From positions 1 through 39,602 of the forward strand of contig JAJSAI010000029.1 of assembly GCA_024274695.1 (NCBI GenBank): DNA of 39,602 bases, written 5' to 3'. The DNA comes from an archaeon (GTDB taxonomy: Archaea > B1Sed10-29 > JAJSAI01). Each line of letters opens with the position of its first letter. Position 1 is the stretch's first letter. The notes beneath the pieces are model-generated. The model did no database searches and was not told the DNA's origin. It saw only the letters and a list, made by a program, of their open reading frames with translations. A program made the translations under genes and the position numbers. This document shows positions 1-39,602 of the stretch, piece by piece.

Positions 1-582
1 GAACTTGGCGTTAACCTTCTTGAAAACGATGTGGTCCACCACGCTGGGGACGCTCCATCCTCCTGAACCCATCTTGCTCCAGTCTATTATGTCCCCGTTG
101 TCCTCTATCACCACGTCTCCGACCACTGAACCGCTGCTTTCTGCCACGAGGTTCAGGTCTTCTCTTGCGAGCCCAAGCGCGACTTCAAGGTCCGTGGACA
201 CAAGGTTGGATTCCGTCTGGTCGTTAAAGGTTTGTATTTTTGTTCCGGGTATGGTTCCCAGGACACTGTAGAAGAGGTCTCTGATGGTGGTTGTTTTGTG
301 CTTTTTCAGCAGCTCGTTGTAGCAGGTTTCTGCTACTTTAAGAGTCTGCATGAACTTCCTCGTGTGCGCTACGTTCATGTACCTCCTGCGGGTCTTGGAA
401 GTTCCCAGCACCAGCCTCTTCTTTTCAGGGTAGAACACTCCTTTTCTCACGGGCATTTCAAACTCAGGGGGCAGTCCCTTGTATATGCTGTCCTGTATCC
501 TGCGCATCATCTCCTCTATCTTTTTCATGCTGCGCAGTTCTTGTTCTCTCCTGAGTTCCTCAGACGTCTTCGGCATCAGCAT
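1..582 (-). CDS. top6A: DNA topoisomerase VI subunit A (3' part cut by window edge)
   Basis: Catalytic, DNA-cleaving subunit of the type IIB topoisomerase (Spo11 family), which with subunit B decatenates and relaxes DNA. Only the first about 194 codons are in the window; the frame is open to base 1. The segment RDLFYS places the expected active-site tyrosine at about residue 105, close to its position in characterised archaeal Top6A. A later GWSVPS segment also fits the family. Two in-frame ATGs (582 and 576) overlap the end of top6B by roughly 15-23 nt, so translation is probably coupled. It is the last visible gene of the corA-rio1-HAD-KH-top6B-top6A series. The N-terminal winged-helix/5Y-CAP portion is present; most of the Toprim domain lies outside. 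Identity is secure; the choice between the two ATGs is not. Confidence 0.9.
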   Translation of the reverse strand, partial: MLMPKTSEELRREQELRSMKKIEEMMRRIQDSIYKGLPPEFEMPVRKGVFYPEKKRLVLGTSKTRRRYMNVAHTRKFMQTLKVAETCYNELLKKHKTTTIRDLFYSVLGTIPGTKIQTFNDQTESNLVSTDLEVALGLAREDLNLVAESSGSVVGDVVIEDNGDIIDWSKMGSGGWSVPSVVDHIVFKKVNAKF

Positions 583-2179
583 CTTCCTCCAACTCTTCTT
601 CTGGCACGGGCTCCTCAGGCTCGGGCTCTTCCGTTATCTCATGGTATCTTGATTCCACGATTCTCTTAAGCCGGTTTAGTAGATCCTCGTAGTCAGCACC
701 TGTGACCGCCGCGATGGACTGGGCTACGGGTATCGCGTAGACCTCCAGGGTCCTTTTCTTCTTTTCCATTTCCGCTTTTCTTCTCTTTCCGGACAGGTAC
801 GCTGAAACCCTCCTGCCCGCGTCCTGCAGTGCGAGTCTTATTTCTTTCATCACTTCCTCTTCTTCTGCTATCGCTTCTTTTCCTGCTCCCGTGTACGGGA
901 CGTGGATTGATGTGAAGTTCACGATCACGGTGACAGGGGTCTGGGGGGTTACACCGTACCTTTTCCAGTCAATACTGTTAACCGCCTTTGTTATCGCGCA
1001 CCCTCCCGCGTCAAACAGGAGGGGGACCCTGTTGGCGAACCTCATTATCTTGATGCTTATGTCGTTCCCGTTAGACTTTTGTGATTCTGTTTCCAGACCA
1101 CCGCCGTAGGCTATTGCCGCTTCTACTATGAACGGCACTCCCCCCCTGTACAGCGCAGGGGGCCTCGTGATTATCTTGTAGTACTCTGGCTTGAGCACGT
1201 TCTTGACTGCCTTTTCAAGTTCTTTTTCTCCTATGGGGATCAGGCAGTCAGTCGGGGGTGCTATGAACTTTACCTTCTTTATTGCCTTTACTATCCTTTC
1301 CGCTTCATCCCAGGTCATGGCGCTCGGCTTTTTCTGGAAGTCTACTCCAGAGAGGGTCTCGAGTTCCTTGGCCTTCTTCGCGCTTATTCTCGAGAAGTCG
1401 TTCATCAAGAAGGCTTTTATGGTCCGAGCCTTCGTGTGAGCAGCAAAGTACATCAGGTCATCGGTTTCTATTCCCTTAGGATGGGGCTTTGTTTCTTTCG
1501 GGATCTTGGGCAGCACGTTAAGCGCCCTATCCCATACAGTGACAACGCCGTCAGGGTTCTTCCAAGTTATTCTCGCGTGAGGGTTGGCCAGCGCAGTCCG
1601 GCGCAGGTACTCGTCAGGAGACCTCTCCCCCCTCTGGTAAAGCACGCCCTTGAGTTCTGTTTCTATTCTTGTTCCTCTCATCTGTCCAGGATACTCTTTA
1701 GCGTCTTCAACGTTTGCCCTGTTGTGCTTTATGTCTATGGATATCAGGGCTTCGTATATCATCCCGTTTCCCGTGCTGGTGATTATCCTGGTGGGCTTTC
1801 CTGTCGTGACCTGAGAGAACATAACCACTCCAGTAGCCCCGATACCCTGCTGTCCTCTCTGCTGCTTGAAAACGTGGAACTTTGTTCCTGCGAGCATTGT
1901 CCCGAATACCTTTCCAACGTACTCTTTCGGGATTCCTGGACCGTTGTCCTGCACGATGAGCAGGTACCCTTCTCCTTTTTTCCTTAGTTCTACGTAAACG
2001 TCAGGGAGTATTCCCGCTACCTCGCACGCGTCAAGCGCGTTCGTAACGTACTCGTGCACTGCAGTGGTAAGGCTTTTTATGGCCCCAGAATAACCTAGCA
2101 TCTGCCTGTTTTTCCTGAAGAACTCTGCCACAGAGTACTCCCTAAACTCTTTGAAAGCCTCTGAAGCCTTGTCCGCCAA
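560..2179 (-). CDS. top6B: DNA topoisomerase VI subunit B (GHKL ATPase)
   Basis: ATPase subunit of topoisomerase VI; ATP-driven dimerisation gates the DNA cleaved by subunit A. The 539-residue protein shows the GHKL Bergerat fold: the N-box with E43 and N47, the DNGPGIP box at 78-84 and the ATP-lid GQQGIG at 109-114. The central H2TH and transducer regions follow, and the C-terminus ends in a strongly acidic tail (about residues 515-539). The length is normal for an archaeal subunit lacking an added C-terminal domain. The start ATG is 4 nt after the stop of the KH-protein gene and the 3' end overlaps top6A. The RIO kinase, KH protein and topoisomerase VI order is a recurrent archaeal neighbourhood, which supports the assignment. 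Confidence 0.96.
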   Translation of the reverse strand: MADKASEAFKEFREYSVAEFFRKNRQMLGYSGAIKSLTTAVHEYVTNALDACEVAGILPDVYVELRKKGEGYLLIVQDNGPGIPKEYVGKVFGTMLAGTKFHVFKQQRGQQGIGATGVVMFSQVTTGKPTRIITSTGNGMIYEALISIDIKHNRANVEDAKEYPGQMRGTRIETELKGVLYQRGERSPDEYLRRTALANPHARITWKNPDGVVTVWDRALNVLPKIPKETKPHPKGIETDDLMYFAAHTKARTIKAFLMNDFSRISAKKAKELETLSGVDFQKKPSAMTWDEAERIVKAIKKVKFIAPPTDCLIPIGEKELEKAVKNVLKPEYYKIITRPPALYRGGVPFIVEAAIAYGGGLETESQKSNGNDISIKIMRFANRVPLLFDAGGCAITKAVNSIDWKRYGVTPQTPVTVIVNFTSIHVPYTGAGKEAIAEEEEVMKEIRLALQDAGRRVSAYLSGKRRKAEMEKKKRTLEVYAIPVAQSIAAVTGADYEDLLNRLKRIVESRYHEITEEPEPEEPVPEEELEEDADAEDV

Positions 2180-2183
2180 TTTT

Positions 2184-2693
2184 TCACCTCTTGTTCCTCT
2201 CGAGGAACCTGTACACTGCGGAGTGAGGGGATCCTTCAGCCAGCCTGAGCACTGCCTCCTTTGCGATCCTCACTCCCTCAATATCGCCGAGTATTCCCAC
2301 GTACTTGTCCTGGATTACTACGTCTGTCCTGGTATGCCTTTCTATGGTCTTCCTGGCCTTCCCTTGAGTTCCTATAACACGAGATTTCACCCGACGGAGA
2401 TCGCTGGATATTTCCTCGAGATCTACCACTTCCAGGTACATACTAGGAGAAAGAAGTTTAAAAGCTTTTTCAGGCGGAAAACCGAGTGCTATGGCCCTCA
2501 CGATCTCTATGGCCTTTATGCCGAGGAAAGGGTCTGTTTCGTCCGTCCTGATGACCCTGGCGACTCCTTTTTTCGCGTCCACTATAATCTTTGTCCCAGT
2601 CTCCTCTTCTATTCTCTTCTTGACTTCTCCCTCTTTTCCTATGAGGACCCCTATCCTGTCCTTCGGGAGGATCACTTCGTTCTCGTAGTCCAT
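2184..2693 (-). CDS. KH-domain RNA-binding protein, Dim2/Pno1 type
   Basis: Archaeal homologue of the eukaryotic ribosome-assembly factor Dim2/Pno1, which binds the 3' end of small-subunit rRNA. In 169 residues two KH modules are visible. The first has the GKEG loop near residue 19 (VLIGKEGEVKKRIEEE). The second is more divergent, with GTQG near residue 108 followed by a typical KH helix. The gene overlaps the 3' end of the HAD phosphatase gene by 22 nt and is followed 4 nt later by top6B. Its neighbour RIO1 is also a small-subunit maturation factor in eukaryotes and archaea, so the pair probably acts in 30S assembly. Family assignment is firm; the exact role is from known relatives. Confidence 0.9.
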   Translation of the reverse strand: MDYENEVILPKDRIGVLIGKEGEVKKRIEEETGTKIIVDAKKGVARVIRTDETDPFLGIKAIEIVRAIALGFPPEKAFKLLSPSMYLEVVDLEEISSDLRRVKSRVIGTQGKARKTIERHTRTDVVIQDKYVGILGDIEGVRIAKEAVLRLAEGSPHSAVYRFLERNKR

Positions 2694-3337
2694 CCTAGCT
2701 CCTCCAGGATCTTAGGAAGTTGTGAGAGGTTTGGTATAATAATTTTTGCCCCTGCTTTTTCAAGATCCTCTCTCCTGCCAACTCCTGTCAAGACCCCTAC
2801 GGGGATCATTCCAGCCCTCTTTGCCGCGAGCATGTCATAAGGATGATCCCCTACCATGATACAGTCCTCGGAGCGCACTCCCAGGCTCTCAGCCGCTTTA
2901 AGCAGCGGCTCAGGACTTGGTTTTATGCTGCTCACGTCGCTTGCGGAGACGAGCACGTCGTACCAGAACCCCTGCGAGTCCAGGACCGACAGGGCAGTAT
3001 CCCGTGACTTGGTCGTCACGATCCCGACCCCCAGCCCTTTTTCGTGCAACAGTCGCACGACCTCCCTGGCGTGGGGGAGGACCCTTATTCCTGACGCCCT
3101 GCTCTTGTACTTCTCCCTGAACTTGTGGTACAGTTTCTCCGCGGTCTTCTGGTCTATTTGCAGGAGTTCCTGAATCTTTTCCACGGGCCTGTGGCCAACG
3201 AGCCTGCCGTAGAAGCTGTCCTCGGAAATCCTCGGAAGGCCCATCTCGTCGCAGGCCTCGTAGAACGGCCTGAGCAGGTCGTGAACGTCAACCAGCACCC
3301 CGTCAACATCAAACAGGACCGCTCTCTTGAACTTCAT
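2672..3337 (-). CDS. HAD-superfamily phosphatase (phosphoglycolate phosphatase-like)
   Basis: A 221-residue haloacid-dehalogenase-type hydrolase using an aspartyl-phosphate intermediate. Motif I is DVDGVLVD (residues 9-16, nucleophile D9, acid/base D11), motif II is VTTKS, motif III is the lysine in IKPSPEP, and motif IV is MVGDHPYDM. The helical cap between motifs I and II is of the C1 type, as in phosphoglycolate phosphatase or PpaX-like pyrophosphatase; the substrate cannot be read from sequence. Start and stop are both embedded in overlaps: ATGA with the RIO1 stop upstream and 22 nt with the KH gene downstream. This indicates tight translational coupling in an operon otherwise devoted to ribosome assembly and topoisomerase VI. 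Confidence 0.88.
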   Translation of the reverse strand: MKFKRAVLFDVDGVLVDVHDLLRPFYEACDEMGLPRISEDSFYGRLVGHRPVEKIQELLQIDQKTAEKLYHKFREKYKSRASGIRVLPHAREVVRLLHEKGLGVGIVTTKSRDTALSVLDSQGFWYDVLVSASDVSSIKPSPEPLLKAAESLGVRSEDCIMVGDHPYDMLAAKRAGMIPVGVLTGVGRREDLEKAGAKIIIPNLSQLPKILEELGWTTRTK

Positions 3338-4050
3338 CCCGCACTCTCTCCAGTGATTCTTTCGTACTCCTCAAGAGGGTTTACCTTGACCCCGTTCTTC
3401 TCCCCGTACTTGCTTATGTTCTCAAGGTCCCTGAGCAGGAACTCTTTAGCCCTAGGGTGCTTCACGCTCACAGCCTGCCCCATGTCAATGAGCACGAGCT
3501 CTTCGCCGTTGACCAGGACATTGAACTCGTTCAAGTCAGCGTGAACGAGGCTCGCGTTATACAGTTTTTCTGACCACTCGAGCATAATCCTAACCTCTTT
3601 TTCAGGGTCTATTGGTCCTGTGTCATGCAAGGTCGGGGCGGGCTCGTCCCCTTTTCCTATGAACTCCATGACCAGCACGTTCTTTCTGTTCGCGATGGGC
3701 TCGGGAACCCTGACCCCTGCGGCAGACGCTTCAAGCAGGTTCTTGAACTCCTTCCGTCCCCACATTTCCACCAGGGCCCTCTTATCCCTTTTTACCCTCT
3801 CGAACCTTGGGTCTCCTTCTATGTAGGCTGCCATGTCCTTGAAGTAACTGGTTTCTATCCGGTATATCTTTACCGCGACCCTTTCTCCTCCAGGCGCTAT
3901 GGCAGAGTACACGTCCGCTTCTTTTCCTGTGGAAATGCAGCCCTCAAGCCCGTCAAGATAGTATCTTCTCATCAGCCACATTATGTTGTCAACAGTATAG
4001 GGCGAGAAGACCCTCTCCCACACCTTCCTGAACTCTTCCCCTTTCCTCAT
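3334..4050 (-). CDS. rio1: RIO1-type atypical protein kinase/ATPase
   Basis: RIO-family serine kinase/ATPase involved in maturation of the small ribosomal subunit. The 238-residue protein has the RIO nucleotide loop STGKEADVY (residues 40-48), the ATP-anchoring lysine K61 in VAVKIYR, the catalytic loop LVHADLNEFN near residue 165 and the metal-binding LIDMGQAV segment near 188. The N-terminal helix-turn-helix diagnostic of Rio2 is absent and the STGKEADVY form is typical of Rio1. The gene begins 6 nt after the corA stop and ends in an ATGA overlap with the HAD gene. The KH protein two genes downstream is a known functional partner in the ribosome-assembly pathway. Confidence 0.93.
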   Translation of the reverse strand: MRKGEEFRKVWERVFSPYTVDNIMWLMRRYYLDGLEGCISTGKEADVYSAIAPGGERVAVKIYRIETSYFKDMAAYIEGDPRFERVKRDKRALVEMWGRKEFKNLLEASAAGVRVPEPIANRKNVLVMEFIGKGDEPAPTLHDTGPIDPEKEVRIMLEWSEKLYNASLVHADLNEFNVLVNGEELVLIDMGQAVSVKHPRAKEFLLRDLENISKYGEKNGVKVNPLEEYERITGESAG

Positions 4051-4056
4051 ACCTGG

Positions 4057-4953
4057 TCACAGTAACCTGTTTTTCTTGACGTAAAAGACGAACACGGCCC
4101 AGAACACGATGATGATTCCCATGATGTATGCGAAGGCGTTAGGGTCCTTCTGCAGGGGGAGAAGTATGTTCATCCCGTACACTCCTGAAACCGCTGCGGG
4201 AATGCTTATTAGGACTGTTAGGACAGTGAGTATGTTGATCATTCTGTTCAGTTTATTTGAGGAGACTATAAGGTAGTACTCCCTCAGGTTTGAAAGAGTC
4301 TTCAGAGCGTTCTTGGCAAGGTTATACCGCTCCTCAGACTCGTGAATCAATGACTCTATTATGTCCCTGTCCTGCTCGTAGAAGTTCAGCGTGCCCAAGA
4401 GCCGCGTGTAAACGAGCCTTGTGTTGTAGTACAGCGACACCACGCTGTTCAGGAACGCTTCTTTCCTGAGGAGATCGTTAAGCTCTTCAGGGTCTATCTC
4501 CTCAAAGGCCCTTTTCTTCTGGACCTCTTTGATTATCCTGTTAGTGACCATCTCCAGCTCGAGATCGTTGTACGCGAGCATTTTAATGAGTGTCTTGAGC
4601 CTCTGTGTGGTCACGACATCTCCTGAGGATATCATCCTCTGCAGGAACCCCGGCGTTCTCCTGCACAATGTGAGGATGAAGCTTTCCCCAAGCACTATGA
4701 GGAGGGTGTCCAGCTCTTCTCCGACGATGGTCTTAACCAGCACGTAAACTTTTCCTTGGCCTGTTTCTATTCTGGGTATTTCGTCTGGGTCGAGCCCGTC
4801 CATTAACACGTCAGGGTCAAGGCCCAATCTCTCAGAGAGCGTGTCCAGCTCCTCCGGCGAGGGATCCTGCACACTAACCCAGCACCCCACCCTGAACCTG
4901 GGAAGCGTCTTCAGACTCTTATCCTGTTTAGTCCTCCTGTAGAAGGTTATCAT
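4057..4953 (-). CDS. corA: CorA-type divalent cation (Mg2+) channel
   Basis: Membrane Mg2+/Co2+ transporter of the CorA/MIT family. The 298-residue protein has a long soluble helical N-terminal domain and two C-terminal transmembrane helices. The first ends in the hallmark YGMNI selectivity motif and the second is followed by a short basic cytosolic tail. The longer reading frame starts at 4971, but the ATG at 4953 (sequence MITFYRR) is preferred because a TATA-like stretch on the minus strand (4979-4987) lies about 30 nt upstream, whereas it is only 12 nt from the longer start. It opens the minus-strand operon leading to topoisomerase VI and is divergent from the Hef helicase gene. The cation specificity is inferred from family. 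Confidence 0.92.
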   Translation of the reverse strand: MITFYRRTKQDKSLKTLPRFRVGCWVSVQDPSPEELDTLSERLGLDPDVLMDGLDPDEIPRIETGQGKVYVLVKTIVGEELDTLLIVLGESFILTLCRRTPGFLQRMISSGDVVTTQRLKTLIKMLAYNDLELEMVTNRIIKEVQKKRAFEEIDPEELNDLLRKEAFLNSVVSLYYNTRLVYTRLLGTLNFYEQDRDIIESLIHESEERYNLAKNALKTLSNLREYYLIVSSNKLNRMINILTVLTVLISIPAAVSGVYGMNILLPLQKDPNAFAYIMGIIIVFWAVFVFYVKKNRLL

Positions 4954-5011
4954 GCGGTAAAGAGTGAACACTTTGTGGTTAATATTCTTTCTGCCGCGGT
5001 TCCAGGTTCAC

Positions 5012-5020
5012 GCTTTTATT
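5012..5020 (+). promoter_or_regulatory. Probable TATA box of the Hef-SepRS operon
   Basis: An AT-rich box (GCTTTTATT context) is centred about 28 nt upstream of the ATG at 5045, the spacing expected for a leaderless archaeal transcript. No SD is seen before that ATG. The 91-nt divergent region 4954-5044 also holds the corA promoter on the other strand. Confidence 0.55.
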
Positions 5021-5044
5021 CTTTTTCTTCTAATACTGGATAGG

Positions 5045-6493
5045 ATGATCGGAAAGATAACTCCCCGCGAGTACCAGGAGAACATTGTCCGGAGCGTGCT
5101 GGAGCACGGGAGCACCCTCGTGATACTCCCAACAGGTCTTGGGAAAACACTGATAGCGGTCATGGTAATCCTCAAGAAACTGGAAGATGGCAAGGCTCTT
5201 TTCCTTGCCCCAACCCGTCCTCTGGTGGAACAGCACGCCCGCACGATAAAAGAGATTACTGGACTGCCCGTGTCCTGCGTTACGGGCATGACTCCCCTCA
5301 AGCAAAGAGAGAAGGAGTACGCGGAGTCCAGGATACTCTGCGCCACGCCGCAAATAGTGTACAACGACCTGCTCAGGGGGATGGTGGACCTCTCAGAGTA
5401 CTCCGTGATAGTTTTTGACGAGGCCCACCGGGCGGTTGGGGACTACGCCTACGTTAAGATCGCGGGAGAGTACCTGAAAACAAGGGAGAAACCCTTGTGC
5501 CTGGGACTCACCGCATCCCCAGGCAGCGACAGGCAGAAGATTGAAGAGGTGAAGAAAAACCTTGGCATAACCCGGATCGAGCTGAGGACAGAGTCAGACC
5601 CTGACGTGAGAAAGTACGTGCACCAGAAAAAAGTGCTGCTCGTCCAGGTCCCGCTCCCTGAAGAGTACGAGAAGCCTCTCAAGATCTTGAAGGAAGTGAG
5701 AAAAGAGCACTTCTCGTGGCTTAAGGAGAAAAACGTGCGGGCGAGCACGCGGACAGACCTCCTAAAGCTCCAGAAGAGGCTGGGCAAGAAGGTCTCGGAG
5801 AACCCTGCCTTTTACCAGATCCTGTCCCGTATAGCTGTCGTGATAAAACTGGACTACCTCATAGAAACCCTTTCAACCCAGGGCCCTGACCAGGCGCTCG
5901 CTTACTACCGGGCTCTTGAACAGGACAAGTCAAAAGCCGCGGCCAGGATCACCCAGGACGAGAGGGTCAGGAGCGCCATGCGCGAGGTAGCCCAGCTGTC
6001 CCTTCATCCGAAGACCCTGAAAGTACTGGACATCCTGTCAGCAGAGTCTCCCGAGCGGGCTATAGTGTTCGCCAACTACCGTGACACCGCGAGCCTGCTG
6101 GAGAAGATCCTGTCACAGAACGGGTTTTCTTGCAGGAGGTTCATAGGACAGGCCAGCAGGCAGAAGGAAAAGGGATACTCCCAGAAAGAACAGGCGAGAG
6201 TGCTTGACCTGTTCAGGAAAGGAGAGATTAACGTGCTCGTGGCGACTTCCATAGGGGAAGAGGGCCTGGACGTGCCCTCCGTGGACGTGGCAATATTCTA
6301 CGAGCCCGTTCCCAGCGCAGTGCGCATGATCCAGCGCAAGGGGAGAACAGGAAGGCACGGGCCCGGCAAAGTTTACGTGCTCATGGCAAAGAACACGCTT
6401 GACCAGGCGTACTACTGGAGCAGCTACCGCAAGGAGAAAAGAATGCAGAAAGAACTCAAAAACCCTCAGAAGAGAATAGGTGATTTCGCTTGA
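5045..6493 (+). CDS. Hef/FANCM-type DNA helicase (helicase part only)
   Basis: Superfamily 2 helicase acting on stalled forks and branched DNA. In 482 residues the visible motifs are GLGKT (31-35, Walker A), DEAH (125-128, motif II), TASPG (motif III), a helical insertion at about 200-310 typical of Hef/FANCM, and QRKGRTGR (430-437, motif VI). In most euryarchaea Hef continues into an XPF-like nuclease; here the frame ends after the helicase and the nuclease is a separate overlapping gene. The ATG at 5045 is chosen over an upstream in-frame ATG at 4964 because of the TATA spacing and because the preceding 27 residues are unlike the family. It is the first gene of a five-gene operon that also encodes SepRS. 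Confidence 0.92.
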   Translation: MIGKITPREYQENIVRSVLEHGSTLVILPTGLGKTLIAVMVILKKLEDGKALFLAPTRPLVEQHARTIKEITGLPVSCVTGMTPLKQREKEYAESRILCATPQIVYNDLLRGMVDLSEYSVIVFDEAHRAVGDYAYVKIAGEYLKTREKPLCLGLTASPGSDRQKIEEVKKNLGITRIELRTESDPDVRKYVHQKKVLLVQVPLPEEYEKPLKILKEVRKEHFSWLKEKNVRASTRTDLLKLQKRLGKKVSENPAFYQILSRIAVVIKLDYLIETLSTQGPDQALAYYRALEQDKSKAAARITQDERVRSAMREVAQLSLHPKTLKVLDILSAESPERAIVFANYRDTASLLEKILSQNGFSCRRFIGQASRQKEKGYSQKEQARVLDLFRKGEINVLVATSIGEEGLDVPSVDVAIFYEPVPSAVRMIQRKGRTGRHGPGKVYVLMAKNTLDQAYYWSSYRKEKRMQKELKNPQKRIGDFA

Positions 6494-7128
6494 AGCCCAC
6501 CGTGTACGCGGACCATAGGGAAAGGAACTCCAGCGTGCTGCCCCTGCTTAAAAAGGAGGCGATCGTGATCCTGAGGAACCTTGAAGTCGGTGACTACGTG
6601 CTGTCAGAAGACGTGGGGGTGGAGAGAAAAACCGCGGCTGATTTTGTCAGTTCAATAATAGACGGCAGGCTGTTTGACCAGGTGAAAAGGCTCAAGGAAG
6701 CGTATCCCAAGCCCCTAGTCATAATAGAAGGGGACCCCTACTATCTTGGCAGGGTGCACGAAAACGCTATACGCGGGGCCCTTTCTCACGTTATCCTGGA
6801 CCAGGGGGTCCCGGTTTACTTCTCGCGGAATGAGGCTGACACGGCCAAGACCCTTGCGCTCATTGCCAGGAGGGAACAGGAGGAGAACGCGCGGCCTGTC
6901 AGGGCAAGGCCGGGCAAGAAAGCCGTCACGATCAGGGACTACCAGAGGATGATAGTAGAATCACTTCCGATGGTGGGCCCCAAACTCGCGGACCAACTTC
7001 TTAAAAAGTTCGGGAGCGTTCAAAAAGTGTTCAACGCGCGGGCCGACGAGCTGATGCAGGTTCCCGGCCTGGGCAAGAAGAAGGCAGAGGAGATAAGGAG
7101 GGTCATAACTGAAAGGTATGATGCTTGA
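6490..7128 (+). CDS. XPF/ERCC4-type structure-specific nuclease with tandem HhH
   Basis: Structure-specific endonuclease equal to the C-terminal half of Hef. The 212-residue protein has the XPF active site: GDYV (34-37), then VERK (44-47) and a DFVSSIIDGRLF segment (51-62). A tandem helix-hairpin-helix DNA-binding region follows at about 150-205 (MVGPKLADQLLKKFGS and VPGLGKKKAEEI). Translation starts at a TTG that overlaps the TGA of the helicase gene (TTGA), so the two are probably translated in a coupled way and may form the two halves of one enzyme. A short positively charged linker (RPVRARPGKK) connects nuclease and HhH. Alternatively it could act alone, as crenarchaeal XPF does with PCNA. 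Confidence 0.92.
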   Translation: MKPTVYADHRERNSSVLPLLKKEAIVILRNLEVGDYVLSEDVGVERKTAADFVSSIIDGRLFDQVKRLKEAYPKPLVIIEGDPYYLGRVHENAIRGALSHVILDQGVPVYFSRNEADTAKTLALIARREQEENARPVRARPGKKAVTIRDYQRMIVESLPMVGPKLADQLLKKFGSVQKVFNARADELMQVPGLGKKKAEEIRRVITERYDA

Positions 7129-7825
7129 CAGGCAGAGGAGGGTCCTGGGAGAAGAGCTTGACAAGGTAAGGGCGAGAAAAGTGTGCGTGGTCGGGGTGGG
7201 AGCAATAGGCTCCAGCATAGCTCTGAACCTTGCCAGGAACGGCTTTGAACGGCTCGTGCTAGTGGATCCTGACAAGGTTGAGGAAGAAAACCTAGGAACC
7301 CAGGAGTACACGAGAGACCATCTTGGTATGAACAAGGTTGACGCTCTCGCGGGGATTATCAGGAGGATAAACCCAGAAGCTAGAGTTCGTGCGGTGCCCG
7401 AAAGATTCCAGCAGGCTGGAAAGAAGGTGCTAGAATGCGACGTCGTCCTTGACGGGCTTGACACCATGAGGGACCGGTTTGAACTGAACGCGCTTGTCAG
7501 GCGGGGCGGAGGGGAGTACGTGATGGCCGCCTGCGCGGGACTCTCGGGGATGACGGCGTACTTCAGTAACACCTGTCTGGAGTGCGTGTTCCCTGACAGG
7601 AAAGTTGCAGAAACAGCATGCTCCCCAGGAGTGTGTGATACCAACATAAGAGCGATAGGCGTGCTCCCTGAAACCGCCCGGACCGCTGCAGCGCTCGCCA
7701 CCAGCCTGCTCATTACAGGACAGAAGGACGTGCTGGTAGGGTTCGGTATAAAAACAGGGAGCATGGAAAAGATAAGGCTCAAAAAAAGGACAGGCTGTCC
7801 TGTCTGTGGGCAGAAGGTGGAATAA
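7118..7825 (+). CDS. E1-like adenylyltransferase (ThiF/MoeB/HesA family)
   Basis: Adenylylates the C-terminus of a ubiquitin-like or sulfur-carrier protein. The 235-residue protein has the nucleotide-binding GVGAIG (26-31), the acidic LVDPDKVE segment near 49, and the DGLDTMRDRFELN pattern that matches the family's DxxDxxxxRxxLN. Two CxxC pairs (CLEC and the C-terminal CPVC) probably bind structural zinc as in MoeB. The start ATG overlaps the nuclease stop by 11 nt and the stop is one base before the SepRS ATG. No sulfur-carrier gene is visible next to it. Adjacency to SepRS, and to IscS/SufS just downstream, makes a role in sulfur relay attractive, but the partner is unknown. Confidence 0.87.
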   Translation: MMLDRQRRVLGEELDKVRARKVCVVGVGAIGSSIALNLARNGFERLVLVDPDKVEEENLGTQEYTRDHLGMNKVDALAGIIRRINPEARVRAVPERFQQAGKKVLECDVVLDGLDTMRDRFELNALVRRGGGEYVMAACAGLSGMTAYFSNTCLECVFPDRKVAETACSPGVCDTNIRAIGVLPETARTAAALATSLLITGQKDVLVGFGIKTGSMEKIRLKKRTGCPVCGQKVE

Positions 7826-7826
7826 A

Positions 7827-9401
7827 ATGTGGGATCCTGAAGAAGTGAAACGCAAGGCCTCTGAAGACTTTGAGAAAGCATGGGTTGAATACTCCAGCGC
7901 GCTCTCACAAGCCAAGGGAAACGTCGCGCTCAAAGAAAAGGGGGACCCCCATCCTCTGGAAGAACTTCGGCAGGACGTGAGAAGAGCATTCCTCAAGAGA
8001 GGGTTCGAGGAAGCGATAAACAAGACAATAATAGACGTCTCTCACGTTTTCATGCAGTACGGGCCAGAGGCCCCCGTAATCCTTGACAGGATATACTACT
8101 TGGCAGGTCTTGAAAGACCGGACATCGGCTTGTCTCCTGAAAAAAAGAGGGAAATAGAAAAAATAATCCCAGGGTTTTCAGGCTACGAGAAACTGCAGGA
8201 GATACTCAGGGAGTACAGGGAAGGTAAAATAGAGGGAGATGACTTTCTGGAAGAACTGGTCACCAAGCTGAAAATAAAAGAGGAGCAGGCTTCAGAACTC
8301 GTGTCTAAAGTGTTCAAGGAATTCGCGGAACTAAAGCCAGTTCCCAGCACTCAGACCCTGCGGTCGCACATGACCGCAGGATGGTTCATAACCCTGCAGG
8401 AGGTCCTCAAGAAGCGATTCACTCCCGTGGCCCTGTTTTCCATAGGGTATAGGTTCAGAAGAGAACAGAAGGAGGACGCCAGGCACCTCAGGGTGCACCT
8501 GGGGGCCTCGGCTGTCATAGCCCACGAGGACATGAACCTTAAGAGGGGAAGGGAGATAACCCGGAGCATACTCGAGGAAATAGGGTTCAAGGAAATAGAG
8601 TTCGTGAAAAAGAAGGCCACTTCCAAGTACTACGCTAAGGGAATGGAAGAAGAGGTGTACGCAAGGCACGGCAAGAGAAAGGTTGAAGTGGCTGACATAG
8701 GCATGTACTCTCCAATAGCCCTGTCGAACTATGGGATAGATGTGCCCGTGTTCAACCTGGGAATGGGGCTGGAGAGAATAGCCATGATAAAGTACGGGTA
8801 CAAGGACGTCAGGGAGCTCGTCTACAGGCAGGCCCTAGCCCCGTTCCTGCTCACAGACCACGAGATCGCGGATCATATAGGAATACACCGGCAGCCGAGC
8901 ACTTCCGAGGGCAGACTGCTCGCTAAATCAGTTTCAAAGGCAATACTGGACTACGGGAACGCTAGAGCGCCTGTCAGGTACAAGGCTTTTGACAGGGACA
9001 TGGGAAAGTATCATGTCACAGTATGGCTTTCAGAAAAGGAAGAGGGGAAGAGCCTGTGCGGGCCCGCGGCCTTGAACGAGGTGGTGGTCTACGACGGGAA
9101 CGTGCTCGCGCTCCCTCCAGGAGGAGGCGCTTTCCAGAATGATCTCGTGAAGACCGCTCTGGAGAAGGGAGTTCATACCAAGATCTTCTTCAGGGACGCC
9201 ATGGGCTGCTACGCGGCCTGGGTCGCGGAGAACATGAAAGAGGGACGGGAAACAGTGCAGTTCAAGAACGTGAAGTCAGCATCTGACATAAACATTCACG
9301 TGCACCCGCTGGTCCAGAGGTACGTCACGGCTCACAAGAAAAGGCTCTCCATTAAGGGGCCTGTGTTCGTGACCATAGAAATAGAGAAGGAGAGAATATG
9401 A
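7827..9401 (+). CDS. sepS: O-phosphoseryl-tRNA(Cys) synthetase (SepRS)
   Basis: Class II aminoacyl-tRNA synthetase that charges tRNA(Cys) with O-phosphoserine, the first step of tRNA-dependent cysteine synthesis. The 524-residue length matches SepRS (about 530-540). Visible features are the N-terminal DPHPLEELRQDVRRAF segment, the HMTAGW motif 1 region (181-186), motif 2 (FRREQKEDARHLRVHLGAS, 210-228) and motif 3 GMGLERIA (312-319). The C-terminal part carries the tRNA anticodon-recognition region. The ATG at 7827 is preceded by GGTGG at an SD spacing of about 7 nt and follows the E1-like stop by one base. The 3' end overlaps the GNAT-like gene (ATGA). Its partner SepCysS is encoded 6 kb away on the other strand. 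Confidence 0.95.
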   Translation: MWDPEEVKRKASEDFEKAWVEYSSALSQAKGNVALKEKGDPHPLEELRQDVRRAFLKRGFEEAINKTIIDVSHVFMQYGPEAPVILDRIYYLAGLERPDIGLSPEKKREIEKIIPGFSGYEKLQEILREYREGKIEGDDFLEELVTKLKIKEEQASELVSKVFKEFAELKPVPSTQTLRSHMTAGWFITLQEVLKKRFTPVALFSIGYRFRREQKEDARHLRVHLGASAVIAHEDMNLKRGREITRSILEEIGFKEIEFVKKKATSKYYAKGMEEEVYARHGKRKVEVADIGMYSPIALSNYGIDVPVFNLGMGLERIAMIKYGYKDVRELVYRQALAPFLLTDHEIADHIGIHRQPSTSEGRLLAKSVSKAILDYGNARAPVRYKAFDRDMGKYHVTVWLSEKEEGKSLCGPAALNEVVVYDGNVLALPPGGGAFQNDLVKTALEKGVHTKIFFRDAMGCYAAWVAENMKEGRETVQFKNVKSASDINIHVHPLVQRYVTAHKKRLSIKGPVFVTIEIEKERI

Positions 9402-9943
9402 GCGAAGAAGAGGGCGTGAGGATAACAGAAGAGGACAAGAAGAAGTACGGCGAGCCGGTTAAAGTAGAGAGGGTCAAGGAAACGGGAGAAGTTTTTGTGA
9501 TATGGCGTAAGCCGATAATACACCCCTACGACCAGGAGGAGCGCGAGAGGCAGTACTTCATAACAAGATGGAACCCTCGGAAGGGTGTTCACGAGGAGGC
9601 AGGGCACCTTAACGTCTGGTACCAGCCCTCTGCAGAAGGGGATGTGCGGATGGCGCACGTGGAGGTCAAAAGAAGGTTCAGGAACCGGAATATTGCGACA
9701 AGACTTCACCAGGCAATGCAAGAGGATCATGCAGGGAGGAGCATGTGGTTAAAAGCTGTCCCAGGAACTGTTCCAGTGCACGAAAAGTCCGGGTACGTTC
9801 CTAAAGGAGTTACGGGGTACGAGGGAATGGTTTTCATGCACCGGCCCGCTGACAAGCCTCCCGTGCGGACCGAGATAAAACCCAAACCCCCTCTCTGGGA
9901 GCGCTTAAAGAAAATGCTGAAGAGAAGAAAACGGAGAAAGTAG
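9398..9943 (+). CDS. GNAT-like acyltransferase, coupled to sepS
   Basis: A 181-residue protein whose centre (about residues 85-150) resembles the GNAT acetyl-CoA-binding fold: HVEVKRRFRNRNIATRLH matches the beta4-alpha3 signature (R/Q-x-x-G/N-x-G/A), followed by WLKAVPGT and HEKSGYVPKG, which fit the beta5/alpha4 region. The N-terminus is charged and the C-terminus (KKMLKRRKRRK) is very basic, suggesting nucleic-acid contact. Its ATG overlaps the SepRS TGA by 4 nt and has GGAG upstream, so synthesis is tied to SepRS. The substrate is not recognisable. Its stop codon directly abuts the stop of iscU on the opposite strand, with no intergenic base. Confidence 0.65.
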   Translation: MSEEEGVRITEEDKKKYGEPVKVERVKETGEVFVIWRKPIIHPYDQEERERQYFITRWNPRKGVHEEAGHLNVWYQPSAEGDVRMAHVEVKRRFRNRNIATRLHQAMQEDHAGRSMWLKAVPGTVPVHEKSGYVPKGVTGYEGMVFMHRPADKPPVRTEIKPKPPLWERLKKMLKRRKRRK

Positions 9944-10348
9944 TCATCCTCCATCCTTTTGGCTAGAATGCTTTTCAAGGTACTTTTTCAGTCCCTTGTG
10001 CAGGGCCTCTGCCGCGAGGCTGGAACAGTGTAGTTTTACCTTGGGCAGTCCCCCCAACTCTTCGGCAACGTCCCTTGAGGTTATCTTCAGCGCTTCTTCT
10101 ATGGTCTTCCCTTTTACCATGTCCGCCAGGACGTCGCTGGTGGCGATAGCGCTGACGCAGCCGAAGGTCTGGAACTTCACATCCTTTATTCTGTTCCCTT
10201 CAATCTTCACGTACACCGTCATCATGTCCCCGCACACAGGGTTTCCCACGGTCTCCTTAATGTCAGCGTCAGGAATCTCGCCAAGGTTCTTAGGATTCCT
10301 GAAGTGCTCGAGCACCTTTTCGGAGTAAAGGCTTGCGATTGATAACAC
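9944..10348 (-). CDS. iscU: IscU-type Fe-S cluster scaffold
   Basis: Scaffold on which [2Fe-2S] and [4Fe-4S] clusters are assembled with sulfur from a cysteine desulfurase. The three ligand cysteines are in their family contexts: NPVCGD, TFGCVSAIATSD and LHCSSLAAEA. The core begins at LYSEKVLEHFRNP, where most relatives have MYSEKV. No ATG is available: a GTG at 10348 gives seven extra residues and starts 8 nt after the iscS stop; a longer GTG start at 10375 overlaps iscS. The GTG at 10348 is preferred but uncertain. The protein ends in a short charged tail (EKHSSQKDGG). It lies directly downstream of the IscS-like gene, the usual partner. Confidence 0.92.
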   Translation of the reverse strand: MLSIASLYSEKVLEHFRNPKNLGEIPDADIKETVGNPVCGDMMTVYVKIEGNRIKDVKFQTFGCVSAIATSDVLADMVKGKTIEEALKITSRDVAEELGGLPKVKLHCSSLAAEALHKGLKKYLEKHSSQKDGG

Positions 10349-10356
10349 CCCCTGAA

Positions 10357-11514
10357 TTATTCCTCCGGCCGCCACGCGGATATTTTCCTGAGCCTTTCCA
10401 CTACCTCAGGGATTTCTCTCAGCATGTAGTCAACATGTTCCTCATTATTGCTCTTTCCAAGGCTTATCCTGAGGGACCCGTTCACGTCCTCTGGCTTGAG
10501 GCCTATTCCCAGGAGAACGTGTGACGCCCGCAGGTTAGGCGAGGAGCACGCGGAGCCTGTGGACACTATTACCCCTTTGGCGTCAAGCAGGGCCACCATA
10601 GCCTCTCCCTCCACGTACCTGAAGGAAACGTTCAAGTGGCCGGGTATCCTGTGAACCTCATGCCCATTAAGCCAGGAGTGTGGCACGTCAAGGAGTTCCA
10701 GCAGAGGCTTCTCAAGTTCCCTGAGCCTTTCAGCCTCCTTTTCCATCTCCTTTGCCCTGATCTCAGCGATCTTCCCAAGCCCTATGATTGCGGGCACGTC
10801 AGGCATGCCGCTCCTGAGCCCGTTCTCCTGCCCGCTGCCGAATATGATCGGGTCAACAGAGACTCCTCTTCTTATGTACAGTCCTCCAGCTCCTTTTGGC
10901 CCGTACGTTTTGTGGCAGGTTACTGAAACAAGGTCTGCCGGAACCTTTTTCAGGTCCAGTTCTATCTTGCCGAAGGAGTAGCAAGCGTTCAGGTGGAACA
11001 CTGTGTCATGCTCCTGGCACAGCCTCCCTATCTCCTTTATGTCCTGCACGGTCCCTATCTCCACGTTAGCGTGTCCGATGGACACCATCAGCGCTCCTTT
11101 TTTCAGTTCTTTCTCAAGCTCTTCCAGTACCACTCTCCCGGTGTTGTCTACAGGGACCTTCACCACCTCGAACCCTTCTCTCTCCAGCTGTTCAAGAGGC
11201 TTTAGGACGGACCCGTGCTCTATTCCAGTGGTGATGATCCTCTTGGACTTCCCTTTGTTCCTTCTCGCGTAACCGAGGATCGCGAGATTGTTTGCTTCCG
11301 TGCCCCCCGAAGTGAACACAAGAGAACCTTCTGGAGCGTTAAGGAATTCCAGGACCTTTTCCCTGCTTTTTTCAATAGCCTCTCTGACCTCGTACCCTCT
11401 GTTGTAGAACAAGCTGCTCGGGTTAGCGAACTTTTCAGAAAAGTATTCTCTCATCGCGTTTTCTACCTTTGGGTCTAAGGGTGTCGTGCTAGCGTGGTCT
11501 GCGTAGACGAACAT
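10357..11514 (-). CDS. iscS: IscS/NifS-like cysteine desulfurase with altered PLP pocket
   Basis: Fold-type I PLP enzyme of the NifS/IscS family, expected to release sulfur from cysteine for IscU. The 385-residue protein keeps the PLP lysine (K202 in TCHKTYGPKG), the ring-stacking histidine (H100 in IEHGSV) and the persulfide cysteine C323 in STGSACSS. Three other PLP contacts differ from E. coli IscS: N155 is V151, the pyridine-binding D180 is N176, and Q183 is Y179 (local sequence HLNACYSFGK). The codon at the Asp position is plainly AAC. A TATA-like box at 11537-11547 lies about 28 nt before the ATG, implying a leaderless iscS-iscU transcript. Whether it is a full desulfurase is open. Confidence 0.9.
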   Translation of the reverse strand: MFVYADHASTTPLDPKVENAMREYFSEKFANPSSLFYNRGYEVREAIEKSREKVLEFLNAPEGSLVFTSGGTEANNLAILGYARRNKGKSKRIITTGIEHGSVLKPLEQLEREGFEVVKVPVDNTGRVVLEELEKELKKGALMVSIGHANVEIGTVQDIKEIGRLCQEHDTVFHLNACYSFGKIELDLKKVPADLVSVTCHKTYGPKGAGGLYIRRGVSVDPIIFGSGQENGLRSGMPDVPAIIGLGKIAEIRAKEMEKEAERLRELEKPLLELLDVPHSWLNGHEVHRIPGHLNVSFRYVEGEAMVALLDAKGVIVSTGSACSSPNLRASHVLLGIGLKPEDVNGSLRISLGKSNNEEHVDYMLREIPEVVERLRKISAWRPEE

Positions 11515-11536
11515 GGTAAAAGATTATCTTCTCTCC

Positions 11537-11547
11537 ATTTATTATTC
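11537..11547 (-). promoter_or_regulatory. Probable TATA box of iscS-iscU
   Basis: Minus-strand GAATAATAAAT is centred about 28 nt before the iscS ATG at 11514, in the 45-nt gap after the aminotransferase gene. Transcription would begin at or near the start codon. Confidence 0.55.
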
Positions 11548-11559
11548 TTTTGTCAGTCT

Positions 11560-12771
11560 TCACCTGACTTTCAAGGCCCTTTTGAGCGCGGGCTCGAAAG
11601 CGTTGAAGAACTCGTCAATGTCCTCCTGCGTTACTACGTATGCTGGAGCGAGCCGTACTCTCTTCTTGCCCGCGGGTAGCACGAGCACGTTCCTCTTGTA
11701 CAGTTCCTGTACAAGAGCATCCCTGGCCCTGGCAGAGTGCAGGCTGAATCCTATCATGAGCCCGAGGCCGTCAATCTTGGAAATGCTGTCCGAGTACTCG
11801 TGCAAGCGTTCTAGGATTCCTCTCCCGATGTTCTTGATCCTCCCAAGGAGCTTCTCCTCCTTGATCACCCTAATGGTTTCGGCACCTACGGCCATTGATA
11901 TGATGTCCCCGCCTCCGAAGGTGCTTGACATCCCTCCTTCTGGAGGGAACAGTTTCCGGTTGGCCATCACCGCACCCACCTGAAGGCCTTTCGCGCTGGT
12001 TATAATGTCAGGATCAACCCCGTAGTTTTGTATCGCCCACCATTCCCCTGTCCTGCCGAGACCTGCCTGCACTTCGTCCGAGATGATCAGCATCCCTTCT
12101 GAACTGGCGATCTGCACCACTTCCCTGAGCCACATTCCCGCAGGAATGTATCCTCCTTCCCCCTGCACGGGTTCTAGTATAAGGAAGGAAATGTTTTCCG
12201 CACCTTCCTGCGAGAGTATCCTGTCCATTTCAAGCACAGAGTCAGGGCTGAACGGTATTCTCAGGGCTGGAAGGGAAGGGAACCTGTTCTTGTGCACGCT
12301 TTTTGAGTTCGTCAGACTGAGAGCCCCCAAAGTCCTGCCATGGAACGCGTTCTCGAAGGAGACTCCCATGAACCCCCTTCGGTTGTAGAATGCGATTTTC
12401 ACGGCGTTCTCCACCGCCTCGGCGCCAGAATTGCACAAGAACCCTGCGTTAATGCCCCTCGGGGTCACGCTGACCAGTTCCTGCAGTAAGTCCAGGTGCT
12501 CTTGCACGTAAAAGTCCTGTCCTGCGATTTTCACAGGCGCTCTGCCAGAGTATTCTTTCACGACCTCCAGAAGCCGGGGGTGGTTGATCCCGAGGGGAGC
12601 GGTGCACAGCAGGGAGGTCATGTCCAGGAAAATGTTTCCGTCAATGTCCTCCACGTGACACCCTTCACCTTCTCCTGAGAGGACTATCGGGTATGGGAGA
12701 GCGTGCCCCCCGTTAAGAAGCTTCATTCTCTTCACGAAGCCCTTGGTCCGAGGCCCTGGCATGCTTTTCAT
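11560..12771 (-). CDS. Class III PLP aminotransferase (GABA/ornithine aminotransferase-like)
   Basis: Fold-type I, class III aminotransferase of 403 residues. Visible are the N-terminal HALPYPIVLSGEG segment, the CNSGAEAVENAVKIA phosphate-binding region, the SDEVQAGLGRTG stretch with the PLP-ring aspartate, and the PLP lysine in TSAKGLQVG; STFGGGD follows near 290. Relatives act on 4-aminobutyrate, ornithine/acetylornithine, or racemise amino acids; the sequence does not decide which. It has its own TATA-like box 28 nt upstream of the ATG, so it is probably a separate leaderless unit between sufS and iscS. A role in supplying an amino acid for the neighbouring cysteine genes is possible but unsupported. 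Confidence 0.85.
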   Translation of the reverse strand: MKSMPGPRTKGFVKRMKLLNGGHALPYPIVLSGEGEGCHVEDIDGNIFLDMTSLLCTAPLGINHPRLLEVVKEYSGRAPVKIAGQDFYVQEHLDLLQELVSVTPRGINAGFLCNSGAEAVENAVKIAFYNRRGFMGVSFENAFHGRTLGALSLTNSKSVHKNRFPSLPALRIPFSPDSVLEMDRILSQEGAENISFLILEPVQGEGGYIPAGMWLREVVQIASSEGMLIISDEVQAGLGRTGEWWAIQNYGVDPDIITSAKGLQVGAVMANRKLFPPEGGMSSTFGGGDIISMAVGAETIRVIKEEKLLGRIKNIGRGILERLHEYSDSISKIDGLGLMIGFSLHSARARDALVQELYKRNVLVLPAGKKRVRLAPAYVVTQEDIDEFFNAFEPALKRALKVR

Positions 12772-12793
12772 GGTTTTCTCACAAGAAATAGGA

Positions 12794-12804
12794 CAATTAA
12801 AAGC
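12794..12804 (-). promoter_or_regulatory. Probable TATA box of the aminotransferase gene
   Basis: Minus-strand GCTTTTAATTG is centred 28 nt before the ATG at 12771. The preceding 12805-12861 is GC-rich (runs of CCGCG and CCTCCTCCCG) and could fold into a weak hairpin after sufS; no T-run terminator is obvious. Confidence 0.55.
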
Positions 12805-12861
12805 TTTGCCCGCTTCCTGCCGCGGGGCCTCCTCCCGCGCATAATACTTGAGGAGAGAGGT

Positions 12862-14082
12862 TCATGCTCCGCGCAGCACTCCAAGCACTTTCTTGAACGT
12901 GTCCACGAACGTCTCCGCTTCCTCAAGGGTGTTGTAGAAGTACACTGACGCCCTAACACTTCCTGGAACGTCATGCGCGTTAAACCAGGAGTGCACGCAG
13001 TGCCTTCCAGACCTCACCTCTATGTTCGCGGTCTCGTCCAACGCGATTGCTATGTCATGAGGGTCTGCGCCTTCAACAACAATGCTTACTATCCCGCTCC
13101 TCTGCCTTGGGTCCGAGGGGCCCAGTATGCTTACTCCTGGAATGTCCTGAATGCTTTCTGTGATCAGCTTGTTTATCTCGTACTCCCTCTTCTCAATGTT
13201 CTTGAACCCGATCCTGGAAACGTATTCCGCGGCAGCACCTGCTCCTATCATGCCAGCATAGTTCTGCAGGCCGGCCTCAAACTTTTCAGGAGGTGGCAGG
13301 AACTCAAACCTGTCGTACCAGGCATCCTTGACCGTGTCCCCCCCTACTATGAACCCGTCAATTTCCTCCAAAAGCTTTTTCTTGCCGTAGAGCACCCCGA
13401 CTCCTGTGGGGCCGCACATCTTGTGAACGGAGAACGCGAGGAAGTCCACGTCAAGCTCTCTGACATCAACCTTGTGATGGGGTGCTGTCTGGGCGGCGTC
13501 AAGCATCACGAGCGCTCCGTGCTCGTGAGCTTTCTTCACCACCTCCTTGGCTGGAATGGTGTAGCCGTCAAGGTTGCTGGTCCATACCATGCTCACGAGC
13601 TTTACTCCCTGCTCCAGTTTCTCCTCGTACGCGCCCATGTCAAACGTTAGGTCAGGATTGCTCGGAACATAATCATGCCTTATTCCCTTCTTTTTTTGCA
13701 TGAACAGCCAGGGCACAAGGTTTGAGTTATGCTCCCTGTCTGTTGTCAGCACTACATCCCCTGGTTTCAGGTCCAGGGCGTATGCCACAAGGTTTATTGA
13801 CTCTGACGTATTCCTCGTGAAAATGATCTCGTGCTCGCTGTGCGCGTTCACGTAATCTTGGATGATCCTGCGCGCTTTTTCAACCTCCTCCTTTGTTCTG
13901 TTAGCGAGCTTGTGAATGCTCCTTCCGGTTACCGATGAGTACTCGTAGTAGTACTCGTTCATCTTCTCCACGACCTGCCTCGGTTTGAGGGTCATGGCCG
14001 CGTTATCAAAGTATATTATCGGTTTGCCATAGAACCTCTTCTGGAGGATCGGGAAGTCATTCCTGCAGTCGTCCAAGCTCAT
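12862..14082 (-). CDS. sufS: SufS/CsdA-type cysteine desulfurase
   Basis: Group II cysteine desulfurase that takes sulfur from cysteine for Fe-S cluster or thiolation pathways. All key residues are present in 406 residues: YFDNAAMTL at the N-terminus, H118 in TDREHNS, D195 and Q198 in MLDAAQTA, PLP lysine K221 in FSVHKMCGP, and the persulfide cysteine C362 in RSGRHCVHSW. It thus contrasts with the neighbouring IscS-like enzyme, whose pocket is altered. No sufE, sufB, sufC or sufD gene is adjacent. The gene is divergent from the helix-turn-helix repeat protein at 14167, and a minus-strand TATA-like box near 14110-14117 is about 30 nt before its ATG. Confidence 0.93.
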   Translation of the reverse strand: MSLDDCRNDFPILQKRFYGKPIIYFDNAAMTLKPRQVVEKMNEYYYEYSSVTGRSIHKLANRTKEEVEKARRIIQDYVNAHSEHEIIFTRNTSESINLVAYALDLKPGDVVLTTDREHNSNLVPWLFMQKKKGIRHDYVPSNPDLTFDMGAYEEKLEQGVKLVSMVWTSNLDGYTIPAKEVVKKAHEHGALVMLDAAQTAPHHKVDVRELDVDFLAFSVHKMCGPTGVGVLYGKKKLLEEIDGFIVGGDTVKDAWYDRFEFLPPPEKFEAGLQNYAGMIGAGAAAEYVSRIGFKNIEKREYEINKLITESIQDIPGVSILGPSDPRQRSGIVSIVVEGADPHDIAIALDETANIEVRSGRHCVHSWFNAHDVPGSVRASVYFYNTLEEAETFVDTFKKVLGVLRGA

Positions 14083-14166
14083 GAGAAAAAGTATGTCCCT
14101 CCGAGTTGATAAATGTTGTGTTGTGGTTTTTAATACTCCGGAACCATTATTACTTCTGGTGAGACC

Positions 14167-15186
14167 TTGCCGGAGGAGGAAATTGAAAGGGAACTGAACG
14201 CTTTAATGGACCTAATAAAATGGGACTGGGAGAAAGGGGAATATAACAAGAAAAAAGTGGTGCACAGGGCCCTTTCCATCCGGGCAAAACACCATATTCC
14301 TGTGGATCAGATTCTGCTGGAGCTGGCCTCACGGGTTAAGGATGATGACATGCTCAGGGAGAGGATCCTGGAGCACGTAGACAGCCTCCTGGAGCGCAGG
14401 GCAATAGAAGAAAGGGTCAAAGAAAGAAGAAGGCTGAAGGAGAGTGGCGAAAAACGTGAGAGGAAGGGAGCGAAGATCATCGGAGAGAGGAGGGCAGTGT
14501 CCGATGAGGAACTGGTGAAAAAGCACGCCGAGCTGGCGGAAAAGCTAGGCAGGCCGCCGACAGAAGGAGAACTGTCCGCTGCTCTGGGAGGAAGGATTTC
14601 TCCGACGAGAGCCCTTAGCAGGATCACGTCCCTTGGCCTAGCGTACCCTAAATTCTCCTCTTCAACAGAGGAAGAATACGCCAACATTCTTAAGGAAGAA
14701 CACGAGGCCCTAAAGAAAAAGCTCGGCAGGCTTCCCACTAAAGAAGAGTTATACGGCAGGCTTCAGGAGAGAGGCATTCCCCCTTACAGGCTTAGGGGGA
14801 GAAAGTCTCTAGCCAATAAGACCTTGAAAGAACTGGAGTTCTACACGCCCTCTGAAGCACTATACCACGACCTGAACAAGAACCCCCGGAGATTCCTGAA
14901 GGAGGTTTTCAGGCAGCCTAAAGTAAGACGAGACTATCCAGTCATAAGAAACGCGTTTGAAAGCCTTGTCGTGGATCTTGCCAGGGATCTTGGAAGGATA
15001 CCCACGAAAAGAGAACTCGCCGGAGAGATAGGGATAAGCGTGAACAGACTGTCTGAGTTCTTGAGAGCCTGGGGTCTTAGCAAGGAGATCCCTTCAAGCA
15101 TTGACTACAAGAGGGCCCAGAGGGAAACCCGCAGGATAAGAGAGATGTTCAGGGAATACATCCAGGGAAAACGAAGAGGAAGGTAG
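14167..15186 (+). CDS. Unrecognised protein with three LGRxPTxxEL (HTH-like) repeats
   Basis: A 339-residue, highly charged protein that I cannot assign to a named family. The first about 110 residues are helical, with a basic/acidic coiled-coil-like stretch at 75-105. Three repeats follow, at about 119-160, 180-212 and 268-302, each with an L(x)LGRxPTxxEL core and then a helix with an arginine-rich second half. The pattern resembles small helix-turn-helix units such as those seen in sigma-factor-like or homeodomain-like DNA-binding proteins. The C-terminus is basic (QGKRRGR). Start is a TTG preceded by GGTGAG, and a TATA-like TTTTTAATA lies at 14128-14137. It converges on tRNA-Ala(CGC) and may be a chromatin or transcription protein. 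Confidence 0.75.
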   Translation: MPEEEIERELNALMDLIKWDWEKGEYNKKKVVHRALSIRAKHHIPVDQILLELASRVKDDDMLRERILEHVDSLLERRAIEERVKERRRLKESGEKRERKGAKIIGERRAVSDEELVKKHAELAEKLGRPPTEGELSAALGGRISPTRALSRITSLGLAYPKFSSSTEEEYANILKEEHEALKKKLGRLPTKEELYGRLQERGIPPYRLRGRKSLANKTLKELEFYTPSEALYHDLNKNPRRFLKEVFRQPKVRRDYPVIRNAFESLVVDLARDLGRIPTKRELAGEIGISVNRLSEFLRAWGLSKEIPSSIDYKRAQRETRRIREMFREYIQGKRRGR

Positions 15187-15207
15187 TCTCTTTTTTGGGA
15201 GCGTTAG

Positions 15208-15283
15208 TGGTGGACCCGCCGGGATTCGAACCCGGGACCTTCCGCGTGCGAAGCGGATACTCTTCCAACTGAGCTACGGGCCC
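15208..15283 (-). tRNA. tRNA-Ala (anticodon CGC), CCA encoded
   Basis: A complete cloverleaf of 76 nt including an encoded CCA. The acceptor stem GGGCCCG/CGGGTCC has the G3:U70 pair that identifies alanine tRNAs, with discriminator A73. The anticodon loop is TTCGCAC, giving anticodon CGC. The T-arm carries GTTCGAATC. The 5' end is only 7 nt downstream of the pscS stop codon and no promoter is visible in between, so it is probably excised from the pscS transcript. Confidence 0.96.
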
Positions 15284-15290
15284 ACACGAT

Positions 15291-16460
<1,170 letters not shown>

Positions 16461-16474
16461 TTAGAATAACTGTT

Positions 16475-16548
16475 TGGAGCGGGGAGGGAGATTTGAACTC
16501 CCGTACACCGGTCTGCAGCCGGTTGCATAGCCGCTCTGCCATCCCCGC
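16475..16548 (-). tRNA. tRNA-Cys (anticodon GCA) number 1, with G37
   Basis: A cloverleaf of 74 nt including an encoded CCA. The acceptor is GCGGGGA/TCCCCGC with discriminator U73, the main cysteine identity base. The anticodon stem ACCGG/CCGGT encloses the loop CTGCAGA, so the anticodon is GCA (complement at 16514-16516) and position 37 is G (16513). The variable region is four bases, GTAC. G37, methylated to m1G37, is known to be important for SepRS recognition. The gene lies just upstream of pscS, and a TATA-like box 27 nt before its 5' end suggests that the tRNA and pscS share a transcript. Confidence 0.96.
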
Positions 16549-16570
16549 AGAGGCTTTTTCTGGGACAAGG

Positions 16571-16580
16571 TTAATTTTGA
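16571..16580 (-). promoter_or_regulatory. Probable TATA box of the tRNA-Cys1/pscS unit
   Basis: Minus-strand TCAAAATTAA is centred about 27 nt before the tRNA-Cys1 5' end at 16548, in the 42-nt gap after the DHH gene. Initiation would fall on or next to the tRNA 5' end, making the tRNA the leader of the pscS transcript. Confidence 0.55.
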
Positions 16581-16590
16581 AGGGCAGGTT

Positions 16591-17613
16591 TTAAAAGGGT
16601 TTCGAGAGAGCTCTTGCAAGGTTTTCCACGAACTTTTCCCTGTACCTTCTGGGCACGTTCGTCCCGTACGCTCCGGGGTGTCCTCCGTGGACCGCTCCCG
16701 GGATCCCTTTGACTGCCTCGGGCACTATTCTTGTCAGGTCCGGTCCAGGGCTTCTGGTGGAGAAGCTTGCTTCTTCCTCCTCGTCAACACTCACGGTCAC
16801 CACTTTGCCCGGGTGCTTTAGCCTGAGGTAGTCCACGAGCAGTCTTTTTATCCTGTACTTTGTTTTTCCCGCGTGGACGTACACCAACCTGGCATCTTTC
16901 CACGTCTTCTCTTTACACTCTCTTATGACGCGCAGTGTTTCTTCTTCTGCCTCGTCTATTATCCGGTACAAGTGTTTCGCTTTGCCGTGTTTTTCTGTCC
17001 ACGCGTGCAGAGGATCCTCTTTTTCAATGCTTTCTATCATGATTTTGAGTATGTCTTCGGATACATCCTTCTGGAGGTATCCTGCCAGGAAGAGGAGGGT
17101 TGTCCTGGTGAGGGCTGGGTCCAGTTGTCCGCCTATTAGGTATGTTCTTTTTTCCTGGGGCGTGAGCTTTATCAGCGGCAGAGACTCTTCCAGCATCCTG
17201 TCAGAGTACGATCCGAGCAGGGCGACCCACTTGAGGTTCTTTTCTCCACCCGCTTTCTCGTACAGCCGGTAGCACAGCGCGCTACAGCTGGGCACGCTGC
17301 TCGTTTCAAACGCAGGGTTTACGAACGGGCATTCTGGTTTCTCCTTTCTCTTATGATGGTCTATTATGAGTATCCTTTCATCTTTTGGCACTCTCGGGGG
17401 AGAGACGTCTGTCATTATCACCTTATCATAACCTTCAAGTCCAGTGATGTCCTTCATCACGTTGGTGATTTTCACGTCAGGCTCTACTCCCCTCTCTTTC
17501 ATGAGTGTGTAGACTATCGCTCCTGAGCAGAGTCCGTCGCCGTCGTTGTGGGTTATGAGGAGGGTCTTGTCAGAGCTTTTTATTGCTTTCAGGAACCTGA
17601 CTGCCTCGTCCAT
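16591..17613 (-). CDS. DHH-family phosphoesterase (RecJ/NrnA-like)
   Basis: Mn2+-dependent phosphoesterase or exonuclease of the DHH-DHHA1 superfamily. In 340 residues the visible motifs are THNDGDG (21-27, metal aspartates D24 and D26), MTDVS (D69), the DHH triad at 85-87, and a C-terminal GGHPGAYG of the DHHA1 domain near 315-322. Archaeal relatives include RecJ-like exonucleases and nano-RNA/oligonucleotide phosphodiesterases; the exact substrate cannot be read. A TATA-like ATTTTAAAG box 27 nt before the ATG suggests its own leaderless promoter, although it lies in line with copB-sor upstream and tRNA-Cys1-pscS downstream. It ends 42 nt before tRNA-Cys1. Confidence 0.88.
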   Translation of the reverse strand: MDEAVRFLKAIKSSDKTLLITHNDGDGLCSGAIVYTLMKERGVEPDVKITNVMKDITGLEGYDKVIMTDVSPPRVPKDERILIIDHHKRKEKPECPFVNPAFETSSVPSCSALCYRLYEKAGGEKNLKWVALLGSYSDRMLEESLPLIKLTPQEKRTYLIGGQLDPALTRTTLLFLAGYLQKDVSEDILKIMIESIEKEDPLHAWTEKHGKAKHLYRIIDEAEEETLRVIRECKEKTWKDARLVYVHAGKTKYRIKRLLVDYLRLKHPGKVVTVSVDEEEEASFSTRSPGPDLTRIVPEAVKGIPGAVHGGHPGAYGTNVPRRYREKFVENLARALSKPF

Positions 17614-17625
17614 CAGTTTTTTTGA

Positions 17626-17665
17626 GGACTCTGGCTTTAAAATCCTTTTATTTTTTCCAGAGTCC
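17626..17665. repeat. Perfect 9-bp inverted repeat around the DHH-gene TATA box
   Basis: GGACTCTGG (17626-17634) and CCAGAGTCC (17657-17665) are exact reverse complements separated by 22 AT-rich bases. The spacer contains the minus-strand TATA-like GATTTTAAAG (17635-17644). One arm falls in the last codons of the superoxide reductase gene. It could be an operator flanking the promoter or an RNA hairpin; the stretch after the hairpin on the minus strand is A-rich rather than T-rich, so a simple terminator in that direction is unlikely. Confidence 0.6.
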
Positions 17666-18028
17666 GTGCACGTTACAGTACTCTCTCGCTTTCAGGGATT
17701 CAGAGTATTTGACCGAGAACCTCGCCTCTGGTTTGTCCCCTGGTCTCAAGAACTTCCTGTGCACTTCCCCTCCTTCTTCAACGAGTTCTATCCACTCAAT
17801 GTAGTGGTTTTCTTCCATTGGGTGCGGGACAGAGCCCACTTTAACGAGCACTCCACTCTCTGTTCTCTCTATTACAGGAACATGCTTTTCTGTTTTCCAG
17901 TCGGCAGTCTGCTCGGGCATGAGCTGCATTGGCTGCCCACAACAAACCAGTTGCCCGATCCCTGCGTGCACGACCATCACGATGTTACCGCACACGTTGC
18001 ATTTGTACACCTGCATTCGTTCAGTCAC
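17648..18028 (-). CDS. Desulfoferrodoxin-type superoxide reductase (2Fe-SOR)
   Basis: Cytoplasmic non-haem iron enzyme that reduces superoxide to peroxide without making oxygen. The N-terminal desulforedoxin domain binds a first iron through CNVCG (C10, C13) and VCCGQPM (C29, C30). The catalytic centre has the full set of ligands: H49 in KHVPV, H69 and H75 in [11 protein letters not shown]118 and H121 in YCNVHGLW. The frame extends to a GTG at 18037, but the perfect SD GGAGGTGA at 18037-18044 points to the GTG at 18028, giving 126 residues. It is coupled to the copB gene, whose stop codon lies at 18034. The pairing of copper export with superoxide removal indicates a metal/oxidative stress unit. 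Confidence 0.94.
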
Positions 18029-18033
18029 CGTTC

Positions 18034-19968
18034 TCACCTCCTGAGAGTTTGTGCGTTTAAGGCGACTATTATCGTGCTAAGGGACATCAGCGCTGCTCCC
18101 GCAGCAGGAGCGAGCACTACCCCGTACGAAGAGAGCACCCCTGCTGCCAGGGGGATGGCGAATATGTTGTATCCTGCGGCCCACCACAGGTTCTGGACCA
18201 TCTTAGAGTAAACTCTCCTTGAGAACCTGATGATCCGGGGAATGTTCTTCAGATCGTCCTCTACCAGGATTATGTCAGCACTCTCTATCGCGACCTGTGT
18301 TCCCGTGCCTATGGCGATCCCAACGTCCGCGGTCACCAGTGCAGGAGCGTCGTTTATCCCGTCCCCGACCATGACCACGGTCCTTGCCGTCTTCTTTATC
18401 TCTTTTATTATCGCGGCCTTTTCTTCTGGAAGTACTCTTGCGTACGCCTTGTCCACTCCCAGGGTTCTGGCCACTTTCTCAGCGATGCTCTTATTGTCTC
18501 CTGTGATCATGTACACTTTCATCCCGAGCTCCTTGCACTCTTTTACTACCTTCCTGGCTTCAGGCCGTATCCTGTCAGAGAGGACTATTGTTCCCAGTAT
18601 CCTCTTTCCGGTTACCACGTAAACAACGGTCCCGTTCTCATGGCCATGGCTTGCCTTGAGCCCAATGCTCCGAAGAAGCTCAGGGCCTCCCACGTACACT
18701 CTTTTACGCCCTACCTTCCCGACAGCTCCCTTGCCCGGAATTGTCTTATACTCTTTGACCTCTGGTATTCGGATGCCCCTTTCCAAGGCTTCTTCCACAA
18801 TTGCTCTTGCTATCGCGTGTTCTGATCTCTGTTCTACTGCGGCCGCGAGTTTCAGAACATCCTCCTCAGGCGCCTCTGACCTGATTTCTGTCACGCCGAA
18901 CTTTCCCTCTGTCAGCGTGCCCGTCTTGTCAAAAACTATAACATCAGCATTCCTAAGCTGCTCGAAAGCCTGCTTGTTTCTTATGAGCGCGCCCTTTTTC
19001 GCGGTCATTGATGTTGATATGGCGACCACGAGAGGGATGGCGAGACCTAGTGCGTGAGGGCAGGCTATCACAAGAACTGTCACGCTGCGTTCCACAGCAT
19101 AGGACAATCCCTTGTACAGTGCCCAGACAACGAATGTTACTGTCCCAGACGCTAACGCCGCGTAAAATAGTAATGCCGCGGCCCTGTCAGCAAGTTCCTG
19201 CGTTTTGGACTTGCTTTCTTGCGCTCTTCTGACGAGCGCGATAACCTGGGACAGGTACGTTTCTTTCCCAGTCCTTTCTATTCTAACGGTTATGCTCCCT
19301 GTCCCGTTGACTGATCCTCCGATTACCTTGTCTCCTTTTTCTTTCTGCACAGGAACTGATTCTCCTGTGAGCAAGGACTCGTCCACGCTGGATCTACCTT
19401 CAACGACCTCCCCATCTGCCGGGATCCTTTCTCCTGGTTTTACTATAACCAGGTCTCCTGGCTTTAAGGAACTCGTGGGAACGTCAACTATCTTCCCTTT
19501 TCTGATGACGTGCGCTGTTGAGGGGATGAGTTTTGCCAGTTCTTCCAGCGCGCGTGAGGCGCGCATAACGCTTCTCATTTCTATCCAGTGGCCCAACAGC
19601 ATCACGTCTATCAGCGTGGCGAGCTCCCAGAAGAAGTCCTTCCCGCCGGTTAGGCTGCTTGCCAGGGAGTAAAAAAAGGCCACGGAGATCGCCGTGCCTA
19701 TGAGCGTCATCATCCCTGGGGATCGCGATCTTAGTTCCTTGACCATTCCCGTGAGGAAAGGCCTCCCGCCGTACACGTACACTGCTGTTGAAAAGGCCAG
19801 GACCACCCACGCCTGTCCTGGGAAGCGTAGTCCTACTCCTGTCCACGCTTGGATCGTTTCCGAGAAAACGATTATGGGCACGGTTAGGATTAGAGAAACG
19901 ATGAACTTTTCTCTGAATTCTTTGACGTGATCGTGTTCTTTGTGCGAGTGACAACAACCTCCTTTCAC
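18034..19968 (-). CDS. copB: CopB-type copper P1B-ATPase (CPH motif)
   Basis: Heavy-metal exporting P-type ATPase, 644 residues. Visible are a short Cys/His-rich N-terminus ([12 protein letters not shown]), the actuator TGES at 201-204, the intramembrane metal site CPH at 303-305 ([12 protein letters not shown]), the phosphorylated DKTGT with D347, and the GDGIND hinge near 540. CPH rather than CPC marks the P1B-3 (CopB, Cu2+/Cu+/Ag+) group. The nucleotide-binding HP motif is changed to HA (SEHAIARAI). Translation starts at GTG 19968 with AGGTGA upstream; the gap from cysS is only 4 nt. The downstream SOR gene is coupled. Metal choice is inferred from the motif. Confidence 0.93.
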
Positions 19969-19972
19969 GCGC

Positions 19973-21352
19973 TCACCTTATTCTCCACAACGTGCCGAAC
20001 CGTGTGTCCTTTACGTCCAGTCCCGCGTTCCTGAGGGTGTCCCTGATCTTGTCCGCTTTTTCGTAGTCTCCTGCTTTTCTTGCTTTGTCCCTTTCCACGA
20101 GCAGCCAGCCGACGATGCTTGAAATAACCCTGTCCCTGTCAACGCTTCTGGGCAGGATTCCGAGAATCGTTCCAGCTGTCCAAACGAACTCCTTCAAGGC
20201 TTTTTTGCTCTCCTGGTCCAGGCCTCCCTCGTCTTCGGTGAGACTGTTGGCCTTTTTAAGCGTTTGTATTAGTACTGAGACTGCCTTGGGAGTGTTCAGA
20301 TCGTCGTCCAGCGCTTTTTCAAATTCATTCATCGCGTTCCTTACTTCGTCAACCATCCTCGCGCTCCCTTTTCCTGCTTCCACCAGGATCAGAGAGTCAT
20401 ATATGTAAGACAGTGTTTCCTCCGCTTGCTTGAGCCCTTTTTCTGAATAGTCCATTTCTGACCTGTAGTGCGACATGGCGAAGTACAGTCTCAGGGCTTC
20501 AGGCCGGTGGTTTTCAAGCACGCTTCGGATGGTCACGAAGTTGCCGAGTGACTTGGACATCTTCCTGCCTTCCACCAGCAGGAGACCAGTGTGGACCCAG
20601 TACTTCACCAGCGGTTTTTTGCCAGTGTATGCTTCAGCCTGGGCTATTTCTGCTTCGTGATGCGGGAATGCTAGTTCTATCGCTCCCCCGTGAATATCGT
20701 ACTGGGGACCGAAGTAGGTTACTGTTATTGCGGTGTCCTCAATGTGCCATCCTGGCCTGCCCCTGCCCCAGGGAGAGTCCCATGATATTTCTTCTTCTTT
20801 CCTTTTCCAGAGTGCGAAATCAGCAGGATTCCTCTTTTCTGGGTCAGGTTCTATCCTGTGGACGTTCATTTCCTCTGGTTTTTTTCTCCCGAGCTTTCCG
20901 TAGTCCGGGAACCTGCTCACGTCGTAGTATACATTGCCTGACTTGGTCACGTACGCGTACCCTTTTTTAAGAAGCCCCTCCACCTGCTCTATTATTTCTG
21001 GGATGTGTTCTGATGCCCTTGGAAAAAGGTTTACTGAGTTGATGTTCAAGGCTTTCATGTCCTTCATGAACTCTTTTTCGTATTTCCGGGCGAGGTCAAG
21101 AGGCTTTATTCCTTGCTCTCGGGCCCGTTTTATTATCTTATCATCAACGTCAGTGATATTCATCACGTAGAATACTGTGTGTCCCTTGTGCCTAAGGTAC
21201 TTTGCCAGGGTGTCGTAGTACGAGTACGTCCTAGCATGCCCCACGTGACTGTAGTCGTATACTGTGGGACCGCACACGAACATGTTCACCCTCCCGGGGT
21301 GGATTGGCACGAACTCTTCCTTTTGTCTTGTGAGCGTGTTATACAACCGCAT
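19973..21352 (-). CDS. cysS: Cysteinyl-tRNA synthetase (CysRS)
   Basis: Class I synthetase joining free cysteine directly to tRNA(Cys). The 459-residue protein has HVGH (36-39, HIGH motif) and KMSKS (264-268). Of the four zinc ligands known in E. coli CysRS, C27, H231 and E235 are conserved, but the position of C209 is D206 (WHIEDTAIT instead of WHIECSA). The change is clear in the DNA (GAC). The gene follows tRNA-Cys number 2 by 32 nt, with AAGGAG in the spacer as SD, and runs into copB and sor with almost no gaps. It coexists with the SepRS/SepCysS route in the same region, a redundancy known in a minority of archaea such as some Methanosarcina. Confidence 0.96.
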
Positions 21353-21384
21353 CCTTGACCAACTCCTTAGCAGCAGACGGGGAA

Positions 21385-21459
21385 TGGAGGAGGGGTCGGG
21401 ATTTGAACCCGAGTAAAACCGCTTTGCAGGCGGTCACATGGCCACTCTGTCACCCCTCC
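21385..21459 (-). tRNA. tRNA-Cys (anticodon GCA) number 2, with A37
   Basis: A cloverleaf of 75 nt including an encoded CCA. The acceptor is GGAGGGG/CCCCTCC with discriminator U73. The anticodon stem ACCGC/GCGGT encloses CTGCAAA, giving anticodon GCA (complement at 21425-21427) and A37 (21424). The variable region TTTAC is one base longer than in tRNA-Cys1. Its first ten bases overlap the last codons and stop of the wHTH gene, and cysS starts 32 nt after its 3' end. No TATA-like box is visible directly upstream, so it probably derives from the wHTH-cysS transcript. Confidence 0.96.
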
Positions 21460-21668
21460 TGGACGTGGTAGAGGATCTTCCGCATGTCATCAAAGCTCGG
21501 GATGTTTCTGACCTTTCCCTGTGCCTTCAGCTTGCTGAGCGCATACCTCACTGTACGCTCAGAGTAGCTGGTCTTAGAAATTATCTGTGTTGGCGTCAGC
21601 GGGCCTTCCCTGGACAGAAGTAGCAGGATCCTTTCATAGGATCTTTGCTTTGCTACAAAGGCGGTCAC
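21450..21668 (-). CDS. Small winged-helix transcription regulator upstream of tRNA-Cys2/cysS
   Basis: A 72-residue protein made of little more than one winged helix-turn-helix. SREGPLTPTQIISKT forms the first helices and YSERTVRYALSKLKAQGKV the recognition helix and wing entry, as in MarR/ArsR-like archaeal regulators. It has no cysteine and no ligand domain. Start is a GTG with GGTGGG 10 nt upstream; no in-frame ATG exists near the promoter. A TATA-like box (21707-21717) and an abutting 10-bp palindrome (21699-21708) lie upstream. The stop codon lies inside the tRNA-Cys2 gene. Autoregulation, and control of tRNA-Cys2-cysS, is inferred from this layout. Confidence 0.8.
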   Translation of the reverse strand: MTAFVAKQRSYERILLLLSREGPLTPTQIISKTSYSERTVRYALSKLKAQGKVRNIPSFDDMRKILYHVQEG

Positions 21669-21698
21669 CCATTCAAGCCCACCAGAGTGTAATTATCC

Positions 21699-21708
21699 AC
21701 CACGTGGT
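21699..21708. promoter_or_regulatory. Candidate operator: 10-bp palindrome ACCACGTGGT
   Basis: A perfect palindrome directly adjoins the minus-strand TATA-like CAATTAAAAACC (21706-21717), on its downstream side, where a repressor would block the pre-initiation complex. The nearest regulator is the small wHTH protein encoded immediately downstream. Confidence 0.5.
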
Positions 21709-21748
21709 TTTTAATTGTTTGGAAACCGGCAAAAAAGTCTTCTGGAGT

Positions 21749-23773
21749 TCATACCGCGCATTTTTTGCAGACTTCCAGGACCTGGTGTTCTTTTGACCCG
21801 TACCTGTACACCGTCACTCCCTTGCACCCGAGCTTGTGCGCGAGTACTATCGCTCTCTCCACATCCTCTGGCGACGCGTTGGCAGGGAGGTTTATCGTTT
21901 TGGACACTGCGTTGTCCACGTGCTTCTGCCACGCTGCCTGCATTCTGACATGCCATTCTGGTTTTATGTCAAGTGCTGTTCTGAACACATTCTGCCATTT
22001 CTTCGGCACTTCTGGAACGCCCTGCACGCTCCCGTACGCTGACAGGTGCTGTAGCAGGTTCTCCGAGTAAAAACCTTCTCTTCTGGCTATCTCCAGGAAG
22101 GTCTTGTTTATTTCTACGAGAGTCTCTCCTTCCAGAACGTGTCTCTCGTAGGCTATTGAGTAAATGGGCTCTATGCTGAACGAGACGCCAGCTATAGTGC
22201 TAATGCTTCCCGTTGGCGCGATGGCGTTCAGGGTTGCGTTCCTCCTCTTCTCGTGAGGGTAGAACACGCTCTTTTTCCAGTTCGGGAACGGCCCTCTCTC
22301 CTCCGCGAGGTCTTCCGACGCGTTCCTGCATTCTTTTGCTATGAACTTCATTATCTTCTCTCCTGTTTCCACTCCCTTCCGACTATCGTACCGTATTCCC
22401 ATCATGATCAGCGCGTCCGCGAACCCCATAACCCCAAGGCCTATTTTCCTGTTCCCGTGCACCGCTTTTCTTATTTGGGGCAGGGGGTACTTTGACCTGT
22501 CTATCACGTTGTCCAGCATGAGCACTGCAGCCCTTACCGTGCGCCCCAGTTTTTCCCAGTTTATTCTCGCACGTCCTGGCTCTCCTTCTAGCATGTTCTT
22601 GAGGTTTACTGACCCGAGGTTGCACGCTTCCCATGGCAGGAGGGGAACTTCCCCGCAGGGGTTGGTTGCTTCTATCACTCCCAGTTCAGGGGTCGGATTG
22701 TCCTTGTTTATCCTGTCCAGGAAGATCACTCCAGGATCCCCTGTTTCCCAGGCCATGAACGAGATCATTTCCAGAACCCGTTTCGCGTTCAGTTTTCTCA
22801 CTTTCCTGCCGTTCCGGGGATTGACCAGGTAGTACTCCCTTCCCTTTTGAGCGGCGCGCATGAACGCGTCCGTGACCGCGACTGAGATGTTAAAGTTCTG
22901 AAGACTCTTCCCATCTTCTTTGGCTGTGATGAAATCCACCACGTCAGGATGGTCTATCCTGAGGACGCCCATGTTCGCGCCCCTGCGCATCCCCCCTTGT
23001 TTTATCACTTCTGTGGCCACGTCAAATATTCTCATGAAGGACACGGGGCCGCTGGCCACTCCCTTGGTTGACCCCACAATGTCACCTCTTGGCCTGAGCC
23101 GGGAAAAGGAGTATCCTGTCCCGCCGCCGGACTGGTGTATCAGCGCTCCCGCCTTCAGCGCGTCAAAAATGCTTTCAAGACTGTCTTCTATGGGCACCAC
23201 GAAGCACGCTGCCAGCTGCTGGAGCCTCCTTCCCGCGTTCATGAGGGTGGGGGAGTTGGGCAGGAAGTCCAGGCTCCTCATCATCTGGTAGAACCGGGCC
23301 TCGTCCTTTTTCCAGTCCCTCCCGTACTTTTTGCTGGCCTTGGCAATGTCCCTTGCAACTCTTCTGAACATCATGTCAGGAGTCTCAACGACCCTGCCGA
23401 GATCATCCTTTTTCAGGTACCGCGCGTGAAGGACCTTTATCGCGTTGTACGAGAGCTTCACATCATCATTTACTCCTAGGACGAGCTTGGCGTGCCTTGC
23501 CTTTTGTCTCTCGTGCCTGTATATTATGTACGCTTTCGCGGTCTCGTAAAGCTTTCTTGACACAAGCTCTTTTTCAACAGCGTCCTGGATTTCTTCCACT
23601 GAGGGAATCCTGTCCCTGAACTTTTCGTCCAGCTTTTTTTCCACCGCGAGGGCAATCTCTCTGGCGTCCGCGTCCGCACCCGTTGCGTCCAAGGCCTTCT
23701 GGACAGCCTGTTCTATTCTGGACAGGTCAAACGGGACTATCCTCCCGTCCCTTTTGCGGACCTTTTTCACCAT
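21749..23773 (-). CDS. nrdJ: Adenosylcobalamin-dependent (class II) ribonucleotide reductase
   Basis: Oxygen-independent reductase making deoxyribonucleotides with an adenosylcobalamin radical. The 674-residue protein begins with an ATP-cone (about 1-95, VRKRDGRIVPFD). Then come NSPTLMNAG, the first redox cysteine in LAACFVVPIEDS, the NPCGEVPLLPWEACNLGS block with the radical cysteine and catalytic glutamate, and APTGSIS in the phosphate-binding site. A C-terminal CKKC pair (about 668-671) serves to re-reduce the active site. The length is compact for the family but no motif is missing. AGGGG lies before the ATG, which overlaps the cobalamin adenosyltransferase gene by 7 nt, so cofactor activation and use are co-expressed. 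Confidence 0.95.
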   Translation of the reverse strand: MVKKVRKRDGRIVPFDLSRIEQAVQKALDATGADADAREIALAVEKKLDEKFRDRIPSVEEIQDAVEKELVSRKLYETAKAYIIYRHERQKARHAKLVLGVNDDVKLSYNAIKVLHARYLKKDDLGRVVETPDMMFRRVARDIAKASKKYGRDWKKDEARFYQMMRSLDFLPNSPTLMNAGRRLQQLAACFVVPIEDSLESIFDALKAGALIHQSGGGTGYSFSRLRPRGDIVGSTKGVASGPVSFMRIFDVATEVIKQGGMRRGANMGVLRIDHPDVVDFITAKEDGKSLQNFNISVAVTDAFMRAAQKGREYYLVNPRNGRKVRKLNAKRVLEMISFMAWETGDPGVIFLDRINKDNPTPELGVIEATNPCGEVPLLPWEACNLGSVNLKNMLEGEPGRARINWEKLGRTVRAAVLMLDNVIDRSKYPLPQIRKAVHGNRKIGLGVMGFADALIMMGIRYDSRKGVETGEKIMKFIAKECRNASEDLAEERGPFPNWKKSVFYPHEKRRNATLNAIAPTGSISTIAGVSFSIEPIYSIAYERHVLEGETLVEINKTFLEIARREGFYSENLLQHLSAYGSVQGVPEVPKKWQNVFRTALDIKPEWHVRMQAAWQKHVDNAVSKTINLPANASPEDVERAIVLAHKLGCKGVTVYRYGSKEHQVLEVCKKCAV

Positions 23774-24276
23774 TCTATTCCCCTCTTGTCCTTGAGCAGG
23801 GGCACTGGTTTTTTCACGTCTATCACGTACGTGACATAGTCAGAGTAGTTGATTATCTCGGGTGGAGCGTACCTTCCCGTGAGGACGATGTTAGTCTCCC
23901 CCCTCTTGTCAAGCAACCGTATAACTGATTTCGGGCTTACGAGCCTGACGGCCGCGGCAAGATTTATCTCGTCTAGCACGAGCAGGAATGGCTTTTCAGC
24001 AAGCTTTTTTGCCGCGAACCTGAGGCCTTTCCTGGCAAGTTTTTTGTCCTCTTCCGCAGGGCTCTTAAGGTCTACGAACTCCCTTCTCCCGAACTGCCAT
24101 ACTTCTAGGCCGGGCAGGACCCGCTGTGCCTTGTGCTCGCCCACCTCCGGCCTCCCTTTCATGAACTGTACTACCACGACCTTTTTACCGTGCCCGACAG
24201 CCCTGAGCGCGAGCCCGAACGCGGCGGTTGTCTTACCGCTCCCGTCTCCGGTGTAGCAGTAAACCCTTCCAGTCAT
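23767..24276 (-). CDS. cobO: Cob(I)alamin adenosyltransferase (CobO/BtuR type)
   Basis: Transfers adenosyl from ATP to cob(I)alamin, producing adenosylcobalamin. The 169-residue protein has the P-loop GDGSGKTTAAFG near its N-terminus, VVVVQFMKG, and LVLDEINLA as the Walker B-like strand, all typical of the CobO family. The frame is open to 24315, but the ATG at 24276 (MTGRVYCYTGDG) fits the family N-terminus and has GGATC just upstream. It overlaps nrdJ by 7 nt. Since class II reductase needs adenosylcobalamin, the pair forms a clear functional unit. No other cobalamin biosynthesis gene is in the window. Confidence 0.94.
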   Translation of the reverse strand: MTGRVYCYTGDGSGKTTAAFGLALRAVGHGKKVVVVQFMKGRPEVGEHKAQRVLPGLEVWQFGRREFVDLKSPAEEDKKLARKGLRFAAKKLAEKPFLLVLDEINLAAAVRLVSPKSVIRLLDKRGETNIVLTGRYAPPEIINYSDYVTYVIDVKKPVPLLKDKRGIEW

Positions 24277-24301
24277 GATCCTAAAAAAGAGGGGATTGTT
24301 T

Positions 24302-24595
24302 TTATTCTTTTGCAACCGCCCTCCTGACCTCTTGTATTATCCTGTCAGCGTGTTCTACCGACTCCGCCTCTCTTACCACTATCCTCCCTGTAGAGAAAAG
24401 GGTAACGTCTGCGCCCATCAGCCTGAATCTGGCCATTCCCAGGTCAGGATCCACCCTGACCGCGGAAACTCCCTCTATCCTCTTCACCTCGTCTAGTCCC
24501 TTTATCCCGTTTATCTGGTCCGTTACGTTAACCTTGCTCGGATCCTTGGTGCAGGGGTTTATTATCCTCATTCTCCTCACTCTCAAAGGGCACAT
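24302..24595 (-). CDS. Small protein with one TBP-like repeat and an N-terminal Cys motif
   Basis: A 97-residue protein I cannot name. Residues from about 25 on resemble a single repeat of the TATA-binding-protein fold: VDPDLGMARFRLMGADVTLF followed by STGRIVVREAESVEHADRI, comparable to the FSSGK and GAKSEEDA part of TBP. The N-terminus has two cysteines, MCPLRV and INPCTKDP. The frame extends to 24691, but the ATG at 24595 is preferred: a minus-strand TTAAAAAG box near 24623-24630 lies about 30 nt upstream, and longer starts would overlap the divergent gene at 24633. It precedes cobO by 25 nt and probably belongs to the cobO-nrdJ operon. Confidence 0.68.
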   Translation of the reverse strand: MCPLRVRRMRIINPCTKDPSKVNVTDQINGIKGLDEVKRIEGVSAVRVDPDLGMARFRLMGADVTLFSTGRIVVREAESVEHADRIIQEVRRAVAKE

Positions 24596-24602
24596 CCTTT
24601 GC

Positions 24603-24610
24603 TTTATATT
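24603..24610 (+). promoter_or_regulatory. Probable TATA box of the gene at 24633
   Basis: TTTATATT is centred about 27 nt before the ATG at 24633, fitting a leaderless transcript. The divergent promoter for the TBP-like gene occupies the same 37-nt gap. Confidence 0.6.
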
Positions 24611-24632
24611 CACCAACATCCTCTTTTTAACC

Positions 24633-25367
24633 ATGTCGCGGGTTTCAGGCTTTCTGCTGTCATCATGGCTGAAGAAGAGGGCAAGGCGCAAGGCGGTTGC
24701 TGGAGAGAAACTGCTTAGGCTAAGGCAGGAGAGGGACGCGCTGCTTAGGACAGTAAGGGAGCTTGAGAAAAGAGGGATTCAGGTCAAGGTCCCTAAGCTT
24801 AGCAGGGGAGGTTTGACAAAAGGGGCAAGGATCGCGCGTCTTGAGGAGGATATCCGAAAGCTTGAAGAGGCCATAGAAGATGCTGGAAAGAGAGCTGCCG
24901 AAAAAGAAGCTGGTCTGGAGAGGCAGGCTGCAGCAGCTAAAAAGATCGCTGAAGCGTTCACCGAGGCTAAGAAAGAGGAGGCTCTTGCTGACATTGCGTT
25001 TGACTACATAGAGGGGAGGATACCCAAAGAGGAGATAGACAAGATAATGTCACGGCTGAACAAGAGGGACAGGGAAGTCCTCCTCAAGTGGATTGACATT
25101 GCTACCGTGGAAGTGATAGCAAAGAAAATGGCGTACGGTGTAGAAGTATCCGAGGAAGACAAGAGATTCATAGATTCCCTGTCCAAGGAACTCCGAGCCC
25201 ACTTTGAGTTCTCTAAAGAATTCTACTCCTTTATAGACAGGCTCGTGAACGCGGGAGACATTGAAAAACTATCTCCTGAGGACAGGCAGTTGTACGAGTG
25301 GATAAAGCAGGACGCGTACTGGAGCAGGCGGCTCAAAAAAACTCTTGCTGAAAGGGTCGGAGAATAA
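24633..25367 (+). CDS. Unrecognised coiled-coil protein
   Basis: A 244-residue, charged, almost wholly alpha-helical protein with no family I recognise. The basic N-terminus (SSWLKKRARRKAV) is followed by a coiled coil at roughly 20-110 with a break at the basic VKVPKLSRGGLTKGAR. The C-terminal half has a compact helical region (EDRQLYEWIKQDAYWSRRLKK). No signal peptide, membrane helix or catalytic motif is seen. The ATG at 24633 is chosen from the TATA spacing; the longer frame from 24534 would start inside the divergent gene. A second unrecognised gene follows 32 nt downstream with its own TATA-like box. Confidence 0.72.
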   Translation: MSRVSGFLLSSWLKKRARRKAVAGEKLLRLRQERDALLRTVRELEKRGIQVKVPKLSRGGLTKGARIARLEEDIRKLEEAIEDAGKRAAEKEAGLERQAAAAKKIAEAFTEAKKEEALADIAFDYIEGRIPKEEIDKIMSRLNKRDREVLLKWIDIATVEVIAKKMAYGVEVSEEDKRFIDSLSKELRAHFEFSKEFYSFIDRLVNAGDIEKLSPEDRQLYEWIKQDAYWSRRLKKTLAERVGE

Positions 25368-25378
25368 ATTTTAAAAAC
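25367..25378 (+). promoter_or_regulatory. Probable TATA box of the gene at 25400
   Basis: AATTTTAAAAAC lies between the two unrecognised genes, centred about 28 nt before the ATG at 25400, so the second gene can be transcribed on its own. Confidence 0.55.
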
Positions 25379-25399
25379 AACCCTCCTTTATCATCCCGG

Positions 25400-25924
25400 A
25401 TGGCTAAGGAGAGAAAGTATATTGTGCGGAAGGGAAAGAAGAAAATAGAGGTCACGCTGCCCGCGGGACTCACTCTTGACACAAAGAGAGTCATACTAGA
25501 GACAATAAAAAGAATAGACAACGAGGAGTACCTGAAGACTGCTCTTGAGCTTTTGAATGCTGTTGTCTCCGAGATAGCGTACATTATAGGCTTCCTGAAG
25601 GAGGATGGGATGTACTCTCCGGTCATAGAAAAGACAATGAGGGATATCATAGGAGAGAACCTGGAAATCGGGCTAAGGCTTGGGATAAGCTTTGCCGGAT
25701 CTCCTGAACAGATTCTTTCGTTTGTGCAGACCCAGATAGATATTGACAAGGCGCTTGCCAAAGTGCCCGAGGATAAGAGGGGTGTTGCCGCTTACCTCAT
25801 GTACACGCTTAGTCTCGGGAGCCTGTCACTCAAGGTTGGTCTCATAATAGGTTCTCTGATGATCGCGGACCAGAGGGAAAAGTACATAAAAAAGCTTGGG
25901 GAGAAGCCTCCGTATTACCTCTAG
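25400..25924 (+). CDS. Unrecognised helical protein next to smc
   Basis: A 174-residue protein without a family I recognise. A short basic beta-like N-terminus (RKYIVRKGKKKIEVTLPAG) precedes a series of amphipathic helices. Residues about 130-158 (AAYLMYTLSLGS and KVGLIIGSLMIA) are quite hydrophobic and might associate with a membrane or a helical bundle, although they are not a textbook transmembrane segment. It converges with smc, with 12 nt between the stop codons. It is not a recognisable ScpA or ScpB, the usual SMC partners. Its placement beside the coiled-coil gene suggests, but does not show, that the two work together. Confidence 0.7.
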   Translation: MAKERKYIVRKGKKKIEVTLPAGLTLDTKRVILETIKRIDNEEYLKTALELLNAVVSEIAYIIGFLKEDGMYSPVIEKTMRDIIGENLEIGLRLGISFAGSPEQILSFVQTQIDIDKALAKVPEDKRGVAAYLMYTLSLGSLSLKVGLIIGSLMIADQREKYIKKLGEKPPYYL

Positions 25925-25936
25925 GCTTCCTGCTTT

Positions 25937-28900
25937 TCAAGCGGTGGCAAGCTCTTTCAGGTTTACTTCCACAAAAGAAGATTTGTCCTTGCTCATGTGC
26001 ACTCCTATTATTTGGTCCGCGTATCTTGTCACCGCCGAGTTATGGGTGATGATGATAAGCTGTATCTTCTCCGAGAACTTTTTGAACATCCTGGCCACCC
26101 TCTCAGAATTTGGCGCGTCAAGAGCCGCTTCCACCTCATCAAGAACATAGAACGGGGAGGGGTTGTACGCCTGTATCGCGAAAATGAACGCAAGTGCCGT
26201 TATTGTTTTCTCTCCTCCGCTGAGGGCGTCTATGTTCCTCATCTTTACCCCTTTGGGATTGGCCTCTATTATGAGCCCTGATTCTAGTGGGTTGTCTGGA
26301 TTATCCAGTTTCAAGCAGGCTTTTCCCTTGGCTTCTGGGTAGAACTCTGAAAAGTATTTCTCGAAGAAAGTGTTCACAGCGTTGAACGCCTGCATGAACG
26401 CGCTCGCTTTCTTGGTTTCTATTTCTTGCATGAGCTTCAGTATTGCTTCCTTTTCTGTTTCCAGTTTCTTCTTCTTTTCTTTTATCTCGGAGACTTCTTT
26501 GCTTTCTTTATCGTACATTTCTATTGCCTTCAGGTTAACATGCCCTAACTTTTCAAGCTGTGATTCAACAGTCTCCAGGCCCTTGCGGAGTTCTAACTCG
26601 CTTCCCTTGATGAGCTCAGCGTCCTTAAGCCTCTCCCATTCTCTCTCAAGGTCTTTGCGCCTGGTTTCTCTCCGCGCCCTTTCTATTTCAGCCTCTTTTA
26701 TCTCCTCTTTAACCTTCTCAGCGTTCCGGGAGATCCGCTTGATTTTTTCGGACAGCCTCTCCAGCTCCTTTTCAAGTTCGGACTTCTTCTTGAACAACTC
26801 GGTCACGCTGCCGGCCAGTTTTCTGACCTCTTCCTCCGCGTCCTTTATTTGTACGAGTAGCTTATTCCTCTCTTCTTCCTTCTCTTTTTCTCTCGCCCGA
26901 GCGCGCTCCAACTCTTCCTGCAGCTGCCTGATCCTACCGCTTATGCGGGAATGTTCTCTTTTTAGGGCGTGGTCCAGTCTTGTCATGGCCTCTTTCTTGG
27001 AAAGCCTTGTCCTGGCCAGCTCCTCTTCAAGAGAATTTATCTTCTCCCTTATCTCAGCAGCTTTCTTCTGAGACTCGTCTGAGGTTATCCTGTCGATTTC
27101 AGAAACCAGAACTGCCTTTTTGGACAAGAGTTCTTCAAGTTTGGAGGACTTCTCGCGGAGCAGGCTGCTCTTTTCCTGCAGGGCTTTTTCCATGCCTTCT
27201 ATCTCTTTCTTGACAGCATCCCTCTTCCTCAAGATCTTCTCGGTATCTTTTTCAAGGTCTTTTAGCCCTGCTTCCAGCTCGCGGAGCACGGCCTCTGCAG
27301 ACTTCTTTTTCACTTCTGCAGCTGCTTTTTCCTCCCTTATCCTGCTCATCTTTTCCCGAATGTCTCTTAGGCTATTGATTATCTTCTCTTTCTCCTCCTC
27401 CATCCGGGCAAGTTTCTCCCTGAGTCTCTCGAGCTCGAGCGCGTCTCTGGCGCTGGCCTTGCCCTCTGCTCTTGATCCTCCTGAAACTATTCCTGACGGT
27501 TCTGCCAGGTCACCGTCGGGAGTGACCATCCTGACAGTCCCGATCCCGATGCTCTTGAATCCTGACACGCTCTTGACCAGCACAGTGTCCCCGAACACGA
27601 ACTGGAACGCTCTTTCAAGCTCTTTAGGATACCGTACAAAGTCTATGACGAGGCCTTTGCTTTCAGGTGATTTAAGCGCCTTCTGGATTTCCTTAGTCAT
27701 TCTGGGTGGTCGGACCTTGTCCAGCGGGATGAATGTTGCCCTGCCAAGCCCTTTTTCTTTGAGGAACCGGATCGCGTTAACAGCGTCATCCGCTGTTCTT
27801 GTCACGATGTAGAAGAGCCTCTGGCCAGCGGCTGTCTCAATAGCCCGCTCGTACTCTTTAGGGTACTGGCACAGTCCGGCTACTGTTCCCAGAACCCCTG
27901 GGAGTCCCGCGGACACTATCCTTGAGGCTGTGTTAGCAATACCGTAAGTTCTCACTCTGGACTCTAGGACAGTGACCTTCTTGCGGATGGCGTGCATCTG
28001 CTTGTCGAGCTCCATAAGGTTTTTGTTCTCCTCTTTTTCCTCGTCCATGAGCCCTTTCAGTCTGCTGTCAAGAGAACTAAGGGTCCTTGTTACGCCCTCC
28101 AGTTCTTTCCGGGTGGTCTCCCTCTTCTTCTCGAGCTCTTTCTCTTTCGGGCTAAGGTCAGGGGAAAGCTCCTCCTCGAGCAAGGCCTTCTTCAGGTTCA
28201 GTCTCTCCTTCAAGGCCCCTATCCCCTTCTCCAGAGAACTGATTTCTTCCCTTGTCTTGTCCACTTCCTCTTCCAGTTTCCTCATTTCCTCGAACAGTTT
28301 TTCAATGCGTTCTCCTGTCTTCTCCACGCCTAGTTTCTCAAGGTCTTCTTTCAGGAGAGCGATCTCCCGTTCCAGATCGTCCTCTTGGAAAGAGTAATCT
28401 TCTATCTTTTTCTCGAGTCCTGCAAGGTCTTCAGAAACAGACGCGAGCGCCTCCCTCTCGCGCGCAAGTTCCCTCTCAAGCCTTTCTTCAGACTCTCTGA
28501 TAGCCCTGAGCTCGCTTTCTAATCCTCCCAGTCTCTGCTTCAGCGCTTCAAGTTTCCCGGCGGCTTCCTTCTGCCTCCTGCTGCTCTCCTGGAAGATTTC
28601 TGTCTCGCACTCTTTGATCTGCTTCTTGAGTTCTTCTATCCTGGTCTCGGTCTCAAGCCGTTCCCTGGAGTACTTTTCCAGGAGTTTTTTCCGTGACTCA
28701 ATCCGCTCTTCTGCCTTTTTGTAGACCTTGTCCACCTCGTCAAGCTCTTTTTTCACGAGGCTGGCGAGGTAGCTTTTTTTCCGGGCCTGCAAGTAGGAGT
28801 ACTCTTCCGCGGTCTCCTTCTCTTTCTTGAGCTCCCTAAGCCTCTCCTGCCTCTCCGAGAGGATTATCTCCGCTTCCCTTATCTTTTCCTCAACCTTTTC

Positions 28901-29410
28901 CAGCTCGCGCAGAGCCTCTTCTTTCTTCTGATCGTACTCTGCTATCCCTGAAATCTCGTCTATGATCTTCCTCCTCTGGAGGGGTGTCATGCGAATGAGC
29001 CGGGTTATCTCCCCTTGCATGATGAGGTTGTGCCCATCGGGCTGTATGTTCATGGAGTACAACAGGTCCTCTATCTTGTGCCTGGTGGTTCTCTTCCCGT
29101 TAAGCCGGAATACAGAATTCCCTTTCTTGTCTATTTCTCTGGTTATTGAGTACTTTTTGTCCCCTTCCCTCAGTTCTATTGTCACGCTCGCGGTGCCAGT
29201 CCTGCTGTGATGGTTCACCAAGTCCGCCAGCCTGTTCGCCCTCAGGGTTTTCATGCTCCCTGTTCCAAGGACAAAAGCAATAGCATCAAGAATGTTGGAC
29301 TTCCCGCTACCGTTAGGCCCTATTATGCACGTGTACCCCTCGCACAGGGGAATGGTAGCACTGCGGAACGACTTGAAGTCCTTCAGCCTTATTTTTTCCA
29401 GCCTGGCCAT
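25937..29410 (-). CDS. smc: Chromosome segregation ATPase SMC
   Basis: DNA-organising SMC ATPase of 1157 residues. The N-terminal head has Walker A GPNGSGKSN (31-39) and the QGEI Q-loop. Two long coiled-coil arms flank a hinge at about 500-640 (from TYGIANTAS to GIVSGGS). The C-terminal head has the ABC signature LSGGEKT and Walker B FYVLDEVEAALD, so the protein can form a complete V-shaped dimer. The frame is open to 29437, but the ATG at 29410 (MARLEKIRLKDFKSF) fits the family and a TATA-like GTTTAAATT lies about 30 nt upstream. No scpA or scpB is adjacent. The divergent neighbour is the secreted subtilase. Confidence 0.96.
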   Translation of the reverse strand: MARLEKIRLKDFKSFRSATIPLCEGYTCIIGPNGSGKSNILDAIAFVLGTGSMKTLRANRLADLVNHHSRTGTASVTIELREGDKKYSITREIDKKGNSVFRLNGKRTTRHKIEDLLYSMNIQPDGHNLIMQGEITRLIRMTPLQRRKIIDEISGIAEYDQKKEEALRELEKVEEKIREAEIILSERQERLRELKKEKETAEEYSYLQARKKSYLASLVKKELDEVDKVYKKAEERIESRKKLLEKYSRERLETETRIEELKKQIKECETEIFQESSRRQKEAAGKLEALKQRLGGLESELRAIRESEERLERELAREREALASVSEDLAGLEKKIEDYSFQEDDLEREIALLKEDLEKLGVEKTGERIEKLFEEMRKLEEEVDKTREEISSLEKGIGALKERLNLKKALLEEELSPDLSPKEKELEKKRETTRKELEGVTRTLSSLDSRLKGLMDEEKEENKNLMELDKQMHAIRKKVTVLESRVRTYGIANTASRIVSAGLPGVLGTVAGLCQYPKEYERAIETAAGQRLFYIVTRTADDAVNAIRFLKEKGLGRATFIPLDKVRPPRMTKEIQKALKSPESKGLVIDFVRYPKELERAFQFVFGDTVLVKSVSGFKSIGIGTVRMVTPDGDLAEPSGIVSGGSRAEGKASARDALELERLREKLARMEEEKEKIINSLRDIREKMSRIREEKAAAEVKKKSAEAVLRELEAGLKDLEKDTEKILRKRDAVKKEIEGMEKALQEKSSLLREKSSKLEELLSKKAVLVSEIDRITSDESQKKAAEIREKINSLEEELARTRLSKKEAMTRLDHALKREHSRISGRIRQLQEELERARAREKEKEEERNKLLVQIKDAEEEVRKLAGSVTELFKKKSELEKELERLSEKIKRISRNAEKVKEEIKEAEIERARRETRRKDLEREWERLKDAELIKGSELELRKGLETVESQLEKLGHVNLKAIEMYDKESKEVSEIKEKKKKLETEKEAILKLMQEIETKKASAFMQAFNAVNTFFEKYFSEFYPEAKGKACLKLDNPDNPLESGLIIEANPKGVKMRNIDALSGGEKTITALAFIFAIQAYNPSPFYVLDEVEAALDAPNSERVARMFKKFSEKIQLIIITHNSAVTRYADQIIGVHMSKDKSSFVEVNLKELATA

Positions 29411-29436
29411 CCAGTGTTCTTTTATCTCTGAGCACA

Positions 29437-29445
29437 ATTTAAACG
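29437..29445 (-). promoter_or_regulatory. Probable TATA box of smc
   Basis: Minus-strand GTTTAAATT is centred about 30 nt before the smc ATG at 29410. It shares the 139-nt divergent region with the subtilase promoter. Confidence 0.5.
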
Positions 29446-29519
29446 TTCCTCCGCCTTTCCCGCCCCAGAGGACGCGAGAGAGTACACCCTTTTCTTGGTT
29501 TTGTCCGGTTGGAAAAAGA

Positions 29520-29527
29520 ATTTATAT
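29520..29527 (+). promoter_or_regulatory. Probable TATA box of the subtilase gene
   Basis: ATTTATAT is centred about 26 nt before the ATG at 29550, which decides that start over the in-frame ATG at 29526 and the far-upstream ATG at 29253. Confidence 0.6.
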
Positions 29528-29549
29528 GCTGCGAAAGATCAATAGAATC

Positions 29550-32500
29550 ATGAGGACTGGCATCCTGTTACTTCTTGTGCTCCTGCCTGCAGTAATATCT
29601 GCCTCGGCTTCTGATGCACCTCAGACTTCAAGAGGATACATTGTTGTATACTCCGGGAAAACATATTCTTCCGGAGCCCTTTCTTCCGCAGGCCTTGTTC
29701 CAGTCTACCATTTTAGGGTTATCAATGCAGACTATGTGATTCCTTCTAAGGCGGGAACAGCAGCAGTGGCAGTGCTGGAAAAATCTCCTGAGGTACGCAT
29801 GATAGTCCCGGACTATTACATCCAAGCGGTGCCGCCTGCAGACACGCAGGAAAGAATCTTTGAGAACTTAAACGAGTCAGTAGCCCAAATAGGCGCTGTG
29901 AACGTTCAATACCAGGGAACCGTTCTGAGCGGGAAAGGCGTAAAAGTTGCGGTAATCGACACTGGAATAAACTATTCCCACGCTGACCTGGGAAACTGTA
30001 CTACCACAGAGTTCCTGGCAGGTAATTGTTCAAAGGTGGTGGGAGGGTACGATTTTGTTAACGGGGACAGCGACCCTATGGATGACAACGGTCATGGGAC
30101 GCACTGCGCGGGAATAATCGCGGCTAACGGAAGCATAAGAGGTGTAGCGCCCAACGCCACGCTGATAGCGATCAAGGTGCTGAACTCGCAGGGAGGAGGG
30201 TACATTTCAGACCTGCTCAAGGGAATTGACTACGCGTACCAGGAGGGTGCTGACGTTGTTAGCATGAGTTTAGGATGGAATACTCTGCCGAAGGATGCTC
30301 AGGATGTTCTGTCCCTTGCAGTGGAAGGGTTATACAAGCACGACGTGACTCCTGTCGTGGCTGCTGGTAATGATGGGAGCATAGGGTCTGCTCACGGGCC
30401 TGCAATGGGCCTGCATGCGATAACAGTAGGTGCCGTAGACTCCTCTAACGGGCTGGCGAGCTTCTCAAGCAGGGGCCCTGACGGGTATGGCACTCCCTAT
30501 ATTGATGTTCTCGCGCCAGGCGTTAGTATTAACTCCACCTGGATAAACGGGGGGTATACTGAACTCAGCGGTACCAGCATGGCGGCACCCCATGTTGCGG
30601 GGGCAGCAGCTCTTATGAAAGAGGCTGGAAAAGACCCCTTCAAGCTTGTCTGGAGCGCCACGGACCTAGGATACTCTCCGGTGCAGCAGGGCCACGGTCT
30701 CGTGAACGTCTCCAGAGCCCTAGAGTATAACCTCTCTTATCCCATCAGCGTGAGACTTGAGGTAAAGAACACTACAGGCAACAGTACAACAACTCTGGTC
30801 ATAGAGAACGACGGGCCAGACCAAGTTTCCGTGAACCTGTCGGCCTCAGACTTTACAAGGATAGAAGGGGAGTCCTGCTCTCCAGCCGTCATCTCATCTG
30901 GAAACTTTAGCCTTTCGTCCTCTTCTGACGTGATCCAAGGGCGTTCATCAATGTCATTCAACCTGACCGTGAACCTTTCTAGTCCTGTCCCGCCAGGATA
31001 CTACCAGGGTTTCATTATAGTGAATTCGAGCGGGTACCCCTCACATAAGATCCCTGCGATCCTGGTGGTCGAAGAGGGCGGCGGGACAACACTCTTGAAC
31101 ACCACAACCTGCTTTTCCAGGGGATTCGCTGCTCCCTCGTACCAAGGGGACTCTGCATTCTTCAAGTTCAGCCTGGACGAAGGATCGGGTAACGGGCGGA
31201 GCCTGTACATTAACGTGTCCTGGTCAGGCACTGGAAGCGATTTTGACTTTTACCTCACCAACCTTGACACTCATGAGTTGTGGGTGGCCAACGCGGACAG
31301 CAGTACCACGACTTCTGAGGCGGGCTGGATAACTGACCCAAAACCTGGAGAGTATGTTCTGGAAGTAAGGGCATATTCTCTGGACGTTCAACCGAAGTCG
31401 GTGAGCGTGCTTGTTCAAAGGCCTTTGTCCTCAGGCCTTTCGTTAAGGGTCCAAGATCAGAACTCTCTTGACTTCGGGTACGTAGACTCTTCGGAGGGAG
31501 TGTCCGAACTGAACCTTACCCTCTCTGATCTGACAGGAACAGAATACCACAACATCACTCTGAGTGTGCTTCCGGCAGAAGAACTTTGGTCAGGAGAACA
31601 GGTTAGTGTGGTATCCTGTAACGAGACAGCGTTCACGTTAGGACCCGGAGGACAGCGGAACATAACTTGCATCTTGAACATCACAGGAACCAGTGTTTCT
31701 CCAGGATACTATTTCGGAAAGATTAACGTCACGTCCAACGCCACTTCAGACCTTGTGGAGCAGTACTTCTTCGTGGTCGGGATAGGGACCTTGGGCAGGT
31801 TTCCCGTCCAGGCCACTTTTCCTGTGAACGCAAGCATACTCCCTCCCTGTGGAGGGGATGTGGACGGAGACGGTGTTGAAGACGCATCTTCGATATCAGC
31901 AAGATGGCACTACTACAGGGTGAAAGGGAATAGGTCAAACGTGTGCGGAGTAAGATACCGGGTGGCCTGGGGAAACAGTAACAATGAACTGGCGTGCTAT
32001 ACTGAGTCTTCAAGTCTTGAGAACGGGTTTTTCTTCAACACCAACGATTTTGACACTGCTGTTCTCTCGGGCACGACGGATAGCGTCACGCTGGGAGTGC
32101 ACAGGATAGGTGTGTGTCTGAACGAGAAAACCTCATACTACTATGATAGCTACAACATTTCCCTTAGCCTAGTTTACGCGACGCATATCGCGTTCGTGCC
32201 TGACGACACGAAAACTTACTACAGGTATAATGAGTCCGTGAACTATTCTGTTTACTCGTACGACGAGAACAACCTTGGAAGAAACTTTACTGCTGACGTA
32301 AGGGTGTATCAGCCTGGAGGGAGGTACACCTACCTGCACCAAAACTTGAGTGTCAACACGAGCTTTAACGACAGTTTTGTCTACGGGAACAATTACGTCG
32401 TAGATCTCCTCCTCGAAGTGGACTCCAATGACTCCTGCGGGACGAACAGGATCCTGTACATTCAGAGCCTGGGGAGCATTAACGTGACCACCGACAAGAC

Positions 32501-34901
32501 AAGTTACGTGAACAACGAGACCATGTACTACAATATCACACTCTGGGACAACCGCAGCTTCCCGATGCTGACTAACGAGACCCTGGTCGTAACGTTCATG
32601 AACGAGACGGGGAGCGTGTGGAACCAGACGACTCTGCACGTGACAACATCAGGATCCTTCAACTACTCGTTCCCTGGTAACGCTAGCCCAGGGAACTGGA
32701 CCATCCTAGTTAATGACACGTACTTCGGGATAACGGCGCAGACAACCGTTCATCTTGATGTCTTTTACGGTGTTATTATCAACGCGAGCAATACAAGCGT
32801 GCAGCCGAATTCCACGGTTTTGGTCCCGGTAACCCTCGTGAACAATGGGACAGGGTTGGACACGTTCAATATCTCGTTCTCCCAGTCCCTGGGATGGCAA
32901 GCGACCTTGACCCAAAACCAGCTGACCCTGGCAGGAGGGGAGGCGGGCACGGTGTACTTGAATGTTAGCGTGCCCTTCGAGTACGCGGGGACAGTGAACA
33001 ATATTACCGTGAACGTAACAGGTCAGCACAGCCAATCCTCTGCCGGGTTCACGCTTAATGTGAGCAGGGTCGTTGGGGTCGCGAAGTACTTTGACAACAC
33101 GTCAGTCTTCAACTTCTCTCTTCCAGACGTGCTCACACTACAGATGAAGATAAGGAACACGGGGAACGTGAACGCGACGTACAATCTTTCCGCGAGCTAT
33201 CCTGCGGGATGGAACGTTACGTTCAACCAGACTCTCGTGCAGGTGCCCTGGCAGGATGCGAGGAACGTTACCTTTAACGTCAGCATCCCCGCCAACGCTA
33301 CCGGAGAGACTAACATAAGCTTCAGCGCGGTTATGGTTAACGAGACAGGGTGGACGGAGCCCGCGGCGGTGATAACTTTTACGGTGCCAGAAATAAGCCT
33401 GACCGCCTCTGCCCCTCCTGTTACGAGCGAGTACTACTACGTCAACCAGACTACAGGGGACAGGATGGTCAGACTCCCTGCGTTCACGGCCTCCGATCCT
33501 GCGGACGGCGTGCTTAACGGGAGCCTCGCGCTCGGAAACTGTACTGTTTTAGGAAGGGTCTTCAGCTTATACTCCAACGGGACAGGATTCTGGTGCGAAA
33601 TGAACGTTTCAAACCTGACTGGCACAAGTTACAGTGTAACGATCAGCATGCGTGATTCCAGGAACCACACGGGGTCAAAGCAAGTGAATGTTATCGTTCC
33701 TCAGAACCTTTCATTCAACGCCAGACTCTCCTCTTCCTCTGTAGTGAAGGGGAACAACTTCTACGTTTACGGGAACGCCTCGTATGATTCTAGCACTCCG
33801 GCGCAGGGCACCGTGTACGTGACGGTGGGGAACAACAACTGCAACTCTGCCCTCTCGCCGCAGTCCGGTTACTCCAGCTTTGCGGTGCTGTGCCAGGCTC
33901 CAGCGTCCGCAGGGAACTATCTTGTGAGCGTGTCGTACACCGGAGTTTGGGGTCTTTCGGGGTCCAGGTTCCTGAACCTTAGTGTCACAGAGCCGCCTTC
34001 AACAACAGAATCCAGCCTCGGCGGGGGCGGCGGAGGCGGCGGGGCCGTGATAACGTCAGGAGGAGAACAGCAGGCGCCCGAGGAAACAGAAGAGCCCGTG
34101 TCCGCATCTCCTGAAATAAAACAGGCTGCTGTCACGCGGGATGGGTGGATAAGCGTGGTTCTTGACAATCCGCAGGACAGGGGACTGAACGTCAGCGTGA
34201 GCGTAAAGGAGGAGGGGGAAGTCCTGCACTTCAAGATCCCCGAAAATATCAGTATCACCCTTGAGCCTAATGCCAGCAAGCCCTTGAGAATACCTCTTGA
34301 GCCGTTGAAGTACGCGGTTCCAGGAGAGTACACTCTTAAGATCCTTGTCGGGGACAGGGCTGTCACCGTTAAGGCCCGTGTCCCTGCTCCCAAGATTGAT
34401 CCCACCAGGGTGAACGTGTTCAAGTACGTTGAACCCTCCAAGAACAGGACTCGGGTGATACTGAACGTTTACAATCCCCTTAACATCACGCGCCAGGTGA
34501 ACGTTACAGAGACGATCCCGAAACAGGCTGCAGAGTCAGTTGAACAGGTGGACTTCGACACTCCTCCTGCCAGGGTGATAGAACGCGATCCCGTGGTGCT
34601 CTGGACGCTTAACGTGTCTCCAGGAGAATCTGTGTCACTGGGTTACACCGTGAACAAGAAGGTTCTTGGGGATGAGTTCAGCGACCCCCTCGTGGAGGAA
34701 GCGCCTGTGGAAAAAGAGCAGAAGAAGACTGTGCAGGGGATTTCAGCTGTGGTAGCTCCTTCTCCTGAAGGAGGAGGGGATCTTGCGCTGGTGGTACTGG
34801 TGGCAGGAGCTGTCGCGGGCGTGGTCCTCCTGGTGTTCTGGAGGAGGGACGACCTCCTCTTGGCAGCAGAGGAATTCAGGGAAAGGATTCGCAGGAAGTG
34901 A
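29550..34901 (+). CDS. Giant secreted, membrane-anchored S8 subtilase
   Basis: A 1783-residue surface protease. A signal peptide (residues 1-20, LLLLVLLPAVISASA) precedes an I9-like propeptide (about 28-92) and a subtilase domain with catalytic D137 (VIDTGI), H182 (NGHGTH), N274 (AAGNDG) and S343 (SGTSMAAPH). After about residue 390 come many beta-sandwich stalk domains, including a pre-peptidase C-terminal-like stretch near 520-620 and a Ca2+-loop-like GDVDGDGVED near 770. NxS/T sequons are very frequent, implying heavy N-glycosylation. A polyglycine hinge (about 1490) and acidic linker lead to two more sandwich domains and one C-terminal transmembrane helix with a basic tail. The likely role is cell-surface protein degradation or envelope processing. 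Confidence 0.93.
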   Translation: MRTGILLLLVLLPAVISASASDAPQTSRGYIVVYSGKTYSSGALSSAGLVPVYHFRVINADYVIPSKAGTAAVAVLEKSPEVRMIVPDYYIQAVPPADTQERIFENLNESVAQIGAVNVQYQGTVLSGKGVKVAVIDTGINYSHADLGNCTTTEFLAGNCSKVVGGYDFVNGDSDPMDDNGHGTHCAGIIAANGSIRGVAPNATLIAIKVLNSQGGGYISDLLKGIDYAYQEGADVVSMSLGWNTLPKDAQDVLSLAVEGLYKHDVTPVVAAGNDGSIGSAHGPAMGLHAITVGAVDSSNGLASFSSRGPDGYGTPYIDVLAPGVSINSTWINGGYTELSGTSMAAPHVAGAAALMKEAGKDPFKLVWSATDLGYSPVQQGHGLVNVSRALEYNLSYPISVRLEVKNTTGNSTTTLVIENDGPDQVSVNLSASDFTRIEGESCSPAVISSGNFSLSSSSDVIQGRSSMSFNLTVNLSSPVPPGYYQGFIIVNSSGYPSHKIPAILVVEEGGGTTLLNTTTCFSRGFAAPSYQGDSAFFKFSLDEGSGNGRSLYINVSWSGTGSDFDFYLTNLDTHELWVANADSSTTTSEAGWITDPKPGEYVLEVRAYSLDVQPKSVSVLVQRPLSSGLSLRVQDQNSLDFGYVDSSEGVSELNLTLSDLTGTEYHNITLSVLPAEELWSGEQVSVVSCNETAFTLGPGGQRNITCILNITGTSVSPGYYFGKINVTSNATSDLVEQYFFVVGIGTLGRFPVQATFPVNASILPPCGGDVDGDGVEDASSISARWHYYRVKGNRSNVCGVRYRVAWGNSNNELACYTESSSLENGFFFNTNDFDTAVLSGTTDSVTLGVHRIGVCLNEKTSYYYDSYNISLSLVYATHIAFVPDDTKTYYRYNESVNYSVYSYDENNLGRNFTADVRVYQPGGRYTYLHQNLSVNTSFNDSFVYGNNYVVDLLLEVDSNDSCGTNRILYIQSLGSINVTTDKTSYVNNETMYYNITLWDNRSFPMLTNETLVVTFMNETGSVWNQTTLHVTTSGSFNYSFPGNASPGNWTILVNDTYFGITAQTTVHLDVFYGVIINASNTSVQPNSTVLVPVTLVNNGTGLDTFNISFSQSLGWQATLTQNQLTLAGGEAGTVYLNVSVPFEYAGTVNNITVNVTGQHSQSSAGFTLNVSRVVGVAKYFDNTSVFNFSLPDVLTLQMKIRNTGNVNATYNLSASYPAGWNVTFNQTLVQVPWQDARNVTFNVSIPANATGETNISFSAVMVNETGWTEPAAVITFTVPEISLTASAPPVTSEYYYVNQTTGDRMVRLPAFTASDPADGVLNGSLALGNCTVLGRVFSLYSNGTGFWCEMNVSNLTGTSYSVTISMRDSRNHTGSKQVNVIVPQNLSFNARLSSSSVVKGNNFYVYGNASYDSSTPAQGTVYVTVGNNNCNSALSPQSGYSSFAVLCQAPASAGNYLVSVSYTGVWGLSGSRFLNLSVTEPPSTTESSLGGGGGGGGAVITSGGEQQAPEETEEPVSASPEIKQAAVTRDGWISVVLDNPQDRGLNVSVSVKEEGEVLHFKIPENISITLEPNASKPLRIPLEPLKYAVPGEYTLKILVGDRAVTVKARVPAPKIDPTRVNVFKYVEPSKNRTRVILNVYNPLNITRQVNVTETIPKQAAESVEQVDFDTPPARVIERDPVVLWTLNVSPGESVSLGYTVNKKVLGDEFSDPLVEEAPVEKEQKKTVQGISAVVAPSPEGGGDLALVVLVAGAVAGVVLLVFWRRDDLLLAAEEFRERIRRK

Positions 34902-34915
34902 AAAAAGGAGAGGGA

Positions 34916-36580
34916 TCACCACCCCCTCAGCCTGTAGAACTCTTCTTTTATTCGTTCAAACTCTTCCTCTGTCAGCCGATGGCCCTCCACGCCGGGGTCT
35001 TGTGATAGTATTCTCTCGGTGAACGTCTCCTTTTCTTTTTCCATCCCCCTGAGGAGGCTTATTTCCCTTTCCTTTTCAAGAGTGGAGTCGGCAATCCTGC
35101 GGATGCTGCTGCTCGTGTACTTTTTCCCGAGGATTCTGGACAGCGCCTGGGCGGCGAGCGCCTCAAGGCCTTCAGCGTCCCTGACGAACCGGCAGATGCA
35201 CAGCACGTCAGGGATCGTGTTATCAACCATTATCCTGTTAGCTCTCCTTGCAACCTCTTTAGGCGAGAACCTTTTCTTGCCTGCTTTAATGTCCGCGGCT
35301 ACAGTCCACGCGTTTAGGTGGCTTCCCTTTTTAGAGCCGAGCGCGTACGAGATAAGCATTCCGGGCACGCTCCGGGGATCGTATGCCGCGAGCTCCACCC
35401 CGTACGCGTGCACCGCGAACTCTTTTCCACCGTACTTTTCTGAGGCTCCAAGCACTCCTTCTGCAAGATCATCTCCTATTCCTTCCCGTCTGCCTATCAT
35501 TTTTATGAGTTCTGTTATCTGGGACGCGGAGTTGAAGTCGTACGGTACGATGCCCTTTTCTGACGCTTCCTTGAGCCACGCGAGCACGACCCCTGTAGAG
35601 ATCGTGTCAAGCCCGTACTCGTCGCAGAGGGCGTTGGCATCAATTATGATCTTGGGGTCGTAGTTTTCAAGGTTTGCTCCGAAGGACCATGCTGTCTCGT
35701 ACTCGGGCCCGTCCCTCACTTCCTTCCAGCTTGTTTCAAAGTCCCTCGCGCACTGCACGGGGCAGAGCATGCACCCTCCCCGGCCCTTCACCAGTGGCTT
35801 GAAGCCCCTGAAGTCTATCCTGGCAAGCTTTTCGTCTGGAAGATGGTTTTCTCTGTAGTTGTTCACAGGATAACATTTTCCTGGGTTCACTAGGTCTGTT
35901 GTGTCAAGGGTTCCCACTTCTCCCCAGGGGATCATGCTCTTCAGGCTTTCCATCGCCTTGGGTATTATCTCCCTAACCTCTTCTTCTCCTGGGATGGGCT
36001 GGTTTCCGCTGACAGCAATGGCCTTAAGTTTCTTGTAGCCGAGGACGCTTCCGAGGCCGGTTCTGGCAGCGCTTCTCTCGTCCATCTGTATTCCCGCGAA
36101 CTTGACGAGCTTCTCTCCAGCAGGCCCTATGCACGCCACAGAAGAGTAGTTTTTGAAGTACTGTCTCACCTTTCCAGTGGTCTTTCCCCACAGGTGTCCT
36201 GCGGAGACTATTTCGGGCACGCCGTCTATGATGGAAAGGTAAACAGGTCTCTTGGCCGCCCCGAAAACGTCAACAGCATCAAAACCTGCTTTTCTGAGGG
36301 CTATCGCGAACTTGCCTCCGGCGTTCGCGAAGGAGTAGAGCCCGTTGGCAGGAGATACTCCCACAACGCACGTTCTGTTCGCGCACGGGAAGACTCCCAC
36401 GAGCGGGCTTGTCATGAAGAGCAAGTGCGCCTCCTCTGAAAGAGGAGGATAGTCAGGGTCAGTTTCTAGAAGGAGGTGGGATCCTAAGGACCTTCCGCCA
36501 ACATGCTTTTCCACGGTCTTCTTAGGAATATCCTCTGCCCATGCCTCCTGTGATGTCAGGTCTACCTTCAGCAACCGCAT
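34916..36580 (-). CDS. Aldehyde ferredoxin oxidoreductase family (tungstopterin) enzyme
   Basis: Tungsten-bispterin enzyme oxidising aldehydes with ferredoxin as acceptor. The 554-residue protein starts with the family segment LLKVDLTSQEAW and GGRSLGSHLL. It has the pterin-binding GYKKLKAIAV (about 181-190) and the [4Fe-4S] ligands C270, C273 and C277 (GCMLCPVQC), with a final cysteine in VLCICRF (C461 or C463). It is somewhat shorter than characterised AORs (about 600). The substrate cannot be inferred. No ferredoxin or tungsten-transport gene is adjacent. A TATA-like TTTTTAACC on the minus strand near 36603-36611 lies about 28 nt before the ATG, consistent with a leaderless single-gene unit. 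Confidence 0.93.
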   Translation of the reverse strand: MRLLKVDLTSQEAWAEDIPKKTVEKHVGGRSLGSHLLLETDPDYPPLSEEAHLLFMTSPLVGVFPCANRTCVVGVSPANGLYSFANAGGKFAIALRKAGFDAVDVFGAAKRPVYLSIIDGVPEIVSAGHLWGKTTGKVRQYFKNYSSVACIGPAGEKLVKFAGIQMDERSAARTGLGSVLGYKKLKAIAVSGNQPIPGEEEVREIIPKAMESLKSMIPWGEVGTLDTTDLVNPGKCYPVNNYRENHLPDEKLARIDFRGFKPLVKGRGGCMLCPVQCARDFETSWKEVRDGPEYETAWSFGANLENYDPKIIIDANALCDEYGLDTISTGVVLAWLKEASEKGIVPYDFNSASQITELIKMIGRREGIGDDLAEGVLGASEKYGGKEFAVHAYGVELAAYDPRSVPGMLISYALGSKKGSHLNAWTVAADIKAGKKRFSPKEVARRANRIMVDNTIPDVLCICRFVRDAEGLEALAAQALSRILGKKYTSSSIRRIADSTLEKEREISLLRGMEKEKETFTERILSQDPGVEGHRLTEEEFERIKEEFYRLRGW

Positions 36581-36620
36581 GGTCTTTATAGAGTTGCTTG
36601 ATGGTTAAAAAGGTGATCCC

Positions 36621-36953
36621 TCACTTGAGGTACCCGTGTTTTTTCAGGTAGGTGTCAAGAAGTTCCTTGTTGAAGCCTATTACTATGTCTCCATCAATGT
36701 CTATCACGGGCACTCCTGTCTGCCCTGACTTGGCTATCATTTCCATTGCCCTGTCGTGGTCTTGGTCCACGAGCACGTCCTCGTACTTTATGCCTAGGGA
36801 GTTGAGATAGTTTTTCACCATGGCACAGTACGGGCAGCTTATGGTAGAATAAACTATTATGCTCATTTTAACACCCTCTTTTTTTACTTTCTTGCTGGAT
36901 TTAAAGATTAGCTGTTCCATTTTCCTGAGTCTTATTAGGTCCAGCTCGTCCAT
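36621..36953 (-). CDS. Glutaredoxin-like thiol oxidoreductase, two possible starts
   Basis: Small thioredoxin-fold protein. The core has the redox CPYC motif (SCPYCAMVKNYL), the cis-proline in TGVPVID and a C-terminal GFNKELLDTYLKK helix, typical of NrdH/glutaredoxin-like proteins that reduce disulfides. Two starts are supported. The ATG at 36953 lies about 26 nt below a TATA-like box (36973-36983), giving a leaderless 110-residue form with the extra N-terminus MDELDLIRLRKMEQLI. The ATG at 36866 has a strong SD (GAGGGTG, about 5 nt spacing) and yields the 81-residue core alone. The extra N-terminus resembles the DEL-xx-IR-x-RK leaders of some archaeal thioredoxin-fold proteins. A possible partner is the ribonucleotide reductase. 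Confidence 0.88.
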   Translation of the reverse strand: MDELDLIRLRKMEQLIFKSSKKVKKEGVKMSIIVYSTISCPYCAMVKNYLNSLGIKYEDVLVDQDHDRAMEMIAKSGQTGVPVIDIDGDIVIGFNKELLDTYLKKHGYLK

Positions 36954-36972
36954 ACTCTCTCATCAAACAACA

Positions 36973-36983
36973 GAATATAAAAA
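36973..36983 (-). promoter_or_regulatory. Probable TATA box of the glutaredoxin-like gene
   Basis: Minus-strand CTTTTTATATT is centred about 26 nt before the ATG at 36953. Confidence 0.6.
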
Positions 36984-36993
36984 GTTATGCTTA

Positions 36994-37016
36994 GTTGTGA
37001 ACAAACTATTCACAAC
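36994..37016. promoter_or_regulatory. Perfect 8-bp inverted repeat, candidate operator or hairpin
   Basis: GTTGTGAA (36994-37001) and TTCACAAC (37009-37016) are separated by 7 bases. The repeat sits just upstream of the glutaredoxin-like gene's TATA box, the location for an activator or BRE-side regulator, and only 2 nt after the stop of the wHTH regulator gene, where it could also act as a 3' hairpin. Confidence 0.6.
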
Positions 37017-37018
37017 AT

Positions 37019-37375
37019 TTATAGGGTGCTTATGAGCTTGGTTATGCTGGAGTACCACTCGTGCGCGTTCTTCTTGAGTTTTTCTTTTAGTTTTGGGACA
37101 GGGAGCGCTTCGTACACGTACTGATACCCCCTTGTTTTTCCTGGGACCGTTTTCCTAAACACCACCCCCGCGTCCACGAGAGTCTTCAGACTCTTTTGGA
37201 CGGTGCTCCTCTCTTTTTTGTACGCTCTAGAGAGTTCTGCGACTGTCCGGGGTTTTTTCAGCAGAGCATAGTACAATTCTGCCTCGAGCGGTCCGATGCC
37301 CAGAAGACACTGTAGCACGTCCTTCTTGGAGAGGTTTCCTGATTCTCTGAAAAGGCAGACGTCAGAAGCCCGCAT
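37019..37375 (-). CDS. wHTH transcription regulator (TrmB/MarR-like)
   Basis: A 118-residue predicted DNA-binding regulator. The helix-turn-helix spans about residues 35-75 (GIGPLEAELYYALLKK, RTVAELSRAYKKERSTVQKS, then LVDAGVVFRKTV), with the wing containing PGKTRGYQYVYEA and a C-terminal helix (KLKEKLKKNAHEW) that may dimerise. This is the TrmB-type N-terminal domain without a sugar-binding domain. The frame extends to 37408, but the ATG at 37375 lies 27 nt below a TATATA box. A cysteine near the N-terminus (DVCLF) and another (LQCLLG) could be redox-sensitive. The next gene is the glutaredoxin-like protein, separated by an inverted repeat, so it may be its target. Confidence 0.82.
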   Translation of the reverse strand: MRASDVCLFRESGNLSKKDVLQCLLGIGPLEAELYYALLKKPRTVAELSRAYKKERSTVQKSLKTLVDAGVVFRKTVPGKTRGYQYVYEALPVPKLKEKLKKNAHEWYSSITKLISTL

Positions 37376-37396
37376 GTTACCTGGTAGTAGACACAT

Positions 37397-37406
37397 AGTA
37401 TATAAC
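37397..37406 (-). promoter_or_regulatory. Probable TATA box of the wHTH regulator gene
   Basis: Minus-strand TTATATACT is centred about 27 nt before the ATG at 37375, in the 50-nt gap after the EamA gene, and decides that start. Confidence 0.6.
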
Positions 37407-37425
37407 ACTTGCCTTCAGCAACACA

Positions 37426-38289
37426 CTAGTACGAGAGGTAAAGCTGGTAAACCGCGAACGCGATTACACTGGCTATTACCGCCTTGTACGCGTATTCCTT
37501 CATGTTCCCTCTTTCTCCCAGTTTCTTTACTCCTTTTACTGCTGCTGCCGCGCCCAGGACCACCGTGAACACTGAGGTCATGCTGTTGGAGACAGTATTG
37601 GCTATCGCGAAAGACTGTGAAGCTGCTGTAAAGAACAGGGTGAGCGCGGTAGCAACCAGAACAAAGTATACTGGGAGAACTTTCCACACTCTCCGAATTC
37701 TGGAAATCCTTATTTTGCTTCTAAATAATAGTAGCGCGGCTCCTGCGAGCGGTAGCTCGTAAAGGTTTCTTCCCAGGACGAACAGGATGCCGGAGGATGA
37801 CGAGAACTTTACCATGCTGTCTCCAGCCATCCAGACCATGAGCGCGGAGAACACCAGGGCTGAGGACAGCAAGTCCCTTTCTCTCATGGGATTCCATGAG
37901 AAGAGTATGAATGCTCCGGAGATTACAAGGAGCCAGAGTGTGCTCTGCGGAGAGTACTCTTCTGACAGTAGGGCTACCGAGAAGATCACGCTCACGAGGG
38001 GTCTTGCGCTCATCAGCACTCCTACTGTGGAGGGGCTTGTCCTGTTCAAGGCCTTGAGGTAGAGGAGGTATCCGGCGAGTGTTGCCCAGCCGCTAACCAG
38101 GAGGGGAAGAGGGTTTTCCAGCCACTCGCGGACAAAGGGGAGGAGTAGCAGGGCGACGGTCCCTCCTGCGATGGTGACGGTCAGTGCCCACGAGACATAG
38201 TCTTCCAGCTCTGATATCACCTTTTTCTCGACGAAAATCAGCAGGGCGTATGCGAGGGCTGCGGACAGGGCGATGACAACAACATTCAT
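37426..38289 (-). CDS. EamA/DMT-family membrane transporter
   Basis: Integral membrane protein of 287 residues with about ten hydrophobic helices in two repeats, typical of the drug/metabolite transporter superfamily. The first half includes the TSPSTVGVLMSARPLVSVIF segment (typical for the end of an EamA repeat, where a neighbouring helix lines the pore). The second half starts near VFSALMVWMAGDS and ends with FAVYQLYLSY. The exported or imported metabolite cannot be predicted. A TATA-like TTTTTTATTTGG complement near 38338-38349 precedes it, with a short untranslated leader. It is followed by the wHTH regulator under a separate promoter. Confidence 0.85.
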   Translation of the reverse strand: MNVVVIALSAALAYALLIFVEKKVISELEDYVSWALTVTIAGGTVALLLLPFVREWLENPLPLLVSGWATLAGYLLYLKALNRTSPSTVGVLMSARPLVSVIFSVALLSEEYSPQSTLWLLVISGAFILFSWNPMRERDLLSSALVFSALMVWMAGDSMVKFSSSSGILFVLGRNLYELPLAGAALLLFRSKIRISRIRRVWKVLPVYFVLVATALTLFFTAASQSFAIANTVSNSMTSVFTVVLGAAAAVKGVKKLGERGNMKEYAYKAVIASVIAFAVYQLYLSY

Positions 38290-38363
38290 TTTTTACCACG
38301 CTGAGAACCTGAAGGAGCGAAGGGCGGGGGAGGCTGCCTTTTTTATTTGGTACGGAAGGGTTC

Positions 38364-38388
38364 GTAAGGGCGGGGAAGGCGCCCTTAC
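38364..38388. terminator. Perfect 8-bp hairpin after tRNA-Ala(GGC)
   Basis: GTAAGGGC (38364-38371) and GCCCTTAC (38381-38388) enclose a 9-base loop, beginning 3 nt past the tRNA 3' end on the minus strand. It could be a processing or termination structure of the minD-lsm-tRNA transcript; no T-run follows directly. A related sequence (AAGGGCGGGGGAGGC, near 38319-38334) occurs about 45 nt away without the perfect stem. The 102-nt gap 38290-38391 otherwise holds the EamA promoter. Confidence 0.5.
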
Positions 38389-38391
38389 TAG

Positions 38392-38463
38392 TGGACCCGC
38401 GGGGATTCGAACCCCGGACCTCTTCCACGCCAAGGAAGCGATCTTCCACTGATCTACGGGCCC
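38392..38463 (-). tRNA. tRNA-Ala (anticodon GGC), CCA not encoded
   Basis: A cloverleaf of 72 nt. The acceptor stem GGGCCCG/CGGGTCC has G3:U70 and discriminator A73, as in the tRNA-Ala(CGC) of this window. The D-stem is GATC/GATC and the anticodon loop TTGGCGT gives anticodon GGC. The genome continues CTAG after the discriminator, so CCA must be added enzymatically, unlike the three other tRNAs here. It begins 31 nt after the lsm stop with no visible promoter, implying read-through from minD-lsm. Confidence 0.95.
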
Positions 38464-38494
38464 ATTGGAAGGGGCTTCCCTTTTGGGAGTGGGT

Positions 38495-38716
38495 TTAGGG
38501 GGATATGTATATTACGTTGTCTCCCCTGAGTATCAGGCTGCCTATTTTCTCTGCAGGCTGGTCTCCTTCCAGGGCTTCTGCGTTGTCTAGGACAAGGTTC
38601 ATGTGCTGGTCAAATGCCTGCAGTGTTCCTCTTATCTTCCTGTTTCCTTTGAGTTGTATCAGGACTTGTTTACCAAGCGCTTGGTTCAGCAGGTCAAATG
38701 GTCTTGTTATTTCCAT
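38495..38716 (-). CDS. lsm: Archaeal Sm-like RNA-binding protein (SmAP/Lsm)
   Basis: A 73-residue Sm-fold protein that forms a heptameric ring on U-rich RNA. The Sm1 motif is VLIQLKGNRKIRGTLQAFDQ with HMNLVLDNA, and Sm2 is IGSLILRGDNVIYISP. All ring contacts and the RNA-binding asparagine/aspartate pattern are present, matching archaeal SmAP1. The SD GGAGTGAT lies 7 nt before the ATG. The ribosomal protein L37e gene that often follows lsm in archaea is not present; tRNA-Ala(GGC) occupies the place instead. minD lies 27 nt upstream on the same strand. Confidence 0.95.
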   Translation of the reverse strand: MEITRPFDLLNQALGKQVLIQLKGNRKIRGTLQAFDQHMNLVLDNAEALEGDQPAEKIGSLILRGDNVIYISP

Positions 38717-38743
38717 GCTTGATCACTCCCTCTTTCTTTTCTT

Positions 38744-39541
38744 TCATTTTTTCTTTTTAAACCTTGAGAAAAGCCGTGAGAAGATTCCCGGGCCCTTCTG
38801 TTTCACGGCGGTCCCTGTTTTCGCTGGTGTTATTTCTTCTCCAAGGATCTTGGCAGCTAGGGAGAGTATTGCCGCTGCAGCGGGATTGTCCTTTTTCTCG
38901 AGGACCACGAGCTTGCTTTTCTGGGAGAGTCTTCTGAACTCTTCGTCGTGAGGGATCTGTGCGAGGATCTGGGTTTCCAGCAGGTCTGCTATTTCTTCTG
39001 GTTTCATGCCTGGTTTCTCTTTTCTCCAGAAGTTTATGACGAGCCCTATCACTTTTGCACCCATCTTTTCTGCCAGTAGTTTTGTTTTGTAGGCGTCAGT
39101 GGCGCTTGTGACTTCCGGCATGGAGACTATGAGCACTTCCTTGGCTGCTGCGAAGCAGGCGATGACGTCCCTGCCGATTCCAGCGGGAACGTCCAGGAGT
39201 ATTATGTCCCCGTATGCTGACAGTTCTGCTATCGTTTTAGCCAGTTTCTCGGGGTCCACTCTCTTGAACTGTCTCACGGGCACTCCTGCTGGGACGAACT
39301 TCGCTCCTCCTGGGGCGTCGTATATCGCGTCCTCTATTCTTGCTTCTCCGTTAAGGACGTCCTGGAGGGTTATTGGCCTGCCGTGCATTCCGAGAACGAG
39401 CTCAAGGTTTGCCATGTCAAGGTCTGCGTCAACCATGATCACCTTCTTTCCGGCCAGCGCCATTGCCACGCCGAGGTTGGCCGTGATCACGGTTTTCCCT
39501 ACTCCCCCTTTCCCAGAGGCTACTGCTATTATTCTTGTCAT
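38744..39541 (-). CDS. minD: MinD/ParA-family ATPase
   Basis: P-loop ATPase of the SIMIBI MinD/ParA group, 265 residues. It has the deviant Walker A KGGVGKT (10-16), switch I DADLDMANLELVLG (38-51) and switch II LLDVPAGIG. The C-terminus ends with the basic FSRLFSRFKKKK, an amphipathic helix of the kind that targets MinD to the membrane. Archaeal MinD homologues position surface structures rather than the division ring. The SD GGTGAG precedes the ATG and overlaps the last codons of the upstream gene. It starts a minD-lsm-tRNA-Ala unit or continues an operon from outside the window. Confidence 0.9.
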   Translation of the reverse strand: MTRIIAVASGKGGVGKTVITANLGVAMALAGKKVIMVDADLDMANLELVLGMHGRPITLQDVLNGEARIEDAIYDAPGGAKFVPAGVPVRQFKRVDPEKLAKTIAELSAYGDIILLDVPAGIGRDVIACFAAAKEVLIVSMPEVTSATDAYKTKLLAEKMGAKVIGLVINFWRKEKPGMKPEEIADLLETQILAQIPHDEEFRRLSQKSKLVVLEKKDNPAAAAILSLAAKILGEEITPAKTGTAVKQKGPGIFSRLFSRFKKKK

Positions 39542-39547
39542 CTGTTC

Positions 39548-39602
39548 TCACCGTAGGACATCAAGTTTTTCGGCTATTACCCTGGTCTCGATAGAACTTA
39601 CC
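39548..39602 (-). CDS. 3' end of an unidentified gene (cut by window edge)
   Basis: Seventeen codons and a TGA are open on the minus strand, reading VSSIETRVIAEKLDVLR before the stop. The stop overlaps the SD of minD (GGTGAG), the arrangement expected for an upstream operon gene. Too little is present to name it. Confidence 0.5.
   Translation of the reverse strand, partial: VSSIETRVIAEKLDVLR

Follow-up and report, generated by a model that had tools for sequence, protein, structure and literature searches.

The closest solved relative of the protein described here, the IscS of Archaeoglobus fulgidus, has no desulfurase activity because Asp replaces its PLP lysine; its Cys is a ligand of the cluster on IscU (PMC7585200). 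M. acetivorans IscS1 is likewise without the PLP lysine (PMC7585200). In tyrosine phenol-lyase, a fold type I enzyme, removal of the Asp at the PLP ring nitrogen (D214A) is reported to cause loss of ring-nitrogen protonation and lower activity (PMC6411801). We analyzed a 39,602-nucleotide stretch of archaeal DNA (the window) that encodes an IscS in which the lysine is kept and the Asp at the ring nitrogen is replaced by Asn. Few residues of fold type I enzymes are as strongly conserved as this Asp. The window IscS is a real, unusual variant of a known family. Since most of its PLP-holding residues are changed and the catalytic ones are kept, it probably supplies sulfur to iron-sulfur clusters as a weakened or retuned donor, not an ordinary one.

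The window iscS gene and its neighbors

The host genome is a 0.83 Mb archaeal assembly that is 91% complete. The genes on the minus strand follow the order SepCysS, (opposite-strand gene), SufS, class III aminotransferase, iscS, and an overlapping iscU. The features of the region are:

7118..7825, plus strand: ThiF/MoeB-family adenylyltransferase, adjoining SepRS (PF00899)
7806..9401, plus strand: SepRS, O-phosphoserine-tRNA ligase (TIGR00470, 473 bits, over the cut-off)
9944..10375, minus strand: IscU scaffold, with the Cys motifs NPVCGD, FGC, and LHC and the Asp kept (TIGR03419, E 2e-53; PF01592, E 6e-46)
10357..11514, minus strand: iscS, 385 aa, an IscS/NifS-family class V (fold type I) PLP protein with an altered PLP pocket
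11560..12771, minus strand: class III aminotransferase, between sufS and iscS (PF00202)
12862..14082, minus strand: SufS-family cysteine desulfurase in which the catalytic motifs (His, Asp, Gln, Lys, and Cys) are intact (TIGR01979, 443.5 bits)
14167-15186, strand opposite to SepCysS and SufS and located between them: ORF with HNH-repeat and sigma-70 region 3-like matches
15291..16457, minus strand: SepCysS, Sep-tRNA:Cys-tRNA synthase, with N-x-x-Y (TIGR02539, 545 bits, over the cut-off)
19973..21352, minus strand: CysRS, the direct route (TIGR00435, 499 bits)

Read on the minus strand of the window, the iscS ORF has an ATG start and 385 codons uninterrupted by stop codons. Profile searches gave 236.5 bits with PF00266 and, with TIGR03402, an E-value of 1.5e-124 and 415.6 bits, which is below the equivalog cut-off of 530.75. 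The nearest solved structures by sequence are those of A. fulgidus IscS (E about 1e-110). An AlphaFold model, for which the input was the window IscS and 26 archaeal relatives, reached a pLDDT of 93.6 and a pTM of 0.92, and its best Foldseek matches were A. fulgidus IscS and IscS-IscU entries (TM 0.93-0.96). By homology and fold, the window protein is a member of the IscS/NifS sequence family. A search of GTDB contigs for its near kin returned four remote matches (37-42%) and nothing closer. Its branch in the tree is the longest of 142, at 1.04 compared with a median of 0.23.

The iscSU pair is present, with an intact iscU that overlaps the end of iscS (10375 vs. 10357), and SepCysS lies 3.8 kb from iscS in the same gene region. 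No SufB or SufD was found in the 91%-complete genome. The locus unites all the candidate parts for sulfur supply to iron-sulfur clusters and SepCysS. In both the window SufS and the SufS of genome G015, Leu replaces the usual Thr of the FEAGT motif.

SepRS/SepCysS and CysRS are found together within 40 kb, although this archaeal genome is very small. Across the phylum, true SepCysS was seen in the host genome only, so it may have been acquired by transfer here or lost from the other genomes. Five genomes of the same class (G012, G013, G015, G014, and G016; loci L186-L190) encode SepRS-like proteins, four of them full length, that score 104-329 bits with TIGR00470; these genomes lack SepCysS. 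Where the Sep pocket has Asn-X-Gly (FNLG in the window protein), the five proteins have other residues (MSFV, FCAS, FVFE, AIFE, VIFD), and the motif is likewise replaced in SepRS-like proteins of Thermoplasmata (PMC8762117). In several archaea (L166, L167, L174-L178), IscS adjoins a SepCysS of a second type, PRK09331, which scores about 400 bits with TIGR02539.

Residues of the PLP pocket

Residue numbers refer to E. coli K-12 IscS, taken from NC_000913.3 and aligned to the window IscS. IscS structures show N155 and Q183 as the contacts of PLP O3', D180 as the ring-nitrogen contact, and T243 of the other subunit as a contact of the PLP phosphate. The relevant residues of the window protein, all on the minus strand, are:

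11062..11064, minus strand: V151 (GTG), E. coli N155V, PLP O3' contact lost; Asn in 94/94 canonical archaeal IscS
10987..10989, minus strand: N176 (AAC), E. coli D180N, partner of the PLP pyridine nitrogen; Asp in 134/141 archaeal IscS
10978..10980, minus strand: Y179 (TAC), E. coli Q183Y; Tyr unique to the window IscS among 141
10804..10806, minus strand: M237, E. coli T243M; Thr in 94/94 canonical archaeal IscS
10834..10836, minus strand: S227, E. coli G233S; Gly in 94/94 canonical archaeal IscS
10909..10911, minus strand: K202, E. coli K206, PLP Schiff-base lysine, kept in the alignment
11215..11217, minus strand: H100, E. coli H104, catalytic His, kept in the alignment
10546..10548, minus strand: C323, E. 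coli C328, persulfide Cys, kept; invariant in 141/141 archaeal IscS
10468..10470, minus strand: R349, E. coli R354, substrate-carboxylate Arg, kept in the alignment

An earlier, sequence-only reading of the window had claimed the changes N155V, D180N, and Q183Y and the retention of the PLP lysine, His, and persulfide Cys. The alignment with E. coli IscS bears out all of these (codons GTG, AAC, and TAC; K202, H100, and C323) and reveals two further changes, T243M and G233S. Simple sequencing errors are unlikely because N155V and Q183Y each require at least two nucleotide changes. H205 and T76 are also kept, and S203 is replaced by Thr. The conserved residues that contact the PLP ring and phosphate in this family (N155, D180, Q183, and T243) are absent, with V, N, Y, and M in their place, and the Schiff-base lysine, the catalytic His, the Arg for the substrate, and the persulfide Cys are all present. 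The window IscS differs at all five of N155, D180, Q183, T243, and G233, which are invariant in the 94 canonical archaeal IscS, a set chosen for having N155, D180, and Q183. It deviates at 16 of 84 highly conserved columns; the canonical members deviate at a mean of 3.0 and a maximum of 10.

The positions of D180 and Q183 form an N-x-x-Y motif in the window SepCysS (NAAY), in 2e7i (NGAY) and 3wkr (NCAY), and in the SepCysS of other genomes. N176 and Y179 match this motif in all SepCysS examined, which agrees with the earlier claim that they are shared with the SepCysS encoded nearby. The window IscS and the window SepCysS also have in common a Met at the T243 position. Only the Tyr is an informative match to SepCysS because Asn is the sole alternative seen at position 180. 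In aspartate aminotransferase, the ring-nitrogen residue D222 is followed at +3 by Y225; by analogy, a Tyr at +3 of the ring-nitrogen residue is a plausible functional stand-in for Gln183. The N/Y match is real, but to call the pocket SepCysS-like was an overstatement: the window protein retains the Arg that binds the substrate and the Cys that bears the persulfide in IscS, and it shows no sign of gene conversion from SepCysS. We rejected gene conversion or recombination from SepCysS since the DNA similarity is no longer than chance matches. With TIGR02539 the window IscS scores 39 bits, far below the cut-off of 365.25 for SepCysS.

Altered IscS proteins in other archaea

We surveyed 394 archaeal genomes, of which 190 had an IscS-type match, and extracted 141 sequences, all archaeal, from all but about 49 of the 190. 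D180, claimed to be nearly universal, is indeed Asp in 134 of the 141, and N155 is present in 116. The V/N/Y set was found in no other IscS among the 141 archaeal sequences, the window protein standing alone, and its absence from ordinary archaeal IscS is as expected in the earlier reading. The suggestion that the set marks a clade found with SepRS/SepCysS had to be dropped: it is missing in the 12 other IscS of the phylum and in 128 further archaeal IscS. These 12 full-length proteins are canonical at 155, 180, 183, and 206, except for that of G012. Every near relative of the window IscS lacks the full altered set.

D180 is replaced in seven of the 141 sequences, and the replacement is always Asn. 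All seven come from SepCysS-encoding genomes (7/60 sequences, vs. 0/81 in other genomes), and the tree requires three separate origins. Calculated from the survey counts, the association has a p of about 0.002 when sequences are counted; counted by origins, three of three would occur by chance in about 8% of cases. The link between D180N and SepCysS is suggestive at best, a lead and not a result, as three origins are too few for proof. The IscS of genome G259 has D180N in an otherwise canonical pocket, with four deviations, and scores 559 bits, above the cut-off of the NifS model; its relatives in the same order all have Asp.

A dedicated search extended the D180N clade to ten genomes (loci L228-L237, e.g. 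in G368 and G073; families f38 and f23), with 66-83% identity to the G368 member. All ten proteins carry H104N, N155D, D180N, Q183A, and G233Y and keep K206, T243, C328, and R354. Asn and Asp are thus swapped between positions 155 (O3') and 180 (ring nitrogen). Several of the genes adjoin IscU, SufS, ThiF, or SepCysS, and SepCysS is encoded by each of the five clade genomes that the SepCysS survey covered. Since N155D/D180N is fixed in a ten-genome clade, Asn180 can be a stable state of an IscS and is not an error. K206, R354, and C328 are kept in every D180N IscS found, that is, in the window, in G259, and in the ten clade genomes. These natural Asp-replaced IscS (three lineages, one of them a stable ten-genome clade) are ready variants for studying the electron-withdrawal needs of cysteine desulfuration.

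K206 is lost in 29/141 archaeal IscS. All 23 proteins of the K206D, K206R, and K206S groups have lost R354 as well, and D180 is always kept. The lysine-less groups have 11-23 conserved-column changes, and the 16/84 of the window IscS is equally high. In more archaeal IscS groups the PLP lysine is Arg, Thr, or Ser (loci L140, L141, and L154 in G101, G242, and G081; L158, L159, L161, and L162; L152 and L156), with Cys328 kept in all. The IscS of G012 (L171:8648-9820), a genome of the same class as the host, has K206L, H104R, N155P, Q183S, and a changed T243. Its gene stands next to those of IscU and SufS, genes for a SepRS-like protein and a cysteine synthase are close by, and the SufS is 51% identical to the window SufS. 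Common descent of the window IscS with this K206L protein is doubtful (AU test, p 0.067 against; the tree placement differs).

SufS is carried by 17/27 genomes with solely non-canonical IscS and by 44/104 others (p 0.08), and sufS is in proximity for at least 7 of 148 IscS, of both canonical and non-canonical kinds. On these counts, SufS presence is not established as the explanation of IscS pocket loss.

C328 is unchanged in 141/141 archaeal IscS, every group included, so the Cys-based role is the most conserved role of IscS. The survey shows more than one rebuilding of archaeal IscS (the Asp180 type and the lysine-less type) with the persulfide Cys constant throughout, and this constancy supports a role of IscS on IscU beyond PLP chemistry.

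Candidate roles and comparison with known systems

We estimate at about 0.5 the probability that the window IscS is a divergent but PLP-binding enzyme with a weakened electron sink, which would partner the IscU of the overlapping gene as a slow desulfurase or as a persulfide or cluster-ligand partner. PLP would form a Schiff base with K202, and the substrate would be an alpha-amino acid, most likely cysteine. Asn in place of Asp at the ring nitrogen would lower its protonation, carbanion/quinonoid intermediates would be less stabilized, and desulfuration would be slow. Tyr179, like Tyr225 of aspartate aminotransferase, could supply one lost O3' hydrogen bond. Cys323 would carry a persulfide to IscU or serve as a ligand of the nascent cluster on IscU. 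The main desulfurase is likely the intact SufS two genes upstream, whose presence may have left the IscS pocket free to drift. The window IscS keeps K206, H104, R354, and C328, all D180N IscS keep K206, R354, and C328, and R354 is lost in the K206D, K206R, and K206S groups; the window IscS therefore looks still selected for amino acid binding. Also in favor of this explanation are the intact, overlapping iscU, the invariance of C328, the intact SufS in the same gene run of a genome in which no SufB/D was found, and the reported loss of ring-nitrogen protonation in tyrosine phenol-lyase D214A (PMC6411801). T243M and G233S, further losses near the phosphate that might abolish PLP binding, count against it. 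Together with the very long branch and the changes at 16/84 columns, they would fit functional decay.

A protein without PLP chemistry could still be a scaffold like A. fulgidus IscS that takes no sulfur from cysteine, with sulfide or SufS as the source and the Cys as a ligand or relay on IscU. A. fulgidus IscS is the nearest solved protein by both sequence and fold, and it is reported to be inactive with its Cys as a cluster ligand (PMC7585200). The commonness of lysine loss among archaeal IscS (29/141) also speaks for a scaffold, as do the conserved-column loss, which is as high as in lysine-less groups, and the same-class G012 IscS, in which K206 and H104 are gone and whose gene adjoins that of a SufS related to the window SufS. 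However, descent from a common ancestor with the G012 protein is doubtful, as noted above, and K206, H104, H205, and R354 are all present in the window IscS, whereas the K206D/R/S proteins have invariably lost R354. We consider a PLP-dead scaffold rather unlikely. At the other extreme, the G259 protein, with its canonical pocket and its score above the NifS cut-off, indicates that D180N alone may be tolerated, and the window IscS could then be an ordinary, fully active cysteine desulfurase with neutral substitutions. This is quite unlikely, given that the changes hit together five positions at which the 94 canonical proteins never vary and that loss of the equivalent Asp reduces the activity of another fold type I enzyme (PMC6411801).

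The enzyme might instead have been retuned toward SepCysS-like beta-elimination or beta-replacement, e.g. on O-phosphoserine or in sulfur supply to SepCysS. It shares N and Y with all SepCysS examined and M at T243 with the window SepCysS, which is encoded only 3.8 kb off, and 7/7 D180N sequences are in SepCysS genomes. The Asn is weak evidence, however, being the sole alternative to D180 and having three origins; the other D180N groups carry A or Q at 183, not Y; and the Cys loop and IscU pairing of IscS are kept, with no gene conversion with SepCysS. Such chemistry seems improbable to us. A wider proposal is that Asn180 IscS is a recurrent adaptation to tRNA-dependent cysteine synthesis, in which PLP enzymes would be retuned from free-cysteine desulfuration, for example to relay sulfur between IscU, SepCysS, and either SufS or sulfide, or to use O-phosphoserine as a substrate. 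We regard this as a long shot.

The preferred weakened, PLP-binding partner of IscU can be set beside four known or newly found types. Canonical IscS/NifS proteins (E. coli IscS, M. acetivorans IscS2) have the same fold, K206, H104, R354, C328, and IscU neighbor, but the five cofactor-site residues that are invariant in the 94 archaeal members are altered in the window IscS. SepCysS (TIGR02539; 2e7i, 3wkr) is also a class V/fold type I protein, in which Asn and Tyr correspond to D180 and Q183; it is without the IscS Cys loop and IscU pairing, both of which the window IscS has. The D180N clade resembles the window IscS in having D180N with K206, R354, and C328 kept, and it differs by H104N, N155D, Q183A, G233Y, and the retention of T243; the identity is about 38-42%, and the origin is separate.

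A. fulgidus IscS (PDB 4eb5, 4eb7, 4hvk, 4r5f) had been put forward as the precedent for an altered archaeal IscS. It is a documented one (PMC7585200), but its change is the opposite. Both proteins are archaeal and have an IscU partner, an altered PLP site, a Cys loop, and a SepRS/SepCysS organism as host. The A. fulgidus type, which is recognized by K206 replaced by Asp together with the loss of R354, lost K206, H205, and R354 and kept D180. The window IscS is the reverse: it has the Lys and the Arg, and it lost D180, N155, Q183, T243, and G233. Judged by these residues, it is a different kind of altered IscS from the A. fulgidus type.
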